From positions 1 through 64,000 of the forward strand of contig JABARQ010000010.1 in assembly GCA_019186985.1 (NCBI GenBank): 64,000 nucleotides of DNA, read 5' to 3'. Origin of the DNA: Prosthecobacter sp. Lineage in GTDB: Bacteria; Verrucomicrobiota; Verrucomicrobiia; Verrucomicrobiales; Verrucomicrobiaceae. Shown one piece after another: positions 1 to 64,000 of this stretch. Each line of letters starts with the position of its first letter. The stretch's first letter is position 1. A model generated the notes under the pieces. It was not told the DNA's origin and did no database searches. It saw nothing but the letters and a program-made list of their open reading frames with translations. The position numbers and the translations under genes are program-made.

Positions 1-2
1 CC

Positions 3-86
3 GCCTCGCGGCGACGCAGTTACTTCAAGTTCTCACCTGGAACACGGTTCCAGATGGCCGAGGTCTTCCACCCCGGAGGATCGTGA
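3..86 (+). other. possible 3' end of an upstream gene
   Basis: Reading from base 3 gives 27 codons ending in a TGA at 84-86. It includes a plausible globular C-terminus (YFKFSPGTRFQMAEVFHPGG). The frame differs from that of the kinase-like gene that follows, and the window edge hides its start. It is either the tail of a real upstream gene or chance; the sequence alone cannot settle this. Confidence 0.25.
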
Positions 87-102
87 CGCTTCACAGCGCA
101 CT

Positions 103-127
103 AGCCATCTCGCTCCGCGAGATGAGC
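103..127. repeat. REP-B palindrome copy 1
   Basis: Perfect inverted repeat with core CATCTCGCTCCGCGAGATG, flanked by AGC and AGC. The same element occurs at 11094-11118, 13269-13293 and 35889-35906, with a diverged copy at 11184-11215. Here it sits just before the first recognisable kinase residues and is open in the kinase frame, reading ...SHLAPRDEQ.... Confidence 0.8.
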
Positions 128-156
128 AAGGCGCTTCACCTCACGAAGCGGCAACG

Positions 157-2757
157 ATGCCCTTCGGCACGCCTGACTACGCCGCTCCCGAACAATCCAA
201 CGGCACCGCCGACCACCGCGCTGACATTTACTCTCTCGGCGTCGTGCTTTACGAGATGCTCACAGGCGAGCGGCCCAAGGCAGATTTTGTTCCCCCCTCG
301 AAGCGGGTGCAGGTGGACATCCGCATCGACGAGATCGTGCTGCGCGCTTTGGAAAAGACACCGGAGTTGCGCTTCGCCACGGCGGCGGAGTTTCGCACGC
401 AAGTGGAGGCGGCATCGGTGATGAAACCTGAGCCAGAGTTTACGGGCAGGAGTTCACGCCCCTCTGCGTTGATACTGATGGCTGCTTCAGGTGTGGCGCT
501 GACGCTCGCCTGGTTCACGCTTTGTTTTCTGGGGCGGTTGGTTAATGGTTGGTTTGATAAGGCGACACTTGCGAGGGCAGTTGTCCTCGTGATTGCGTCT
601 GCGCCTTTGGTGAAGGCGTTCTTCACCAAGTCCAACTGGCTTCAACCCCTTTCCTGGTGTGCCTTCCTACTTGCGGCACCATGCATGGCGCTCGGTCTCT
701 TTTTTTCCTCCAGGGAACCGCGGCTCTTCGATTCGCCAGACATTGCGCTGATGTGGATGGGAGCCCTTCTGTTGCCTGCCGCTGGAATATTGTTGTGGCA
801 CGGATCGAGGACTCAGACCACGGGCAGACGCGGGCAGATGCATTCCTTGCTTGCATCAGGAGTCATCATCCTTGTTGCCACTGGGATGTTCGTCGGGGTT
901 TGGCACGCAACCAGTGAGCGGCGGCTGACTAGCGGACGGGCGGAAGGTGATCCAATCATTTTGGGGCTGGACGAGATTGCCATTCGATCACAGTTGTTCT
1001 TCCGTGAATACCATCGTTGGCCCTCGCAGGTGAGCGAACTGCTGCCGAATGGGAACCCTCGTGCGATTCGATTTCTCAGCGCCGACGGACCGGGAGAAGC
1101 ATTGACGCATCCCTCTCGCAAACTGCAATATCAGCCGCCATCCACACTGGGAATGGGCTTCGTGGGGCTTCCTGGCGAAGCAGGCTACTTTTTTGATGAG
1201 AAGGAGGTGCGCGATCAGGCTCAGAAGTGGGACGGGGGCACCCGCACTTACTCGCTCGGCAAAATCACCGATCCCGAGCAGATGAAGCGTCTGCAGCTCG
1301 ATTGCGCTGAGGCTATCCGACGGGAGTTCTCAAAGGCTAGCATTCAGCCACCGAAGCTCGGTTTTCCTCCGGGGGTGGCAAGCATGACAGTCACGGTCCC
1401 TGCTGAGCAATACAGCCTTATCGATACCGCTCTGGGTGATGTCATTTGCAAAGCACTCGCCCCCGCCAGGACAAGCGCAGCGTCGCAGGCGATCCCTTCT
1501 GCAAGGGTGCTCCCACCCGTTGATGAGCCGCATCCCCGACTACAACTGGAACTTCTGGCCTGGCTGGATGAAGTTCAGGCCGGTGGCGACTGGAACGGCT
1601 GGCGCTGGAATGGTTCGGTTGCTTCACCCAAAGATTTCACCCTGCCTGATGGCCTGCCAGTGCCTGCCACGGCCAAAGAAACAGGCAATGGGGCTTCACC
1701 AGAGAAGCCACGCTTCCTCTGCCTGTGGTTCAGTCACCCAGGCTTCGATGCTCTCAGTGTCGGCAACGTGACGCTGCTCGACGACAAGGACCAGCCGTTG
1801 AAGACACCCTCCGATGACTTCGCCACCATGTTTACGCCGAAGAGCGATAAGCTGAAGACCGGCTGGCTCACGCATGTCCTCTGCGCGGGCCGCATGGGTG
1901 ATGCAGATCGCATTGCCAAGGTGCAGCTCGACCAGAGTCAGGGAGCGTGGAAGCCTCATGGCGACCTGGCTGCGGATTTTCAGGGAAGCATGGCGTTGGG
2001 GAACGGGGTTCACGTCACCGCAGCAGGTCAAGGTGAGGACGGGCAAGCCTTTGTCGAACTGACCCGAGACCGTTCGCTGGACACTAGCATCACTCAGTTC
2101 GACTTCCTCGCTATTGCCAAGGATAGTCGCACGCTCACCCGATTAGGTTTGGTGAAAGGCGGAACACCCACGCTGCAAACCGAGCGCTTTATCTTCGACA
2201 CGCCGCTCTCCCAGGTGAAGTCCTTCCAGATTCGCAAGCGCCCGATACTCACCATGTTCTGGAACATCCCGCTGAACACGGCGTCCCGGCCTGCGGTCGG
2301 GAAAACAAATGCCGCAGCAGCAGCTCCGAAAGAGGCGACGCCACATCACCCGATCAAGGTCAAACTCACACGCATCAACGCCACGTCCGATGAGTTCATC
2401 GCCGCCGCGAAGAAGGCGTTTCCCGATCCCAAGCATCAACCGGTCTCCGGCGATCCGACTGCGCTGCTCAAACAAATCCCAGTGAAGCCAGCCGCCGTTG
2501 TTGCAGGTGTGATGTCCGAACCTGACGGCTCCGCACTGCTTCGTGCTCTGGGCACTCGCGCCCAATCCGTGGAGATGCGCGACGAAGGCTTCACAGCCGT
2601 GAAGTTTCACGCCAAAGCCGGAGGTCAGATCGACCTGACCTTCTCCCGCAGCGGCATCCGTTCCGAAATGTCCGTCTGGGAGCATCAGGCCGTCATGATC
2701 CTGACCACCGACCCCGTCAGCCCTGATTATCGCCTCTACTTGCTGAGTTTGGAATAA
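157..2757 (+). CDS. Ser/Thr kinase-derived membrane protein lacking N-lobe
   Basis: The first recognisable residues are the end of a Hanks-type kinase activation segment, GTPDYAAPEQ (residues 4-13), followed by DIYSLGVVLYEMLTGE and the rest of the C-lobe to about residue 90. About five membrane segments follow (roughly 103-128, 137-156, 164-184, 196-214, 229-248), then a long, probably periplasmic region of unknown fold. The frame is open back to base 1, but those 52 codons contain neither the HRD nor the DFG motif. A REP-B repeat lies at 103-127, where the activation loop should be. The gene is therefore probably 5'-truncated or rearranged and catalytically dead as a kinase. A kinase completed upstream of the window by a frameshift cannot be excluded. 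The ATG at 157 is nominal; the true start may lie upstream. Confidence 0.65.
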   Translation: MPFGTPDYAAPEQSNGTADHRADIYSLGVVLYEMLTGERPKADFVPPSKRVQVDIRIDEIVLRALEKTPELRFATAAEFRTQVEAASVMKPEPEFTGRSSRPSALILMAASGVALTLAWFTLCFLGRLVNGWFDKATLARAVVLVIASAPLVKAFFTKSNWLQPLSWCAFLLAAPCMALGLFFSSREPRLFDSPDIALMWMGALLLPAAGILLWHGSRTQTTGRRGQMHSLLASGVIILVATGMFVGVWHATSERRLTSGRAEGDPIILGLDEIAIRSQLFFREYHRWPSQVSELLPNGNPRAIRFLSADGPGEALTHPSRKLQYQPPSTLGMGFVGLPGEAGYFFDEKEVRDQAQKWDGGTRTYSLGKITDPEQMKRLQLDCAEAIRREFSKASIQPPKLGFPPGVASMTVTVPAEQYSLIDTALGDVICKALAPARTSAASQAIPSARVLPPVDEPHPRLQLELLAWLDEVQAGGDWNGWRWNGSVASPKDFTLPDGLPVPATAKETGNGASPEKPRFLCLWFSHPGFDALSVGNVTLLDDKDQPLKTPSDDFATMFTPKSDKLKTGWLTHVLCAGRMGDADRIAKVQLDQSQGAWKPHGDLAADFQGSMALGNGVHVTAAGQGEDGQAFVELTRDRSLDTSITQFDFLAIAKDSRTLTRLGLVKGGTPTLQTERFIFDTPLSQVKSFQIRKRPILTMFWNIPLNTASRPAVGKTNAAAAAPKEATPHHPIKVKLTRINATSDEFIAAAKKAFPDPKHQPVSGDPTALLKQIPVKPAAVVAGVMSEPDGSALLRALGTRAQSVEMRDEGFTAVKFHAKAGGQIDLTFSRSGIRSEMSVWEHQAVMILTTDPVSPDYRLYLLSLE

Positions 2758-2863
2758 CTACGGGCTGCCAATACTGGTCGGCTAGAGTGTGGTGATCATC
2801 AGGTTCGGAAATTTACCAACACCTTGTAGATGCAGAGAACATTTCCACGCAGACTGCTCGCCT

Positions 2864-3319
2864 ATGAAAACCTTTCTTGCACATGTCGTCATTTGGGTGG
2901 TGTTCTTTTCAGCCTCAGCTCAGGCGGCATCTGATGCGGATGTCACCCTGCTGAAAGTCAAGAAAGTCGTCATTGCGGAGAGCGTCATTACCATCGTTGT
3001 CGAAAAAGCTATGACGATAATCACTTTGATCAGGGACGACCATGATCCTGCGTATGCTGGGGATACATGGCATGGAATGCCGGTCAATAGGGTTCAGGTG
3101 TTATCGAATGAGGCCACCTTCACCATTAAACAAGACGCCCATTCCGCTCCTGGCGGACCGTTGGCAAAAGCGTGGCAAGAATGCCTGAAAACTGCCCAGG
3201 CTTTGCAGGATGGCAAGGAAGTCGGACGCATTGGCTTCTACGCTCCAGACATCGTCATCAAGGGCAACCTGATTACTTCCATCACCGGAAGTGGATTTCT
3301 CTACCCAAAAGGAAAATGA
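2864..3319 (+). CDS. secreted hypothetical protein
   Basis: A 151-residue protein. I chose the ATG at 2864 because it opens a standard signal peptide (MKTFLAHVVIWVVFFSASAQA, probable cleavage after AQA); an earlier in-frame ATG at 2789 only adds an unlikely leader. The mature part is a small mixed alpha/beta-looking domain with no motif I recognise. It mentions no cofactor-binding cysteines or histidine clusters. It stands alone between the kinase-like gene and the acetyltransferase, all on the plus strand, with gaps too large to insist on an operon. Function is unknown; a periplasmic or exported location is inferred from the signal peptide only. Confidence 0.6.
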   Translation: MKTFLAHVVIWVVFFSASAQAASDADVTLLKVKKVVIAESVITIVVEKAMTIITLIRDDHDPAYAGDTWHGMPVNRVQVLSNEATFTIKQDAHSAPGGPLAKAWQECLKTAQALQDGKEVGRIGFYAPDIVIKGNLITSITGSGFLYPKGK

Positions 3320-3409
3320 CCGGACTACCCAAGCCGAATGGATGCAGGCCTGATCCGAAGCGTTCACCCAACCAACAGAGTCACCCGTGATTTCGAGATC
3401 GCGACTATT

Positions 3410-3931
3410 ATGCACCCCATCGCCATTCGTCTATCTGATCCATCCGACTCACTGAGGATCGCCGAGATACAGATTGCCACATGGAGGTCGGCCTACAGCG
3501 GCATTGTTCCAGATCGGTTTCTTTCTTCCATGTCGGTCGCCGCTCACGAGCAGTCGTGGAGAAGACATATCGGTCATCCGCATTCACCGCTGTTCGTTGC
3601 CACGAGAGCGGCGGAGTGCATCGGATTTTGCCATGTTACACCCGCCAGAGACCCTGATTTAGAGGGGGGCGCAGAGGTGGTGGCAATCTATGTTGCACCC
3701 CAGTGTCAAAGGCAGGGAGCAGGCCGACTACTCATGTCTAGTGCTTTGGGGTTTGCCGCCTCAAGTCGCTACGAGTCTCTGTCTCTGTGGGTTCTGACAT
3801 TGAACCGCGCAGGAAGATCATTCTACGAGCGGGCAGGCTTCACCACGGATGGTCACCAGAAGCAGATCAGCATATCAGGCACCGTTCTTGACGAGGTTCG
3901 TTACCATAGGCGCACTCGAGCCAGCACATGA
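3410..3931 (+). CDS. GNAT family N-acetyltransferase
   Basis: A 173-residue single-domain GNAT enzyme, expected to transfer an acetyl group from acetyl-CoA to an amine substrate in the cytosol. The N-terminus has the typical opening IRLSDPSDSLRIAEIQIATWRSAY. Motif A is clear: VVAIYVAPQCQRQGAGRLLM, with the acetyl-CoA pyrophosphate-binding QRQGAG loop. Motif B follows with LNRAGRSFYERAGF. The ATG at 3410 was chosen because homology begins there; an in-frame ATG at 3338 would add 24 unrelated residues. Substrate cannot be predicted. Confidence 0.85.
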   Translation: MHPIAIRLSDPSDSLRIAEIQIATWRSAYSGIVPDRFLSSMSVAAHEQSWRRHIGHPHSPLFVATRAAECIGFCHVTPARDPDLEGGAEVVAIYVAPQCQRQGAGRLLMSSALGFAASSRYESLSLWVLTLNRAGRSFYERAGFTTDGHQKQISISGTVLDEVRYHRRTRAST

Positions 3932-4008
3932 GGTCCAGAATGGCGGTGAGGGCGGCCATGCGCGAACGTCCGTCACAAGCGCATGTGATTGGGCACAGGG
4001 AAATGCCC

Positions 4009-5451
4009 CTATACCAAAATCTCCTTCAGCACACGACATGGCTTCACGCCGACAATGCGCTGGTTGAGGCCTTGATAGGGGTAGGTGAGCTTCAGGTGGT
4101 CGAGGCCGAGCTGGTGGAGGATGGTGGCGTGGAGGTCCCGGGCCTGTACTTTGTCGAGCACGGCGTTGTAGCCGATCTCATCCGTCTCCCCGTGGCAGAT
4201 GCCTCCCTTCACGCCGCCGCCGGCCATCCAGATCGAATAGGCATCCACGTGGTGATCGCGGCCCGGTGACTTTGCGGCGACGCCACCGCGGTTTTCCTGC
4301 ATCGGCGTGCGGCCAAACTCACCGCCCCAGACGACGAGCGTGTCCTCCAGCAGGCCACGCTGCTCCAGATCATGCAGCAGCGCGGTCATGGGCTTGTCCA
4401 CCTGCTGGCATTTTTTGGGGAAGGCTTCGTTGAGACCGCTGTGGTGGTCCCACACCCAGTCAAAGAGCTGCACAAAGCGCACGCCGCGCTCGATGAGGCG
4501 GCGTGCAAGCAGGCAGTTGTTGGCAAAGCTCTCCTTGCCCGGCTCCGTGCCGTACATCTCGTGGACGTGCTTCGGCTCCTGCGTGATGTCCATCGCTTCG
4601 CTCGCGCTCATCTGCATGCGAAAGGCCATCTCATACTGGGCGATGCGTGTGACCGTCTCCGTGTCGCCAAGCTGCTCGTAGGTGCGCTGGTTGATCTTCT
4701 TCACCGCCTCGATCACGCCGCCGCGCAGGTGCCGGTTGATGCCGGGCGGATTCGAGAGATACAAAACCGGATCGCCCTCGCTGCGGCACTGCACGCCCTG
4801 ATACACGCTGGGCAGGAAGCCGCTGCCCCACGCGGCCTTGCCCGCATCCGGATTCTGCCCGCCGCTCAGCAGCACGACAAAGCCGGGCATGTTCTCGCTC
4901 TCGCTGCCGAGGCCGTAAAGCGTCCATGCGCCGATGCTGGCGTGGCCGAGGTTCTGGCTGCCTGTAAGCGCGAGCAGCTGGGCCGGCGCGTGGTTGAACT
5001 GGTCCGTCTGCATCGACTTGATGATGCAGACCTTGTCCATCACACGCTCGAAGTGCGGCAGGCGGTCCGAGATCCACTGGCCGGTCCTCTTATCCTGATG
5101 AAAGGGGAAATAAGGGCCGAGCAGCTTCGGCGTGCCGCGGATGAAGGCGAAGCGCTTGCCTTCAAGAAACTCCTTCGGGCAGTCCTTGCCGTTGAGCTTC
5201 TGGAGCACGGGCTTGTAGTCGAACAGCTCGAGCTGGCTTGGCGCGCCGCTCATGTGCATGTAAATCACGCGCTTGGCACGTGCGGGCAGCACCGGTGACT
5301 GGGCGGCGTTCGGCCGCGCGGGATCCCGCGCGGCCGCCAGGCCCTGCTGCGCCAGCCAGGCTCCGCCGAGGCCAAGGCCGCACTTTTGCAGAAAATGACG
5401 GCGCGTGAACTGTTGAAGCGTGTCGAGCTGAAGGTGACGAAGGACGTTCAT
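4009..5451 (-). CDS. DUF1501 family exported protein
   Basis: A 480-residue DUF1501 protein of the alkaline-phosphatase/sulfatase-like fold common in Planctomycetes and Verrucomicrobia. The N-terminus carries a twin-arginine export signal (TRRHFLQKCGLGLGGAWLA), so it should be folded in the cytoplasm and exported. Family hallmarks are HMSGAPSQLELFDYKP near the N-terminus, VVWGGEFGRTPM, and the metal-site-like GRDHHVDAYSIWMAGGGV near the C-terminus. Its ATG overlaps the stop of the upstream PSD1 gene by 4 bp, so the two are co-transcribed and probably translationally coupled. The biochemical role of the pair is not established; a function in breakdown of complex organic matter at the cell surface is commonly proposed. 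Confidence 0.93.
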   Translation of the reverse strand: MNVLRHLQLDTLQQFTRRHFLQKCGLGLGGAWLAQQGLAAARDPARPNAAQSPVLPARAKRVIYMHMSGAPSQLELFDYKPVLQKLNGKDCPKEFLEGKRFAFIRGTPKLLGPYFPFHQDKRTGQWISDRLPHFERVMDKVCIIKSMQTDQFNHAPAQLLALTGSQNLGHASIGAWTLYGLGSESENMPGFVVLLSGGQNPDAGKAAWGSGFLPSVYQGVQCRSEGDPVLYLSNPPGINRHLRGGVIEAVKKINQRTYEQLGDTETVTRIAQYEMAFRMQMSASEAMDITQEPKHVHEMYGTEPGKESFANNCLLARRLIERGVRFVQLFDWVWDHHSGLNEAFPKKCQQVDKPMTALLHDLEQRGLLEDTLVVWGGEFGRTPMQENRGGVAAKSPGRDHHVDAYSIWMAGGGVKGGICHGETDEIGYNAVLDKVQARDLHATILHQLGLDHLKLTYPYQGLNQRIVGVKPCRVLKEILV

Positions 5452-8438
5452 TTGGTGAGCACGATGTCGAGGTTGAGGATGGCGTTGGCGACGACGGCCA
5501 TGGCGGCCTTTTGAGGGGTGCCGCCAAGCGGCAGGGCGAGCTTCGGATCGCGACGGTACTCGGCCAGCGCGCCAGCGTGCAGGTCGGCGAGGTCGCGCAG
5601 GTCGGCGTCACCGGGCCGCGTGCCGGTGGCGATTTCATAGGCCTGTGCCAGCTGCTTAGCGGTTTCACCCGCCGCCTCGACACGTTTCGCGAGTGCGACG
5701 GCGGCCTCGATGAAGACAGGGTCGTTCAGCGTCACGAGCGCCTGGAGCGGCGTGTTGGTCGTGGAGCGGCGGGCGGTGCAAAGCAGACGGTCCGGTGCGT
5801 CAAAGGTCAGGCTGCTCGGATAAGGGCTGGACCTGCGCCAGTAGGTGTAGAGGGAGCGCCGGTGCGCGTCCTCGCCTTGGGCGTTCTTCCATTTGAGGCC
5901 GCTGCGTGCGGCGCGCCAGATGCCCTCCGGCTGCACCGGCATGACGGGCGGGCCGAACATCTTCGGCGACAGCAGGCCGGAGATGGCGAGGGCGTTGTCG
6001 CGCATCATCTCGGCGGTGAGGCGGGTGCGGGGACCGCGGGCGAGAAGCCGGTTGCGCGGGTCACGCTGCTGCAGCTCCGGTGTTGTCCTTGCACTCTGCC
6101 GGTAGGTGGCGCTGAGCACGATCTCGCGCAGCAGCCGCTTCAGGCTCCAGCCGAGGTCCGTTTGAAAGCGCACGGCGAGGTGGTCAAGCAGCACCTGGTT
6201 CGACGGCGTCTGTCCGCTGGTGCCGAAGTCCTCGAGCGTCTCGACGATGCCGACGCCGAAAAGCTGCTCCCAAACCCTGTTCACAGCGACGCGGGAGGTC
6301 AGCGGGTTTCTTTCGGAAGCCATCCACCGGGCCAGGCTGAGTCGTGCCGGCTCCTGGCTCTTGGGCAGGCTGCCAAACACGGCCGGAATGCCAGGATTGA
6401 CCTTCTCGCCCTTGTTCAACCAGTCCCCCCGGGTGAAAACAGCCGTGCTGCGCCGCAGGCTTGCATCCTGCTCCACCAGCACAGGCATGAGTGCGTTCGC
6501 GATGCCAGCACGCTCCTTTTCAAGCTTCGCCAGGTCCCGCTCGCGTCCCGTAAAGGCCTTGTCCGTGACATGATGCGTCCATGCCTCGCTGTCGCTGACG
6601 GCAAAGCGGCTGCGGTTGGTCACCAGCGGTGCATAACCAAATCCACCTTCATCATGCCTCAGCACGATTCGGATCTTCGCCCCGGGAGGAAGGTCGACAG
6701 GCCTTGATGGGATGAGCACGAGGCGGCGCGAATGCGTCATGCGTGGATTCGCCCCCCAGCCGCCCTTGTCGGCATTCAGCGTCGTCTGCGCGTCAGACAC
6801 CGGATCTGCTTCATCGCCAAGCGCATAGGTGAAGGTGATTTCACCCGGCTGCGCGGGCGGATTTTTCACCGGTTCGGACTCACGGGGCGATCTGGACTTC
6901 TTCGCACTGGCGGGATCAAGCGAGACATCCACGACTTTTTCCGGCACGACCGAGGTGGCGGCAAAAACAGCCTTCTCCGTCTCCGGCGTCACCACGATGG
7001 CGCGCAGCAGCGAAACGACGAAACCCAGCTCGGCGGATGTTTGCGCCTTCACGGGATCCAGCGGCAAGGCTTCCATCTTCAGGGCTGTGAGCTTCTTCAC
7101 CCCCTTGGGGACCGGTGCATCCACCGTGAACACGGAGTAATGGGACACCGTACCTCCTGCGACGACGTCCGTCACTCCATCCGCAGCTTTTTTCGTGGCA
7201 AGCTTCGTCTGGCCTGAGGATTGCACGCAGCAGGGTTCCAAAGGCTTCCAGCCTGTCTCCTTGGCACGTTTCTCCGTCTCGGCGACCTTGGCCGAGCGCA
7301 GCTCGACCAGGCGCGCGTCCATCTGCTGAGCCTTCGCGAAATCGACCTCCTTCAAAGGCACGCGCAGCTTGGGCTCGTCCTCGGGCAGGTCCCAGTCCTT
7401 CTGCGTGTTGAAGAAGGCCATGAAGTCGTAAAACTCCCGGTGCTCAATGGGGTCGTAGGGGTGTGAGTGGCACTGCACGCAGTTGAAGGTGATGCCTTGA
7501 AAGGTGCGCCAGGTCGTCGCAATCCGGTCCACGACGGCGACGACGCGGAACTCTTCGTCATCCGTGCCGCCCTCGGAGTTGGTCGGGGTGTTGCGATGAA
7601 AGGCGGTGGCGATACGGTCGTCGAGCGTGGCCTTGGGCAGGAGGTCACCGGCAAGCTGCCGGAGGGTGAACTGGTCGTAAGGCATGTCAGCATTGAAGGC
7701 CCGCACCAGCCAGTCGCGATAGGGCCAGATGATGCGCGGCTTGTCCGCCTCATAGCCCTGCGAGTCGGCATAACGTGCGAGGTCGAGCCAGACGCTGGTC
7801 CAGCGTTCACCAAAGGCCGGTGATTTCAGCAGGCGGTCCACGACCTTCTCAGGCGATGTCGTTGGCAGCGCCCGAATCTCCTCGGAACCTGGCGGCAGGC
7901 CGGTGAGGTCAAAACTGACGCGGCGGAGCCATTGTACTCCCCCGGCCTCCGGTGACGGCCTCAAGCCCTCCTGCTCCAGCCTGGCCAGGACAAAGGCATC
8001 GAGGGGTTGCTTCGTCCACGCTTCGTCCTTCAACAGCGGCCTGGCAGGTGCCCTGGGCGGCGCAAAGGCCCAGTGCTCGTCCCAGGAGGCTCCTTGCCGG
8101 ATCCATTCGCGCAGAAGCTGGACATCCTTCTCCGGCAGCGGCTTGCCGTGCTTCGGCGGCGGCATGATCTCATCCTCATCCGTGCTGGCCACCCGCGCGA
8201 TGAGGGCTGATTTTTCCGGGTTGCCCGGCACCACGGGGATGTCCCCGGATTTCGCCGGTTCGAGAACCTTGCTGTGATACACGAGCGACAGCCCGCCCGA
8301 ATGCTTCACCCCGCCGTGGCAGGCGGTGCAGTGCTCGGTGAAGATCGGCTTGATGTCGCGGGCGAAGTCGATGCCTGCGGCGTTCATCACGCCTGGCAGC
8401 AGGGCGAACACAAAGCCTTTGGAGATGAAGTTTTTCAT
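5448..8438 (-). CDS. PSCyt1-PSCyt2-PSD1 (DUF1549/DUF1553) protein
   Basis: A 996-residue exported protein with the Planctomycetes-Verrucomicrobia cytochrome architecture. A signal peptide (about residues 1-20) precedes a PSCyt1 haem site, CTACHGG, near residue 36. DUF1549 (PSCyt2) follows with WTSVWLDLARYADSQGYEADKPR and a second haem-like CVQCHSHPYDP. A central beta-rich insert of unknown fold comes next. DUF1553 (PSD1) closes the protein: NPLTSRVAVNRVWEQLFG, DFGTSGQTPSN, TYRQSARTTPELQQRDPRNRLLARGPR and TPLQALVTLNDP. The last motifs are undisturbed, which makes this copy a useful reference for the repeat-interrupted paralogue at 57699-60476. It heads a two-gene unit with the DUF1501 gene. 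Confidence 0.93.
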   Translation of the reverse strand: MKNFISKGFVFALLPGVMNAAGIDFARDIKPIFTEHCTACHGGVKHSGGLSLVYHSKVLEPAKSGDIPVVPGNPEKSALIARVASTDEDEIMPPPKHGKPLPEKDVQLLREWIRQGASWDEHWAFAPPRAPARPLLKDEAWTKQPLDAFVLARLEQEGLRPSPEAGGVQWLRRVSFDLTGLPPGSEEIRALPTTSPEKVVDRLLKSPAFGERWTSVWLDLARYADSQGYEADKPRIIWPYRDWLVRAFNADMPYDQFTLRQLAGDLLPKATLDDRIATAFHRNTPTNSEGGTDDEEFRVVAVVDRIATTWRTFQGITFNCVQCHSHPYDPIEHREFYDFMAFFNTQKDWDLPEDEPKLRVPLKEVDFAKAQQMDARLVELRSAKVAETEKRAKETGWKPLEPCCVQSSGQTKLATKKAADGVTDVVAGGTVSHYSVFTVDAPVPKGVKKLTALKMEALPLDPVKAQTSAELGFVVSLLRAIVVTPETEKAVFAATSVVPEKVVDVSLDPASAKKSRSPRESEPVKNPPAQPGEITFTYALGDEADPVSDAQTTLNADKGGWGANPRMTHSRRLVLIPSRPVDLPPGAKIRIVLRHDEGGFGYAPLVTNRSRFAVSDSEAWTHHVTDKAFTGRERDLAKLEKERAGIANALMPVLVEQDASLRRSTAVFTRGDWLNKGEKVNPGIPAVFGSLPKSQEPARLSLARWMASERNPLTSRVAVNRVWEQLFGVGIVETLEDFGTSGQTPSNQVLLDHLAVRFQTDLGWSLKRLLREIVLSATYRQSARTTPELQQRDPRNRLLARGPRTRLTAEMMRDNALAISGLLSPKMFGPPVMPVQPEGIWRAARSGLKWKNAQGEDAHRRSLYTYWRRSSPYPSSLTFDAPDRLLCTARRSTTNTPLQALVTLNDPVFIEAAVALAKRVEAAGETAKQLAQAYEIATGTRPGDADLRDLADLHAGALAEYRRDPKLALPLGGTPQKAAMAVVANAILNLDIVLTK

Positions 8439-8871
8439 GATGCAAGCTGGATGCCACCCGGGACAGCTGGATGCCGTTTCAGATGAGCTGTCTTTTACGT
8501 ATCGTCATGCCTTGCCATCATGTCGGCATTTCTACCGACAGGGATGAACCAGGCATTGCTCCTGATTGCACCGGACAAGGCTGCGCCCGGCATGCTGCCA
8601 GATACGCTCACCCGCACCTTTCGTTTGCGCAGGGCGCATGTGCATGGCTTGCGAAATGAGCGTCCGATCTTGCAGGCGCTGCTGTGCGAACATCTCAGTC
8701 CTGGTTCACCAAGGGGACGTTCAGACCTGCCTTCCGTCATAAGAGGGTCAGGAGGAACGCACCTTCCTCACTGGCTTGACGACATCCGGCCGCAGGTCCT
8801 GCCGACGTGATGCCCTCGGGGCGAAGGAACCGGCGATGGCCTTGCCGAATTTCCAGGTCATCCGCGCCTGC
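8439..8871. other. intergenic region upstream of PSD1 gene
   Basis: 433 bp between the end of the alcohol dehydrogenase gene and the start of the PSD1 gene, both on the minus strand. It must hold the promoter of the PSD1/DUF1501 unit, but I cannot pick a convincing -35/-10 pair. Short open frames on both strands have no recognisable content. No REP copy is present. Confidence 0.5.
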
Positions 8872-9930
8872 TCAGACCGACTTCAGGGAGGCCATGTCGA
8901 TGGAGAAGCGATACTTCACATCGGACTTGAGCAGGCGTTCGTAAGCTTCGTTGACCTGCTGGATGGCGATGACCTCCACATCCGAGACGATTTGGTTCGC
9001 TCCACAGAAATCAAGCATCTCCTGCGTCTCGGCGATGCCGCCGATGAGCGACCCGGCAAGGCGCTTCCGGCCCAGCAGCAGGCCGAAGGCGGCGATGGAA
9101 AGCGGCTGGCTTGGCAGGCCGACAAGCGTCAGCGTTCCGTCGGTGACGAGGAGGTTCAGGTAGGCGTTGATGTCATGATCGGCGGAGACGGTGTCGAGGA
9201 TGAAGTCGAAGCTGCCGACGTGTTTTTGCATCTCGTTGGCGTCACGCGTGATGACGACCTCGTCGGCACCCAGGCGCAGCGCATCGTCTTTTTTGCCGGC
9301 GGAAGTGGTGAGCACGACGGTGTGGGCGCCAAAGGCATGGGCAAATTTCACGCCCATGTGCCCGAGTCCGCCGAGACCGGCCACGCCGACTTTCCTGCCC
9401 TTCACATCGCCCCAGCGCCGGATGGGCGAGTAGGTGGTGATGCCTGCGCAGAGCAGCGGCGCGACACCGGCGAGGCTTAAATTCGTCGGCACCTTCAGCG
9501 TGAAGTGCTCGTCGACGACGATGCTGGTGGAGTAGCCGCCATAGGTCACGGGCGCGGTGCCGTGCTTGTCAGGCGAGTTGTAGGTGAAAATGGCGTGCGG
9601 GCAGAACTGCTCGAGATTCGCGGCGCAGCTCGGGCATTTTTGATCCGAATCGACGAGGCAGCCGACGCCCACGAGGTCGCCGACATTGTGTTTCGTGACG
9701 CCCGGGCCAACCTTCGTCACGCGACCAACAATTTCATGGCCTGGCACACAGGGATAGGTCGTGGGAACGGCGCTCCATTCATTGCGCGCCTGGTGGAGGT
9801 CGGAATGGCAGACGCCGCAGTAAAGGATGTCGATCTCCACATCGCGATCCGTCGGTTCACGACGCGGAATGCTGGAAAAGGCGAGCGGCGAGGTGGCGCT
9901 GGCGGCGGCGTAGGCTTTGGCGACTGGCAT
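8872..9930 (-). CDS. zinc-dependent NAD(P) alcohol dehydrogenase
   Basis: A 352-residue medium-chain dehydrogenase of the cinnamyl-alcohol-dehydrogenase/YahK type, expected to reduce aldehydes with NADPH in the cytosol. The catalytic zinc site is visible as CGVCHSDLHQARNEW and GHEIVGRVTKVG. The structural zinc loop is CPSCAANLEQFC, and the Rossmann dinucleotide motif is GLGGLGHMG. Length and motif order match the family. It stands as a single gene; the DinB-like gene upstream starts more than 70 bp away in the same direction. Nothing in the context identifies a dedicated pathway, so general detoxification of aldehydes is the default inference. Confidence 0.93.
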   Translation of the reverse strand: MPVAKAYAAASATSPLAFSSIPRREPTDRDVEIDILYCGVCHSDLHQARNEWSAVPTTYPCVPGHEIVGRVTKVGPGVTKHNVGDLVGVGCLVDSDQKCPSCAANLEQFCPHAIFTYNSPDKHGTAPVTYGGYSTSIVVDEHFTLKVPTNLSLAGVAPLLCAGITTYSPIRRWGDVKGRKVGVAGLGGLGHMGVKFAHAFGAHTVVLTTSAGKKDDALRLGADEVVITRDANEMQKHVGSFDFILDTVSADHDINAYLNLLVTDGTLTLVGLPSQPLSIAAFGLLLGRKRLAGSLIGGIAETQEMLDFCGANQIVSDVEVIAIQQVNEAYERLLKSDVKYRFSIDMASLKSV

Positions 9931-10003
9931 GGCGGATGAGAGATGGTTGTGAATCGATTAACGTCCCGGCTCACGCCGTCGTAACAGCGGATTCACCGTG
10001 GAA

Positions 10004-10591
10004 TCATGCGCCCGGCAATGCGGCGATGATTTTCGCGACCTGCTGGCGGTGGATGCCCATGTGCGTGGCGGCGAGCGCGTGCCAGCCGGCGGCATCGAGC
10101 GCGCCGAACCAAGGATGCGCATACCTGGCCGACGTTTTCAGATCGGGCACGGCGGCGACGCTGTTCAGCAAGGCATCGCAGGAGGCTTCATAAGCAGCCT
10201 CCACCTCGGCGCTGAGCTCGGCGCGGGGCTTCACATCGGCCGTGCTGGCCTTTTTGCCTGGCACCTGGCCGTGGGCGAGTGATTCGATGACGTTGGCAAA
10301 GGCGGTGTTGGTGATGCGCAGGTGCTCCAGCGTCATCCAAACCGACCAGTGACGGCTGCTGTCCTCCAGGCCGCGCAACCGCGGAATGAGCACCTGCTCG
10401 CCGCGTTGCTTCGTAGGGCAATGCGCGAGCATCTCACGGATGGCGGCGCGTTCCTGCTCAAAACGGGCCGTGAAGACCTCGCGCGAGCCAAAACACCGCT
10501 TCAGGGCAAAGAGCCCTCTCGCCATCCAAAGCTCAGGAGCTGGCAACCCGGCTCCAGGAGCCGCCAGGGAAGGTTTTGTCCTGTTTTCCAT
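10004..10591 (-). CDS. DinB-like four-helix protein
   Basis: A 195-residue protein resembling the DinB/YfiT-like putative metalloenzyme superfamily. The spaced histidines are seen in WMTLEHLRITNTAF and in HALAATHMGIHRQQVAKII near the C-terminus, the usual metal-ligand positions. The ATG at 10591 is preferred over a GTG at 10597 two codons upstream. It is divergently transcribed from the HxlR regulator at 10673, with an inverted repeat overlapping its 5' end, so the regulator probably controls it. Members of this superfamily are often thiol-dependent transferases, but no substrate can be assigned here. Confidence 0.7.
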   Translation of the reverse strand: MENRTKPSLAAPGAGLPAPELWMARGLFALKRCFGSREVFTARFEQERAAIREMLAHCPTKQRGEQVLIPRLRGLEDSSRHWSVWMTLEHLRITNTAFANVIESLAHGQVPGKKASTADVKPRAELSAEVEAAYEASCDALLNSVAAVPDLKTSARYAHPWFGALDAAGWHALAATHMGIHRQQVAKIIAALPGA

Positions 10592-10593
10592 GG

Positions 10594-10619
10594 ACACAAG
10601 CTTTCTGTATTACTTGTGT
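10594..10619. promoter_or_regulatory. inverted repeat, candidate HxlR operator
   Basis: ACACAAG, 12 bp, CTTGTGT: a perfect 7-bp inverted repeat lying right at the 5' end of the DinB-like gene, in the divergent spacer. Further half-site-like GCAAGT and GCAAGT words follow at about 10623-10650. HxlR proteins bind as dimers to such dyads next to their own gene. Binding here is inferred from position only. Confidence 0.5.
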
Positions 10620-10672
10620 TTTGCAAGTGTTAATGCTTTTGAAATGCAAGTATCTCTGTTCGATGCTCCTCC

Positions 10673-11044
10673 ATGCCTCGCAAGACTCCCGCCAAATCCT
10701 CCGCGCCTGCCCCCACACGCCGTTCCCCCTGTCCGGTGGCCTGCGGTCTGGATCTGTTTGGTGATAAATGGACGCTTCTCATCATCCGCGACCTCATTCT
10801 CGGCCGCAGCCGCTTCAAGGACTTCATCGAATCTCCCGAAGGCATCCCCACGAACATCCTCAGCGACCGCCTGGAACGCCTGCGCGACGGCGGCATCGTC
10901 CAGCAGATCCCCGCCGCCGACGGCAGCAGGCGCCTCGCCTACCAGCTCACCGACAAAGGCCTCGCCCTGCGCCCCGTGCTGCGCGCCATCCGCGACTGGG
11001 GGCTCAAGTGGGAACCGGGGACGAGAGCGAACTTGGAGGGCTAG
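10673..11044 (+). CDS. HxlR-type winged-helix transcriptional regulator
   Basis: A 123-residue single-domain HxlR regulator. The family signature CPVACGLDLFGDKWTLLIIRDL is clear, with the N-terminal cysteine that senses redox-active or electrophilic compounds in several members. RFKDF and GIPTNILSDRLERLRDGGIV mark the winged helix, and AYQLTDKGLALRPVLRAIRDWG the C-terminal dimer helix. It is divergent from the DinB-like gene, and an alcohol dehydrogenase lies beyond that. This suggests a small stress- or aldehyde-responsive unit, but the link to the dehydrogenase is only proximity. Confidence 0.93.
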   Translation: MPRKTPAKSSAPAPTRRSPCPVACGLDLFGDKWTLLIIRDLILGRSRFKDFIESPEGIPTNILSDRLERLRDGGIVQQIPAADGSRRLAYQLTDKGLALRPVLRAIRDWGLKWEPGTRANLEG

Positions 11045-11093
11045 GCCATTTTTGATAACCATCTTAGGCTTCGAAGAATGCGTCTGCAAAAGC

Positions 11094-11118
11094 AGCCATC
11101 TTGCTCCGCAAGATGAGC
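11094..11118. repeat. REP-B palindrome copy 2
   Basis: Variant of the copy at 103-127 in which both arms carry compensating changes (CATCTTG...CAAGATG), so pairing is preserved. It lies in the 187-bp gap between the HxlR gene and the end of the CocE-type hydrolase gene. Compensatory change argues for selection on the hairpin. Confidence 0.75.
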
Positions 11119-11183
11119 ATGAGTCTTTCGCTGGCTGATGAGGCCGCGACATTCGGAAGCTGATGAGCTTTTCGGCGCGCTAA

Positions 11184-11215
11184 GCTCCTCTCTCGGAGCG
11201 AGAGGGCAACTTTGC
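11184..11215. repeat. diverged REP-B copy
   Basis: CTCTCTCGGAGCGAGAG hairpin followed by GGCAACTTTGC. It aligns with the copy at 13269-13293, which is followed by TACTTTGC, so the repeat unit extends past the hairpin on that side. It faces the 3' end of the CocE-type hydrolase gene 17 bp away. Confidence 0.55.
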
Positions 11216-11231
11216 TTCGCCGAAGCGATGC

Positions 11232-13073
11232 TCACTCCACCACCGGCACCACGAGCCGCGAGGGATGCTCGGCGTCGCAATAAATGCGGTTGTTCTGTTT
11301 CACCTTCTCGCCGGTTTCGCTCCAGGGCCGACCGGTGCCGGGGTTCACGTCGAAGCGCGGAAAGTTGCTGGAGGTGATCGTCACGCGGACGCGGTGCCCG
11401 GTGTTGAAGATCTGGCTGGTGGACCAGCAGTCCACCGTGACTTCCTCGACGTGACCGGGCGTGAGCGGCTCAGGCTTTTCCCGGCTCTTGCGGTAGCGCA
11501 GGCGCTGGATGCCCTCGGCGATCAGCATGCTGCGCCCATCAGGATAGACGTCGCAAAGGCGCACGGAGAGGTCGGTGTCGGCGGCGCTGGAGGAGACGAA
11601 AAGCTTCGCGAAGATCCGGCCGGTGACCTCAACGGGCTTGTCGAGCACAGCGCTGGTGAAGACGAGCACATCATCGCGGCCCTCGATTTTCCGCTGGTCC
11701 ATCGAACCGCGGTCGAGGGTGAGATTGTGGCCGCCGATGGTGGGACAAGGGTTCGCGGGATCGAAGGTGTATTCGTGCGGTGCGGCGGCTGCGCTGGGTT
11801 TTTCGAGGCTCAAACGGCGGTCGCCGGTGAGAAAGACCGAGGTTTCCTTCGCGGGTACGGGCCAGTCGTTGGCGAAACGCCATTCGTTGCCGGGTGCGCC
11901 TGGTGTGACGGTGTCACCCATGACGTAATAAGCCACGGCAGGCTCCTTTTCGGCGCCATTGTCCGCCCCTTTGAGGTAGTGGGCAAACCAGCGCAGCGGA
12001 TCGTACTGGACGGGCACGCGGGTGGCGTTCGGAAACGTCAGCTCACCGGCGGGCATCTTGCCGATGGCGTGCGTCCACGGTCCCATGACAAGCTTCTGCG
12101 CGCCCTTGGCGCCGGTTGCGCCGCGATGCTGGCGGCCGACGAACTCATCGATGGTGCCCTGCGCAAACATGTCGAACCAGCCGCCGACATGGATGGCGGG
12201 CGCTTTCATCTGCGCATGCCGCGTGGCGGTCTCGAACCGCGCCCAGTAGTCGTCGTAGCTCGGATGCGAACGCATGAGATCGAGCGCCTTCGGGTCGAAC
12301 TTGTTGCCGGTGGTCCAGTTTTCGATGTCGGCCTTCCGAAACGCGCTGCCGATGTAGGTGCCGTCGGAGTACATGCTCGCGGCGGCGACGCTGATATACT
12401 GTGCCTTCAAATCCTCCGGTGCCGCACCGGCGAGCAGGTTCTGCGTGATGCCGCCCGCGCTGCCGCCGATGGTGGCAATGCGGCCATCGCACCACGGCTG
12501 CTGCTTGATCCATGCGAGCGTGTCCACGCCGTCCTGATGCTCGCTCCAGCCGCAGCCGTGGAATGGCAGGTTCTCGCCCTGAGAATCAAAGCGTCCGCGC
12601 ATGTCCTGGATGATGAAGACATAACCGTCGTTCACGAAGCTCCCGGCGTCCTTGCCACGCTTCACACGGCCGTAGGGCGTGCGGGTAAGCACCACGGGAA
12701 ACGGTCCGTCTCCCTGCGGCAGATAAAGGTCGGTGGCGAGCAGCGTGCCATCGCGCATGGCGATCATCTCCGTCTTTTTCGCAGGAGGCCGGGCAAAGCG
12801 CTCCACGGCCTGCAGCCAGGCCTCGGAGCTGACGCTGCCATCCTTGGCCGCACGGGCAAACATCCCTTCGATCTGCTGCGACCACTGATCGCCGTAGGTC
12901 GTCTTCACATGCTCGACTGCCCGCGCCTGCTCCGCCTCGGACAGCGTGCCGCTTTGATCCGTGTCCGCCTTGGGAAACAGCGCCCGCATCTTCGCGGCAA
13001 GCGCCTCATCGGCGGAGGCATGGCAGGAGACAAGAAGCAAGGCAAGGGCAAACAGGCGGAACTGTGGACTCAT
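11232..13073 (-). CDS. CocE/NonD family hydrolase with N-terminal EF-hand
   Basis: A 613-residue exported hydrolase of peptidase family S15 (X-Pro dipeptidyl-peptidase/cocaine-esterase type). The ATG at 13073 opens a signal sequence ending LLLVSC, so it is probably a lipoprotein. An EF-hand-like calcium loop, DTDQSGTLSEAE, lies about residues 35-46. The catalytic alpha/beta-hydrolase domain follows, with RTPYGR, the strand DMRGRFDSQGE and the nucleophile elbow GGSAGG. The C-terminal jelly-roll (PepX_C) has KLFVSSSAADTDLSVRLCDVYPDG. The open frame continues upstream to 13346 through a REP-B repeat, but that extension is not protein-like. Substrate may be an ester or a peptide. Confidence 0.9.
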   Translation of the reverse strand: MSPQFRLFALALLLVSCHASADEALAAKMRALFPKADTDQSGTLSEAEQARAVEHVKTTYGDQWSQQIEGMFARAAKDGSVSSEAWLQAVERFARPPAKKTEMIAMRDGTLLATDLYLPQGDGPFPVVLTRTPYGRVKRGKDAGSFVNDGYVFIIQDMRGRFDSQGENLPFHGCGWSEHQDGVDTLAWIKQQPWCDGRIATIGGSAGGITQNLLAGAAPEDLKAQYISVAAASMYSDGTYIGSAFRKADIENWTTGNKFDPKALDLMRSHPSYDDYWARFETATRHAQMKAPAIHVGGWFDMFAQGTIDEFVGRQHRGATGAKGAQKLVMGPWTHAIGKMPAGELTFPNATRVPVQYDPLRWFAHYLKGADNGAEKEPAVAYYVMGDTVTPGAPGNEWRFANDWPVPAKETSVFLTGDRRLSLEKPSAAAAPHEYTFDPANPCPTIGGHNLTLDRGSMDQRKIEGRDDVLVFTSAVLDKPVEVTGRIFAKLFVSSSAADTDLSVRLCDVYPDGRSMLIAEGIQRLRYRKSREKPEPLTPGHVEEVTVDCWSTSQIFNTGHRVRVTITSSNFPRFDVNPGTGRPWSETGEKVKQNNRIYCDAEHPSRLVVPVVE

Positions 13074-13268
13074 GGGCAGTGAAGGAGTGACGTGTGGCAT
13101 GAGTGGTTTGGGCACGGACGTTGTATGACAGACGAGGTGTTTTTGGTGGGGAAGGGTGTGTATGGGCGAAGCAATGCTGTCCTTTTGCCCCGTGAGAGGG
13201 ACTCGGCGCTTTCGCTGGCACTGCTGGGCACGAGTTTCGGAAACGCTGCGAGCTGAAGTGCGCCCACA

Positions 13269-13293
13269 GCTCATCTCGCGGAGCGAGATGGCT
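13269..13293. repeat. REP-B palindrome copy 3
   Basis: Exact 25-bp inverse-orientation copy of the element at 103-127, in the 245-bp gap between the CocE-type hydrolase start and the esterase stop codon. It is 26 bp from the esterase stop. Confidence 0.8.
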
Positions 13294-13318
13294 ACTTTGC
13301 TGACGCGCATTCGAGGGC

Positions 13319-14221
13319 TCACTTCGAGAAGACCTTCTTCAGCCACTCATCCACCACCGGCGTCGCGGGATAGCCGGGATCACCGAGGCGGCGGTTGATT
13401 TCGGCATGTCCTTGCAGGCCGCGGCCTTCGAAGCCGCGCACTTCGACTGAGGTGCCTGCTTTTGTCAGAGCCTCGCCAAGCGCCTTGGACTGCGCGGTGC
13501 CGTCAACGCGCTGCACATGCAGGATCAGGAAGGCGGGTGCATTCGGCGCGGCGGCATGATGGGTGGGCGAAAGCTCAAGCTGGCGCTGCTTCTCGCCGCC
13601 AAAGGCCTGCAGGTAGGTTTCCTGCATGAACTCACCGCCCCCGGCGACCTGGCGTGGCACGTCGTAGCAGGCGCCATCGAGCGGAACGACGCCGCGGAGC
13701 GACTTCGGACCCAGACCGGCCTTTTTCAAATACTGCATGTCCGTGCCGACCAGCGCGGAGAGATGCGCCCCGGCGCTGTGTCCCATCAAAACCACACGTG
13801 TGGCGTCGAATCCAAGCGGCACCGCCTGCCGGATGAGACAGGCGAGCGCGTCCGCCACGTCCTGCGCCTGCTGCTCGACTGTCACCGCGGGCACAAGTCG
13901 ATAATTGACCGACGCGAAGCCATAACCCTGCGCAAGGTAGTGACCGGGCTTTTCAACGCCCGTGGCGTTGCGTTTGTCACCCCGCTTCCAGCCGCCGCCA
14001 TGCACAAACACAACCAGCGGCGATCCCGCAGCCGTGGGCCGCCAGTAATCGAGCCTTTGCAGCGGATCGCCGCCATAGCTCAGTTCGACCGGGTTCGCCG
14101 CCGGCTGCGGTTCAGAGCGGCGCTCCGCGAGGCGTTCACGCAAACGCCCGACCAGCGGCAGCCGCGCTTCTGCGGCAACAAGGGTGACAAGCAGGGCCAG
14201 GGCGGGCAGGGACGATTGCAT
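13319..14221 (-). CDS. secreted alpha/beta-hydrolase, esterase/lipase-like
   Basis: A 300-residue enzyme of the hormone-sensitive-lipase/BD-FAE esterase group. A short signal peptide (about residues 1-18) precedes the oxyanion-hole motif HGGGWKRGDK and the nucleophile elbow GHSAGAHLSALVG. The catalytic His is probably in GLQGHAEINRRLGDPG near the C-terminus. It lies between the CocE-type hydrolase and a FAD oxidoreductase on the same strand, 52 bp from the latter. Likely substrates are short-chain esters or acyl groups on polysaccharides; specificity cannot be read from the sequence. Confidence 0.88.
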   Translation of the reverse strand: MQSSLPALALLVTLVAAEARLPLVGRLRERLAERRSEPQPAANPVELSYGGDPLQRLDYWRPTAAGSPLVVFVHGGGWKRGDKRNATGVEKPGHYLAQGYGFASVNYRLVPAVTVEQQAQDVADALACLIRQAVPLGFDATRVVLMGHSAGAHLSALVGTDMQYLKKAGLGPKSLRGVVPLDGACYDVPRQVAGGGEFMQETYLQAFGGEKQRQLELSPTHHAAAPNAPAFLILHVQRVDGTAQSKALGEALTKAGTSVEVRGFEGRGLQGHAEINRRLGDPGYPATPVVDEWLKKVFSK

Positions 14222-14273
14222 CGCGGTTGTAATGCACGAAACCGGAGTTTGTTACGCGAAAAATTTCGCTCGA

Positions 14274-15899
14274 TCACCTCGCCGGCACTTCCAGCACCTG
14301 TTTGTCCGTGAGAAGGCGCTCGCGCAGCAGCTTGTAGTCCACGCTTTGCACCGGTGTTTTCGAATTCATCGCCATGACGGCGGCGGTGGCGGCGGATTGC
14401 GCGGCGACCATGAAGGTGAACTCGATGCGATACGCGCCGTAGGCCACGTAGCTCGATGACGGGCAGGTTGGGCTGAGGAGATTCGTGCATTCGGCGGCTT
14501 TCGGCACGAGGCAGCGGTAGGGAATGCCGCAGGGGATCCAGTCAGGCTCTTTGGATTCGTCAAACACCGCGCCTTCATTCCACACACGGCCATCTCGGGC
14601 GATGCGTCGCGCGTGATGCAGATCGGGCGGCCACCAGATCAGGCCGACGCTGTCCTCGATGGGCTCGGGATCTGCTTTGCGCACATGCGCCTCGGTCAAA
14701 ACGAAGTCGCTGACCATGCGGCGGCCGTTGCGCACATAAAAGGCACGCGGCCAGCCATCGTTGTCAGTGAACTCATCTTTGCAAAGACCCCATGCGGCCC
14801 AGGCCTCGCGTTGCTTGGCAGGCACCGCCTCGTCATGCGCCATGAACCAATACACGCCCTGGATGTAGTCGCGGCTCGTGCGCAGCATCGCCTCACGCTC
14901 CGCGTAGCTGGCGATGGGATAGCGGTGGTTCCAGCCGGTGAAGTTTCCCGCGAGATGATGCCATGAACCCGGGTCCGTCTTGCCATTCGGCAGCGATGCG
15001 CCAGGCGGTGAGATCACTCCGCCCGCCGCGAGGTAGCGCCGATGCAGCTCATAGTGCGCGGAGTCGTAGTTCACGGGTTTTCCGATGACGAACCGATTTG
15101 TCGGGTTCTTCGTCAGGCACAGGCGGAAGCAGTAGCCCTGGATGCTTTCGTCGGGCTCGCCTTGGGTGCCCAGCGGCGTGTCCTGCACACCAAAGATCAC
15201 TCCACTCGTCGCATCTCCCGGCACGCGATACGGGTCGATGCGTTTGTCGAACTGCCCATGCTTCGTGTCCGTGCGAATGCCGTTCTTCTTTTCGCCATAC
15301 GTCGCGCTGCTCTCGCGCCCGACCGAAAAACCGATGCCCGCAAACGCCAGCAGATCGCCCTCGTAAGTCGCGTCGATGAACATTTGCGCCCGCACCTCGG
15401 CTCCATTTTCAAAGTGCAGCGACGTGATGCGCGCGCTGTCCTTCGTCACGCCATCACGCTCCTTCAAGCGATGACCACGCAGCACGGTGATACCCTTTTC
15501 CTTCACCCACGCCTCCCAAACCGCCTCCGCCACATGCGGCTCGAAGCGCCAGAGCGCGCTTTGCTTGGCCCGTGTGCGCACCATTTCGTCGAAGGCCGCC
15601 GCCTTTCCGTAGTGGGCGCTCACGCGTCGATAAAACTCCAGCGCCAGCCCGCCCACGGCCGGGCTGTTTTGAAACTCCTTGTGGTTGTCGATGTCCGTGC
15701 CGCCGAGCCCCTCCACGCTCATGCCACCGAGATGCTGCCCCGCCTCCACGAGGATGACCTTCTTTCCCATCGCCGCCGCCTGCACCGCCGCGATCACCCC
15801 CGCGCTGGTGCCGCCGTAGATGCACAGATCGGCTTCCATCGGAGCCGCGGTGGCCGAAATCACGACGGAGCTGGCGAGGAGCAGGAGAAAAGACTTCAT
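14274..15899 (-). CDS. exported FAD-dependent oxidoreductase
   Basis: A 541-residue flavoprotein of the FAD_oxidored group (PF12831 type). A signal peptide (about 1-18) precedes the FAD-binding Rossmann segment LCIYGGTSAGVIAAVQAAAMGKKVILVE. The characteristic GGMSVEGLGGTD and FIDATYEGDLLAFAGIGFSVGRES blocks follow. The C-terminal R-I-E-F-T-F-M-V-A-A-Q-S-A-A block closes the flavin site. Substrates are unknown; such proteins are abundant in polysaccharide-degrading Bacteroidetes, Planctomycetes and Verrucomicrobia. It is one of four related enzymes in this window. Confidence 0.9.
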   Translation of the reverse strand: MKSFLLLLASSVVISATAAPMEADLCIYGGTSAGVIAAVQAAAMGKKVILVEAGQHLGGMSVEGLGGTDIDNHKEFQNSPAVGGLALEFYRRVSAHYGKAAAFDEMVRTRAKQSALWRFEPHVAEAVWEAWVKEKGITVLRGHRLKERDGVTKDSARITSLHFENGAEVRAQMFIDATYEGDLLAFAGIGFSVGRESSATYGEKKNGIRTDTKHGQFDKRIDPYRVPGDATSGVIFGVQDTPLGTQGEPDESIQGYCFRLCLTKNPTNRFVIGKPVNYDSAHYELHRRYLAAGGVISPPGASLPNGKTDPGSWHHLAGNFTGWNHRYPIASYAEREAMLRTSRDYIQGVYWFMAHDEAVPAKQREAWAAWGLCKDEFTDNDGWPRAFYVRNGRRMVSDFVLTEAHVRKADPEPIEDSVGLIWWPPDLHHARRIARDGRVWNEGAVFDESKEPDWIPCGIPYRCLVPKAAECTNLLSPTCPSSSYVAYGAYRIEFTFMVAAQSAATAAVMAMNSKTPVQSVDYKLLRERLLTDKQVLEVPAR

Positions 15900-15981
15900 G
15901 GTCAGGCTTGAAGAGGAGTTCTAGGGCGGATTTTGGACAGCTGCACTTCATCTTTCACGATGCCTCGTGACAGCCATGAAC

Positions 15982-16002
15982 AGCGGCAGCCCTGCTGCCG
16001 CT
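15982..16002. repeat. REP-C hairpin copy 1
   Basis: AGCGGCAGC-CCT-GCTGCCGCT inverted repeat followed by GGAGTCC. A related hairpin in inverse loop sense is at 16109-16127. Together they bracket about 145 bp of otherwise empty sequence, like a pair of REPs. Confidence 0.5.
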
Positions 16003-16025
16003 GGAGTCCCTCAATCAACAACGCA

Positions 16026-16049
16026 CCCCGTGCTGGCGCAGGCACGGGG
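16026..16049. other. GC-rich hairpin
   Basis: CCCCGTGC, 8-nt loop, GCACGGGG, followed on the plus strand by GTTCTTT. It resembles an intrinsic terminator on the plus strand, but the only neighbouring genes are on the minus strand, so its role is unclear. Confidence 0.35.
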
Positions 16050-16108
16050 GTTCTTTGGGAGGGCCTCATCTCGGGGGCGCTCGGCGGCCAGCAGGCTGAC
16101 CTCCTGAA

Positions 16109-16127
16109 AGCGGCAGCAGGCTGCCGC
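16109..16127. repeat. REP-C hairpin copy 2
   Basis: AGCGGCAGCAGGCTGCCGC inverted repeat followed by AGTCC. It pairs with the copy at 15982-16002. The 308-bp gap 15900-16207 therefore holds two REP-C hairpins, the hairpin at 16026 and the start of a REP-A pair, but no gene. Confidence 0.5.
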
Positions 16128-16181
16128 AGTCCATGTCAGAACTTGAGTTGCCGGCCTTGGGGATGATGAGGAGTCGCCATG

Positions 16182-16261
16182 AAAGTGGCTGCGGCTTTAG
16201 CCGCAGGTCACCGAGCCGATTCGGCTGGTGCGAAGCCGCGAAGCGAACCCGAAGCCACTTT
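16182..16261. repeat. REP-A pair at the 3' end of the LamG gene
   Basis: A forward REP-A (16182-16205, AAAGTGGCTGCGGC...GCCGCA) and an inverse, interrupted one ending GAAGCCACTTT at 16261. The inverse copy carries about 18 extra bases after ATTCGGCT. The stop codon and last 17 or so codons of the LamG gene lie inside it, so the C-terminal KVASGSLRG... is repeat-derived. Confidence 0.75.
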
Positions 16262-17464
16262 GGAAAGCTTCGCCAACTCTTCCGCGCTCAGCGCCCGGTC
16301 AAACACGGCGACGCCGCCGATCCAGCCGGTGAAGCCGACGCTGCGGCTGCTGTGGATGACGCGGCCGATGGTGAAGGGGCCGCCGCTTTGCGCGTCCTTC
16401 GGCGTGTAGAGGTCATGCGGATACCACCAGGGATTGAGACGCAGCGCCACCAGGTCGCGTGCGACCTCCTTGCCGTCACGCAGTGTCACCTCGATCTTCG
16501 TGAAGCGATGCTCACGCAGTTCGACACGTTCGTCGGCGGACTCGCGCAGCACTTTCACGCTCAGCGGCTGGCCTTCGGGCGGGTTGTAGTATTGATCCTT
16601 CGGGAAGGCCTCGTCCTCACCCTCCTGCTTGCCGGGCAGCCTGGCATAGTGGCCCTGCATGTAGGCGTTGCAGGCGAAGGAGATCAGCTTGTCCTTCTTC
16701 GGCTGATCCAGCCAGCGATCGCCGGAGACGCCGTTCAGCCAGCCGGTGAGCTCGTCCTTCTCATGGTCAAAGGTCATCGCAAAGCATTGCCACGACTTGT
16801 CCAGAACCTCGGCCGATGAGTCTGCAGGCACCTCGGGCGACAGGTCCGCCGAGTTGCACTTGTGCAGCGCATACTTGTTCAGAAAGGAGCTCGCGCCGTT
16901 CTCCGACACATGCCCGCAGGCGCTGCCCTGCTTGTTCAGGCCGGCAAAGAGCGCGTATTGACGCTGTCCACGCTCCACCTTGGCGATGGTGGCGGTGCTC
17001 TTCTCCTTCAAGTCGGTGCCTTCATGCCAGATGCCCGCCAGCGCGTGATTGCCGCTCTCGCGAACCGCCCACACGACCACCGTGACCGACTTCCCGGCGC
17101 CTTTGATGTCGAGCGGCGTGTCGTGCAGCCGTGACCGCGGTACAAACAGAAACGGCCGGAAGTTTTCATCCGTCTCTTTGACGATGCGGATGGCATTCCC
17201 GAAGGGGCCGCGACCCAGCAACGGAAAATCCGCATACGTCGCCTCTCGCCCCGCACCCCAGTAGTCCTTGATGTAGTTCCCTGCATCGAGCGGGTAGTCA
17301 TTCGTTGCTCCCACAGGCACATGCGCCGTGAAACGCTTCCGGCCCTCAGGCTCGCGCTTCACAAAATCCCAAAACGCCACCAGCCCCGGCGTGCTCGTGA
17401 CCGTGGCGACAGGTTCGGCGGCGAAAGGAGACGTCGTGAGGAAAAGAAGAGGCAGGAGCTTCAT
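16208..17464 (-). CDS. secreted LamG/concanavalin-like domain protein
   Basis: A 418-residue exported protein. The ATG at 17464 starts a signal peptide (MKLLPLLFLTTSPFAA); an upstream in-frame TTG at 17479 lies in heptamer repeats and is unlikely. The mature part begins GLVAFWDFVKREPEG and ends IGGVAVFDRALSAEELAKL, the start and end signatures of LamG-type carbohydrate-binding beta-sandwiches. The middle region is unusually long for a single LamG and may hold a second jelly-roll. The last residues (KVASGSLRGFAPAESAR) come from a REP-A repeat that has replaced the natural C-terminus. Probable role: binding of polysaccharide or surface glycan. Confidence 0.75.
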   Translation of the reverse strand: MKLLPLLFLTTSPFAAEPVATVTSTPGLVAFWDFVKREPEGRKRFTAHVPVGATNDYPLDAGNYIKDYWGAGREATYADFPLLGRGPFGNAIRIVKETDENFRPFLFVPRSRLHDTPLDIKGAGKSVTVVVWAVRESGNHALAGIWHEGTDLKEKSTATIAKVERGQRQYALFAGLNKQGSACGHVSENGASSFLNKYALHKCNSADLSPEVPADSSAEVLDKSWQCFAMTFDHEKDELTGWLNGVSGDRWLDQPKKDKLISFACNAYMQGHYARLPGKQEGEDEAFPKDQYYNPPEGQPLSVKVLRESADERVELREHRFTKIEVTLRDGKEVARDLVALRLNPWWYPHDLYTPKDAQSGGPFTIGRVIHSSRSVGFTGWIGGVAVFDRALSAEELAKLSKVASGSLRGFAPAESAR

Positions 17465-17474
17465 GGGAAGAGGT

Positions 17475-17502
17475 TTCAAGTTTCAGGTTCCAGGTTTCAA
17501 GA
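17475..17502. repeat. heptamer repeat locus 1
   Basis: Four consecutive 7-mers TTCAAGT, TTCAGGT, TCCAGGT, TTCAAGA, which are the reverse complement of the ACTTGAA/ACCTGAA heptamers at 60051-60085 and 17762-17782. It lies directly upstream of the LamG gene start. Confidence 0.65.
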
Positions 17503-17761
17503 GGCAGATGCGCGACAGCAACCGAACGCCTTTGCATAGATGGTGGCATGGAGGGCAGCGGGTCCGATCACTTTGGCGGCCATTCGGATGCAGGTTTGCC
17601 AGAAAAATGAGGGGCAAGAAAACGGGCTCTGTAAATCTTTCTACCCCCAATCTTTCTACCAGACTCCAACAGTGACTTCACACGGACGGTCCATGCCATC
17701 AGTCGGGAGGTCAAGGTTCGAAGTCTCATGAAGAGCGAATGCAGACAACCTGAACCATGGA
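17503..17761. other. intergenic region without gene
   Basis: The gap 17465-17786 separates two minus-strand genes. Apart from heptamer repeats at each end it contains GCCAGAAAAATGAGGGGCAA and two nearby copies of AATCTTTCTACC (about 17635-17665), which look like degenerate repeat material. I see no gene or RNA here. Confidence 0.5.
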
Positions 17762-17782
17762 ACTTGAAACTTGGCACCTGAA
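17762..17782. repeat. heptamer repeat locus 2
   Basis: Three consecutive 7-mers ACTTGAA, ACTTGGC, ACCTGAA. It ends 5 bp before the stop codon of the FAD oxidoreductase gene. Orientation is opposite to locus 1, so loci 1 and 2 form a loose inverted pair 260 bp apart. Confidence 0.6.
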
Positions 17783-17786
17783 ATCC

Positions 17787-19826
17787 CTACTCAGCCACCA
17801 GCTGCAGCGCGTCCAAAATCACAAAACCGTCTGTTTCGGCATTGCGGATCGTGATGGTCGTTTCGAGGCCTTTTTGCAGCTCCACCCTGCCGATGCTGCG
17901 GAAGGCCTCGCCCGCCGGAAGCGGCTGCGTCTGGTCCACAAGCAGCTCGACAGATTTTTCGCCGTTTTGGATCGTCAGCGGCACCTTCGCCGCCCTTGTT
18001 TCATGGGCTGAGTAGGCCATGCGCAGGTCGTAGCGACCGCTTTGCGGCACCTGGAGGCGAAAAACGGCCACGCACTCGCCATCGCCCCGTTTGTCATCGT
18101 GCAGGTAGCCGGTGCCGAGGTGCGGCTTGAAGTTCGACGAGCGGCTCCACGCGCCTTTCAACTCCGCCTGTTCGTCATCGAGCACGATGCCGGGCAGCGA
18201 TTTCGGATCGATGCTCATCGCGCCCTTCTGCTCGGGCGGCAGTTTGGCGAGCACGGGCAGATCAAGCACCTGTTTCTGCGCCAGCAAACGTTCACGCAGC
18301 GCCGGATACGGCAGCTTTTGCACCTCGAGATTCTGTTTCGCGCTCAAAGCCGCCGCGATGCCCGCGCTTTGTCCGAGGATCATCCAGGTCGGCTCCACGC
18401 GGATGGAGGAGATGCCGACATGCGTGCAGGACAGCGCCACCGGCACGAGCAGGTTGGCACACTCGGCCGCCCTGGGCGTGATGGCCCGATACGGAATGTG
18501 ATAAGGATAACCATGTTTGCGTCCGGCCATGCGCACCGGCATGATGGTGCCCTCATCGACGACGAACCCGCCCGTGCCCACGCGCTGGCAGTCGTGCGAG
18601 TCGATGGGAAACGACGACACGACGATCGCGTCGTCCTTCTCCGGCTGCTCCAGGATGTCCTTCTGCGACACAACGTATTCGCCGATCATGCGGCGCCCCT
18701 CGCGCACGTAGAGCTGCGACGACCAGTGTCCGTCGCCGACGAACTCATCGCGGCACAGGCCCAGTTCGCCCATCTCCCTGCGGATGTGCTCCGGAACGGC
18801 CACGTCCGTCGTGAGGAAGTGATAAAACTCCAGCGTGTACTGCTTGTGCGCCTCCCAGATGGCCGCGCGGCCGGCTTCGCCCGCCTCGCTCCAGCCGTTG
18901 CAGGCGCCGACGAGGCCCATCGAGAACTGTTTTCCAATGCCGTTGTTTGCGTCGAACTTGTTCCCGGGAAGCGGATAGAGATCCCAGGGAAGAACGGGCC
19001 TCTTCTCCTGGGCAAAATAGCGCCTCACGACCTCAAACCGTGCCGGGTCGTAGTTGGCCGGCCTGGGAAACGGCACGCGGTTCGCCGCCTCTTTCGTCAC
19101 ACAGAGCCGGAAGCTGTAGACCATCACGTTTCTGTCACCTTCATCTTCAGGGCCGGCATCTGTCGTGGTGATGAGCGGCAGCGGTTTTCCATCGGCGGCG
19201 AGTCCGGAAATCTTCATCTTCGCCTTCGGGTACTGCTTGCCGGCCAGTGACTCGCCAAACGCCTTTCTGCCCTCGCGGCCGATCGTCCAGCTCACTCCGG
19301 CAGCCGCCATCAAATCGCCTTCGTAAGTGCCGTCGACGAAGGTTTTGGCCTCAAACTCGCCGCCGCTCGTGATGAGCTTCGCGATGCGCGGCCCCTCTTT
19401 CGTCACGGCTTTCAGCACCTGACGTGTCATCACCTTCACGCCGGCCTCATCAAGCATCTGCTGCGTGATCCTGGCCGCGACATGCGGTTCGTAGGTCCAG
19501 GGTGAGTGGTCCTTCTCCTTCACCTCGTAAGGCAGCTTGATGCCACGCTTTCGGTAGTCCGCCTCCACACGCAGGTGCCACTCTTCAAAGAGCCCCAGCA
19601 CGGAGCTGCGCACGGTCTGGTTCGAGTCGGAGAAGCAGAGGCCGCCCGTGTTCACGCCGCCGACGTGGGCGGTCGGCTCCAGAAGTACCACCGAGGCGCC
19701 TTCCCGTGCGGCGGCGATGGCGGCGCAAAAGCCGCCGGGCGTGGCTCCATAAACGATCACATCCGCCTGCGTGGCGGCCTGGAGGGGGGCGCAGAAGAAA
19801 AGCAGGCCGGCGGCAAGTCGTGTCAT
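17787..19826 (-). CDS. FAD-dependent oxidoreductase with golvesin-like tail
   Basis: A 679-residue exported flavoprotein. The ATG at 19826 was taken over a GTG three codons upstream. After a signal peptide comes VIVYGATPGGFCAAIAAARE, the FAD-binding Rossmann segment, then HVGGVNTGGLCFSD, FVDGTYEGDLMAAAGVSWTIGRE and the C-terminal flavin block RVEPTWMILGQSAGIAAAL. From about residue 547 a beta-sandwich domain starts (IVLDDEQAELKGAW... to GFVILDALQL), matching golvesin/xanthan-lyase-type C-terminal domains. It is 57 bp downstream of the LysR gene on the same strand. The same FAD and golvesin modules recur, in the opposite order, in the fusion at 33771-37358. Confidence 0.9.
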   Translation of the reverse strand: MTRLAAGLLFFCAPLQAATQADVIVYGATPGGFCAAIAAAREGASVVLLEPTAHVGGVNTGGLCFSDSNQTVRSSVLGLFEEWHLRVEADYRKRGIKLPYEVKEKDHSPWTYEPHVAARITQQMLDEAGVKVMTRQVLKAVTKEGPRIAKLITSGGEFEAKTFVDGTYEGDLMAAAGVSWTIGREGRKAFGESLAGKQYPKAKMKISGLAADGKPLPLITTTDAGPEDEGDRNVMVYSFRLCVTKEAANRVPFPRPANYDPARFEVVRRYFAQEKRPVLPWDLYPLPGNKFDANNGIGKQFSMGLVGACNGWSEAGEAGRAAIWEAHKQYTLEFYHFLTTDVAVPEHIRREMGELGLCRDEFVGDGHWSSQLYVREGRRMIGEYVVSQKDILEQPEKDDAIVVSSFPIDSHDCQRVGTGGFVVDEGTIMPVRMAGRKHGYPYHIPYRAITPRAAECANLLVPVALSCTHVGISSIRVEPTWMILGQSAGIAAALSAKQNLEVQKLPYPALRERLLAQKQVLDLPVLAKLPPEQKGAMSIDPKSLPGIVLDDEQAELKGAWSRSSNFKPHLGTGYLHDDKRGDGECVAVFRLQVPQSGRYDLRMAYSAHETRAAKVPLTIQNGEKSVELLVDQTQPLPAGEAFRSIGRVELQKGLETTITIRNAETDGFVILDALQLVAE

Positions 19827-19883
19827 GGCCTGCACAAGTCCCTGCGCGTCAGCTTTTGGACAGCCTTTTGTTGGGCGGGCGGA

Positions 19884-20813
19884 TCAGCGGTCCCCCAGGT
19901 CGAGCTTCTGAATCTCCCTGGGCACCTCCTCCTCCAGGTATTCCAGCAGGCTGCGAACGCGTTCGGAAAGCTGCTCATGGGAGGCATGGGCGAGGTGCAG
20001 GTCCACCGGCTCAATGTGCCAGTCGGGCAGGAGCTGGACAAGCCTGCCGGCGGCGATGTCCCGGGCGGCCATCCATTCCGGAATGGTGGAGAACCCGGCG
20101 CCCTGGATGACCGCCTCGCGCAGGGCCGTGACGGTGTCGAGCAGCATGACGGGCGGGAACTTCAGCTTCACCGTCCTGCCGCCGCGGTGCAGGTCTAGCC
20201 GGTCGCGGGCGTAGAAGTGCGGCTGGAGGATGCCGAGCCAGGGCAGGCGCGACAGGTCCTCCGGCCGGCGGGGCGGCGTGTGTTCCTGAAGAAAGGAGGG
20301 CGCGGCGACCACCCTCCGGTGCAGCGCGGCGATCTTCCTGGAGGTCAGGCGCCGGTCGGTGGTGCCGCCGACCATGATGCCGCAGTCGAAGCCTTCCTTC
20401 ACAAACTTGGTGGGCCGGTTGATCAGATGCAGCTCGGTGGTGACCTGCGGGTGCAGCCTGCGGAAACGCGAGAGCACACGCGAAATGATCCACTGCCCGA
20501 CATCGACCACGGAGACGATGCGCAGGTGACCGCGAAGATTGCGTCGTTCGCCATGAAGACGGCGGCCCAGCCTGTCGGCAAGCGCGAGGAGTTCACGGGC
20601 GTCGCCCAGAAGGATGCGCCCCGCCTCCGTCAGGCTCATGGTGTGGGTGTCACGCCGGATGAGCAGCGCTCCAACCTGGGCCTCCAGGGCAGCGAGGTGA
20701 CGGCTCAGCGTGGGCTGGGCCATGCCCAGAATCTTCGCGGCGGCGGAAATGCTGCCCGAATCCGCGATCTGCACGAATTCGCGGATTTGCTGGAGGTCAT
20801 TCAGATTGGTCAT
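19884..20813 (-). CDS. LysR family transcriptional regulator
   Basis: A 309-residue LysR-type regulator. The helix-turn-helix is clear: LQQIREFVQIADSGSISAAAKILGMAQPTLSRHLAALEAQVGALLI. The effector domain runs from about residue 90, with GHLRIVSVVDVGQWI. The ATG at 20813 fits the family N-terminus (MTNLNDLQQIREF); an alternative start at 20849 would overlap the next gene upstream. It starts 13 bp after the stop of the DnaQ/J gene, and the FAD oxidoreductase follows after 57 bp, so it may belong to either unit. Its inducer and targets are unknown. Confidence 0.92.
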   Translation of the reverse strand: MTNLNDLQQIREFVQIADSGSISAAAKILGMAQPTLSRHLAALEAQVGALLIRRDTHTMSLTEAGRILLGDARELLALADRLGRRLHGERRNLRGHLRIVSVVDVGQWIISRVLSRFRRLHPQVTTELHLINRPTKFVKEGFDCGIMVGGTTDRRLTSRKIAALHRRVVAAPSFLQEHTPPRRPEDLSRLPWLGILQPHFYARDRLDLHRGGRTVKLKFPPVMLLDTVTALREAVIQGAGFSTIPEWMAARDIAAGRLVQLLPDWHIEPVDLHLAHASHEQLSERVRSLLEYLEEEVPREIQKLDLGDR

Positions 20814-20826
20814 GCGGGAAGCCCTC

Positions 20827-22395
20827 TCATTCACCCGGCACAGCTTCACCCGTCAGCTCAGTGATTTCGTTCTTCAATCGTTCAGCCTCGACTTGCAGTT
20901 CACCCACCTGTTTCTGTACAGCTTGAACCTGTAGCTGCATCAATTCATCCAGCGCATTCGGGTCATCCTCCATGATCTTGTAGAGCTTATAGGCAGAGCT
21001 TTCCTGGAGGTTATCTAGCGCATTGATGACCTCTAAAATCTCTGCCTCCAGGCTCTTGAGCAGCTTCTGAAGTTGTTCCAGCTCATCGGAATCATTCAGA
21101 TCGATAGCTGCCCAGCCCTGTCGCAGGATGTAGCCATTCGGGTCTTCTGCAATCTGCCGCAGCGTCTCCAGATCACCATGATCCTTTGCCGTGTTGATGG
21201 CTTCGGTGAGCTTGGTGTACGTCTCCTGCATCTGCGGATCATGGACGAAGCGGTCTGGATGAAAGAGTTTCACCAGCTTCCTCCAGAGTACTTTGATCTC
21301 CGCCTCCTCCGCCTCAGACAGCCGGTGCTTGGATTCCATCTCCGCCTCTGTGTCTTCGTATTCCTTCCGGGTGCTGGCATCTGCCTGCTGATACTCACTG
21401 CGCACCTGTGCCGCCTCATCTTCGCCATCACTTAGCAGCGTGTTGATGAACTTCTGCCGAAAAGCCACCAGCACGCGCAGCCGGTCCCTCTCCTCATGGT
21501 AGGGCCGCAGCTTCTGAAACATCAAAGCCTGGAGAGCAGTCACATTGCTCTTCTCCGAAGTATAATTTGCCTCCAGTTCAGCGAGCCGCGCCCGTGCGTT
21601 GGCGATCTGTTCCCGAATCCGCTGCAAGCCTGGGGATCTAAAAAGGATTAGTTCACCCGATGTGGTGTCCTCCTCTTCAGGCTCTACCTCGAGCTGCTGC
21701 AAATACCATCGCCCCATGCCTGCACTCCGCTCATTGCTTGAGGCAGCCATCAGTTCGAGCCAGCCCCTCACCTCGGAGTCATCTCGGCCATCGCGGAAGG
21801 ACCGCCCCTTGAATCTACCGAACGTCAGCCGCTCTGGATACCATTCCTCATTCGCGTAAGCCGTCAGTTTCTCCCATGAGTCCAGGCCACGCTGCTCGGC
21901 GATGGGGTGCAGCACCTTGGTCATCAGGTCCACCAGCGTTAGCACATCTGCCAGAGCTATGGGCACCAAATGCAACGGCAGTTGATAGAACTTGCGCAGG
22001 GATATGAGCTTGCAGCCCGCCGCAGGCAGCGGATCAAGCAGTCGCCGAATCAGCCGCAATGTACAGAAGCCAGTGTTGCCGATGGGGTTAATTTTCAGTC
22101 GTGCCCATTCTGGCTTGAGTGCCTGTTCCAAAACATAATCGAGGTCGTGTGCCACCAGGGGCATGTCACCCACATACTTGGCGAAGCTGGCATAAACACT
22201 TCGCGGTGACTCACTGCCATGGCCTTTGATCTCATAGCTGGCTCCTTCTTCACCTGGGATTTTGATCAACTTGGAGAACGGTTTGCCGAACGGTTCCCAT
22301 CCCCGCATGTGCTGCGCGGCCAGTTCGACAATACGCAAGGACGGAGCTTTGGTGTCTGCCGACACACTCAAAATATTCCAGTCAAAGTGCTGCAT
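20827..22395 (-). CDS. DnaQ-like exonuclease fold fused to J domain and coiled coil
   Basis: A 522-residue multidomain protein. Residues 1-165 resemble a DnaQ-type 3'-5' exonuclease: LVAHDLDYVLEQAL, FCTLRLIRRLLDPLPAAGCKLISLRKFY and ALADVLTLVDLM lie in the right order. The DxE motif is degenerate (D14-T-K) and the usual His five residues before D150 is Pro, so activity is doubtful. Residues 188-235 (LTFGRFKGRSFRD) match the ExoX/DUF3820-like C-terminal module. Residues 255-360 are a charged coiled coil. Residues 362-420 form a J domain with HPDR at 379-382, which should engage a DnaK-type chaperone. Another coiled coil closes the protein. It starts 2 bp after the LRR gene stop, so the genes are coupled. 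Confidence 0.72.
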   Translation of the reverse strand: MQHFDWNILSVSADTKAPSLRIVELAAQHMRGWEPFGKPFSKLIKIPGEEGASYEIKGHGSESPRSVYASFAKYVGDMPLVAHDLDYVLEQALKPEWARLKINPIGNTGFCTLRLIRRLLDPLPAAGCKLISLRKFYQLPLHLVPIALADVLTLVDLMTKVLHPIAEQRGLDSWEKLTAYANEEWYPERLTFGRFKGRSFRDGRDDSEVRGWLELMAASSNERSAGMGRWYLQQLEVEPEEEDTTSGELILFRSPGLQRIREQIANARARLAELEANYTSEKSNVTALQALMFQKLRPYHEERDRLRVLVAFRQKFINTLLSDGEDEAAQVRSEYQQADASTRKEYEDTEAEMESKHRLSEAEEAEIKVLWRKLVKLFHPDRFVHDPQMQETYTKLTEAINTAKDHGDLETLRQIAEDPNGYILRQGWAAIDLNDSDELEQLQKLLKSLEAEILEVINALDNLQESSAYKLYKIMEDDPNALDELMQLQVQAVQKQVGELQVEAERLKNEITELTGEAVPGE

Positions 22396-22397
22396 GA

Positions 22398-23675
22398 TTA
22401 AAAGTTTTGGTCTGGAGGCTGGACCAGGCGTGTTCTGTCTTCGTCGAAAGAGAGATTAATCAAATTCTCAGATAGCTTCGGGACGGCTGAGAGGTCTATC
22501 TCACTGAGTTGGTTATGGTCGCATGACAAACTTGCGAGTTGCGGGACGGCTGAGAGGTCTAGCTCACTGAGTTGATTGTGGTCGCATGACAGACTTGCAA
22601 GTTGCGGGACGGCTGAGAGGTCTAGCTCACTGAGTTGATTGTGGTCGCATGACAGACTTGCAAGTTGCGGGACGGCTGAGAGGTCTAGCTCACCGAGTTG
22701 ATTGTGGTTGCACGATAGACTTGCGAGTTGCGGAACGGTTGATACGTTTAGTTTGGTGAGTTTGTTGTCTGCGCAATCTAAGAGTGTGAGGCGTGGAACA
22801 TTTGTGAGTTTCAGCTCAGTGAGTGCGTTACCGTTGCAATCTAGGGATGTGAGTTGCGGAACTGCTGAGAGGTTTAGTTCCGTGATTTTGTTACCAGTGC
22901 AATTTAGGAAACAGAGCTGTGGAACGGAGGAGAGATCCAACTCGGCGAGTTCGTTGCCTGTGCAATTTAGGGATGTGAGTCGTGGAACCTCTGAGAGATC
23001 GAGCTTAGTAAGTTCATTAAGGTCACACGATAAGCTATTCAGTCGCGCAATGGATGAGAGGTTAAGCGCGCTCAGTCGGTTAGAGTCACATGCAAGTGCC
23101 GTTAGTTGTGGAACCATCGATAGATCAAGCTGGGTTAGACCCATTGAAGGGCAAAACAGAGATCGAAGGCTTGGCAACGGAAGCGAAAGATGTAATTCCT
23201 GCGGGCCAGATAATGCATGTGATGTCTTAAAGGTGATTGCTTCAATAACAAGCCCTTCCACCCACTCAAAGCGCTCAAGCGGCAGCAACTCCATATCCCA
23301 ATACAGCTTGTTAATTCTCCCGTCCTTAAAAACTGGTTCAATGCTGGGCATCGAACCATAGCCATGCTTTCGAAGCACACATAGGAGATTGAAACTAAAA
23401 AATTTATGTGGGGGGCAATTATTTGGAACCAACAATCTTCGAGTAACCTCATCAGGCTCCATCCGTAGAGCCTTAGCCCAAAGTAGTATCTGCCGATAAT
23501 CAGGCTCGCAGAACACATGGTCACCGATTCTAAATCGAGGGATAAGCGCCACCTCTGCCCGTGAGAAAGAGAGAGCTTCATTCACCATCTCCGAAACAAT
23601 CCGCCCGCCTTGCCCTCCAGTTCGAACCAGGCTACCGGCAGAGTGAAGGGTGATAGGTAATTTTTCGTCAGGCAT
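22398..23675 (-). CDS. leucine-rich repeat protein (21-residue repeats)
   Basis: A 425-residue protein. Residues 1-170 form a unique N-terminal domain without a recognised fold and without a signal peptide, so it is probably cytosolic. From about 175 there are ten to eleven 21-residue leucine-rich repeats of pattern LSELDLSAVPQLASLSCDHNQ, with an unusual conserved Cys/Asn (SLxCxxNxL). The distal repeats are almost identical, and two are identical in DNA (22543-22668), indicating recent expansion. There is no transmembrane tail. LRRs are protein-protein recognition modules, so this is the likely sensor or adaptor of the three-gene unit. Base composition looks more AT-rich than the flanking genes. 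Confidence 0.85.
   Translation of the reverse strand: MPDEKLPITLHSAGSLVRTGGQGGRIVSEMVNEALSFSRAEVALIPRFRIGDHVFCEPDYRQILLWAKALRMEPDEVTRRLLVPNNCPPHKFFSFNLLCVLRKHGYGSMPSIEPVFKDGRINKLYWDMELLPLERFEWVEGLVIEAITFKTSHALSGPQELHLSLPLPSLRSLFCPSMGLTQLDLSMVPQLTALACDSNRLSALNLSSIARLNSLSCDLNELTKLDLSEVPRLTSLNCTGNELAELDLSSVPQLCFLNCTGNKITELNLSAVPQLTSLDCNGNALTELKLTNVPRLTLLDCADNKLTKLNVSTVPQLASLSCNHNQLGELDLSAVPQLASLSCDHNQLSELDLSAVPQLASLSCDHNQLSELDLSAVPQLASLSCDHNQLSEIDLSAVPKLSENLINLSFDEDRTRLVQPPDQNF
22480..22732. repeat. 63-bp tandem repeats within the LRR gene
   Basis: Four tandem 63-bp units starting at 22480, 22543, 22606 and 22669, each encoding one 21-residue LRR. The units at 22543-22605 and 22606-22668 are identical base for base; the outer two differ at a few positions. 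Such identity, including synonymous sites, points to slippage or recent duplication. Confidence 0.9.
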
Positions 23676-23764
23676 GTGGTGGATGATTTAGCCAGCGACA
23701 AGGGCGCTCATCAAGGGGAATGATTTAGGCATTCACGTTTGGAAGACACAGGCGAACTCTGGCA

Positions 23765-24526
23765 TTAATCCTTCGCCGTCGAAACTATCTTCGGCCACCA
23801 ATGATCAAGTTGGCTCAAAATGGCAGATGATCGGAGGCCGAGGAGAGCCTTTCGGCGTCTATGATTGTAGTGCTTGAACACCATTCCAGCCATCGTGACA
23901 TACGATCCTGGCAGATGGCGAATAATGGGGCCACCGCTTAACCCTTCTGGATCTGGGATTTTGAAGTCCCATTTCCAAGTAGAAGCAATTTTCTGGGGAT
24001 CAAAGGCAAGAGGAATATACCACGAGGGCCGCTTTTTGGTGAGGTCATTACGGAATTTTTTTGCCTTCTCTAGTGGTATCTGAATTAGGTTTGCAGTCAG
24101 CCGAAGTTCCGCACAATCGACATGGTTGTCATGAGCAGGGAATCCAAAGACAGAATAGTCGTCTATGCAGTCTAACTCACTGTTGCGTTCCATCATGAAT
24201 CCGGGCATGAACATGGAGTTTTCTTGCATGCGATTAACCTCGGATAGTTCAAGCGCGACAACACCGAAGTCCACAGAGTTGTCGGCCTCCAATCCAGAAG
24301 GCTGCGAGACTAAAACATCCCGATTTATGGGAAAAGGCTCCTTCGTGCCAACAAGCAGCTGATGCTGTCCGCCTTTATTGAAGCAATGCTCACAGGAGAT
24401 CATGAGGTGACGATCTCTGTAATGGATCAAGGTGCCTGTGCCGATAAAGTCCAAACCATGGATTCCGCCCCCATACAGAGGGACAACATATGGTTTCATG
24501 GTCGTCAGTTGGTAGCCTGGTAACAT
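23765..24526 (-). CDS. trypsin-like serine protease
   Basis: A 253-residue chymotrypsin-fold protease. The catalytic triad is readable: His47 in LMISCEHCF, Asp86 in NSVDFGVVALEL, and Ser197 in EGLSGGPIIRH. There is no signal peptide, PDZ or membrane segment, so it is a free cytosolic protease, unlike the exported HtrA/DegP type. The start is uncertain: ATG at 24526 or ATG at 24499. It is the first gene of a three-gene minus-strand unit; the LRR gene starts 89 bp downstream. A cytosolic trypsin-like domain next to a recognition-repeat protein is reminiscent of effector-sensor pairs in bacterial immunity; that role is inference. Confidence 0.85.
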   Translation of the reverse strand: MLPGYQLTTMKPYVVPLYGGGIHGLDFIGTGTLIHYRDRHLMISCEHCFNKGGQHQLLVGTKEPFPINRDVLVSQPSGLEADNSVDFGVVALELSEVNRMQENSMFMPGFMMERNSELDCIDDYSVFGFPAHDNHVDCAELRLTANLIQIPLEKAKKFRNDLTKKRPSWYIPLAFDPQKIASTWKWDFKIPDPEGLSGGPIIRHLPGSYVTMAGMVFKHYNHRRRKALLGLRSSAILSQLDHWWPKIVSTAKD

Positions 24527-24841
24527 TTCAAGCGAGGTGATGGAACTTGCCTAATGCATCACCACCTTTGTGAGTTTTTTCGAGCTAACAAGTAGAGAGA
24601 GGTGCATACGCGCGCGATCTCTCCAAACGCCGCGTGGAATGGTAATCGCGGGCATTTCTGAGATGGTTTGATCCGCGCCATGCCAAACGCACTCACCTGG
24701 GATATGATTCTGAACAGAACACCTCTTGGGAGTTCCGGCGTTCCCCGAATAGGTCGGTCAGGGAAATCATGCGGAAACTGTATAAGCTCTATGTCGCATC
24801 TGCACTGTCGAAGATGCCTCCAGGCCCGTATTTACCGCGCC
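24527..24841. other. intergenic region upstream of RND operon
   Basis: 315 bp between the divergent protease gene and the efflux operon. It must carry promoters for both directions. No regulator gene, clear operator dyad or REP copy was seen. An in-frame extension of the efflux gene to 24668 is not protein-like. Confidence 0.5.
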
Positions 24842-26035
24842 ATGAGCTCCCCCCATCGCTTTTCGCGCCGCGCCCTGCCTCTCATGGCTTTGGCGCTCGC
24901 TCTCTCCGGCTGCAAACCGACTGCCAAAGGCCCCGCAGGTCCGCCGCAGGCCCTCGTGCCCGATGTCACCGTCGCCAAGCCGCTCGCGAAGCGGCTCACG
25001 GACTGGGACGAGTTCACCGGTCGCCTCATCGCGCGCGACAAGGTGGACATCCGGGCCCGTGTCTCCGGCTACCTCACGGAGGTGCATTTCAAGGAAGGCG
25101 CCGAGGTCAAGGCGGGCGACCTTCTTTTCACCATTGATCCCCGCCCCTATGAAGCGGCGGTGCAGCGTGCCGAGGCCGTGCTGGCGCAGGCGAAGTCCAA
25201 CGCCGACCTGGCCAGGATCGAGGCCGAAAACGCCTCCAGGCTGCGCCAGGGGCAGGTCATCTCCATCGAGGAGTCCGAGCGCCGGCTGAAAAGCTCCGCA
25301 GGGGAGCAGGCGGCCGTGCGGGCCGCCGAAGCGATGCTCACTGCGGCGAAGCTCGACCTGGAATTCACCCAGGTGCGGGCGCCGATCAGCGGCCGGGTGA
25401 GCGACGCCCGGGTGACGGAGGGCAATCTGGTCACCGGCGGCACCAAGGACGCCACACTGCTCACGACCATCGTGGAGCTGGATCCGATCTATCTCGACTT
25501 CGAAGCCGATGAGCGCTCGGTTTTGAAGTATCGGGAGATGCACCGGAGCGGCGAGCGCAAGAGCGCCTTGTTCAACCGCATCCCGGCGGAGATGTCGCTG
25601 ATCAATGAGGAAGGCTGGCCGCACAAGGGCGAGATCGACTTCGTGGACAACCAGCTCAATCCCGGCACCGGCACCATCCGGGCGCGCTGCGTGTTTCCCA
25701 ACGAGGACCGGCTGATGGCGCCCGGCTTCTTCGCCCGCGTGCGCATCCCGGGCAGCGGCGAGTATGAAGGCCTCCTGATCCGCGATTCCGCCGTCGGTGA
25801 CGACCAGGGCAGCAGCTATGTGTGGGTGGTGGATGCGGAGGACAAGGCCGTGTACCGCCCGGTGAAGCTGGGCCCGCTGCTGGATGGCATGCGGGTCGTG
25901 CGTGAAGGCCTGAAGGCGGAGGAGCGCGTCGTCATCCTCGGGCTCATGAGCGTGCGCAACGGCGTGAAGGTCAAGGCCACGCCTGCGGACATGCAACCGG
26001 CGGCGACGAACTCCAGCCAGGAAAGGCGGCCATGA
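24842..26035 (+). CDS. RND efflux periplasmic adaptor lipoprotein
   Basis: A 397-residue membrane-fusion protein of the AcrA/MexE family. The ATG at 24842 opens a lipoprotein signal with lipobox LALSGC. The barrel-sandwich half-motifs are VDIRARVSGYLTEVHFKEGAEVKAGDLLFTIDPRPYEAAVQRAE and, after the helical hairpin, LEFTQVRAPISGRVSDARVTEGNLVTGG. The beta-barrel and membrane-proximal domains follow. It bridges the inner-membrane pump and the outer-membrane channel. Its stop overlaps the ATG of the pump gene (ATGA), so translation is coupled. The substrate range is unknown, probably hydrophobic drugs or solvents. Confidence 0.95.
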   Translation: MSSPHRFSRRALPLMALALALSGCKPTAKGPAGPPQALVPDVTVAKPLAKRLTDWDEFTGRLIARDKVDIRARVSGYLTEVHFKEGAEVKAGDLLFTIDPRPYEAAVQRAEAVLAQAKSNADLARIEAENASRLRQGQVISIEESERRLKSSAGEQAAVRAAEAMLTAAKLDLEFTQVRAPISGRVSDARVTEGNLVTGGTKDATLLTTIVELDPIYLDFEADERSVLKYREMHRSGERKSALFNRIPAEMSLINEEGWPHKGEIDFVDNQLNPGTGTIRARCVFPNEDRLMAPGFFARVRIPGSGEYEGLLIRDSAVGDDQGSSYVWVVDAEDKAVYRPVKLGPLLDGMRVVREGLKAEERVVILGLMSVRNGVKVKATPADMQPAATNSSQERRP

Positions 26036-29000
26036 ACTTCGCACGTGTCTTTGTGGACCGCCCCATCTTCGCGGCGGTGCTGAGCATCGTCATCACAATG
26101 CTCGGGGCGCTGTCCTACTTCAGCCTGCCCGTCGCCCAGTATCCGGAGGTCATCCCGCCAACGGTGGTCGTCTCGGCCAGCTATCCCGGCGCCGACGCAC
26201 GCACGCTGGCGGAAACCGTCTCCACACCGCTGGAGCAGGAGATCAACGGCGTGGAGGACATGCTCTACGTCTCCTCGTCCTCGACCAGCGACGGCAGGGT
26301 GCAGATCACCATCACCTTCCGCCTGGGCACGGATCTCGACAAGGCGCAGGTGCTCGTGCAGAACCGCGTCAACGCGGCCGTCGCACGGCTTCCCGAGGAG
26401 GTGCGCCGGCTGGGTGTCGTGGTGAACAAGCGCTCCCCCGACCTCACGCTCGCCGCGCAGTTCTTCAGTCCCGACGGCTCGCGCGAGGTTGCCTACCTGA
26501 GCAACTACGTCACGCTGCAGATTCAGAATGAAATCGCCCGCCTGCCCGGAGTCGCGGAGGCCTCGTCACTCGGCGGCCTTGATTATTCGATGCGTGTCTG
26601 GCTCGATCCGGAGAAGGTCGCCGGGGTAGGTCTCACCGCCGGGGATGTCGTGCGGGCGATCCGCGAACAAAATGTGCAGGTGGCCGCAGGCGCCCTGGGG
26701 CAGCCTCCGGCGGCGGAGGGCATGGAGTTCCAGTACACCCTCACCGCGCCAGGCCGCCTGAAGAAGGCGGAGGAGTTTGGCGACATCGTGCTCAAGACGG
26801 GCGCGCAGGGGGATGTCGTGCGCCTGCGCGACGTATCGCGCATCGAGCTCGGTTCACGCGACTATTCCAGCAAGACCTACATGGACGGCTACAACGCCGT
26901 CTCCCTGCGCGTGTTCCAGCTTCCCGGAACCAACGCCATCCACACCGCCGACGCGGTCTATGCCAGGCTCGCGCAGCTGAAGGAGCGCTTTCCGCCCGGC
27001 GTGGACTACCGGATCAACTATGACACCACGCAGTTCGTCCGGGCATCGATCAAGTCCGTGCTGCAGACGCTGGTGGAGGCCGTGGGGCTGGTCGTTTTCG
27101 TGGTGGTGCTGTTCCTGCAGACCTGGCGCGCCTCGCTCATTCCCCTGCTCGCCGTGCCCGTGTCCCTCATCGGCACGCTGGCGGTCATGCAGGCCTTCGG
27201 GTTCACCTTGAACAACCTGAGCCTCTTCGGCCTCGTCCTGGCCATCGGCATCGTCGTCGACGACGCCATCGTGGTTGTGGAGAATGTCGAGCGCAACATC
27301 GCCCGGGGGCTCTCGCCCCGGGAGGCCTCCATCCAGGCCATGAAGGAGGTCAGCGGCGCGGTCATCGCCGTGGCGCTGGTGCTCTGCGCCGTGTTCGTGC
27401 CCACCGCCTTCATCAGCGGCATCACCGGCCAGTTCTACCGCCAGTTTGCGCTGACCATCGCCGTCTCCACGGTGATCTCGGCCTTCAACTCCCTCACCCT
27501 CAGCCCCGCCCTTTGCGCCCTGCTCCTGCAGCCCCATGGCGCCAGGACCGACGCCTTCTCACGGCTCATCGACCTGTGCTTCGGCTGGTTCTTCGCGCTG
27601 TTCAACAAGGTCTTCCAGTTCGGCTCCGACCTCTATGCCGGCCTGGTGCGCCGCCTGATCCGCCTCGCGCTGATCGTGATCATGGGTTACGCCGGCCTGC
27701 TGTTCCTGACGCAGAAGGTCTTCAACACCGTTCCCGGCGGCTACATCCCCGCCCAGGACATGGGCTACTGCATCGTGCTCGTGCAGCTTCCGGACGCCGC
27801 CGCGTTTGAGCGCACGGACGCCGTCGTGCGCAGGATGGAGGCCATGGCGATGAAGGTGCCCGGCATTGCGCACACCTTCGCCATCTCCGGTTATTCCTCC
27901 GTGCTCCAGGCCAACCAGCCCAATGTCGGCGCGGCTTTCCTCGTCTTTGACCCCTTTGAAAAGCGCAGGTCACCGGAGCTGAAGGGCGACCGGCTTCTGG
28001 GCACCATCCGGCAGACGTTCTCCACGATTCAGGAAGGTCGCGTGCTGGTGCTGCCGCCGCCACCACTTCGCGGCCTTGGCAACGCCGGCGGCTTCAAGAT
28101 CCAGGTGCAGGACCTCAACAACGCCGGCCTGGAGGCGCTGGAGACCGCCACGCAGAAGCTGCTCGCAGCCGCCCAGGACGAGCCGGGCCTCAACTCCCTC
28201 GTCACCGGCTTCCGCGCCCGCACGCCGCAGTTCAAGCTCGAGATCAACCGCGCCCAGGCCAAGACGATGGGCGTGTCGCTCGCCGACCTGAACGAGGCGC
28301 TGCAGGTCTATCTCGGTTCCGCCTATGTGAATGACTTCAATTTGTTCGGCCGCACCTACCAGGTCACCGCGCAGGCCGACCCGGCCTTCCGCAAGGATCC
28401 CGCCGATGTCGCCCGCATCAAGATCCGCAACCAGAACGGCGAGATGGTGCCGCTCGGTGCGCTGGTGAAGGTGGTCAAGACCGGCGGCGCCGACCGCGTC
28501 CAACGCTACAATCTTTATTACTCGGCCGACATCAACGGCAACACCGCCCCCGGCGTCAGCTCCGGACAGATGATCGAAAAGGTCGAGCGCCTTGCCCGTG
28601 AGCACCTGCCCGCCGGCTTCGCCATCGAATGGACGGACCTGACCTATCAGCAGATCCTCGCGGGCAACACGCTCATCTACATCTTCCCGCTCTGCGTCGT
28701 CTTCGTCTTCCTGGTGCTGGCGGCGCAATATGAAAGCTGGAGCATGCCGCTGGCCATCATCCTGATCGTGCCCATGTGCCTGCTGTCCGCCATCGGCGGC
28801 GTCTGGCTGCGCGCGCTGGATAACAACATCTTCACCCAGATCGGCCTGGTGGTGCTCGTCGGCCTCGCGGCCAAAAACGCCATCCTCATCGTCGAGTTCG
28901 CCAAGCAGCTCCAGGATCAGGGCATGGACCGCGTCCAGGCCGCCGTCGAGGCCTGCCGCCTGCGTCTGCGCCCGATCCTGATGACCAGCTTCGCCTTCAT

Positions 29001-29202
29001 CCTCGGCGTGCTGCCGCTTGTACTCGCCACCGGTGCAGGGGCGGAGATGCGTCAGGCACTGGGCACGGCGGTCTTTTTCGGCATGATCGGCGTCACCCTC
29101 TTCGGCCTGCTGTTCACGCCGGTGTTCTATGTCATCCTGCGCGCCATCGTCGAACGCCGGGCCCGCAAGCCTCTTCCTTCCGCCGCTCATGCAGCCCCCT
29201 GA
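26032..29202 (+). CDS. RND multidrug efflux pump, inner-membrane component (HAE-1 type)
   Basis: A 1056-residue AcrB/MexB/MexF-like proton-driven pump, full length for the family. The N-terminal helix FVDRPIFAAVLSIVITMLGALSYFSLPVAQYPEV is canonical. Proton-relay aspartates are in LAIGIVVDDAIVVVENVERN. The second half has the matching GLAAKNAILIVEFAKQLQDQG and LRPILMTSFAFILGVLPLV. Two large periplasmic loops between TM1-2 and TM7-8 form the substrate-binding porter domain. The three genes give a complete tripartite pump without a local repressor. The stop overlaps the start of the outer-membrane channel gene by 14 bp. Confidence 0.97.
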   Translation: MNFARVFVDRPIFAAVLSIVITMLGALSYFSLPVAQYPEVIPPTVVVSASYPGADARTLAETVSTPLEQEINGVEDMLYVSSSSTSDGRVQITITFRLGTDLDKAQVLVQNRVNAAVARLPEEVRRLGVVVNKRSPDLTLAAQFFSPDGSREVAYLSNYVTLQIQNEIARLPGVAEASSLGGLDYSMRVWLDPEKVAGVGLTAGDVVRAIREQNVQVAAGALGQPPAAEGMEFQYTLTAPGRLKKAEEFGDIVLKTGAQGDVVRLRDVSRIELGSRDYSSKTYMDGYNAVSLRVFQLPGTNAIHTADAVYARLAQLKERFPPGVDYRINYDTTQFVRASIKSVLQTLVEAVGLVVFVVVLFLQTWRASLIPLLAVPVSLIGTLAVMQAFGFTLNNLSLFGLVLAIGIVVDDAIVVVENVERNIARGLSPREASIQAMKEVSGAVIAVALVLCAVFVPTAFISGITGQFYRQFALTIAVSTVISAFNSLTLSPALCALLLQPHGARTDAFSRLIDLCFGWFFALFNKVFQFGSDLYAGLVRRLIRLALIVIMGYAGLLFLTQKVFNTVPGGYIPAQDMGYCIVLVQLPDAAAFERTDAVVRRMEAMAMKVPGIAHTFAISGYSSVLQANQPNVGAAFLVFDPFEKRRSPELKGDRLLGTIRQTFSTIQEGRVLVLPPPPLRGLGNAGGFKIQVQDLNNAGLEALETATQKLLAAAQDEPGLNSLVTGFRARTPQFKLEINRAQAKTMGVSLADLNEALQVYLGSAYVNDFNLFGRTYQVTAQADPAFRKDPADVARIKIRNQNGEMVPLGALVKVVKTGGADRVQRYNLYYSADINGNTAPGVSSGQMIEKVERLAREHLPAGFAIEWTDLTYQQILAGNTLIYIFPLCVVFVFLVLAAQYESWSMPLAIILIVPMCLLSAIGGVWLRALDNNIFTQIGLVVLVGLAAKNAILIVEFAKQLQDQGMDRVQAAVEACRLRLRPILMTSFAFILGVLPLVLATGAGAEMRQALGTAVFFGMIGVTLFGLLFTPVFYVILRAIVERRARKPLPSAAHAAP

Positions 29203-30619
29203 GAACCTTCCGCATCGACTCCAAAGCGCAGCCCGTCGCATACAACGCCATGCCCTCCGCCCGTGGCTGGCCCTGCTGCTCTCCAGCTGCAGCGTCGGCC
29301 CCAGATTCATCAGGCCGGAGCCAAAGATGCCTGCGGACTATGCCTCCAGGTCCTCCAACGCCATCCGTTCCGACGCCGCCTGGTGGCGCAGGCTCAACGA
29401 CAACACGCTCAACAGCCTCATCTCCCGGGCGGCGGATCAGAACAAGGACCTCGACGTGGCGCAGGACCGCGTGCTGGAAGCAAGGGCCCTCTGGCGCGAG
29501 GCGCAGTTTGACCTGGCGCCCACGATCACGTCGAGCGCCAGCTACAGCACGACGCTCAACGGTGCTTCCACCAACGCCGCCTTCCGCGGCCGCACCGTGG
29601 AGTTCTGGCGCGGTGGCTTTGACGCCGACTACGAGCTCGACCTCTTCGGGCGCGTGCGTCATTCCGTGAAGGCTGCGAAAGCCGGCAGCACCGCTGCTGA
29701 AGCCAGCGTGCAGGACCTCCTCATCACGCTGCAGGCCGAGGTCGCGGTCAACTACCTCGAACTCCGCGGCGCCCAGGCCCAGCTCGCCGTGGCGCATGAA
29801 AACGCCGGCAACCAGGCCGAGGCCCTGCGCATTGCCGAGGCCTCGCTCAAGGGCGGACGCGGCACGCAGCTCGATGTCGCGCGGGCCAGCGCGCTTCTCA
29901 ACGCCACCCAGGCCCAGATTCCGAGCTATGAGGAAAACGTCGCGCGGGCGATCCACCGCATCGCCGTGCTATGCGGACAAAACCCTTCCGAACTGCGCCC
30001 GCAGCTTCAGAGGGCCTCCAGGCAGCCTCGCGTTCCTGCCAGCGTTGCCATCGCCAAACCCGCCGAACTGCTGCGCCTTCGTCCCGATATCCGCATGGCG
30101 GAAAGCAGCCTCGAAGCCGCGACCGCCCGCGTCGGCGTGGCCACCGCCGAGCTTTTCCCGCGTGTCACCTTTGGCGGCCGCCTCAACATCGAGGGCCAGA
30201 CCTTTGCCAGCCTCAGCCAGTATGGCTCCAACGCCTACAGCTTCGGCCCGCGCATCAGCTGGGCCTTCCTGAACCTGGGCCGCGTGCGCCAGCAGATCAA
30301 GGCCGCCGGTCATCGTGCCGACGCCGCCCTGTCCACCTACGAGCAGACGGTCCTGCTTGCGCTTGAGGAGGTCGAAAACGCCCTGACCAGCTATGACCGT
30401 GAACGTGAGCGCCTGCGTCATCTGGAAGCCAGCGCCGCCAGCGCGCGCGAGGCCGCCACGCTGGCCCGGCAGCGCTACCAGGACGGCGTCGCCGACTTCC
30501 TCACCGTGCTCGACGCCGAGCGTGTGGCGCTTGCCGCGCAGAATGACATCGTCCTCAGCCGCACCCGTGCCGGCAGCGCCTGGGTGCGCATCTACAAGGC
30601 GATGGGCGGCGGGACATGA
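29189..30619 (+). CDS. outer-membrane efflux channel, NodT/OprM family lipoprotein
   Basis: A 476-residue TolC-superfamily protein. The ATG at 29189 leads into a lipobox (LLLSSC) followed by SVGPRFIRPEPKMPADY, the usual mature start of NodT/OprM lipoproteins. Two outer-membrane-efflux (OEP) repeats are visible: SLISRAADQNKDLDVAQDRVLEARALWREAQFDLAP and the internal RLRPDIRMAESSLEAATARVGVATAELFP. ARQRYQDGVADFLTVLDAER is the closing helix signature. It forms the trimeric exit duct for the pump. The start overlaps the pump gene by 14 bp, completing a tightly coupled operon. Confidence 0.95.
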   Translation: MQPPENLPHRLQSAARRIQRHALRPWLALLLSSCSVGPRFIRPEPKMPADYASRSSNAIRSDAAWWRRLNDNTLNSLISRAADQNKDLDVAQDRVLEARALWREAQFDLAPTITSSASYSTTLNGASTNAAFRGRTVEFWRGGFDADYELDLFGRVRHSVKAAKAGSTAAEASVQDLLITLQAEVAVNYLELRGAQAQLAVAHENAGNQAEALRIAEASLKGGRGTQLDVARASALLNATQAQIPSYEENVARAIHRIAVLCGQNPSELRPQLQRASRQPRVPASVAIAKPAELLRLRPDIRMAESSLEAATARVGVATAELFPRVTFGGRLNIEGQTFASLSQYGSNAYSFGPRISWAFLNLGRVRQQIKAAGHRADAALSTYEQTVLLALEEVENALTSYDRERERLRHLEASAASAREAATLARQRYQDGVADFLTVLDAERVALAAQNDIVLSRTRAGSAWVRIYKAMGGGT

Positions 30620-30773
30620 CCAGGCTGGCAGGCTGAGGACTCTCGGCAATGGATCTGAAGCCGCACAGGAAGCCCTGTCATTGAGAGGGCAGACATCGGT
30701 ATTTTTACCGACTGTCGCATTTCATTGACCTAACTAGGTCATGTGCCGCCGGCCATCATCTGGCCGCAGCCTC
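30620..30773. other. intergenic, no feature
   Basis: Region after the efflux operon. No strong terminator hairpin or repeat was recognised. Confidence 0.4.
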
Positions 30774-30932
30774 ATGAACAACCCCTATCCGATCCTCATC
30801 CTGTCAGCGCTGCTTGGATACGCCCTGCTCATTCTCTGGGGCACCTGGCATGGACCACTGGACCTGCCCGGGACAGACCATGATGCACCTGCAGTGTTTC
30901 ATGCGCTGGCGGACGGCATCAGATTTCACTGA
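30774..30932 (+). CDS. possible small membrane protein
   Basis: A 52-codon frame starting MNNPYPILILSALLGYALLILW, one good hydrophobic helix, then a short polar tail. No clear ribosome-binding site precedes it and I know no homologue. It fills part of a 306-bp gap and overlaps the end of the convergent SGNH hydrolase gene by 7 bp. It may be a real microprotein or chance. Confidence 0.3.
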   Translation: MNNPYPILILSALLGYALLILWGTWHGPLDLPGTDHDAPAVFHALADGIRFH

Positions 30933-31870
30933 CCGTTGTTGTCTGCATCAAGGCGGGCCTGCACCGCCTGGTGAGCCGTCTCCTGGAGGAAGCGGGCGTG
31001 GGCGGGATCCAGGCCCTCCGGGATGAAACGGGTGCCGACGGCGCTTTCGCCGAACAAGATTTCATACCAGACGCAGGCGCCGAGGTACTCGCCGGCCTGG
31101 TTCGCGTGATGGCCGTCCATGCCCAGCGTGACCTCACCGCCACCCCTGGGCTTCGCCCAGCGCCAGCCGACATGAAGGGAGCGGGACTGGTCCGGCAGCA
31201 TGGGCCTGCGCGCCGTCTTCGGATCAAAGGGCTTCGGGTCGGGCCTGTAGCCCCACTGCGGATCCGTGTCGGCGCGGAAGAACGCATCGCCCACCGGGAT
31301 GATTATCGCACCGAACTCCGCCGCCAGCCTGTCGTAGGCCGAGGTGAGCCCCCGGTACATCGCCTCCTGCGTCCTGGGTTCGCCGGGCTTCGGCTCCTTC
31401 ACGGCAAAGCGCGGATCATCCACACGGTAGGCCCAGGTCTGATGAATGAGCAGCTTCGCCTGGGGCGCGTGCTTCGTGACCAGGTCGCGCAGGATGCCCG
31501 CATGAGGCTGGCAGGTGGCGTAATCATGGCTCTTGATGCTCGCCTGCTGAATCGTGACAAAGTCCCAGGTGTCGGCCGTGAGATTGGCGACAAGGTCTTT
31601 GCCGTTCGCGTAAAGCCGCGCCCTGCCCTGCGCCTTCATCTTGTCCGCATGCACCTGGAAGGAGGCGCCGCCGATGACAAGCGAGCTGTGGACCAGGGTG
31701 TGGCCGCCCGCCGTCGCCAGGTCCTTGAGATGGTGCGTGGCGTTGGCGGAGAAGCTGTTGCCGATGGTGAGCAGGCGGACGGTCCTGGGTTCGCCGGCCA
31801 GGATGCTGACGGCGGCGAGAAGCAGGGGGGCGAGGATCCAGGTGGTCAGACTGTTGGTTCGGCGGGGCAT
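30926..31870 (-). CDS. secreted SGNH/GDSL-like hydrolase (DUF4886 type)
   Basis: A 314-residue exported protein. The ATG at 31870 starts a signal peptide ending about LLLAAVSILAG. Block I of SGNH hydrolases is RLLTIGNSFSANA, with Ser as nucleophile. GGAS, the strand DFVTIQQAS, and the C-terminal catalytic dyad segment DGHHANQAGEYLGACVWYE fit blocks II, III and V. Family members deacylate carbohydrates or lipids. Its neighbours do not specify the substrate, although the MATE gene upstream is on the same strand 220 bp away. Confidence 0.82.
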   Translation of the reverse strand: MPRRTNSLTTWILAPLLLAAVSILAGEPRTVRLLTIGNSFSANATHHLKDLATAGGHTLVHSSLVIGGASFQVHADKMKAQGRARLYANGKDLVANLTADTWDFVTIQQASIKSHDYATCQPHAGILRDLVTKHAPQAKLLIHQTWAYRVDDPRFAVKEPKPGEPRTQEAMYRGLTSAYDRLAAEFGAIIIPVGDAFFRADTDPQWGYRPDPKPFDPKTARRPMLPDQSRSLHVGWRWAKPRGGGEVTLGMDGHHANQAGEYLGACVWYEILFGESAVGTRFIPEGLDPAHARFLQETAHQAVQARLDADNNGQ

Positions 31871-32091
31871 GGATTCATGTTCCGCCGTCCTCCGTGATGG
31901 CAAGCAGGAACTGCGGAAAAGCATCTCAGCCCCAGGGCTGACGCATCAAAGCGAGAAAGGGGCTTTTTCGACAGGATTCACAAGGTGGGCAGGTCTGAAA
32001 AAATTTCCTGTTTACCCTGCGAATCATGTCAATCCTGTCACCGCGGCCATGAGATGCAATCATCGGCCGATTGGATGCGCAAGCCCCTGGC

Positions 32092-33492
32092 TCAGACCTT
32101 CTGCAGCTTCCACCTGCCGCGCCTGAACAGCGCCCAACTGAGCAGGGTGAGGAGTGAAAAGGCGGCCGGCACCGAGGTCACCGCCCCGACCGGACCGAAG
32201 GATTTGGACAGGAACCAGGCCATGGGAATCTGGCAGAGCCAGAGGCAGAGAAAGTTCAGGCGCGCCGGCGTCCAGGTGTCGCCTGCCCCGTTGAACGCCC
32301 CCTCGAAGCACATGCCCGCCGCATAGAAGGGGAAGGCCAGGCTGACGATCCAGAGCGAGAGAACGCCGAAGTCCCCCACCTCAGGCTCCGGCGTGAAGAG
32401 GCGGATCAACGGGCCGGAAAACAGCACGAAGCCCAGGCCCACGACGCTGAGCACGAGCACGTTCAGCTTCACGGCGATCCAAACGGCGGCCTCGGCGCGC
32501 TCCGGCCTGCCTGCGCCGAGGTTCTGCCCAACCAAGGTTGCTCCCGCGTTGGCCAGCCCCCAGGCGGGCATCAGGGCGAAGGTGACGATGCGTATGGCGA
32601 TGGTGTAGCCGGCCAGCGCCGTGCTGCCGAAGAGCGCCAGGATCTTGAACAGGCCCACCCAGCTCGTCGTGCTGATGAGAAACTGGGCGACACCGCTGCC
32701 GGACTTGTTCAGCACGGCGCCGATGACCTCGCGCTCCGGCCTGAAGTGCCGCCAGCGCACCTTGACGCGGCTGTGATGACCGGCGAGATGCCAGAGCTGG
32801 TAAAGGACGCCGATGCCGCGTCCGATGTTGGTCGCCACCGCCGCGCCCGTGACGCCCAGCTCCGGGAAGATCCACCAGCCGAACACGAAGCAGGGGCCCA
32901 GGATGATGTTCAGCGTGTTCGCCAGCCAGAGCGTGCGCATGGCAATCACGGCGTCCCCTGCGCCCCGGAAGATGGCGTTGATCAGGAAGATGAGAAACAC
33001 CGTGGCATTGCCGCCGAACATGAGGCGCGCAAAATCCGTGCCCTGAACCACCACGGTCTCCTCCGCCCCCATCCAGCGCAGGATGTCGGGCGCCAGGATG
33101 CCGAGCGCGACGCCGATGGCCGCGGAAACCAGCACGCCCAGGAGCACGACCTGACCCGCAGCCTGCGCGGCAAGCTCCGGCTCCTTCTCACCGATGCGCC
33201 TCGACACGATCGCCGTGGCGGCGATCGAGGTGCCGATGGCCACGGCGTAGATCAGCGTCATCACCGACTCCGTGAGGCCCACCACCGCCACCGCCTCCCT
33301 GCCCAGGCGCGACACCCAGAACACGTCCGCCACGACAAAAAGCGACTCCATCACCATCTCCAGCACCATCGGCACCGAAAGCAGGATGATGGCGCGGTTC
33401 AGCGGCAGCGCCGTGTAGTCATGCTCCTGTCCGCGCAGCGACTGAAGCACGCTGCGCCAGAAGGAACCCGGAGGCTGGGCCTCCTCGTTCAA
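32092..33492 (-). CDS. MATE family efflux transporter
   Basis: A 466-residue, 12-helix antiporter of the multidrug and toxic-compound extrusion family. The first MatE repeat begins AIILLSVPMVLEMVMESLFVVADVFWVSRLG and the second around ISTTSWVGLFKILALFGSTALAGYTIAIRI. Both carry the family-typical long hydrophobic segments. It should exchange Na+ or H+ for cationic drugs or metabolites in the inner membrane. The best start is a TTG at 33492, with an AGGAAAGG stretch some bases upstream; no ATG lies early enough to keep the first helix whole. No local regulator is visible. Confidence 0.93.
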   Translation of the reverse strand: MNEEAQPPGSFWRSVLQSLRGQEHDYTALPLNRAIILLSVPMVLEMVMESLFVVADVFWVSRLGREAVAVVGLTESVMTLIYAVAIGTSIAATAIVSRRIGEKEPELAAQAAGQVVLLGVLVSAAIGVALGILAPDILRWMGAEETVVVQGTDFARLMFGGNATVFLIFLINAIFRGAGDAVIAMRTLWLANTLNIILGPCFVFGWWIFPELGVTGAAVATNIGRGIGVLYQLWHLAGHHSRVKVRWRHFRPEREVIGAVLNKSGSGVAQFLISTTSWVGLFKILALFGSTALAGYTIAIRIVTFALMPAWGLANAGATLVGQNLGAGRPERAEAAVWIAVKLNVLVLSVVGLGFVLFSGPLIRLFTPEPEVGDFGVLSLWIVSLAFPFYAAGMCFEGAFNGAGDTWTPARLNFLCLWLCQIPMAWFLSKSFGPVGAVTSVPAAFSLLTLLSWALFRRGRWKLQKV

Positions 33493-33667
33493 GGAGCACC
33501 GCCTTTCCTGTGAGAAGCCGGGGCCATGTCCAGGGACAGGGCCTCCAGCCCGGCAAGGCGCCTGCGGGGGAAGGTGACGGGATCAGCTTGGAAATGCACG
33601 GCGCGCATAGGAGCCCGTCCCGGCCTGTTGGCAACGGCCTTCTCTGCCGTGGCAAGAGGGGTTCTGG

Positions 33668-33691
33668 AAAGTGGCTGCGGCTTCAGCCGCA
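33668..33691. repeat. REP-A copy, single
   Basis: AAAGTGGCTGCGGC...GCCGCA in forward orientation, with loop CTTCA instead of CTTTA. It lies in the intergenic region between the divergent MATE and sialidase-fusion genes, about 80 bp before the ATG of the latter. No inverse partner is evident. Confidence 0.85.
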
Positions 33692-33770
33692 CGGTTTGGA
33701 TTGGGACAATTCATTCTTTGGTAAACTGATTTGTCCAGCAAGCCCGGCCTCACGCCCTCGTTGTCAGCAA

Positions 33771-36700
33771 ATGAATCCTTGTCGCTGCCTCGCTGTCTTG
33801 CTTCCGCTCCTGGCTTCGCCCGCAGCGGAGCCGCTGCCTGTTGTCGACTTGTCGCAAAACACGCAGCGTCACGTCATCATCGCGCAAGGCACGGAGAAGA
33901 TCTATCAAGGCCATCCGACGACCGTGCTGATGCCGGATGGCAAAACGATGTTCTGCGTGTGGACGCATGGTCATGGAGGCACCGCGGGGCCGCTGAAGCG
34001 CAGTGATGATGGCGGCAGCACATGGAGCGGGGAGCTGCCGGTGCCGGAGAACTGGTGGAAGGTGAAAAACTGCCCGGCGATCTACCGCCTGACCGATCCG
34101 CAGGGCGTGGCGCGGCTCGTCGTGTTTGCCGGACAAGGACCGGATGGCACGATGCAGCAGTCCGTTTCCACCGATGAAGGAAAAACGTGGTCGCCGATGC
34201 AGAGCAATGGCCTCGTGTGCGTGATGCCGTTCTGCACGATCATGCCGGTGGAGGGCGGCAGGAGGCTCATCGGGCTCTCCAACATCCGCCGTCCCGGTGA
34301 AACGAAGGACACGAAGTCGAATGTGGTCACGCAGAGCGAATCGACCGACGGGGGACTCACTTGGAGCCCGTGGCGCGTGCTGGTCGATCTCGGCGCTTTG
34401 AAACCCTGTGAGCCGGAGGTGCTGCGCTCGCCGGATGGCGGACAACTGCTCTGCCTCATGCGCGAAAACATCCGCACGGAGCCCGGGCACTTCATCACGA
34501 GCGATGACGAAGGCAGAACGTGGTCGGAGGTGAAGGCGCTGCCACCGGGGCTGCATGGCGACCGTCACCAGCACGTCTGTCTGCCGGATGGCAGGCTCGT
34601 CATCGCCTTCCGCGACATGGGCAGGGACAGCCCGACGCGCACGCATTTTGTCGCATGGGTGGGACGTTACGAGGACATCGTCAGCGGCAGGGATGGCGAA
34701 TACAAAATCAAGCTGCTGCACAGCCACAAGGGCAGCGATTGCGGCTATCCGGGCCTCGAGCTGCTTCCGGACGGCACCGTCGTTGCGACGACCTACATCA
34801 AGTATCGCCCCGGCACGCGGCAGAACTCGGTGGTGAGCACGCGCTTCACCCTCGCGGAGACTGACAAGGCGGAAAAAACGACCCACGCGACTGCCAGCCG
34901 CAAAACAGCAGGCATCGTGCTTGATGAAGACGCGGCGGAATACCAAGGCGCATGGAAGATGTCCGACAGGCACACGCCGCTCGTTGGCGCATCGTACCGG
35001 CATGATGACCGCACGAAGAAGTCGGACGCGGCGGCAAAGTTCACGCCGGAGATTCCAGCGGATGGTCGCTACGAGGTGCGTCTGCTTTACGTCGCGGCCT
35101 CCAACCGGGCGCAAAAGGCGCGAATCACCATTCGCAGCACCGATGGCGAGAAAGTCGTCACGCAAAACCAGCGCGAAGCCTGTTTGGAAGATGGCATTCC
35201 GCGTTCGTTAGGCGTGTTTGCCTTCATGAAGGGCAGATCGGGCAGCATTGAGATCTCCAATGCGGGCGCGGACGGCCATGTCGTCGTCGATGGCCTGCAA
35301 CTCGTGCCGGAGTCCGAGGCCATCGCGGAGCGCAACACGCGTGCGGATGCCGGTTTTCCCATCCAGACAAGCGCCGCGCCGGTGCCGTCGGTGAAGATTC
35401 CGCCGCCGATGCTTTTGAAGAGCGCCGCGAAGCCGCAGGACGTGGATGGCAGGTCGTATGACCTCGTCGTCATCGGAGGAACTCCGGGTGGCATCGCCTG
35501 CGCAGTACGCGCGGCACGCGAGGGCCTGGGCGTGCTGCTGGTGAATCATACGCAGCACCTCGGCGGCTTCGTCACCAGCGGCGCGGGCGGCTGGGAGGCT
35601 CCGTATGACGGCCTGCGCTCGCCGATCTATGGCGAGATGCTCAACGGCGCGGCTCGGTATTACGCGAAGACCTACGGCGAAGGCTCCGAGCAGCACATCG
35701 CGTCGATGCCGAGCAAGACGAGCCGTGCGCACATCGACCGGCCGAAGATCGAGCCACGCATCGCGGAGATGCTTTTCAATGAGATGGTCGCCAAGGAGAA
35801 GACGCTCACGGTGCTGCTCGGCCACATCGTCACGACAGCGAAGCGCGATGGCGCATTGATCCAAAGCGTGACGCTCAAGCCCCATAGTAGCCATCTCGCT
35901 CCGCGAACCGACCAAAGGGAGATAGCCAGCCGAAGGCTGCCCGAAGGGTGGAGCGAAGCGCAAGCAAATGAGCCTTCCGCATCCGCTACGATCCAAGTCA
36001 GCGGCAAGGTTTTCGCCGATGGCATGTATGAGGGCGATTTGATGGCCGCAGCAGGTGTGAAGACCCAGATCGGCCGCGAATCACGGGCGCAATATGGCGA
36101 GAAGCACGCAGGTGTCATTTACACGCAGGAGCGGCACAAGGAGCCCGGCCAGCGCGGTTTTCCGAAGGCCGCCGATGAAGGCACGCTGAACATCCGCTAC
36201 AACAGCCACGCCACTGCCGAGATCGTCGAAGGCCCGCAAAGCGGCGAGGCCGATGGCAGCGTGATGGCTTACAACTACCGCCTCGTCCTCACGCGCGATC
36301 CGGCGAACCGGATCATGGCCACGAAGCCCGCGAACTACGATGTCGCCATCGCCAAAGCCGCCGGCGGCGGTGGCTTCGTGCCGAATCTGCCGAACAAGAA
36401 AGTCGCGTGGAATGGTGGTCGCCTCATCGGCCCGCAGAACGAGTATCCCGGTGCCGGCTGGCCCACACGCGAAGCCATTTCGAAGCGCTACCTTGATGCC
36501 ATGCTCATGCGTCTCTGGTGGGTGCAAAACGATCCCAAAGCACCGGAGAAGGATCGCAAGCAGTTCGCCGGTTACGGACTCGCCGCCGATGAGTTCCCCG
36601 ACAACCACCACCTGCCCTATGAGATCTACGTCCGCGAGGCGCGGCGACTCGTCGGGCGCTACGTCTTCAAAGAGCAGGACAACGTCATCGCCGATGGCAT

Positions 36701-37358
36701 CGCCCGCACGCCGATCCACGCCGACAGCATCGCCATGACCGACTGGCCGGTCGATTCCGTCGCCTGCCTGCCGCGCAAGGCACCCGGCGGCAACACGGAC
36801 GGCATTCTCTTCCTCGGCGAGGAGACACGCCCCGCGCAGGTGCCCTATCGCTCGATCCTCGTGAACGAAGTCGAGAATCTCCTCGTCCCCGTCGCCATCA
36901 GCGCCTCGCACGTCGGCTGGGGCAGCATCCGCCTCGAACCCGTGTGGATGCAGCTCGGCGAAAGCGCCGGTTTCGCCGCCGCACTGGCCGTGAAAGCCAA
37001 AACAACGCCCGCCAAGCTCGATCCCGACGCCTTGATCCGCAAGCTCGCCAGCAGCCATGTGATGATCAGCTTCTTCAACGATGTCGATGTCACCACCGAC
37101 GACCCTCGCATCGTCGCAGCCCAGTATTTCGGCACGAAGGGCTTCTTCGCCAGCTACGACGCGAAACTCGATGCGCCTCTCACCGAAGCCGTGAAGGCCG
37201 CATGGGAGAAAGGTTTCGCCGAACTCCAAAATGGCACGCTGGAGCCCATGCAGCTCGCGAAGGCCGTTCAAGAGGCTGAGGCGCAGGAGTCACCCACCAC
37301 AGAAGTAATTCGGGGATGGTTTCTGAGCACATTGGGGAACCGGCTGAACATCAAATGA
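33771..37358 (+). CDS. sialidase-like - golvesin - FAD oxidoreductase fusion
   Basis: A 1195-residue exported fusion. The ATG at 33771 opens a signal peptide (MNPCRCLAVLLPLLASPAAA-like). Residues about 30-365 form a sialidase-type beta-propeller with Asp-box repeats RSDDGGSTWSG, STDEGKTWSP, STDGGLTWSP and SDDEGRTWSE. About 381-512 is a golvesin-like beta-sandwich (GIVLDEDAAEYQGAW to GHVVVDGLQL). From about 561 an FAD_oxidored domain runs to the end: LVVIGGTPGGIACAVRAARE, FADGMYEGDLMAAAGVKTQIGRES and RLEPVWMQLGESAGFAAAL. Residues about 703-740 (SHLAPRTDQREIASRR onward) interrupt the flavin domain and derive from a REP-B insertion. Normally these modules occur as separate proteins. Probable role: surface attack on glycans. 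Confidence 0.85.
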   Translation: MNPCRCLAVLLPLLASPAAEPLPVVDLSQNTQRHVIIAQGTEKIYQGHPTTVLMPDGKTMFCVWTHGHGGTAGPLKRSDDGGSTWSGELPVPENWWKVKNCPAIYRLTDPQGVARLVVFAGQGPDGTMQQSVSTDEGKTWSPMQSNGLVCVMPFCTIMPVEGGRRLIGLSNIRRPGETKDTKSNVVTQSESTDGGLTWSPWRVLVDLGALKPCEPEVLRSPDGGQLLCLMRENIRTEPGHFITSDDEGRTWSEVKALPPGLHGDRHQHVCLPDGRLVIAFRDMGRDSPTRTHFVAWVGRYEDIVSGRDGEYKIKLLHSHKGSDCGYPGLELLPDGTVVATTYIKYRPGTRQNSVVSTRFTLAETDKAEKTTHATASRKTAGIVLDEDAAEYQGAWKMSDRHTPLVGASYRHDDRTKKSDAAAKFTPEIPADGRYEVRLLYVAASNRAQKARITIRSTDGEKVVTQNQREACLEDGIPRSLGVFAFMKGRSGSIEISNAGADGHVVVDGLQLVPESEAIAERNTRADAGFPIQTSAAPVPSVKIPPPMLLKSAAKPQDVDGRSYDLVVIGGTPGGIACAVRAAREGLGVLLVNHTQHLGGFVTSGAGGWEAPYDGLRSPIYGEMLNGAARYYAKTYGEGSEQHIASMPSKTSRAHIDRPKIEPRIAEMLFNEMVAKEKTLTVLLGHIVTTAKRDGALIQSVTLKPHSSHLAPRTDQREIASRRLPEGWSEAQANEPSASATIQVSGKVFADGMYEGDLMAAAGVKTQIGRESRAQYGEKHAGVIYTQERHKEPGQRGFPKAADEGTLNIRYNSHATAEIVEGPQSGEADGSVMAYNYRLVLTRDPANRIMATKPANYDVAIAKAAGGGGFVPNLPNKKVAWNGGRLIGPQNEYPGAGWPTREAISKRYLDAMLMRLWWVQNDPKAPEKDRKQFAGYGLAADEFPDNHHLPYEIYVREARRLVGRYVFKEQDNVIADGIARTPIHADSIAMTDWPVDSVACLPRKAPGGNTDGILFLGEETRPAQVPYRSILVNEVENLLVPVAISASHVGWGSIRLEPVWMQLGESAGFAAALAVKAKTTPAKLDPDALIRKLASSHVMISFFNDVDVTTDDPRIVAAQYFGTKGFFASYDAKLDAPLTEAVKAAWEKGFAELQNGTLEPMQLAKAVQEAEAQESPTTEVIRGWFLSTLGNRLNIK
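35889..35906. repeat. REP-B copy inside the fusion gene, partial
   Basis: AGCCATCTCGCTCCGCGA matches the first 18 bases of the element at 103-127, then diverges into about 85 bp rich in short AGCCGAAGGCT- and GAGCGAAGC-like words up to about 35990. It is read in frame as SHLAPR, the same frame as at the kinase fragment (SHLAPRDEQ). Confidence 0.75.
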
Positions 37359-37470
37359 GGTCATTAAACAGCACAGGCAACTAGAGAGACTCCTGCTCCA
37401 CACCAACTCTACCCAAGGCAGAACTCGACCTTGGCAATCGCGAGGGTAAAGCATTGCAAAGCGATTGAAT

Positions 37471-37500
37471 CAAGCATGTTGCATACATGCAACATGCTTG
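37471..37500. promoter_or_regulatory. perfect 14-bp inverted repeat, candidate autoregulatory operator
   Basis: CAAGCATGTTGCAT, 2 bp (AC), ATGCAACATGCTTG: all 14 positions pair. It ends immediately before a TTGACA box (37501-37506) and 38 bp before the ATG of the XRE-GTPase gene. The position suits an operator bound by the XRE domain of the downstream protein. An intrinsic terminator is less likely because no T-run follows. Confidence 0.7.
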
Positions 37501-37529
37501 TTGACAAGCTGGCAGATGTGCGCTTTCAT
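37501..37529 (+). promoter_or_regulatory. candidate promoter of XRE-GTPase gene
   Basis: Consensus -35 TTGACA at 37501-37506, then 17 bp, then a weak -10 TTTCAT at 37524-37529. The ATG is at 37538, so the leader would be only a few bases. It abuts the perfect palindrome 37471-37500. Confidence 0.45.
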
Positions 37530-37537
37530 CATGCTCC

Positions 37538-39754
37538 ATGAACACCTCACCAATGCAAAATCCGAACGAAAGCACCCGAGTTGGAAGTGACCTTGCCCGA
37601 TTGCGGGAGGCGGCACGTCTGAAACAGTCTCAAATTGCGGAGGTGCTCACGGTGGACACCAGTCGGGTTTCAAGGATTGAAAATGGGCAAATTCAGCCGG
37701 ACTTGGCTGAGGTAGAGCGTTTTCTCAACGTAATCGGCACGCCGGAGGCACATGATTACGCTCGCTTCACCAAGATTGAATGGGCAAACCTGCCAAACCC
37801 AGGCTTCTGGCATCCTTCACGGACCGATCTTGAGCGTGCGGAGCAATTGTTTTCGAGGCTTATTGAATTTGTCGGCAGACCTCAAACGACAGATGGTGCC
37901 AAAGCTCAGGCTAATCTTCATAGTGAATCTCTAAAAAATGCAGTCGGATTCCTTGCGGACACAAATCACTCGATCGCATTTGTCGGCAAAATCGGCGTGG
38001 GGAAATCTACAGCGATTTGCGGGATTACTGGCCTGCTATTGCCGCCAGACCCGAAGTCGCCCGCATCGCTTTCAAAACGGGTTGTTTTGGAGACGGGTTC
38101 AGGGCGCGTTACTTTGTGCGAAGTCCACCTTCGTTCCGAGGGACGCAACTCGTTCGGATTGCTTGTCGCCCCACATTCAGACGAGGAGGTTTTTCGGTGC
38201 GTAAGCGACTATTGCGCATCGGTTATTGATGCTTATCGAGGTCAAAAAGATGGACCAGCAGAAGAAGGTGAAAGCCGTGCCTTGCCCGAAGAACTACAAA
38301 AGGCGATTCGCAACATGGCGCGTCTGACGCGAGTTACTGAAAAAGGCCATGATGGAAAACCTGTCTTAAACAATCCCGCAATGGATCTGGCTAAGACTTG
38401 CAATGGCAACCTTTCCGAACTGACAGGCGAAGTCCTCAAGAGGATGCGATTGGACCAGCGAACCACGACCGAGTTCCGATTTGAGTCCACAGATTTTGTG
38501 CTTGGGCTAAAGCAGCTTCGCGACCTTTTCGCAAAGGTGAACAAAGGCCTAATGCCTGAAGTCTCGCTGCCTCGCCGTATTGATCTGATTGTGCCCACAC
38601 ACTTGCTTGGAGAGCGCCCCTTCAACTTGAGAGTCATAGACACCAAGGGGATTGATGACACTGCCATCAGACCGGATATTCGCAGTCACCTTGATGATCC
38701 GCGCACAGTCACAGTCCTGTGCTCCTCGTTTTGCGATGCGCCTGACATGCCGTTGCTATTGCTCATGGAAAACCTTGCGAACACGGGAGCCGAAAAGGCA
38801 CTTGCTGAGCGAGTGGTGCTCCTTGTGCTTGCTAGGGCGCAGGAAGTGGCAGACACGCAGGACGATGTTGGCAATCTCGCTGAGTCGGCAGATGAAGGAT
38901 ATCGTATTAAGGGCGAGCAAGTAACGGGAAAACTTCATCAAATGAGCGGGGTACGAGACTTGCCCACGTTGTTTCTAGATGTCCTTAGCGATGACAATCA
39001 TGAAATCGTGGAGCATCTGGCTTCTGCTGTCGTTCGCTTGCGTGGTCTTCATGCCAAGCGAATCGATGAAATTGGTGGCGCGATTGATGAATTGATCAAA
39101 CGTCACGGCGAGGCGCAGACGAAGGAAGCGCAGGAAAAGGTCCGCAACCGTCTTCGCATCTTCATCAGCCAGCATTTGTCACCAGCACCGCCTGTTCAAG
39201 CCTTTCACGACTCATTGGTGTCGGCTGCCCGGACTACCACTGCACGCACGGTTTGGGCTTCAACTACGCGCAAAGGAACATGGCCCGGCATGGATGCTTA
39301 TCTGCATCTAGGCATGGGGACTGCCATGGATACCCAGAAGCGCACGCAGCCATCTTTCGCCGCATTAGACGGGCTGCTCGAAAACATGCTTGGCGATGTA
39401 GATCTCCAACCTGCCCACGACTACCTCAATGAGTTGCGTCGCAATATCCCAACATGGCGAGAGCGTTGTTTGAACGATGCAACTGCTTCAGGTAGAGAGA
39501 TTTTTAGAGCTGAGCTTTTTGCAGATGAACCAGTCTGGAGTGAATGCGTAAGCTATTGGGGGCAAGGGGGAGGATATCGAAACCGCATTGCAAATCGTCT
39601 CAAGACTTGGTGCGAAGCAAATCAACAGCTTGCGGAAGCAGTCGAGAAACGCATACAGTCCGCGTGGCGGAATTGCTTTCTGCAACCTCTAGCCGTTCTC
39701 TGTGACGCAGAAGATTTGCTCGTGGTCAGCGATGCTGCGGAGGTGCCTGTCTGA
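37538..39754 (+). CDS. XRE helix-turn-helix / P-loop GTPase-like fusion
   Basis: A 738-residue cytosolic protein. Residues about 15-67 are an XRE-type HTH (LARLREAARLKQSQIAEVLTVDTSRVSRIENGQI...). At about 150-158 comes a Walker A motif, GKIGVGKST, and at 368-374 a G3/Walker B-like DTKGIDD, in a dynamin-like or TRAFAC-like layout. The C-terminal half is mostly helical with no motif I recognise. Codon use and the lower GC differ from neighbours, suggesting transfer. A perfect palindrome and promoter lie just upstream, so it is probably self-regulated. A DUF1016 remnant follows after 17 bp. The combination suggests a nucleotide-dependent switch in a defence or toxin-type module, but function is unknown. 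Confidence 0.8.
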   Translation: MNTSPMQNPNESTRVGSDLARLREAARLKQSQIAEVLTVDTSRVSRIENGQIQPDLAEVERFLNVIGTPEAHDYARFTKIEWANLPNPGFWHPSRTDLERAEQLFSRLIEFVGRPQTTDGAKAQANLHSESLKNAVGFLADTNHSIAFVGKIGVGKSTAICGITGLLLPPDPKSPASLSKRVVLETGSGRVTLCEVHLRSEGRNSFGLLVAPHSDEEVFRCVSDYCASVIDAYRGQKDGPAEEGESRALPEELQKAIRNMARLTRVTEKGHDGKPVLNNPAMDLAKTCNGNLSELTGEVLKRMRLDQRTTTEFRFESTDFVLGLKQLRDLFAKVNKGLMPEVSLPRRIDLIVPTHLLGERPFNLRVIDTKGIDDTAIRPDIRSHLDDPRTVTVLCSSFCDAPDMPLLLLMENLANTGAEKALAERVVLLVLARAQEVADTQDDVGNLAESADEGYRIKGEQVTGKLHQMSGVRDLPTLFLDVLSDDNHEIVEHLASAVVRLRGLHAKRIDEIGGAIDELIKRHGEAQTKEAQEKVRNRLRIFISQHLSPAPPVQAFHDSLVSAARTTTARTVWASTTRKGTWPGMDAYLHLGMGTAMDTQKRTQPSFAALDGLLENMLGDVDLQPAHDYLNELRRNIPTWRERCLNDATASGREIFRAELFADEPVWSECVSYWGQGGGYRNRIANRLKTWCEANQQLAEAVEKRIQSAWRNCFLQPLAVLCDAEDLLVVSDAAEVPV

Positions 39755-39771
39755 CAGATCAATTCATCGCC

Positions 39772-39975
39772 ATGAACAAAGAACCCTCCGGCATTGTTCC
39801 GTCATCCTACGCTCCACTGCTCGCCGACTTGAAAGCCCGCGTTCGAGCTGCGCAGGTGAAGGCGGCGGTGTCGGTGAACCGGGAGTTGATCCTGCTCTAC
39901 TGGCACATCGGGCGTGAGATTCTGCGGGCGCAGAAGGCGGAGGGCTGGGGCGCGTAGATCGTCGAGCGGCTGTAG
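39772..39975 (+). pseudogene. truncated DUF1016 (YhcG-like) N-terminal domain
   Basis: The frame opens at ATG 39772 and matches the DUF1016 N-terminal helical domain: LLADLKARVRAAQVKAAVSV, then NRELILLYWHIGREILRAQK and GWG. It is cut by a TAG at 39955 where the family continues KxVERLxxDL. The next codons still read IVERL before a second TAG, so the stop is a nonsense mutation followed by loss of the rest of the gene. The C-terminal PDDEXK-type nuclease domain is absent. DUF1016 proteins often sit in restriction or defence islands. It follows the XRE-GTPase gene by 17 bp, so the two may have been one operon. Confidence 0.75.
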
Positions 39976-39994
39976 GTGACGTTTCTTGGGCCGC

Positions 39995-40195
39995 CTACTC
40001 CCTCGGTCCGAGCGGCACATGGTCCATGGGATACACGGGCACGGTGCCATCGGCGTTGAACCAGCCGAACTTGATCATCTCGGCCTTCTGCTTCTTTCTG
40101 GGCAGGGCGTCGAACTTCTTCAGATAAGCCGTGATGCGGGCGGAGAAGTCCTTCTCGCTGAGACGCATGGGGTCGGATGGGCGTTTCGGTTTCAT
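39995..40195 (-). CDS. small hypothetical protein, MDHVP-tail paralogue 2
   Basis: A 66-residue protein starting MKPKRPSDPMRLSEKDF and ending NADGTVPVYPMDHVPLGPRE. The preceding gene ends NPDGTLNRPKMDHVPYGPQD, so the two share the C-terminal signature DGT...MDHVPxGP and are tandem paralogues. The ATG at 40195 is 16 bp after the stop of that gene. No known domain is recognised. It is the third gene of a minus-strand trio. Confidence 0.6.
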   Translation of the reverse strand: MKPKRPSDPMRLSEKDFSARITAYLKKFDALPRKKQKAEMIKFGWFNADGTVPVYPMDHVPLGPRE

Positions 40196-40211
40196 CGCCG
40201 AGAGCGGGCCG

Positions 40212-40463
40212 TCAGTCCTGCGGGCCATACGGCACATGGTCCATCTTGGGGCGGTTGAGCGTGCCGTCGGGGTTGAGAATCTCCATCTCAATGAGCATCT
40301 GACGCTGTTTGGCCGGGGACATGCGAAGGCGGCGGGCGCAACCTTCGGCAGAGCGGCGCTCCATTTCGGCGGGCGTGAGGTAAGGGAACCCCAGCGTCCG
40401 CGCGGGAGCGGCGGTTCTTGTCCTGGCCATGGTGCGAGAGGATGAGGAGCGGCGCTTGTTCAT
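40212..40463 (-). CDS. small hypothetical protein, MDHVP-tail paralogue 1
   Basis: An 83-residue basic, Arg-rich protein (MNKRRSSSSRTMARTRTAA...) with a helical middle (LTPAEMERRSAEGCARRLRM) and the C-terminal tail PKMDHVPYGPQD. It shares that tail with the protein encoded at 39995-40195. Its ATG overlaps the stop of the upstream gene by 4 bp, indicating coupled translation. Such small tandem genes beside a possible toxin can be antitoxins, but nothing proves it. Confidence 0.6.
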   Translation of the reverse strand: MNKRRSSSSRTMARTRTAAPARTLGFPYLTPAEMERRSAEGCARRLRMSPAKQRQMLIEMEILNPDGTLNRPKMDHVPYGPQD

Positions 40464-40804
40464 GGTGTGCTTGAAGAAGTTTGTAGCATGGATGAGTCTG
40501 GAAGGAAATAGCCAATGATGGCCCGCGGATCACGGACGGCGATCTGGATATGGGATTTGAGCTGGATCACCGCGCCGATGACGGCAGGCTCCTTGATGTG
40601 GCTGTTTTTGCGCTTGGACTGCTGGATGGCCCACTCAAGCGCTCGCATTGGGCCGTGCTCCCAGAAGTAGATGCCACGGGCGAGCCAGTCGTAGGTGTTC
40701 TCGCTGGCGCTGAGCTTGGCCTTGCCGGTGAGGACGGCATCGGCCACGCGTTTGTCACAGCCGTGGAAACCGAAGACGGTGCGCTGGTATGAGAGAAGGT
40801 CCAT
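40460..40804 (-). CDS. ADP-ribosyltransferase-like hypothetical protein, possibly truncated
   Basis: A 114-residue protein using the ATG at 40804 (an upstream TTG at 40846 adds only a low-complexity leader). It starts MDLLSYQRTVFGFHGCDKRVADAVL and continues ASENTYDWLARGIYFWEHGPMRALEWA. The order FHG...GIYFWE resembles the His-Tyr motifs of PARP/diphtheria-toxin-like ADP-ribosyltransferase folds found in DUF3990-like proteins. A third catalytic acid or Gln cannot be assigned. The protein ends soon after the strand AVIGAVIQL, shorter than I would expect, so its C-terminus may have been lost. It overlaps the next gene by 4 bp. The annotation is tentative. Confidence 0.5.
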   Translation of the reverse strand: MDLLSYQRTVFGFHGCDKRVADAVLTGKAKLSASENTYDWLARGIYFWEHGPMRALEWAIQQSKRKNSHIKEPAVIGAVIQLKSHIQIAVRDPRAIIGYFLPDSSMLQTSSSTP

Positions 40805-40920
40805 CTGTCGTGGGGCGGAGGATAGCGGAGCAGGTTGAACTGCCAAGCGTGGTTTTTCTGAAGCTGCGGCGAGTGGTCTGCCACACTCACCAGCAAGCCG
40901 GGAGACTTTGAGATCGTGTT

Positions 40921-42501
40921 ATGGGCAGCCTGCGTTCAGGCTCACTGCTCATGGTCCATCGCCGCTGTTTGCTTCTCCTGCTTTCCTTCTGTCTCCCGTT
41001 GTTTGGTGGGATGACGGTCCTTCATGCCGTTGAACTCCCCGACATACCTGGCAGGTCACCCAATGCCGTAAGTCCGGCGGAGCCGGGCAAGCCCCAGGGC
41101 TCGGCGAGCGGCTTTGAGCTGCGGGTTCCAGCGCCCGGGCCGGATGCCATCGCGGACTCCATCCTGCAGGAGGCCATCGACAAGGTCGCCTCAGCGGGTG
41201 GCGGCGTGGTTTTGCTCGGAGCGGGCGATTTCAAACTCTCGCGTCATGCCGATGACGAGACGGTGATCATCAAGAGCAACGTCACCCTGCGCGGCCAGGG
41301 CTATGCCACGCACGTTTATCTCGATCCCAAGACGCCGCCAAATGACCTGCGCTATTTTCCCGTGCGCATCGGGTCCGCGAGCGTGCCGGCGCACCATGTG
41401 GTCATCGAGCAGCTGCGCTACACCGGCAACGACAAGGCCATCGGCGGCGGCTCCATCATGGGCTTCAATGCACGTCTGGATGAGAAGGAATCTCTGCTGC
41501 TGTCCTGCGACAACATCACCGTGCGCCATTGCTGGATCTATGACGCCAAGCAGGCAGCGGGCTGCACCAAGGCGGCCACGGCGATCTACCTCGCCAAGCA
41601 TGTCATTCCGGCCAAGGACGCCAAAGCAGCAGCGGCGGACAAGGAGATGATCCGCACCGGCTACTTCGATGCCGACCGCATGGCCGCGCAGTTCAAGAAC
41701 TGGCAGGTCCACAACAACTACATCGACACCTGCGGGAACAAGGCGGTCGAGCTGGCCGAATGCAACGGCGGCCTCATCGCGGACAATCACATCGTCAATG
41801 TCGTGGACGGACCGCAGGTCATCTTCGGCAGCCGAAACGTGCAGCTTCGCGGCAACACGGTTTATTTCACCCGGACCGGCATCAACATAAGCGAAGGCTC
41901 TCACCATATTCGCGTCAGTGGCAACCACGTCGAGCCTATGCCGGACATGAAGAAAAACCCCGCCAACTCCTGCCTCCTCTTCCGCACCGAACCATTGCCG
42001 CTGCACTCGACGGTTTCGGATGTCGTCGTCACCGGGAATGTCTTCCGCAGCCAGAATGACACATCACGTTGCACGGTCCGTCTCCAGACTCAGGCCGAGG
42101 CGCTGTCATGCTCCTATGCGGGGATTGTTTTCACGGGGAACACCTTTGACGGGGACATCGAGTTCATGGACAAGCGGAATCCCGGGAAGACGACGCTGCA
42201 GGACATCCTCTTCGCGGACAACCTCTGCAACGGCGACATCCTGTCCGCGCCTGCGGCCACGATGTCTTCGAGCATGGTGGTGGTGCGCGGCAACCTGCTG
42301 CGCCATGCCGGCCCCATCACCCTGAATGCCAGCGAGTGGATTTGGGACAGCAACACACACACTCAGGGCACGTTGAAGGTCGCGGCTGCTGCGAAAGCAA
42401 ACCTCCTGAAAGGAAACATCACCACCTCTCCCATCATCGACGACGGCTCGGAAACCCTCTTGAGCGGCAATCTCGTGAAGAAGCCGTCCAACAAGCCATG
42501 A
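40921..42501 (+). CDS. secreted right-handed beta-helix protein (pectate lyase-like)
   Basis: A 526-residue exported protein. After a signal peptide (about residues 11-36) the region AIADSILQEAIDKVASAGGGVVLLGAGDFKLS is the usual entry to parallel beta-helix enzymes. It is followed by many rungs of the NxFxxN type, such as ITVRHCWIYDAKQ, WQVHNNYIDTCGNKAVELAECNGGLIADNHIVNV and NVQLRGNTVYFTRTGINISEGSHHIRVSGNHVE. The fold suits polysaccharide lyase, epimerase or glycosidase activity; catalytic residues cannot be named. Its stop overlaps the ATG of the next gene (ATGA), heading a run of three secreted-protein genes. Confidence 0.85.
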   Translation: MGSLRSGSLLMVHRRCLLLLLSFCLPLFGGMTVLHAVELPDIPGRSPNAVSPAEPGKPQGSASGFELRVPAPGPDAIADSILQEAIDKVASAGGGVVLLGAGDFKLSRHADDETVIIKSNVTLRGQGYATHVYLDPKTPPNDLRYFPVRIGSASVPAHHVVIEQLRYTGNDKAIGGGSIMGFNARLDEKESLLLSCDNITVRHCWIYDAKQAAGCTKAATAIYLAKHVIPAKDAKAAAADKEMIRTGYFDADRMAAQFKNWQVHNNYIDTCGNKAVELAECNGGLIADNHIVNVVDGPQVIFGSRNVQLRGNTVYFTRTGINISEGSHHIRVSGNHVEPMPDMKKNPANSCLLFRTEPLPLHSTVSDVVVTGNVFRSQNDTSRCTVRLQTQAEALSCSYAGIVFTGNTFDGDIEFMDKRNPGKTTLQDILFADNLCNGDILSAPAATMSSSMVVVRGNLLRHAGPITLNASEWIWDSNTHTQGTLKVAAAAKANLLKGNITTSPIIDDGSETLLSGNLVKKPSNKP

Positions 42502-44042
42502 AACACTTCGTCCATCTCGCCTGCAGTATCGGTGCTTTGTCGCTGACTGCGCCGTTGCTCTCGCAGGAAGTTGCGCGCGAACGGCCGCCAGCGCCTGTTT
42601 TGAAAAAGGGTGAAAGGCAGCTCTTCGTGGACAGCGTCATGATTCGCAGCAAGCAGGGAATCACACGCGTCATCCACCCGGCGAAAAAGCTCGAGCACCC
42701 CGTGCTGACGGCTGAAATGCCCTGGGAGCTGAGGACCGAGGGCGGCATCATCGACAAACGAGTGAACATCTACGGAACGGTGCTGCGAGATGAAAAGTCC
42801 GGCGCCTTCCGAATGTGGTATGCCGATCCCGGCAGCGTGCTTTACGCCACCTCCAGCGACGGCATTCATTGGGAGCGCCCGGTTTTGCAGGTGAAAGGTG
42901 CAACGAATGAAACCGATCTGCGTCTGCACAGTCCCAGCATCATCGAGGACAAGTTCGAGACGGACCCGGCAAAGCGATACAAGGCGGTCGGCAATGCGAG
43001 CACGGGAGCGGACAACGCCAGGCTGCAACGGCTCAAGGACAAGTTTGAGATGGTGGACTGGTACCGGGACAAGACGCAGCGGCTGTATTACGCGGCTCAC
43101 TCCGCCGATGGCCTGCGTTGGAAGGTGGATCCCGAGCCCATCCTGCTCGGCTGCGACACCATCACGCTCTCACAGGACCCGGTGACTGGCGAGTACCTCG
43201 CCTTTCACAAGCGCCAGGGCGATCCGCGTGTGGTCGGCATCCGCCATGTGTTTCTCTCGGTCAGCAAAGACATGAAGCACTGGTCCGAGCCGCATCCCGT
43301 GGTGGCGGCCGATGAGGTGGACAACAAAGCCACGCGCAGGCTGAAGGGCGGGACTTACTCGGAATACTACAACCTCTCCGCCTTTCCTTATGCCGGCCAA
43401 TGGCTGGGCTTTGTCACGCATTTCCGACGCGTCGAGCCGCCGTCCGCCTTGTTCGGCAACGACGAGGTGAATGGCCGGAAAAGATCCGCCGCCGGCATCA
43501 TTGATGTCCAGCTTGTCACCAGCCGGGACGGACGGCATTGGCACCGCTGCTCGGACCGCAGCCCGGTGATCCCGCCGGGGCCTCATGCCTACGATGCCGG
43601 CAGCATTTTTGGCCTGTGCAACGCGCCGGTCATCGTCGGCGATGAGATGTGGATGTATTACACCGCCTCGACCACGCCGCACGGGGGTCTGGCACCGGAA
43701 AAAGAGCAGTCCATCGCCCGCGCCGTCTGGCGGATTGACGGCCTGGCCTCGTTGCAGGCCAAAAACAAACCGGGCATCATCGAAACGCATGAGTTTGTCC
43801 CTCAAGGCAGCAAGCTCACGGTCAATGCGGATGTCAAAAGCGGCAGCCTTGGGGTGGAGGTGGTGGATGCAGATGGGAAGGTGATCGAAGGCTTCAACAA
43901 GGAATCCAGCCTCATCCAAGGACAGGATTCCGTGAGGCTGGCCGTCCGCTGGAAGGCCACGGACGCCCTGCCCGCAGGCAAGCCCATCCGTCTCCGCTTT
44001 CATCTGCTGAATGGAGATCTCTACAGCTACCTGATGAATTGA
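42498..44042 (+). CDS. secreted beta-propeller glycosidase-like protein
   Basis: A 514-residue exported protein, ATG at 42498 overlapping the stop of the beta-helix gene. A signal peptide precedes GERQLFVDSVMI and a propeller-like series such as FRMWYADPGSVLYATSSDGIHWERP, SADGLRWKVDPEPI and TSRDGRHWHRC. These repeated D-G-x-x-W turns are typical of GH32/GH43/GH117-like five-bladed propellers of Planctomycetes and Verrucomicrobia. A small C-terminal beta domain ends the protein. No catalytic acid can be assigned confidently. It belongs to a presumed glycan-processing cluster. Confidence 0.75.
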   Translation: MKHFVHLACSIGALSLTAPLLSQEVARERPPAPVLKKGERQLFVDSVMIRSKQGITRVIHPAKKLEHPVLTAEMPWELRTEGGIIDKRVNIYGTVLRDEKSGAFRMWYADPGSVLYATSSDGIHWERPVLQVKGATNETDLRLHSPSIIEDKFETDPAKRYKAVGNASTGADNARLQRLKDKFEMVDWYRDKTQRLYYAAHSADGLRWKVDPEPILLGCDTITLSQDPVTGEYLAFHKRQGDPRVVGIRHVFLSVSKDMKHWSEPHPVVAADEVDNKATRRLKGGTYSEYYNLSAFPYAGQWLGFVTHFRRVEPPSALFGNDEVNGRKRSAAGIIDVQLVTSRDGRHWHRCSDRSPVIPPGPHAYDAGSIFGLCNAPVIVGDEMWMYYTASTTPHGGLAPEKEQSIARAVWRIDGLASLQAKNKPGIIETHEFVPQGSKLTVNADVKSGSLGVEVVDADGKVIEGFNKESSLIQGQDSVRLAVRWKATDALPAGKPIRLRFHLLNGDLYSYLMN

Positions 44043-44068
44043 CGGTCCACCGAATCCAGCGCCGCCTC

Positions 44069-45298
44069 ATGAAACCACTGCTTCTCCTCTCCTGCCTGCT
44101 TCTCACTCCAGTGCTGCTTCAGGCGCAGGCGAAACCCCTTGCGCAGGATTACCGGATTGTGTTTCACAATCCTGATCCCGAACGCTACGTCGAAGGTCCG
44201 GGCTTGGTGAGGCTCGATGACGGTTCACTCGTGGCTGTGGTGCCGGTGGTTCCTCGTGAGGAATGGAGCAAGGAGCGCCGCGCCACGCAGAGTGTCACGC
44301 ACATCCTGCGCAGCAGTGATGGCGGTCAGACGTGGATGCCCGCGTCACAACTGCCCTACTATTCCGCAGCGCCGTTTTTGCATGACGGAACGCTGTATCT
44401 TCTCACCAACAAAGGCGGCACGAAGGTGCGCAATGACGATTTGCTGCTGCTCAAAAGCACGGATGCCGGCAAGACGTGGTCGGAACCTGTGACCTTGTTT
44501 CAAGGGCACTTCTGGAACTGCCACACGGGCATGGTGAAGAAGGCGGATCGCCTGTACTGGGCGACGGATGATCTTGCGCTCGGCAACAAGCGCGGGCCGC
44601 GGATCATCGCGGGCGATTTGACCGGCGATCCGATGAATCCGAAAGCGTGGCGTTTGTCCGAGCCCGTGCCGTTTCCCGGCGTGCCGGAGGCGATGACGAA
44701 TCCGCAGTTCGACAAGCTCAGCAGCCAGTATCTGGAGCCGAATGTGATCGAGGTGCGCGGCAAGCTGCGTGTGCTGATGACGGTGAAGCCAAAGCGCCAG
44801 TCCACAGCCGGACTCGCGGCCGTGCTGGACTTCGAGGACAGGGGCGGCCCCATCGAGCTGAGGTTCACTCAGTTTCATCCCATGCCCGGCGGGCAGTTGA
44901 AGTTCTGCATCATCTGGGATGAGCAGTCGAAGATGTTCTGGGCTACCGCCAACAGCGTCGTGGACGGCCAGGGCGCGTTCGACTGGTTCCGCGAGGGCGA
45001 AAAGCGTGGCAATGTGCGTTACGCCAGCGGCCTCGGTGGCAATGACCGGCGCTTCCTCATGCTGCAATACAGCGTCGATGGCCTGAACTGGTTCCAGGCG
45101 GGTTGCGTGGCGCAGGCGGGCAAAATCTCGCAGTCCTTCATGTATGCGCGGCCCGTCATTGATGGCGATGACCTCGCGGTCATCGCGCGCAGCAGCATCC
45201 ACGCGCCGAACCAGCACGACGCTGATCATGCGACATTTCATCGCGTGAAGAACTTCCGCAGCCTGGCGCTGAAACTCACGCCGGAGCCTGAGGAGTAA
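44069..45298 (+). CDS. secreted sialidase-like BNR/Asp-box protein
   Basis: A 409-residue exported protein with signal peptide MKPLLLLSCLLLTPVLLQAQA (ATG at 44069). Asp-box repeats are seen in RSSDGGQTWMP and KSTDAGKTWSEP, with a late YSVDGLNWFQ. The arrangement is that of a six-bladed sialidase/neuraminidase propeller, although the Arg triad cannot be verified. It follows the propeller gene by 26 bp on the same strand and is probably co-transcribed. The transcript ends in a REP-A pair 9 bp after the stop codon, which could act as terminator or stabilising hairpin. Confidence 0.8.
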   Translation: MKPLLLLSCLLLTPVLLQAQAKPLAQDYRIVFHNPDPERYVEGPGLVRLDDGSLVAVVPVVPREEWSKERRATQSVTHILRSSDGGQTWMPASQLPYYSAAPFLHDGTLYLLTNKGGTKVRNDDLLLLKSTDAGKTWSEPVTLFQGHFWNCHTGMVKKADRLYWATDDLALGNKRGPRIIAGDLTGDPMNPKAWRLSEPVPFPGVPEAMTNPQFDKLSSQYLEPNVIEVRGKLRVLMTVKPKRQSTAGLAAVLDFEDRGGPIELRFTQFHPMPGGQLKFCIIWDEQSKMFWATANSVVDGQGAFDWFREGEKRGNVRYASGLGGNDRRFLMLQYSVDGLNWFQAGCVAQAGKISQSFMYARPVIDGDDLAVIARSSIHAPNQHDADHATFHRVKNFRSLALKLTPEPEE

Positions 45299-45306
45299 GA
45301 TGAAGA

Positions 45307-45367
45307 AAAGTGGCTGCGGCTTTAGCCGCATTCCTTGAATCGATTCGGCCAAAGCCGAAACCACTTT
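45307..45367. repeat. REP-A inverted pair (BIME-like)
   Basis: Forward copy 45307-45330 and inverse copy 45344-45367 separated by 13 bp. It lies precisely between the convergent stops of the sialidase-like gene (45298) and the secretin-like gene (45369), so it may serve as a bidirectional terminator. Confidence 0.92.
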
Positions 45368-45368
45368 G

Positions 45369-46001
45369 TCATTCCTGCCGGTGCAACTCGAGGCTGAGGT
45401 CGTAGCCGCCATCTTCGGCGACAGGGTCGGCCTGAAGGCCGAGGGAGAGCATGGACTCACTTGAGCTGCCGATGGAGATGCTGGCCTGCTGGCCAGGGCG
45501 ACTCAGCAGGGCGGGTGTGCTGAGCATATCGACTCCACGCGCACTTTGCAGAGATGTTTGCAGCTCGCGCAACCGTTCCGGGCCGATGGCGCTGTAATTC
45601 TCGAAATCAAAGAGGTCGGGGAACAGGTCGTGGGCCTCCGCATCCGCCACGGCGGCATCAGGCATGTGCAGCAGCTTGGCCGTCATCTTCACCTGGCCTT
45701 CCGGCGTCGTTTCCGGCGTCACAATGGCCATGCCGTTCATGCCCGGCGCAATCTCCCAATAGCCCAGCACCGCCGATTCATCCGGCTTGAGCCGCACTTT
45801 GCCCTTCGAGGCGATTTTGAGTGGCTTGCGGGCTGCGGGCGATTTTTCAGCTTTGGGCGGTGTCGGGGCCGAAACCATCTTTGAGGGTCTGTCGACGGTT
45901 TTGGGCATGGGAACTCGCTCGTTCGTCTGCATAGCCGTCCGCAGAAGCCAAAACACGATCAGGCAAAGGACGAGGCAGAAGAGGAGGATGGAACGGCGCA
46001 T
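45369..46001 (-). CDS. membrane-anchored protein with secretin-like strand motif
   Basis: A 210-residue protein. Residues about 4-22 (SILLFCLVLCLIVFWLLRTAM) form an N-terminal membrane anchor, followed by a Pro/Lys-rich linker. The C-terminal domain includes RGVDMLSTPALLSRPGQQASISIG and LGLQADPVAEDGGYDLSLELH, which resemble the beta-strand signature of secretin (GspD/PilQ) C-terminal domains, but the protein is far too short to be a secretin. It may be a piece of a type II secretion or pilus-related system. The start lies 7 bp left of a REP-A pair, downstream of the DUF1080 gene. Confidence 0.55.
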   Translation of the reverse strand: MRRSILLFCLVLCLIVFWLLRTAMQTNERVPMPKTVDRPSKMVSAPTPPKAEKSPAARKPLKIASKGKVRLKPDESAVLGYWEIAPGMNGMAIVTPETTPEGQVKMTAKLLHMPDAAVADAEAHDLFPDLFDFENYSAIGPERLRELQTSLQSARGVDMLSTPALLSRPGQQASISIGSSSESMLSLGLQADPVAEDGGYDLSLELHRQE

Positions 46002-46008
46002 GGGGAAG

Positions 46009-46068
46009 AAAGTGGCTGCGGCTTCAGCCGCAGGCTATGGATCGATTCGGCTAAAGCCGAAGCCACTT
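46009..46068. repeat. REP-A inverted pair overlapping DUF1080 stop codon
   Basis: Forward copy 46009-46032 and inverse copy 46046-46068. The inverse copy encodes the last residues KWLRL and the TAG stop of the DUF1080 gene (stop at 46051), since GGCTTTAGCC contains TAG in that frame. Confidence 0.9.
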
Positions 46069-47496
46069 GATCTGACGAAACTCGATGCCCGCCCCTGCAT
46101 GTCGGCCTTGGAAGCCGATGCGGCCTTTGCGGGGCAGTTCGGTCCATGGCTTGCCTTGCAGCCACTTTGGCATTTCGGAGCCGTCGGGATTGTGTTTGCC
46201 ATCCATCCAAAGCGTGAGGTCGATTTCGTTCACGACTTCGCCGTTCAGCACGACGGTGATTTTGGGGCCTTGGGCGGTGAGCGTCATGCGGTTCCATTCG
46301 CCGGCGGGTTTGACGGTGCTCTTGCTGGCGGGCTGATGGCCGAAGAAGGCTCCACAGCGCCAGTTGGCGGGCTTTTCCTGCCATGGCCCGGCGCGGTCGT
46401 CGCAGATCTGGATCTCGATGCTCGTAGGCATCCAGTGGGTTTCGTCGCTGTTGTAGAGGAAGACGCCGCTGTTGGCTCCGGGCTCGAACTTGAACTCGAA
46501 ATCGAGCACGCCGTCGCCATGCACGGCCTTGGTCCAGATGTTTTGATCCTCGGTGGCGGTGAGGATGCCGTCGCGATAGCTCCAGATGGCTCCAGGAACC
46601 TTCATGTTAGTCAAATCGCTCACGAGCAGGTCATTCCACGCGCTGGAGTCGGGATGCGCGCGCAGCGGCAGCAGCAGTTTGGCAGCGGCAGCCTTTTCAG
46701 ATGCGGTGATGTCCTCCAAAGGCTCGCCTCGGGCGAACTGGCGCACATTGCGCATGTATTCCGACGGCACGTCGTGACCGTAGCCACGCATGATGACGCT
46801 CTTGAAGTCTGCCTTCATGAGGCTGGCCTGTCGTTCAAGCAACGATGTCTGATCGAGCGTCAACTGCCGGAACTCCGAGCCGCCGGTCAACGCGTCATCG
46901 GCCACGAGCAGCAGGAAGCGGCCGTCTTTGACCGGCATGGCCGCGGGCATGAGCTGAAAGCCGCCCTCGTGCAGCCAGAACGCGTGAAAGTGCTGCGTAA
47001 TGAACTCATCGCGACCCGCGAGCAGCACGCTGAGCGTGTGCGCTCCATTCGAGTGCCCGCCGATGACGCTGCGCTCCCAGTCAATGTTTGGCACCTCGGC
47101 GGCGAGCTTTTCGAACATCGTGCGATACGCCGCGCTGACGACGGCGAGGTCCTCGACCATCATCGGCAGCGTCTTGCCCTTCGGCTGGTTCTTTTTGAAG
47201 AGCGGCACCTGCACCGCGATGAAGTCCTGCGCGCCCACGATGTCGCGAGCCATCGCCCCGCCATCCTCCGGCCCTCCGCTGCCGCCCTTGATGTAGACAA
47301 AGAGCGGATGCTTCAAGTTCGGCGCGTAGTTCGACGGCAGGATCGCCCCCAGCCGCGCCACCTTCGTCGTGCCCGAAACCATGCCTGCGAGCGTGTTCGG
47401 CAGCTCGGGGAAGTCGAAAATGAATTGAGCGTTCGGCTTGAGATCCACCGTGAGGGCGCTGGTGGTGAGGATGGAGAGGAGGAGAAGGGTTTTCAT
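46051..47496 (-). CDS. alpha/beta-hydrolase fused to DUF1080 (3-keto-disaccharide hydrolase-like)
   Basis: A 481-residue exported protein. The N-terminal half is an alpha/beta-hydrolase: YIKGGSGGPEDGG, then nucleophile elbow GGHSNGAHTL (Ser in the GxSxG position) and VADDAL near the acid. The C-terminal half (from about residue 290) is a DUF1080 jelly-roll: WSYRDGILTATEDQNIWTK, FEFKFEPGANSGVFLYN and EWNRMTLTAQGPKITVVLNGEVVNEID. DUF1080 enzymes can hydrolyse 3-keto-glucosides. The final KWLRL and stop codon come from a REP-A repeat. Its ATG overlaps the stop of the small Tat-like peptide gene upstream, so they are translated together. Confidence 0.85.
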   Translation of the reverse strand: MKTLLLLSILTTSALTVDLKPNAQFIFDFPELPNTLAGMVSGTTKVARLGAILPSNYAPNLKHPLFVYIKGGSGGPEDGGAMARDIVGAQDFIAVQVPLFKKNQPKGKTLPMMVEDLAVVSAAYRTMFEKLAAEVPNIDWERSVIGGHSNGAHTLSVLLAGRDEFITQHFHAFWLHEGGFQLMPAAMPVKDGRFLLLVADDALTGGSEFRQLTLDQTSLLERQASLMKADFKSVIMRGYGHDVPSEYMRNVRQFARGEPLEDITASEKAAAAKLLLPLRAHPDSSAWNDLLVSDLTNMKVPGAIWSYRDGILTATEDQNIWTKAVHGDGVLDFEFKFEPGANSGVFLYNSDETHWMPTSIEIQICDDRAGPWQEKPANWRCGAFFGHQPASKSTVKPAGEWNRMTLTAQGPKITVVLNGEVVNEIDLTLWMDGKHNPDGSEMPKWLQGKPWTELPRKGRIGFQGRHAGAGIEFRQIKWLRL

Positions 47497-47684
47497 GCGG
47501 TTGCATCAGGCTCGTAGCTGAAGAACGGGTGATCATTTTCCGGCACAAAAGTGGCTTCGGCTTGAGTAGGAACTTCAGGCGCTGCCTGAACGATGATCGG
47601 CGTGGCCACGGCGGCAGCGACAGTGCCTTTGAGGGTCTGGAGCAAGGCTTCGCGGCGGGTGAAGGTGTTGAATTCGAAGTTCAT
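47493..47684 (-). CDS. small exported peptide with Tat-like signal (paralogue 1)
   Basis: A 63-residue protein from ATG 47684. It starts MNFEFNTFTRREALLQTLKG, a TRRxxL twin-arginine-like signal with hydrophobic VAAAVATPIIVQA, then PEVPTQAEATFVPENDHPFF. The paralogue at 51108-51326 has the same core (TRREALLNALKGTVAAAV, FIPENDYPFF) but carries an extra REP-A-derived segment before the twin arginine. Here one REP-A (47548-47571) supplies QAEATF. It overlaps the DUF1080 gene by 4 bp and lies below the GH-like gene. The function is unknown. The family is not one I recognise. Confidence 0.65.
   Translation of the reverse strand: MNFEFNTFTRREALLQTLKGTVAAAVATPIIVQAAPEVPTQAEATFVPENDHPFFSYEPDATA
47548..47571. 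repeat. REP-A copy inside small peptide gene
   Basis: AAAGTGGCTTCGGCTTGAG..., diverged in its second arm (GAGTAGG). It is translated in frame as QAEATF on the minus strand. The same position in the paralogue carries an intact copy (51163-51186), so the insertion predates the duplication. Confidence 0.75.
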
Positions 47685-47758
47685 GGGGGTCTGGAAGGAG
47701 AGTGCGGTCTTCAAGATCCATCATGTCGAAGGTGCCTCATGGGTCGCATGGACAGGCA

Positions 47759-50293
47759 TCATTTCAATGGCCTGTAGCCGTCGCGGACGTATGGCGTGGG
47801 CGTTTCGCCTTCCTCCAACTGCGCGGCATCGATCCAGACCGTGTCGTCTGGCTTGATGCGGATGCCGGTGAAGTTTTGCGGCCACCGGTCAGCCTTGATG
47901 CCGTTGATGCAGTAGCGCTTCCAATCCGTTCCAACATTGAACTCGGCACTTCCAACGGCCTCCGCACTCACCGCCACCTTCGTCCCGGGCCTGGCGGCAC
48001 GGAGATGAATGGACAGGACATGAGGGCGGCCATCGGTGGCCGGCACGCCGTCTCCCCAGCGGGCAAACGGCGCCGTGACCACGTCGAGCCCGGCTTCGAT
48101 CCTGAGGCAGACTTTTCCGTCGAAGGGCCTTGCGTGATCCAGGCGGAACGGCGCGTCGGCGTCGCCGAGAAACTTGCGGGACAGCCAGGGATCGTAGGAT
48201 TCAGGCTGCCAGCGGTCCGGCCAACCCGGCAGTCTCGTGAACTCAAAACTGGAGTTAGGAATCCGGTTTCGCGTCTCCATGACGGCGTCAACAGGTCCGA
48301 GGTCGCGCAGGAAGACATCGTCAAAGGCGACGGTTCCGCGATTGAGGCGGTTCATGATCTCGATCTGAACCTCGACCGGCTCGTCCCCGGTTCGGAACTC
48401 GGCCGGGGTTGCCTCATGCCAGCCCGGCCGGTTGATTTCGGGACCCAAGGACGGCAGTTCGAGCCGGGTGCCGGAACGCTGGCGCAGCAAGATGGCGGCA
48501 CCCGAGCGCGTCTGGAGTTCCGCTGCGCGTTCTGCCAGCTCGGCCAGCATCATCGCTCCCACTTCATAACGATGATTGGCGGCCAGGGTGATATGGGGGG
48601 AAAGCACCACCTGGGGATCATCGCCGACCTTCCGGCGGCTCATCTCGAGGAAACCGGTGCGTTCCTCACCGCGCTTCCACTCAATTCCGCTGCCTTCGGA
48701 CTCCCATTGCGCCGCCTGCTCCATGTCACCGGACGAGAGCAGATTCCGGATCATGTGGGCGTCCTTGGGATGCTCCTCGGTGGTCTCAATCACATGGGGA
48801 ACATGCAGATCGGTGATGGAATGGCCTTCGATGGTGTAGGCGCGTGTGGCGAGCGGCTCCAGGACTTCACGGAATTTCCGGACTGCTGCACCCGCTCCAG
48901 CCCGCCTGATGAGAGGTGCCAGGCGCGCCTCTTTTTGCGCCCAGGGCAGCGAAAGCGAGAGCGTCACGGTGTGATCCGCGTGATTGACCAGGAGCAGCAC
49001 CGGTGTTCCGTCCGGACGGACTCGCAAGGCGGCGTGGATAACCGGCTCATGCCCCTGTGGAAGCGTCGTCGTTCGAACTTCTTGCTCCGGCGCCCGGCGG
49101 AGCAGCGCGGGTGACAGGACTCGGATCTCCTCCGCCAGCGCACGATGCGTCTCCACGCTGATGCGGTGCGCATTGGGCCAGGCGAAGTAGTACAGTCCGG
49201 AGGCTCCGTTCACCAGCATGAGGTAGGCGTTTGCGAGCATCTCCGGCACGGTCAGCGGCACATGCCCCATGCTCCAGCGCATCTCCGTGATGGGCATCAC
49301 CCAGAAGGGCTTGTGGACACGGGAGGCGATGTCCGCCGTGTGCCTTGCATGACGCGCGATGGCACGGCCCCGTGCATGCACGGGATGCCAGTAGATGTAG
49401 TCTGAGATCACGTCGTTGTCGGCGATGAGATCCACCTCCAGCGCACTGCCATGGTTGTGATTGGTGAAGACCGGATGATGGCCATCCGCCGCCTTGAACG
49501 CCCGGAGGGCTTCGTTGCACCAGCGGACCTGGTCACGTCCAGGTTCATCGAATCCCATGACGGCGAGCAGCGCGGGGTGCTCCTTCGTCACCGACAGCAG
49601 TCGAGGGATGTCCCTTGCGAGCCACTCTTGGAAGACACGTTGGAACTGCGGGGAGCCAAACTCGTAGAACACACTGACCGGCCGCCGCGTGTTCAGCATC
49701 CGGTCGACGACCTTCAGCCCTAGCCGGTCCGCGCCGCCCAACAAGGCGTCGTTGCGAGCCGCCTCCTCGGGAGAAATGCTGCCATCGGCCGACTGGTAGG
49801 CCCAGCCCCAGCGCACGACTGTGTTGTAACCCTCCTCCTTGACGGCCTCGAGAACATCCGTCTGCAACACCACCCCAAAGGGGAAAAACGGTGTCCCGTT
49901 CACCCGGATGCATCCATTGTAGCGGTCCGCCTTCACGTCATTTCCACGCATCAAGGCCGGGCGTTTGATCAGGTCCAGGTCCCTGCGCTCCACGCCTGAG
50001 ACGCGCACGCGATAGGTCCCTGTGCCAAGTTGGGAAAGGTCCACGGAAAAGCCCCGCAGCTTCTCCGACACCTCCATCTTCAGCTCCCGGAGCGTCCTTC
50101 CTTCGGGTGCAATGATCTCCAGCAGGTGAGCGACTGCCACCGGGGAACGGATGTGGAGGGTGGCTGTCGATTCGTTTGTGTAATAGGACTGGTTCCAGAA
50201 AGCATCCGGCGCGTTGCCGGGGGGCCTCGGCGCTGCCGGTACAGCGGCGGCGAGCGATGCAAGGCCAAGCAGCAGTAGAAGACTGTTTTTCAC
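47759..50293 (-). CDS. secreted glycoside-hydrolase-like TIM-barrel protein with C-terminal CBM
   Basis: An 844-residue exported protein. The start is a GTG at 50293 overlapping the upstream stop codon (GTGA). After the signal peptide and a beta domain, residues about 130-450 form a (beta/alpha)8-like barrel: GTPFFPFGVVLQ, NTVVRWGWAYQ, LLAVMGFDEPG (likely catalytic Glu), HPVFTNHNHGS, DYIYWHPVH and EMRWSMG. This resembles GH2/GH5/GH42-like clan A enzymes. Two jelly-roll carbohydrate-binding modules follow (GTVAFDDVFLRD and TVWIDAAQLEEG). It is the middle gene of a minus-strand unit; specificity is unassigned. Confidence 0.8.
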   Translation of the reverse strand: MKNSLLLLLGLASLAAAVPAAPRPPGNAPDAFWNQSYYTNESTATLHIRSPVAVAHLLEIIAPEGRTLRELKMEVSEKLRGFSVDLSQLGTGTYRVRVSGVERRDLDLIKRPALMRGNDVKADRYNGCIRVNGTPFFPFGVVLQTDVLEAVKEEGYNTVVRWGWAYQSADGSISPEEAARNDALLGGADRLGLKVVDRMLNTRRPVSVFYEFGSPQFQRVFQEWLARDIPRLLSVTKEHPALLAVMGFDEPGRDQVRWCNEALRAFKAADGHHPVFTNHNHGSALEVDLIADNDVISDYIYWHPVHARGRAIARHARHTADIASRVHKPFWVMPITEMRWSMGHVPLTVPEMLANAYLMLVNGASGLYYFAWPNAHRISVETHRALAEEIRVLSPALLRRAPEQEVRTTTLPQGHEPVIHAALRVRPDGTPVLLLVNHADHTVTLSLSLPWAQKEARLAPLIRRAGAGAAVRKFREVLEPLATRAYTIEGHSITDLHVPHVIETTEEHPKDAHMIRNLLSSGDMEQAAQWESEGSGIEWKRGEERTGFLEMSRRKVGDDPQVVLSPHITLAANHRYEVGAMMLAELAERAAELQTRSGAAILLRQRSGTRLELPSLGPEINRPGWHEATPAEFRTGDEPVEVQIEIMNRLNRGTVAFDDVFLRDLGPVDAVMETRNRIPNSSFEFTRLPGWPDRWQPESYDPWLSRKFLGDADAPFRLDHARPFDGKVCLRIEAGLDVVTAPFARWGDGVPATDGRPHVLSIHLRAARPGTKVAVSAEAVGSAEFNVGTDWKRYCINGIKADRWPQNFTGIRIKPDDTVWIDAAQLEEGETPTPYVRDGYRPLK

Positions 50294-50910
50294 GGCTTGG
50301 CCAGCCCTTCAGGCAGCTGCGCGAGGCGTTCGAGCGCGGTGATTTCGTGGAAGAACCAGGGCTTGCCGTCCTTCTTTTTGAATAGGATTGTCCGGCTCGC
50401 GTATTTGAGGCCATCGTGCTCCTTCCAGTCGCTGAAGCGGTAGAAGTCGCCGCGCCAGTCGAGGCGGTGGAGCAGCGAGGTTTCCTTGTCGAAGTAGAAG
50501 TCCATCGCGGGCGTCACGCTGCCGCTGACACGCAGCCCGGCGCAGGTTTTGCCCTCGTCGATGAGGTCGGGGATGGTCTCGAATGTTGACTTGTCATCGA
50601 CGAGCAAATCGAGCGACCAGGCGCGCACGTCGTCCTTCGCAGGTTCCTCGCCACGTTCCTTTTTGCCAAGCCACCACTTGTCCGGCTGGGAATAGACGGA
50701 CTCCCGAGTGGAGCGCTTCTTGCCCTCCGGGGGCTCCGGCTTGTCGCCAAAGTGGAAGATTTCCTTGAAGCGGAAGATCTTGAGCAGCTTGTCCTGACCG
50801 CCGACGGCCGCGAGGGCTTTGTCGACAAGCGGCTTCGGGTCTGGCGTCTGGGCTGGAGCCACGGCGGCGAATGAAACGGTGACAAGCAGGCAGAGGAGCT
50901 GGTGGTTCAT
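50290..50910 (-). CDS. exported LolA/outer-membrane lipoprotein-sorting-like protein
   Basis: A 206-residue protein with a signal peptide (MNHQLLCLLVTVSFAAVAPAQ, ATG at 50910). It then has VDKALAAVGGQDKLLKIFRFKEIFHF, the opening typical of LolA-like/DUF6503-type beta-barrel half domains, and alternating strands such as RAWSLDLLVDD and MDFYFDKETSLLHRLDW. Its stop overlaps the GTG of the glycoside-hydrolase-like gene. It may carry or sense a lipid or lipoprotein, but the family assignment is based on pattern only. It is the first gene of the unit 50910-46051. Confidence 0.6.
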   Translation of the reverse strand: MNHQLLCLLVTVSFAAVAPAQTPDPKPLVDKALAAVGGQDKLLKIFRFKEIFHFGDKPEPPEGKKRSTRESVYSQPDKWWLGKKERGEEPAKDDVRAWSLDLLVDDKSTFETIPDLIDEGKTCAGLRVSGSVTPAMDFYFDKETSLLHRLDWRGDFYRFSDWKEHDGLKYASRTILFKKKDGKPWFFHEITALERLAQLPEGLAKP

Positions 50911-51107
50911 GGCATGAAGGGTAACGGTTGGAGGATACGGCGGAAAAGCATAAAAGCTGGCTGAACGTCTCCTCACGCAGCTGCCCAGCTTTTCACGCGG
51001 GTCCGGCGCGGGAGGCCGGGGGGATTTTTATCATGGGAGGACGCGTTCATCGGCCAGGTGACTTCAAGTCATCCGGCTCATGCCTCTGCTCGACCGGGTG
51101 CCCCTGG

Positions 51108-51326
51108 TCAATATCCCTGCGCCACATCATCGTCAAAGAACGGATAGTCATTCTCTGGGATAAAAGTGGTTTCGGCTTTAGCCGAAGTCTCAGGCGCAGC
51201 CTGAACGATGACCGTTGTAGCCACTGCGGCAGCGACGGTGCCTTTCAGAGCATTCAGAAGCGCTTCGCGGCGGGTGAAAAAAGTGGCTGCGGCTTTAGCC
51301 GCATCTTGGGCGGTTGAGTTGAGCAT
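51108..51326 (-). CDS. small exported peptide with Tat-like signal (paralogue 2)
   Basis: A 72-residue protein from ATG 51326, paralogous to the one at 47493-47684. It reads [20 protein letters not shown], then EALLNALKGTVAAAVATTVIV, QAAPETSAKAETTF and IPENDYPFF. Two REP-A copies are translated in frame: AKAAATF (51280-51303), absent from paralogue 1, and AKAETTF (51163-51186), shared. It lies directly downstream of the RAYT gene on the same strand (12-bp gap). The twin-arginine-like motif follows the first repeat-derived segment. Function unknown. Confidence 0.65.
   Translation of the reverse strand: MLNSTAQDAAKAAATFFTRREALLNALKGTVAAAVATTVIVQAAPETSAKAETTFIPENDYPFFDDDVAQGY
51163..51186. repeat. 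REP-A copy inside paralogue 2, distal
   Basis: AAAGTGGTTTCGGC...GCCGAA; translated on the minus strand as AKAETTF. Both arms pair. Confidence 0.9.
51280..51303. repeat. REP-A copy inside paralogue 2, proximal
   Basis: AAAGTGGCTGCGGC...GCCGCA, a consensus copy, read in frame as AKAAATF. It is missing from the paralogous gene and so marks an in-frame insertion. It also forms the left member of an inverted pair with 51366-51389 flanking the RAYT gene. Confidence 0.92.
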
Positions 51327-51338
51327 GGTGTCAGTCTT

Positions 51339-52064
51339 TTAGGTTTGGGGTGATTGTTGAAGAACTTCGGCTAAAGCCGAAGCCACTTTGAACTGCTGCT
51401 TGCCAAGACCAACCGCATACTCGTGCGGTAGAAGTCCGGCCCTGATGGGATTCTCCGCGATGTAGCGTCGATAGTGCTGAAACTGCGCCTCAGACCGTAC
51501 GATGTGGTCGTACGGCTCTTTTTGCCAAAGCATTCCACTGCGTCCGAGCAGCCGATTGATCTCGAAAGCGCTGCCGCCCTTCCAGCTTTGCAACACATCA
51601 CCGAGTGTCTGGCCTTCGGGAGCGGCGAGGGCATGGAGATGGTTCGGCATGACCACCCAGGCATCGAGTGAAGGCTCGGAAGTGAGGCGATTCACCAGGA
51701 TGTCCCGGACATCTTGTCTGCGAAGCAGGCATTCACCGTCGCCGGCATCCAGCCATTGGCGCCATTGCATCGTGAACGTGGCGTGAAACTCGTGCTGCTG
51801 ATCCTCGGGCAGCGTGTGGATGTCTCCGGGCTTTTGCAAGCCGTGAGCGTCGAGCCAGGCCTCGCGACGGTGCTGCCACTCGTGGAGCTTTTCCTGAGGC
51901 ATGGAATCCGAAAGCCGGGTGGTGACGAAGTAGGTGACGTGGGCTTGCCGCCAGTGAGGGAGGTTGCCCCGATGGATGTGAAGCTCGTCGTGAGGCCGGA
52001 AGAAAGTGGCTTCGGCTTTAGCCGAAGATGCATTGTCTGGAGGCTCTGACGCGTTCGCATTCAT
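51339..52064 (-). CDS. REP-associated tyrosine transposase (RAYT, Y1 HUH family)
   Basis: A 241-residue Y1-type transposase of the IS200/IS605-related RAYT group, which nicks and spreads REP hairpins in single-stranded DNA. The HUH motif is H142-L-H144 in WVVMPNHLHALAAP. The distal signature is LWQKEPYDHIVRSEAQFQHYRRYIAENPIRAGL, with Tyr198 or Tyr201 the probable catalytic tyrosine. The conserved core begins FRPHDELHIHRGNLPHWRQA (about residue 22). Residues 14-21 (SAKAEATF) and the C-terminal FKVASALAE are encoded by REP-A copies at 52003-52026 and 51366-51389, so the enzyme carries its own substrate repeats at both ends. REPs at 51280 and 52085 lie further out. Confidence 0.92.
   Translation of the reverse strand: MNANASEPPDNASSAKAEATFFRPHDELHIHRGNLPHWRQAHVTYFVTTRLSDSMPQEKLHEWQHRREAWLDAHGLQKPGDIHTLPEDQQHEFHATFTMQWRQWLDAGDGECLLRRQDVRDILVNRLTSEPSLDAWVVMPNHLHALAAPEGQTLGDVLQSWKGGSAFEINRLLGRSGMLWQKEPYDHIVRSEAQFQHYRRYIAENPIRAGLLPHEYAVGLGKQQFKVASALAEVLQQSPQT
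51366..51389. repeat. REP-A copy in RAYT 3' end (inverse)
   Basis: TTCGGCTAAAGCCGAAGCCACTTT orientation (inverse), coding on the minus strand for FKVASALAE near the RAYT C-terminus. Pairs with 51280-51303 in inverse orientation. Confidence 0.93.
52003..52026. repeat. REP-A copy in RAYT 5' end (forward)
   Basis: AAAGTGGCTTCGGC...GCCGAA, consensus arms, coding on the minus strand for AKAEATF at RAYT residues 15-21. It pairs with the inverse copy at 52085-52108 just outside the gene. Confidence 0.93.
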
Positions 52065-52084
52065 CGTCTCTTAGTAGATCAGAT

Positions 52085-52137
52085 TTCGGCTAAAGCCGAA
52101 ACCACTTTCCAGATGCGGCTAAAGCCGCAGCCGCTTT
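52085..52137. repeat. two tandem inverse REP-A copies
   Basis: Copies at 52085-52108 (TTCGGC...CCACTTT) and 52114-52137 (TGCGGC...GCCGCTTT) in the same orientation with a 5-bp spacer. The second touches the TAG stop codon of the FAD oxidoreductase gene at 52138. They mark the upstream border of the RAYT unit. Confidence 0.93.
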
Positions 52138-53433
52138 CTAGGCTTCGCTAAACGGCCCCGCATTCTGCTGCGCGAGGGTTTCACGCACCTTCACGCCATC
52201 GAGCGTGCCGACTTCGCTTTTCACCTTCATCGCAAGCGCCGCTGCGGCACCGGCGGCCTCGCCGAGGGCCATGGCGGTGGCGGTGACACGGCTGGAGGCG
52301 CTGGCTTCGCTGCTGGCGCTGTGGCAGCGGCCGGCGACGAGAAGGTTGCTCACCTTTTGCGGCACGAGGGTGCGATACGAGATGTCGTAGGGCTTCGGCT
52401 GGAAGCCCGAGCCTGTGAAGGGCTTGTCGACGGAGACCTCGGGAGGATGGATGTCGAGGAACCAGCAGCCCGTGGCGACGGCGTCGTTGTGGCGCGTGGT
52501 CTTTTGCAGGTCTTCCAGCGTGAGCACGTTCAGCCCCACAATGCGGCGCGTGTCACGCACGCCAATGTAAGGACCACTCATGATGTAGTAGCTGTTTTCA
52601 AAGCCGGGCACCCTGGCCTTCCATTCGTTGAAGATCGTCCACGCATCCTTGCGGCCCTGGATCTCCGCTCGGGTGAAGTCGGCGGCGTTCGTCGCATCGG
52701 CGGGCACGCGGGTGGCGTGGACGTAGCACTCGTCCTTCGCGAAGGCAAAAATCAGCCCCGGGCCATAGAAGTTCACGAGGCGGCCTTCCTGGTGCGCCTC
52801 AATGAGCACCTTCTTCGCCGCGTCCTTCGTCTCCTTCACCGGCACGACGTTTCCGATGCGGAAATGCATGGTCAGCGGCATGAGTGGCTTCGACGAGATC
52901 GTCGGGCATCCGGCCCAGTGCGCGATGTCACCATCGCCGGTGCAGTCGATGACCTGTCGCGCCTCCACACGGGTGAGGCCGTCCTTGTTGGCGATGATGA
53001 CCGCGGCCACGCGGCCCTCCTTCACCTCCACGTCGCAGGCGACGCTGTGGTAGAGCACGCTGAGCTTGTCCTGGTGCCGGAGGATGAGTTCATCCGTGAG
53101 CACCTTGAAGTGCTCCACATTCGGAATCCACATGCTGCCCCAATACTTCGTCACCAGCTCCGGCGGTAGATCGTCGATCGACTTTGCACCCGGCTTCGCG
53201 ATGCCCAGCCTCCGCAGCAGCTCCAGGGCGATGCCTTTCACGACAAAGCGCCCGCTCGGCTTGTCGATCAGCCCGTCAAAGTAAGGCAGCCCCACCGTCG
53301 TGATGATGCCGCCGGAGAAGCCCGCGCGCTCAATGAGCAGGGTGTTGGCGCCATTGCGGGCGGATGAGAGGGAGGCCGCAATGCCGGCGCAGCCGCCGCC
53401 GCAGACAAGGACATCAGTCTGGATGGTTTTCAT
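52138..53433 (-). CDS. FAD-dependent oxidoreductase
   Basis: A 431-residue flavoprotein of the FAD_oxidored group. The ATG at 53433 starts MKTIQTDVLVCGGGCAGIAA directly with the Rossmann GxGxxG-type turn, so there is no signal peptide and it is probably cytosolic, unlike the others in the window. Further blocks are GFSGGIITTVGLPYFDG, QVIDCTGDGDIAHWAGCP and HSASSEASASSRVTATAMALGEAAGAAAALA near the C-terminus. It follows the beta-helix gene by 73 bp on the same strand and may be the last gene of the long unit starting at 62482. The substrate is unknown. Confidence 0.88.
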   Translation of the reverse strand: MKTIQTDVLVCGGGCAGIAASLSSARNGANTLLIERAGFSGGIITTVGLPYFDGLIDKPSGRFVVKGIALELLRRLGIAKPGAKSIDDLPPELVTKYWGSMWIPNVEHFKVLTDELILRHQDKLSVLYHSVACDVEVKEGRVAAVIIANKDGLTRVEARQVIDCTGDGDIAHWAGCPTISSKPLMPLTMHFRIGNVVPVKETKDAAKKVLIEAHQEGRLVNFYGPGLIFAFAKDECYVHATRVPADATNAADFTRAEIQGRKDAWTIFNEWKARVPGFENSYYIMSGPYIGVRDTRRIVGLNVLTLEDLQKTTRHNDAVATGCWFLDIHPPEVSVDKPFTGSGFQPKPYDISYRTLVPQKVSNLLVAGRCHSASSEASASSRVTATAMALGEAAGAAAALAMKVKSEVGTLDGVKVRETLAQQNAGPFSEA

Positions 53434-53506
53434 GGTGGCCAAGCCTACCAGACCCGACCGGGTCCGGGCCACGACAAAGACTGTGTGAAATGCGACTCGC
53501 GCAGGC

Positions 53507-56152
53507 TTACTCCAGCACCACGTTGTCGAGGAAGAACGCCGTCTTCGTCGTGCCAAGGGCGCTGAAGAGCAGGTAGCTGGCGCTGGTCCAGCCGGGTTTC
53601 ACAGGAAGTCCGGCGAAATCCTTCTTCGTTCCATCCTGGCGGGTCAGCGTGAGCCGCCAGGAACCGGTCTTTTCAGGCGTGGACGGCGTGGCGGCCGCGC
53701 CCGTGACGGCGGTGATGGCGATGCGAAACCATTCGTCAGGCGCGATGTCCGCAAGGAGAACCCGGCCGTCCACGCCCGCGACCAGCTTTCCGCCCTGCCA
53801 GCGCAGGTAGGGGCCGTTGCCGAAGTCGCCGCTTTTGCCGCGGATTTCAAAGAACCCGTCCGCTCCGGGCTGCGCCATGAGGTCGAACCCGATGTGAAAG
53901 GTGCCGCCGTCCCAGCCGGTCGGATAGATGTCGAGCACGGGATCATAGCTGTGCTTCATACCCGGTGCGTCGAGCACCTTGAGGCAGCGCCTTGAGCCGG
54001 GGCTGAACGGCGAGGAGACCTCGTCCGTGACGGCGATGCTTTCGCCCTTGTCCTCGCGCTCATACTTCGCGCCCCGGATGCCCAGGGTTCCGAGGGCGGC
54101 GTGTTCGAAGTCCTGATTCACCCGGTAGGCAGGTGCGGGCCAGGGTCTTGCGTCCTTGTCCCATGCCGGATAATCGTGACCCTCGGCGGCGAGCCTGCGC
54201 CAGGCGGCGTCGTTCTTGCGGACTCCGGCAAGCGTGAGGTCCCAGGGCTTGAAGCCGATCTTCGCGGCGGGTGATCCCTCCTTCAGCCGGAAGTCGCGCT
54301 TCGCCACATCCTCAAACAGCGGATCCGCAAAGAGGCTGCCCGAATCGCGGCCCATCTTCTGCCATTCACTCCAGGTGAAGGCGGTGCCGGTGAGCTTCGC
54401 GGGGACCTTGCCGTTGGTGGGCCAGTAGAGGTTGCTGCGGAAGACGAGGCTGTCCTTCGGATCACCGCGTTCGGGCTTTTCGAAGAACTTCCAGTTCCAT
54501 TCGCCGCCGTCGAGCAGGGGCGAGGCCGGATCCCAGACGACGATGTTGTGCATGTAGCGGAAGCGCAGCCTCGGCTCGTTGCGGCTGGCCTGGACCTGGG
54601 CGGTGTGGCCGAAGGCGAAGATGTTGTTACGCACGGTGTTGAAGTAGCCGTAGTGCTGGTGGAAGCCGGCGTTCCAGGTGTCGTGCACCAGGTTGTTTTC
54701 CATGAGCACCAGGCTGCTGCCCTCGTCATTGTAGAGCCCCCAGCCGCCGTAGCGGTGCGCGGCGATGTGGTGGACATGGTTGCCGCGGATGACGGTGCCC
54801 GGCGAGGTGCCCAGGCCGTAGAAGCCGCCCATGTCGCTCAGGTAGGCCCAGCCGAGGTGATGGATGTGGTTGTTCTCCACAAGCGTGCCGGACGAGGCGG
54901 TGTCGCCATAGCCCCAGTTCCAGCCGGCGCTGACACCGGAGTAATAAAGGTCGCCGATGTCGCAGTGCGTGACCGAGCAGTCCTGGGTGTGGGTGAAGAC
55001 CACGCCGCAGGCGCTTGGATGCAGGCGGCCCGCGTGCTGGATGATGCAGTCGTCGATCTTGATCCGGCGGTTCACGCGGTCCTCCGCAGGACGCGCGGTT
55101 TCACCGACGTACACGCCGCCGCCGCCGAGGTCATGAAGGCGGCTGTGGCTGACCGTGCAGTCTGCGCAGCCCTTGCGGAACCAGAAGGCGTGCTGGCCGG
55201 TGTGGCCGACCTCGCAGTTCCTGAAATGAACGGCCCGGCTGTCCTCAATCTCGATGCAGGCGCCGGTGGTGGTCGCCGCCTGTCCGTCATGCAGGCCTTC
55301 GGCGGGATAGAGATGCTGGCTGTATTCAAAACGGAGGCCCTCGAAGCTCACATCGTGAGCGCCCCTGATGACGAGGAATTTCTCCACCACGGGCGCGATG
55401 ACCTCCGCGCGGCTCATGTCCTCCCCGGGCAGCGGCAGGTAGAGCAGCTCACCCTTCGCCTTGTCGAGAAACCATTCCCCCGGTGCATCAAGCGCGGCGC
55501 GCAGGTTCTCCATCCACCAGCGCTGGTCGGGCTCGTAATCGACGAAGGGGTAGCGCGAGCGGCCCTTGATGCGCACGGCGAGGACCTCGTCGTTGAGGTC
55601 CTGGATGCGGCACTGGCCGACGGCCCAGGCGTGGGTGACAGTGAGCAGCACGTCGGCGCGTTCCGCCGGGCTGAGCCCCTTGAGCGCCGAGTAGTGCTCC
55701 GGCGCGATGCAGAAGGCGTGAAAGTTCATGTTTGCCCCGAGGTCCGGGAAGACACCCGCGCCTACGGCCTCGGTGATGTGGTAGAAGCCTTTGTTGGGTG
55801 AGCGGGCCAGGGTGGCGCGGCGGCCGTTGATCCAGAGCTGCTCAAAGCGCCAGGCCTTGTCCGGAAGGTCCGCCTTCCACAGGCCGCCCTCGGCCTGCCT
55901 CCAGCCGGTGATGGGCCGCCCGGCGCGCAGCACGGCGTTCCGGCCGGTCCAGGTCACCTGCGAGTCCTCGGCTCCAAGCACGAGGGTTTTGCTGACCGGA
56001 TGCACGCCTTCCTCAAGCACCAGTCGCACCGGCTTCGGCGCGCCGCGGGCCTGCGCGACCGCTTCCTCAAGCCCGCCAGGCTTCACCAGGATGTTGGCAG
56101 AGAAGGCGGTGGAGGTGAGAACCAGGGCAAGGAGGGTCACGGAACGAGGCAT
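53507..56152 (-). CDS. secreted right-handed beta-helix glycosidase-like protein
   Basis: An 881-residue exported protein with signal peptide MPRSVTLLALVLTSTAFSA. From about 20 to 600 it is a right-handed parallel beta-helix: SQVTWTGRNAVLRAGRPITGW, DVSFEGLRFEYSQHLYPAEG, VHFRNCEVGHTGQHAFWFRKGCADCTVSHSRLHDLGGGGVYVGE and NNHIHHLGWAYLSDMGGFYG. This resembles GH141/PL-type helices. A C-terminal LamG-like jelly-roll follows (FEHAALGTLGIRGAKYERED to FLDNVVLE). It lies 86 bp after the DUF1501 gene in the sigma-headed run, which suggests polysaccharide processing with PSD1/DUF1501. Confidence 0.85.
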   Translation of the reverse strand: MPRSVTLLALVLTSTAFSANILVKPGGLEEAVAQARGAPKPVRLVLEEGVHPVSKTLVLGAEDSQVTWTGRNAVLRAGRPITGWRQAEGGLWKADLPDKAWRFEQLWINGRRATLARSPNKGFYHITEAVGAGVFPDLGANMNFHAFCIAPEHYSALKGLSPAERADVLLTVTHAWAVGQCRIQDLNDEVLAVRIKGRSRYPFVDYEPDQRWWMENLRAALDAPGEWFLDKAKGELLYLPLPGEDMSRAEVIAPVVEKFLVIRGAHDVSFEGLRFEYSQHLYPAEGLHDGQAATTTGACIEIEDSRAVHFRNCEVGHTGQHAFWFRKGCADCTVSHSRLHDLGGGGVYVGETARPAEDRVNRRIKIDDCIIQHAGRLHPSACGVVFTHTQDCSVTHCDIGDLYYSGVSAGWNWGYGDTASSGTLVENNHIHHLGWAYLSDMGGFYGLGTSPGTVIRGNHVHHIAAHRYGGWGLYNDEGSSLVLMENNLVHDTWNAGFHQHYGYFNTVRNNIFAFGHTAQVQASRNEPRLRFRYMHNIVVWDPASPLLDGGEWNWKFFEKPERGDPKDSLVFRSNLYWPTNGKVPAKLTGTAFTWSEWQKMGRDSGSLFADPLFEDVAKRDFRLKEGSPAAKIGFKPWDLTLAGVRKNDAAWRRLAAEGHDYPAWDKDARPWPAPAYRVNQDFEHAALGTLGIRGAKYEREDKGESIAVTDEVSSPFSPGSRRCLKVLDAPGMKHSYDPVLDIYPTGWDGGTFHIGFDLMAQPGADGFFEIRGKSGDFGNGPYLRWQGGKLVAGVDGRVLLADIAPDEWFRIAITAVTGAAATPSTPEKTGSWRLTLTRQDGTKKDFAGLPVKPGWTSASYLLFSALGTTKTAFFLDNVVLE

Positions 56153-56238
56153 GAGAATCCGATGACGCCTGGAGCGCGCCTTTCAAGCGTCAGTCCTTGG
56201 GAATCTTCCGCCCGCGATGGTGCTTGCAGCACTTCTGG

Positions 56239-57702
56239 TCAGGCAAGGATCTCGGGAATGACCCTGCCTTCCACATTGGTCAGGCGGCGCCGGATGCCGT
56301 TGTGCTCGAAGCTGAGGCGCTCGTGGTCGAGGCCGAGGAGGTGCAGGATGGTGGCGTTGAAGTGGTAGAGCGGATGCACGTCCTTCACGGCCTTCTGGCC
56401 GAGCTCGTCGCATTCGCCATGGCTGACGCCGGGCTTCACGCCCGCGCCGGTCATCCAGCAGGTGAAGCCGTCGGGGTTGTGGTCGCGGCCCTTCGCACCC
56501 TTTTGGAAGAAGGGCATGCGGCCGAACTCGGTGCACCACACGACGAGCGTGTCCTGCAGCAGCCCGCGCTGCTTCAGGTCGCGGATCAGCGCGGCGGCGG
56601 GCTGGTCGAGGATGCCGGCATGAACGTCGTACTGCGCCTTCAGGTCGCTGTGGCCGTCCCAGTTGAGCTTGCCGCCGCTTGCATAGGCGCCGTTGAAGAG
56701 CTGCACGAAGCGCACACCGCGCTCGATGAGACGACGGGCGAGGATGCAGTTCCTGGCGAAGGCGGCCTTGTCGGCGTTTTGCGTGTCGTCCGCGCCATAC
56801 ATCTTCAGGATGTGCGCCGGCTCGGTGCCGAGGTCGGTGATCTCCGGCACGCTGAGCTGCATGCGCGCGGCAAGCTCGTAGCTGGCGATGCGCGCCGCGA
56901 GCTTCTGGTCGCCCGGGTGCCCTTCGAGATGCCGTGCGTTCATCCTTTGCAGAAGCGAACGCGCCGCCTGGTCCGCCTGGGCGCTGACACCAGGTGCGGA
57001 AAGGTGCCGCACGGGGCTTTTGGAGCTCATCGTGGTGCCCTGGAAGGCGGCGGGAAGAAAGCCCGGGCCCCAGTTGTTCGCGCCGTTCTGCGGAACGCCA
57101 CGCGGATCAGGAATGGCGACGTAGCTCGGCAGATCCTGGTTCTCGCTTCCGAGTGCATAAGTCGTCCAGGCGCCCAGCGAGGGGAAGCCGTCGAGCGTGA
57201 AGCCGGTGGAGAGGAAGTTCTCCGCAGGACCGTGCGTGTTCGACTTGCTGGTGAGCGAATGCACAAAGGCGATGTCGTCGGTGAGCTCCGCGAGATGCGG
57301 GATCATGTCACTCACCCACTTGCCGGTCTGGCCGCGGGGCCGGAAGTCGTACTGGGGCCGCGCGAGGTTGCCTGCGGGACCCTGGAAGGTCACGGCCGGG
57401 CCGCCGGGCAGCGGCTTGTTGTCCCACTTGATGAGCTCGGGCTTGTAATCCCAGGTCTCCAGCTGGCTCACTGCGCCGGCACAGAAGATGACGACGACGT
57501 TCTTCGCCTTCGCCGGAAAGTGCGGCTGCCTTGGCGCATAGGGTCGCGCAGGGTCGATCACCGGACCGTTCGCCGCCAGCAGGCCGTCGGCTCCAAGCAT
57601 CTGCGTGAGGGCGATGGAGCCCAGGGCGGTCGCGCTGCCGTTGAGAAAGCGGCGGCGGTCGAGCAGATGACGGCCTGCGGGGGAGAGAAGGTCGGGGTTC
57701 AT
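56239..57702 (-). CDS. DUF1501 family exported protein
   Basis: A 487-residue DUF1501 protein, paralogous to the one at 4009-5451. Tat signal [18 protein letters not shown] lies near the N-terminus. Family motifs are [56 protein letters not shown] and [31 protein letters not shown]. The conserved metal-site-like D/H residues are retained. Its ATG overlaps the stop of the upstream PSD1 gene by 4 bp, the same coupling as in the pair at 5448, so PSD1 and DUF1501 form a conserved two-gene unit. Confidence 0.93.
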
Positions 57703-60476
57703 GGCACAAACAGGAACTCGTTCGAATTGAACAGGGCGCGGCAGAGCACGGCGAGGCCATGCTGTCGCACTGTAGGTTCGGCGTCGCCGAGCTCGGCGGC
57801 GGTGGGATGACGTCCGAGGGCGAGCCGGAAGGCGCGGGCGACCTGCTTTGATGCCTCCTCACCGGCCTCTTTTTTCACACGGGCCGCGAAGGCGGCGGCG
57901 GTGTCGAGCGTGAAGCGGCTGTTGAAGAGGTTGAGCGCCTGGATCGGCGTGGTGCTGGATCGGCGCACCGCCGTGCTCTGGCCTGCGTCGGGGCAGTCAA
58001 AGGCTCCGAACACGGCCTCGGGTTCGCGACGGACCTTGTGCGCATAGATCATGCGACGCGTGTTTTCCGGCGTGAGCATCTCCACCGGTTCGAACCCCGT
58101 GAGACCGCCGCGCTTGTCGAAAAGGTTGAAGCCGCGCCCGTACATCTTCAGATCGAGCCGGCCGCTCACGGCGAGCATGGAGTCGCGGATGATCTCGGCG
58201 TCGAGACGGCGGGACGGGAAGTGCCAGAGGTAGCGGGATTCGGCGTCTAGTGTGGCTGCGGCTTTTGCCGCATCATTTCGGCCAAAGCTGAAGCCACTTT
58301 GTCGGTAGGTGGCGCTGAGCACGATGAGCCGGTGCATGTGCTTCACGCTCCAGCCGCTGCGGATGAACTCGGCGGCGAGCCAGTCGAGCAGCTCGGGATG
58401 GGTGGGCTTCATGCCCATGCGGCCGAAGTCGCTCGGCGTTTCCACCAGGCCGGTGCCGAAGTGGCCCTGCCAGATCCGGTTCACCATGACGCGGGCGGTG
58501 AGCGGGTTCCGCGGGCTGGCGATCCAGTCGGCAAGAGCGATGCGGCGCTGCTGCTCAGGCGTTTCCTTGGTGAGCTTCAGGTCGCCGAGCGCGCTGAGCA
58601 CGGCAGGAACCACCGGCTCTTTCGGCTGCTCAGGATCGCCGCGGTTGAGCAGGTGGATGTCGTCGGGGATGCGGAAGGTTCCTGCGAAAACCTTCTGTGA
58701 AACATCCAGCTTCTGCAGCTCTTCATCGAGCGGTCGTTTTTGCTTCAGCAGCCGCTGCGCCTCGGCTGCTTCTTCCTTGCGCAGGCCCTCGATGGAAAAG
58801 GCGGGCTGTGTGCGCTCCCGGGTGTCGAAGCGCTGACGATCCTCCGAATCCGCGACGCTCTTCCAGGCACCCGATGCGTCCGCCACCTCGATCACATAGC
58901 TCGTGGCGAGCCGGTCCTTGAACTTTCCCTGGCGGTCACGGCCCCAGACGACGCGGTCGATCTCCTGCTCCTGGGCGAATTCGACCATCACCCAGCCTTT
59001 GCCGACCTCGTTCGACATCCAGCTGCGCGAGTTGCCGTAGCTGCCGTCGTTCACGAAACGCTGCTCGTGACGGTCGGCGGTGACCTTCTCACCGGACACG
59101 GTCACGGCGGCGTTCAGCGCGATGTTTTCGCCGGCGGTGGTGAAGACCTCGAGCTCATCGATGCAGGGCTCCAGGTTGTTGGTGTCACGGACGGTGAAGC
59201 GCAACCGCTTCGCCTTCACCGGCAGGAAGCGGTCGCGGTTTTCCCGGGCGTCCACCATCGGCCGCTTCACCCCCGACCTCGCGATCGGCACAAAGCGCGA
59301 CAGCCTCAGGTCGAGCCCGGCAAGCTCCGCCTTCACCTGCTTCAGCCGTTCACGAGCTGCGAGAGCCTCCGGCGTGCGCAGATCGCGCTCGCCATACTCC
59401 ACACCGGCCACGAAGGCCTGCATGGAGTAGTAATCCTTCGCGCTGATGGGGTCGAACTTGTGGTCGTGGCAGCGTGCGCAGCCGATGCTGAGGCCGAGGA
59501 AGGTCTGGCCGATGTTCACGACGATCTCGTCGATGGAGTCCTGGCGTGCGAGCCGCTTGGAGGGCTCGTCCTTGCCGATCTGGCCAGGCAGCAGCACGGA
59601 GGCGGTGACGAGAAAGCCGGTGGCCGCGTCCTCGCCCAGGGCGTCGCCGGCGATCTGCTCCCTGATGAAACGGTCGTAAGGAGTGTCGTTGTTGAAGGCG
59701 CGGATGACATAGTCGCGGTACGGCCAGGCGTTTGGACGCTCGGTGTTCACCTCAAAGCCATGGGTGTCGGCATAACGAACCACATCGAGCCAGTGCTGAG
59801 CCCAGCGCTCGCCGTAACGCGGCGAGGCGAGAAGGCGCTCAACGACGGCGGCATGATCCTGACGTTTCAGAAAGTCGTCCGTTTCCTCCGGCGTGGGCGG
59901 CAGGCCGGTGAGGTCGAAGGTCACGCGGCGAAGCCACGCGGCCGGATCGGCGGGCGGAGAACGATGCAGGCCCTTCTCGGAGAGTTTCGCGTCGATGAAC
60001 CTGTCGATGGGGCTGGGTTCAAGTTTTCCAGAGACGGCGCTTTGCGCGGAACTTGAAACCTGAAACTTGAAACCTGAAACCTGGACCGGCTTGAAGCTCC
60101 AGTGATCACGCCTGTCCTCGACCTTCGCCTTGTCGACGCCGTCCGGCCAGGCAGCACCTTCATTCACCCAGCGGATGAGCGTGTCGATCTCGGCCTGCGG
60201 AAGGCGTCCCTTGGGCGGCATGAGCTCGTCCTCGTCATCGGTGGTGAGGAAGTGGATGAACGGGCTGTCCTTGGCCCTGCCGGGCAGGATGTCCGGCCCG
60301 TGGTTGTCGCCGCCCCTGAGGGCCTCCGACTTGATGTCGAGCCGCAGGCCGGACTTCTGCTTTTTTCCGCCGTGGCATTCCTGGCAGTGCCTTTCAAGGA
60401 TGGGCCGCACCTCGCGCACGAAGTCGACGGGGGCGGCGAGGGCGGAGGCGGAGATGAGCAGGAAGACGGACCTCAT
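57699..60476 (-). CDS. PSCyt1-DUF1549-DUF1553 (PSD1) protein interrupted by repeats
   Basis: A 925-residue exported protein with PSCyt1 haem motif [13 protein letters not shown] (about residue 34), DUF1549 with [27 protein letters not shown] and [12 protein letters not shown], a discoidin-like insert, and DUF1553 ([35 protein letters not shown]). Two repeats are translated in frame. The linker [13 protein letters not shown] (about residues 131-143) comes from heptamers at 60051-60085. The segment [16 protein letters not shown] (about 726-742) comes from a REP-A pair at 58249-58300 inserted after the conserved TYRQ of DUF1553; the homologue at 5448 has TYRQSARTTPELQQ there. Whether the domain still folds is unknown. 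It starts 9 bp before the FecR-LamG stop and is coupled to DUF1501. Confidence 0.9.
58249..58300. repeat. REP-A inverted pair inside PSD1 gene
   Basis: Forward copy 58249-58272 (start diverged) and inverse copy 58277-58300, 4 bp apart, in a coding gene. Length differences from family members suggest about 51 bp in frame, with no stop codon in the frame used. Confidence 0.88.
60051..60085. repeat. heptamer repeat locus 3, in coding sequence
   Basis: Five consecutive 7-mers ACTTGAA, ACCTGAA, ACTTGAA, ACCTGAA, ACCTGGA inside the PSD1 gene. They are translated on the minus strand as [12 protein letters not shown] in the linker after the PSCyt1 domain. The same heptamers occur at 17475-17502 and 17762-17782. 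Confidence 0.8.
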
Positions 60477-60485
60477 GAAGCAAAA

Positions 60486-61946
60486 TCAACGATAGGGGCT
60501 GCCGGCGGCGTGCAGCTCACGGAGCTCCGCCTCGCTCATGGCCCGGCCTAACAAAATGAGCTCATCCACGCGGCCGCTCAGGCGGCGGTCGTTGCGGTTC
60601 CAGTTGCCGATCTGGGCGGGGCCGAGGCGGGCGGGATGGGCCACGTCCAGGCGCACCTCCCGGTCGAGCCTGCCGTTGAGGTGGAAGCGCACGGTCCTGC
60701 CCGGGGCGTCATAGACGGCGGCGAGATGCACCCAGCGGCCCTGCTCCGGCAGCACGGGCGTGAGGGAGTCGGGGTTGCCTCCGGGGTTTTCGAACCCGGC
60801 CGCCAGCGTGTTGCCGCGCAGGGCGAGCCGCATGGTGGCATGATGCGTGATCATCCAGTGGACCTGGCCCGGGTTGCTGGACTCCCAGCCGTCGGTATGA
60901 AGCAAAGATTGGTAGGGCTCGCCAAGCCGGTCGAGCCGGACCCAGGCGGCCAGGGTGAGCTGCGGCCAGTCACGGCCGCCTCCGGCATCAAGCTTCAGGT
61001 GGTCGCCGACCTCGACGAACTCCGGTGCGTGCGAGCCCGGCCAGCGGCCCTGGACGCTGCGGAAGACGCCCGGCAGGGAGGCCGAGTCCGGCGTTTCGAA
61101 ATCAAGCAGTGTGATCAGGGCCGGGTCCTGCCTCAGCCCGGCCAGCGCCGCCTCCGAACGGGCACGCTGCCCGGCGTCGAGCCCGGCGCTCAGCTCCCGC
61201 ATTTCATCAAGCTGGATGAAGGCGGCGGAACGCAGCTCACGGGCGGTGCTTGCGCCCTGGTCCAGGCTCACGGCATCACCTCCACGCAGGCTCCTGCGGG
61301 CTGCGTCGCCGGTCGGCCTGGCGATGACCTCGCCCTGGAACACATGCACCTCGGCGGCACCGGCCACCGGGACATCGACGCCGAACCGCGTGCCGAGGTC
61401 CACGGCGTCGCCGGAGGGCGTGATGACCGTGAAGCCCTTGGCCGGAGGCGGCACCTCGGCGGCGAGGCGGCCGCGCTTCAGGTGCAGGCGCTGGCCGGAT
61501 TCAAACCAGAACTCGGCAGGCGCCTCGATGACGATCCGTGCCCCGCGTTCGGTCAGCAGCGAGACGGAGCCGGCACGGATGGAGTGCCGTTCACCACGCA
61601 GTGCCCTGTGCTCGGCGAAGTCCGCGATGCCCGCCGCCTTTTCCACGGTGGCAAAGGCAGGGCCGGGCTGCTGCCACCACCAGACAAGGGCGGCCAGGGC
61701 CAGGCAGGCGGCCAGGGCGGCGGCGCGGCTTTTCCAGCGGAAGGGCCGGAAAACAGGCGTTTCCACCCGGACCGGAACATGGCCTGCCGCCAGGGCGGCG
61801 AGCGCGGAATCCAGGTTCAGCATCTCCGTGAACGCACGCCTGGCCTCCACATCCTGGTTCAATCGTTGGTTCAGCCGCCGCATGTCCGGCGCGGAGATGC
61901 TGCCGTCCAGGTAGGAGTCGATCAGCGTGTCGAGCTCCGCTTTCAT
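60486..61946 (-). CDS. FecR-like anti-sigma regulator with LamG domain
   Basis: A 486-residue membrane protein from ATG 61946. A cytosolic N-terminal segment of about 65 residues ([25 protein letters not shown]), which would bind the sigma factor, precedes a transmembrane helix ([12 protein letters not shown], about residues 75-92). The periplasmic FecR domain has [30 protein letters not shown] and [20 protein letters not shown]. The C-terminal LamG sandwich ([25 protein letters not shown]... and [14 protein letters not shown]) ends [22 protein letters not shown] and is probably the ligand sensor. Its ATG overlaps the sigma-factor stop (ATGA), giving a classic sigma/anti-sigma pair. Confidence 0.88.
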
Positions 61947-62482
61947 GACGCCGCCTCCTCGTTGAAGAGCGAGCGCCGGATGCAGTCGAGCAGCAGGCGG
62001 CGCATGCGATGGAGCCACTGGTAGAAGCCGGCGACGCTGCGGCCGCTGTCCCGGGCGACCTCCTGGATGCTCGCGCCTTCCTGGTAGGCCAGCATCAGCA
62101 GCCCGCGCTGGGCGGCGGGCACCTTCTGCATGCACTGCTCCAGGGCCTCGCGCTGCCGTTGCAGCCGGGGCTCGTCGGCGCTGGCCTCCTCGGCGATGCG
62201 GGCGACGGCCTCCTCATCCAGCACCAGCCGGTCGCGCCCCCGGTCACGCATCCAGGCCAGGACCTCGAAGCGCGCCACGCCGAAGGCCCAGGCGCGGAAG
62301 TCGCCGCCTTCCTCGAACGTGTCGAACTTGTCCCAGAGCACCACGCTGACCTCCTGCATGACGTCGTCGGCATCGGCACGCGAAGGTACCAGCCGCCGCA
62401 CATGGGCGCGGATCGCCGGTTCATGCGCCGTGAAGCGGCGCAGAAAGCGGTGGTGGCGTTCGGTGTCAGCGGAGGAATTCAT
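61943..62482 (-). CDS. ECF sigma factor, Rhodopirellula/Verrucomicrobium type
   Basis: A 179-residue ECF-type RNA polymerase sigma factor. Region 2 is [43 protein letters not shown] and region 4 is [39 protein letters not shown], matching the sigma-70 subfamily characteristic of Planctomycetes and Verrucomicrobia (TIGR02989 type). The ATG at 62482 is preferred over a GTG at 62497 five codons upstream. It is the first gene of the minus-strand run, coupled by ATGA to the FecR-LamG gene, and is divergent from the DUF1549 gene at 62626. It probably activates its own operon when the LamG sensor binds a glycan. Confidence 0.93.
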
Positions 62483-62625
62483 CGTCGGTCCGTCCACATA
62501 TCTCCGCCCGGGGCGCGGATTTTACGCAGCTTTTTCAAAACCTGGCCGAAAGCATGGCGGCGGCGGGGAGGCATCACGCAATTCCAAAGCGGCATCATCC
62601 ATGGAAAGAGGGGTTTGGAGAACGT
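62483..62625. promoter_or_regulatory. divergent promoter region, sigma operon / DUF1549 gene
   Basis: 143 bp between the divergently transcribed sigma-factor and DUF1549 genes. It must contain both promoters, one possibly recognised by the ECF factor itself. I could not identify an unambiguous ECF-type -35 (AAC) and -10 pair. A GGAG ribosome-binding site at 62617-62620 sits 5 bp before ATG 62626. Confidence 0.5.
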
Positions 62626-64000
62626 ATGGTTAGGCGTCCCATGCCCCGTGCCTCCTCCAGCCTGCTCCTTGCGCTGCTGTCCGCCCTTCCGGCCTTCGCC
62701 GCCGAGGTGCCGTCATTTCGCAACACCATCCAGCCGATCCTCACCCGCTACGGCTGCGCGATGGGCGCCTGCCATGGCGCCGCAGCGGGCCAGGGCGGCT
62801 TCCGGCTCTCCCTGCGCGGCTTTGATGACGAGGGCGACTGGCTCTCCATCACGCGCAGCGCCAACGGCCGGCGGCTTACGCTGGAGGATCCCGCCCGCAG
62901 CCTCTTCCTGCTGAAGTCGGTCAAGGCGGTGCCGCACAAGGGCGACCGGCGCTTTGACGTGAACTCGCCGGAGTACAAGATCATTGCGGACTGGATCGCG
63001 GCGGGCGCCCCGGGTCCGAAGGCGGACGATCCGCGCATCGTCTCGCTGAGCGTGTCGGAGCCGCACCTTGTGGCCGAGGCGGGGCGGAGCGTGCAGCTGA
63101 AGGTGACCGCGAAGTTCAGCGACGGCCGCAGCGAGGATGTGACGCGCTGGTGCAAGTTCAACGCCACCAACGCCGGTGTGGCCACGGTGGATGACAACGG
63201 CCTGGTGAAGGTCACCGGAGCCGGCGAGGGCACGGTCAGCGCCTGGTATCTGAGCTTGTTAAGCGTCGCCACCGTCACGGTGCCCCAGCCCGGCAAGGTG
63301 GAGGAGGCCGTGTTTGCCTCGATGAAGCCGCGCAACTTCATCGACAGGCATGTGCTGGCCAAGCTGCGCGAGCTGAACATCCCGCCCTCGGAGCGGGCCA
63401 CGGACGCGGAGTTCCAGCGCCGTGCCTTCCTCGACACCATCGGCGTGCTGCCCACGCCGGAGGAGGTGAAGGCCTTCCTCGCCGACTCATCCGCCGACAA
63501 GCGCGACCGCCTGATCGACTCTCTTTTGAACCGGCCGGAGTTTGTCGACTACTGGTCCCACCGCTGGAGCGACCTGCTGCTGGTGAACGGCGACAAGCTG
63601 ATGCCGCAGGCCATGTGGTCCTATTACAACTGGATCCGCCGCCATGTCGCCGCCAACACGCCCTGGGACGTCATGGTGCGCGATCTTCTCACCGCCACCG
63701 GCAGCACGCTGGAGCATGGCGGCGGCAACTTCTTCATCCTGAACGACGAGCCGACCAAGTGCGCCGAGACCGTCAGCGTCGCCTTCCTCGGCACCTCCAT
63801 CGGCTGCGCGAAGTGCCACAACCACCCGATGGAAAAGTGGACCTACGACCAGTATTACGCCTTCGCCAACCTCTTCGCCCGCGTCCGCACGAAGAACGGC
63901 GCCCAGGCCGATGAACGCGTGCTGTTCAGCGACACGCAGGGCGACCTGGTGGCGCCGCTCACCGGCCGGCCGCAGCCTCCGCGGCCGCTGGATGCTCCCG
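62626..64000 (+). CDS. PSCyt1/Big_2/DUF1549 protein (3' end outside window)
   Basis: Plus-strand gene without a stop codon before the window end; at least 458 residues. A GGAG box 5 bp upstream supports ATG 62626; a second ATG at 62641 is possible. A signal peptide (MPRASSSLLLALLSALPAFA) precedes the PSCyt1-like GCAMGACHGAAAGQGGFRL, whose spacing is CxxxxCH rather than the classical CxxCH. A bacterial Ig-like Big_2 domain is about residues 150-220 (SVSEPHLVAEAGRSVQLKV, NAGVATVDDNGLVKVTGAG). DUF1549 follows (WSHRWSDLLLVNGDKL, GCAKCHNHPMEKWTYDQYYAFANL). The DUF1553 domain is expected beyond the edge. Divergence from the sigma factor suggests co-regulation. Confidence 0.9.
   Translation, partial: MVRRPMPRASSSLLLALLSALPAFAAEVPSFRNTIQPILTRYGCAMGACHGAAAGQGGFRLSLRGFDDEGDWLSITRSANGRRLTLEDPARSLFLLKSVKAVPHKGDRRFDVNSPEYKIIADWIAAGAPGPKADDPRIVSLSVSEPHLVAEAGRSVQLKVTAKFSDGRSEDVTRWCKFNATNAGVATVDDNGLVKVTGAGEGTVSAWYLSLLSVATVTVPQPGKVEEAVFASMKPRNFIDRHVLAKLRELNIPPSERATDAEFQRRAFLDTIGVLPTPEEVKAFLADSSADKRDRLIDSLLNRPEFVDYWSHRWSDLLLVNGDKLMPQAMWSYYNWIRRHVAANTPWDVMVRDLLTATGSTLEHGGGNFFILNDEPTKCAETVSVAFLGTSIGCAKCHNHPMEKWTYDQYYAFANLFARVRTKNGAQADERVLFSDTQGDLVAPLTGRPQPPRPLDAP

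Follow-up and report, generated by a model that had tools for sequence, protein, structure and literature searches.

REPs are commonly regarded as extragenic passengers of RAYTs. REPINs, as reportedly defined by Bertels and Rainey in 2011, consist of two inverted REPs flanking a short spacer. In the excerpts of the literature on which we draw, RAYT/TnpAREP REPtrons combine an HUH-Tyr enzyme with inverted GT[AG]G-tagged REPs that bracket the gene, and with REP pairs (PMC2817692, PMC3733652, PMC8266576). Close contact between repeat and gene belongs to these accounts: REPs are enriched near their rayt and lie directly downstream of rayt stops, and in four cases the 3' end of a rayt has turned into part of a BIME spacer (Nunvar 2010, PMC2817692, in part). 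In the relevant sections of Di Nocera 2013 (PMC3733652), RAYT genes overlapped by repeats, whether 5' or 3', are marked, GTAG REPs often provide the TAG stop of the RAYT, and the most intragenic GTAG repeats are found in Opitutus terrae, a verrucomicrobium. Subclass 2.4 tnpAREP genes generally carry in-frame REPs between HuH and Y (Quentin 2018, PMC6006769, in part). Moreover, palindromes that are translated and keep the frame are known from Rickettsia palindromic elements and from REPs lying inside host genes (excerpts of PMC3733652).

Here we describe a RAYT cassette that differs from these REPtrons in having whole REPs as codons at both gene ends and both start and stop codon in REPIN loops, in an arrangement that is common to a clade and whose synonymous sites are frozen. 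Like subclass 2.4, the gene has REPs translated in frame within a RAYT, but as far as the excerpts go those lie between HuH and Y, whereas ours are terminal and appear to replace the native start and C-terminal end; no REP-A copy lies between HuH 142-144 and Y201. In contrast to the Rickettsia elements, the host gene is the element's own transposase, and in contrast to the REPINs, whose inverted REP pair it shares, the spacers provide the start and stop codons. The sequence-only reading of this locus had placed the RAYT-REP tie in Proteobacteria and called REPs coding for both RAYT ends unusual. This needs narrowing, because overlap has already been published, including for O. terrae (parts of PMC3733652 and PMC6006769), and the earlier knowledge of REPs overlapping RAYT ends and of in-frame REPs limits the novelty of our case. 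A search of the open full-text literature and of few subscription journals and preprints returned no account of a RAYT with start and stop both in REPIN loops.

The window is a stretch of 64,000 nucleotides on a 158-kb contig of a Prosthecobacter sp. genome (5.9 Mb in 55 contigs). Its RAYT gene (51339-52064, minus strand) encodes 241 aa from an ATG start, with the HUH motif H142-x-H144 and Tyr201. Allowing up to 3 mismatches, the REP-A query sequence, AAAGTGGCTTCGGCTTTAGCCGAAG, matches the window at 11 places, whereas 100 dinucleotide shuffles gave a mean of 0.00. At the 5' end of the gene, an exact inner REP-A (52003-52027, plus strand) forms codons 13-21 (SSAKAEATF) and pairs with an outer copy with 2 mismatches (52084-52108, minus strand), the start codon (52062-52064, minus strand) sitting in the loop between them. 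At the 3' end, an exact inner copy (51365-51389, minus strand) forms codons 226-234 (KVASALAE and the first base of the following codon). Its outer partner (51280-51304, plus strand, 3 mismatches) encodes DAAKAAATF at the start of a downstream small ORF of 72 aa (51108-51326, minus strand). The RAYT stop codon (51339-51341, minus strand) lies past the inner REP, in the loop of this pair, as does the start codon of the small ORF. Each of these REPs carries one tag, and the GTGG tags of both inner copies point inward relative to the gene, that of the 5' copy toward the gene interior.

The ORF, the motifs and the REP-A matches bear out the earlier description of a gene for an HUH transposase of the RAYT type, flanked by REPs, with one REP per gene end in the RAYT reading frame, and the REP coordinates given there were correct to about 1 base. 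The four copies listed in that description stand, but two were missing from it: a copy with 1 mismatch at 51163-51187 (plus strand), read as SAKAETTF inside the small ORF, and a degenerate REP with the tag GCGG upstream of the RAYT at 52116-52134 (minus strand).

We favor, with a probability of about 0.68, the reading that this is a free-standing RAYT cassette whose terminal REPs are packed so tightly that one per end entered the reading frame. A REPIN would have replaced the ancestral start on the 5' side, with a new ATG in its loop and its inner REP becoming codons 13-21. On the 3' side the ancestral stop would have been lost; the inner REP would have become codons 226-233, and a second REPIN would have supplied a new stop from its loop. 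The terminal hairpins are the presumed recognition sequences of the window RAYT, which would bind and cleave REP-A. The REPs are kept at the DNA level, either as substrate or via homogenization among copies, their translation being tolerated. Tight packing of the substrate would then be the cause of the coding REPs.

At both ends the two inverted REPs fold into one hairpin, as in a REPIN. The 5' pair folds as RNA into a stem of about 26 bp around the ATG, with an energy of -67.4 kcal/mol and a z of -6.6 relative to 200 shuffles; this could suggest autoregulation, in that the 5' REPIN hairpin, as RNA or DNA, would limit translation or let the protein repress its own synthesis. However, every inverted REP pair folds in this way, and the 3' pair, whose loop holds the RAYT stop and the ATG of the small ORF and no RAYT start, folds as well (z -4.6, as DNA). 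We therefore regard autoregulation as quite improbable.

The window gene is assigned to the RAYTs because its anatomy, motifs and fold fit. H142, H144 and Y201 are invariant in 41/41 rows of alignment A1. The gene is bracketed by inverted REPs whose tag, GTGG, is of the GT[AG]G form, and cognate REPs occur elsewhere in the genome. The best Foldseek match of the predicted structure is 4er8_A, a RAYT with a bound REP hairpin (E 2.4e-6; TM 0.37 by query and 0.52 by target). The profile scores lie below cut-offs that are annotation thresholds rather than biological criteria: 75.8 bits for NCBIfam REP_Tyr_transpos NF047646 (cut-off 80) and 17.7 for Pfam Y1_Tnp (gathering score 23). The nearest named relatives of the gene are from MAGs labelled Prosthecobacter, Verrucomicrobiaceae, Akkermansia and Verrucomicrobia.

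The in-frame ATG, GTG or TTG codons of the RAYT are at residues 1, 55 and 76, followed by later ones. Since the stretch from the 5' REP to residue 55 contains no start codon, making the enzyme means translating this REP, and the window RAYT would be translated from the ATG at 52062-52064. A start at 55 would yield a broken enzyme, because residues 36-50 include the invariant core columns P36, H37, Q40, T48 and R50 (41-row A1), and residues 45-51 form the first core strand of the model. A start after the 5' REP, one of two circumstances under which the earlier claim of coding REPs would have fallen, is therefore rejected, the next in-frame start being codon 55 within the conserved core. The stop, for its part, is situated beyond the 3' REP. 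In parts of Di Nocera 2013 (PMC3733652), many N-terminal intragenic REPs are held to be perhaps extragenic, with translation starting downstream. By analogy, the ORF here might be over-called, with the true protein beginning after the 5' REP, or the gene might be dead. Both the position of the next start and a core pN/pS of about 0.2 among six intact members speak against this, leaving it the least probable of the alternatives.

To place the gene among its relatives we assembled 103 RAYT rows (102 loci and the window), of which 97 were kept; L024 (no blast match), L055 and L058 (duplicates of L025 and L033), L033 (frameshifted), and L023 and L184 (fragments) were dropped. On a tree made by a quick method from 85 free-standing and 51 nested rows, the window RAYT falls into a clade of six, clade A (SH-aLRT 96), with L027 and L028, clade B, as sisters (81), inside a clade of 21 rows (100). 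The five intact clade A homologues (L025, L054, L056, L026, L057), 70-83% identical to the window RAYT, all have both REP-coded segments, and their N-terminal length differences keep the frame (L054 and L057 differ by 12-nt units, L057 also by one of 15 nt). A seventh member (L033/L058, G031:C95:2961-3691) has both REP-coded ends and a mid-gene frameshift that reflects decay or an assembly error. The clade B proteins start with MPKYFNP and the N-terminal REP is absent; at their C-terminus a REP with another stem (TTGGGC...GCCCAA) is read in the same frame, giving KVVWASAQAF as against KVASALAE. With the stem different and the frame the same, the terminal peptide has changed with the REP. The other rows of A1 start with M-x-F or similar immediately before the core, and RAYTs without REP-A do not carry the terminal residues of the window protein; their presence there by common descent was the second circumstance that would have overturned the earlier claim.

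The clade A core is maintained as protein by purifying selection, as its pS of 0.650 and pN of 0.127 indicate (15 pairs of the six intact members; the pairs are not independent). In the same non-independent pairs, the REP codons have a pS of 0.060 (N-terminal) and 0.086 (C-terminal), with pN of 0.099 and 0.056, respectively. Between residues 23 and 224, no window is as low in pS (0/195 of seven codons and 0/194 of eight codons; minima 0.356 and 0.397). The leader (pS 0.787, pN 0.515) and the tail (pS 0.494, pN 0.481) are both free to vary. The frozen synonymous sites indicate that it is the DNA, and not the protein, that is conserved in the REP codons; gene conversion among REPs fits them as well as selection does. 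The earlier notion of an enzyme carrying its substrate in its own reading frame thus holds for the in-frame REP and not for a function at the protein level.

The predicted fold bears on whether the REP residues are selected as protein ends, for example as a C-terminal tail for tag contact or regulation, which would bind enzyme and substrate to one sequence. In the AlphaFold2 model, helix 228-237 contains the C-terminal REP residues (pLDDT block means 97 and 88), and the model of the outgroup L034, whose REP lies 42 nt past the stop, has a helix at the same place (216-222). The comparison is not independent, because the input alignments share most rows, but it is consistent with a C-terminal helix that is probably supplied by the REP-coded peptide. 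In E. coli TnpAREP, according to the excerpts of PMC8266576, residues of the C-terminal tail (G160, E161) touch the final two bases of GTAG, and the enzyme becomes more active once its last 13 residues are removed. By analogy with a tail that contacts the tag and limits activity, the REP-coded tail of the window RAYT may be of interest. On the other hand, the N-terminal REP blocks are modelled with low confidence (means 50 and 66), the peptide differs in clade B, and the synonymous sites of the REP codons are as frozen as their other sites, which selection on the protein would not bring about. Protein-level selection on the REP peptide is thus disfavored as the main cause, and we consider functional protein ends unlikely, though the least so among the alternatives.

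The free-standing RAYTs outside clade A show how the reading of tightly packed terminal REPs relates to the family at large. In 64 of 84, the 5' REP is entirely upstream of the ATG; in a single one, L022, it reaches past the chosen ATG, with a doubtful hairpin score, 11 have no scored 5' REP, and 8 have no ATG 30-90 nt before the core. With 64/65 assessable genes having the 5' REP upstream, the N-terminal feature is confined to clade A in this sample. Of the 97 RAYTs, 37 have the nearest 3' hairpin with a copy across the gene overlapping the stop or its 8-nt foot, and 26 have it outside; in 22 the open frame encloses it completely (7 of these frames run on for more than 600 nt), and 12 are unscored. 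In several RAYTs with overlap, the stop is provided by the tag itself (AAAG|TAG). The 15 free-standing RAYTs with the hairpin inside require 7 changes on the tree, or 9 with L029 and L126, which by eye read through a C-terminal REP and were unscored as inside; automatic REP calls err both ways. Placement of the 3' REP is a continuum, and 3' overlap recurs across several lineages. The second RAYT of the window genome, L022 (C15:124002-124616), reads AAAGTCG where L041, L140 and L050 have AAAGTAG with TAG as the stop; it has lost its GTAG stop (GTCG) and extends 19 codons through its own REP.

At up to 2 mismatches, REP-A occurs 20 times in the genome (2 for the reversed-pattern control), 15 of these on the contig of the window. 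Excluding the 6 copies that flank the RAYT, 9/14 lie on this one contig, which makes up 2.7% of the genome. More than five REP-A matches are found in 13 of 56 genomes, the reversed control giving at most 5 per genome. A one-to-one pairing of REP-A with clade A RAYTs fails, as only 4 of these 13 (G000, G006, G022, G031) carry the gene. One genome, G028, has 22 REP-A matches without a clade A RAYT; its REPs are orphans or the gene is absent from the assembly.

REPINs might also have hit each end of the gene by chance, as they hit other coding sequences, irrespective of its identity as a RAYT. In-frame REPs do occur elsewhere in the genome, as in the 58252-58300 pair and in long frames at L007 and L013, and REP-A, read by eye, is open in 4 of 6 frames. 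Random landing does not, however, explain why REPs adjoin the start and stop of most sampled RAYTs, nor why both ends in the window have a REP in the same tag-inward orientation; such chance insertion seems hardly probable, even less so than autoregulation. The inverted pair at 58252-58300 is read in frame (DAAKAAATL) within a 928-codon open frame (57702-60485, minus strand), and an inverted-repeat search of 57500-59800 did not recover it.

The small ORF downstream of the RAYT has, read by eye, a twin-arginine-like N-terminus and the motif PENDYP[FY]F. Family searches (Pfam, NCBIfam) gave nothing over the cut-off for it, and homologues (L275-L289) occur in 15 of 56 relatives. Among the nine printable homologues, a count that leaves out 6 further loci missed by the pattern, three have a REP-coded start (our own and those of G006 and G031), each adjoining a clade A RAYT. 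The other six start without a REP, five in a MNTxPxxLTRREAL-like manner and L285 more divergently (MKTETHTLTRREAL). REP-coded starts beside clade A RAYTs indicate that the REPIN that ends the RAYT replaced the native start of the small ORF, too. A second homologue, 73% identical, is encoded on the same contig (C15 47517-47669, minus strand).

In relatives, REP-flanked RAYTs are also found nested inside host enzymes. At least 40 RAYT matches lie in frames of at least 851 aa. We examined 60 loci and dropped 9 with a host part too short on one side or overall; in the other 51 (L185-L195, L197, L235-L248, L250-L274), host sequence flanks the RAYT on both sides in a frame without stops. No frequency can be derived from these numbers, because the loci were chosen for long open frames. 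The HUH motif is intact by pattern in 47/51, and in 49/51 a flank-to-flank DNA repeat exceeds the 95% level of 400 random pairings. The junctions, with flanks read by eye, are REP-like peptides. Hosts over the NCBIfam cut-off include CarB (L185, L246), ClpB (L186, L239), MetH (L192), LeuRS (L251), ValRS (L242), DnaE (L260), IspG (L267) and HsdR (L243, L244); below the cut-off or by Pfam, there are a DinG/YoaA-type helicase, an Eco57I-type methylase, a Gfo/Idh oxidoreductase, a glycosyltransferase and an adenosine deaminase. PriA (L252) is over the cut-off, but the RAYT precedes the matched part, and family searches returned no host match for L254, L256 and L272. One further locus, L249 (G290:C330:22140-23588), has two RAYT domains in one 717-codon open frame between REP-like peptides.

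For several hosts the nested gene is the only family-level copy: LeuRS in 7/7 genomes chosen for it, with the RAYT between profile positions ~360 and 361-373, and IspG in 3/3 chosen genomes, one of them single-contig (G281). In G053 (CarB), G041 (MetH) and G019 (ClpB), too, no copy other than the nested one passes the family cut-off; G019 has a ClpB paralogue below it. Relatives have uninterrupted copies of ClpB (G018, G023), CarB (G019) and MetH (G039). Alignment of MetH from G041 and G039 leaves a clean gap of 245 aa with flank identities of 0.75 and 0.89, whereas the global alignments of the ClpB and CarB empty sites, in which the insert is broken up (identity on the right flank 0.39, 0.29 and 0.27), are informative in part. 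On the tree, RAYTs nested in CarB, ClpB, the helicase and IspG cluster by host; no such grouping is seen for the tRNA synthetase ones, and free and nested states require 9 changes.

The nested anatomy is well supported, and it suggests, tentatively and at somewhat less than even odds, that RAYT-REP cassettes of Verrucomicrobiota are translation-transparent, with REP ends that stay open in the reading frame, and reside at gene ends or, unspliced, in frame and catalytically intact, within the sole copies of essential enzymes. The hosts would be LeuRS, IspG, CarB, ClpB, MetH, DnaE and others, and the window gene would be a free-standing member of the same continuum, a proposal that we hold just as tentatively. 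Transparency would then be selected, the chimeras would be made unspliced and the nested enzymes would be active. Such elements would share the homing-element niche of inteins, but without splicing. We found no report of RAYTs nested in host enzymes in the open full-text literature and the few subscription journals and preprints covered.

The window case is an extreme of a wider habit in these bacteria. Substrate and enzyme share bases, and consequently the terminal protein sequence shifts with the REP, as in clades A and B. The window RAYT is thus a clean case of a DNA-level constraint overriding codon freedom. If the nested RAYTs, which in many Verrucomicrobiota genomes occupy the sole detected copies of essential enzymes, are what they seem, these cells would be making a tRNA synthetase or a polymerase with a single-stranded DNA transposase domain in the middle of the protein.
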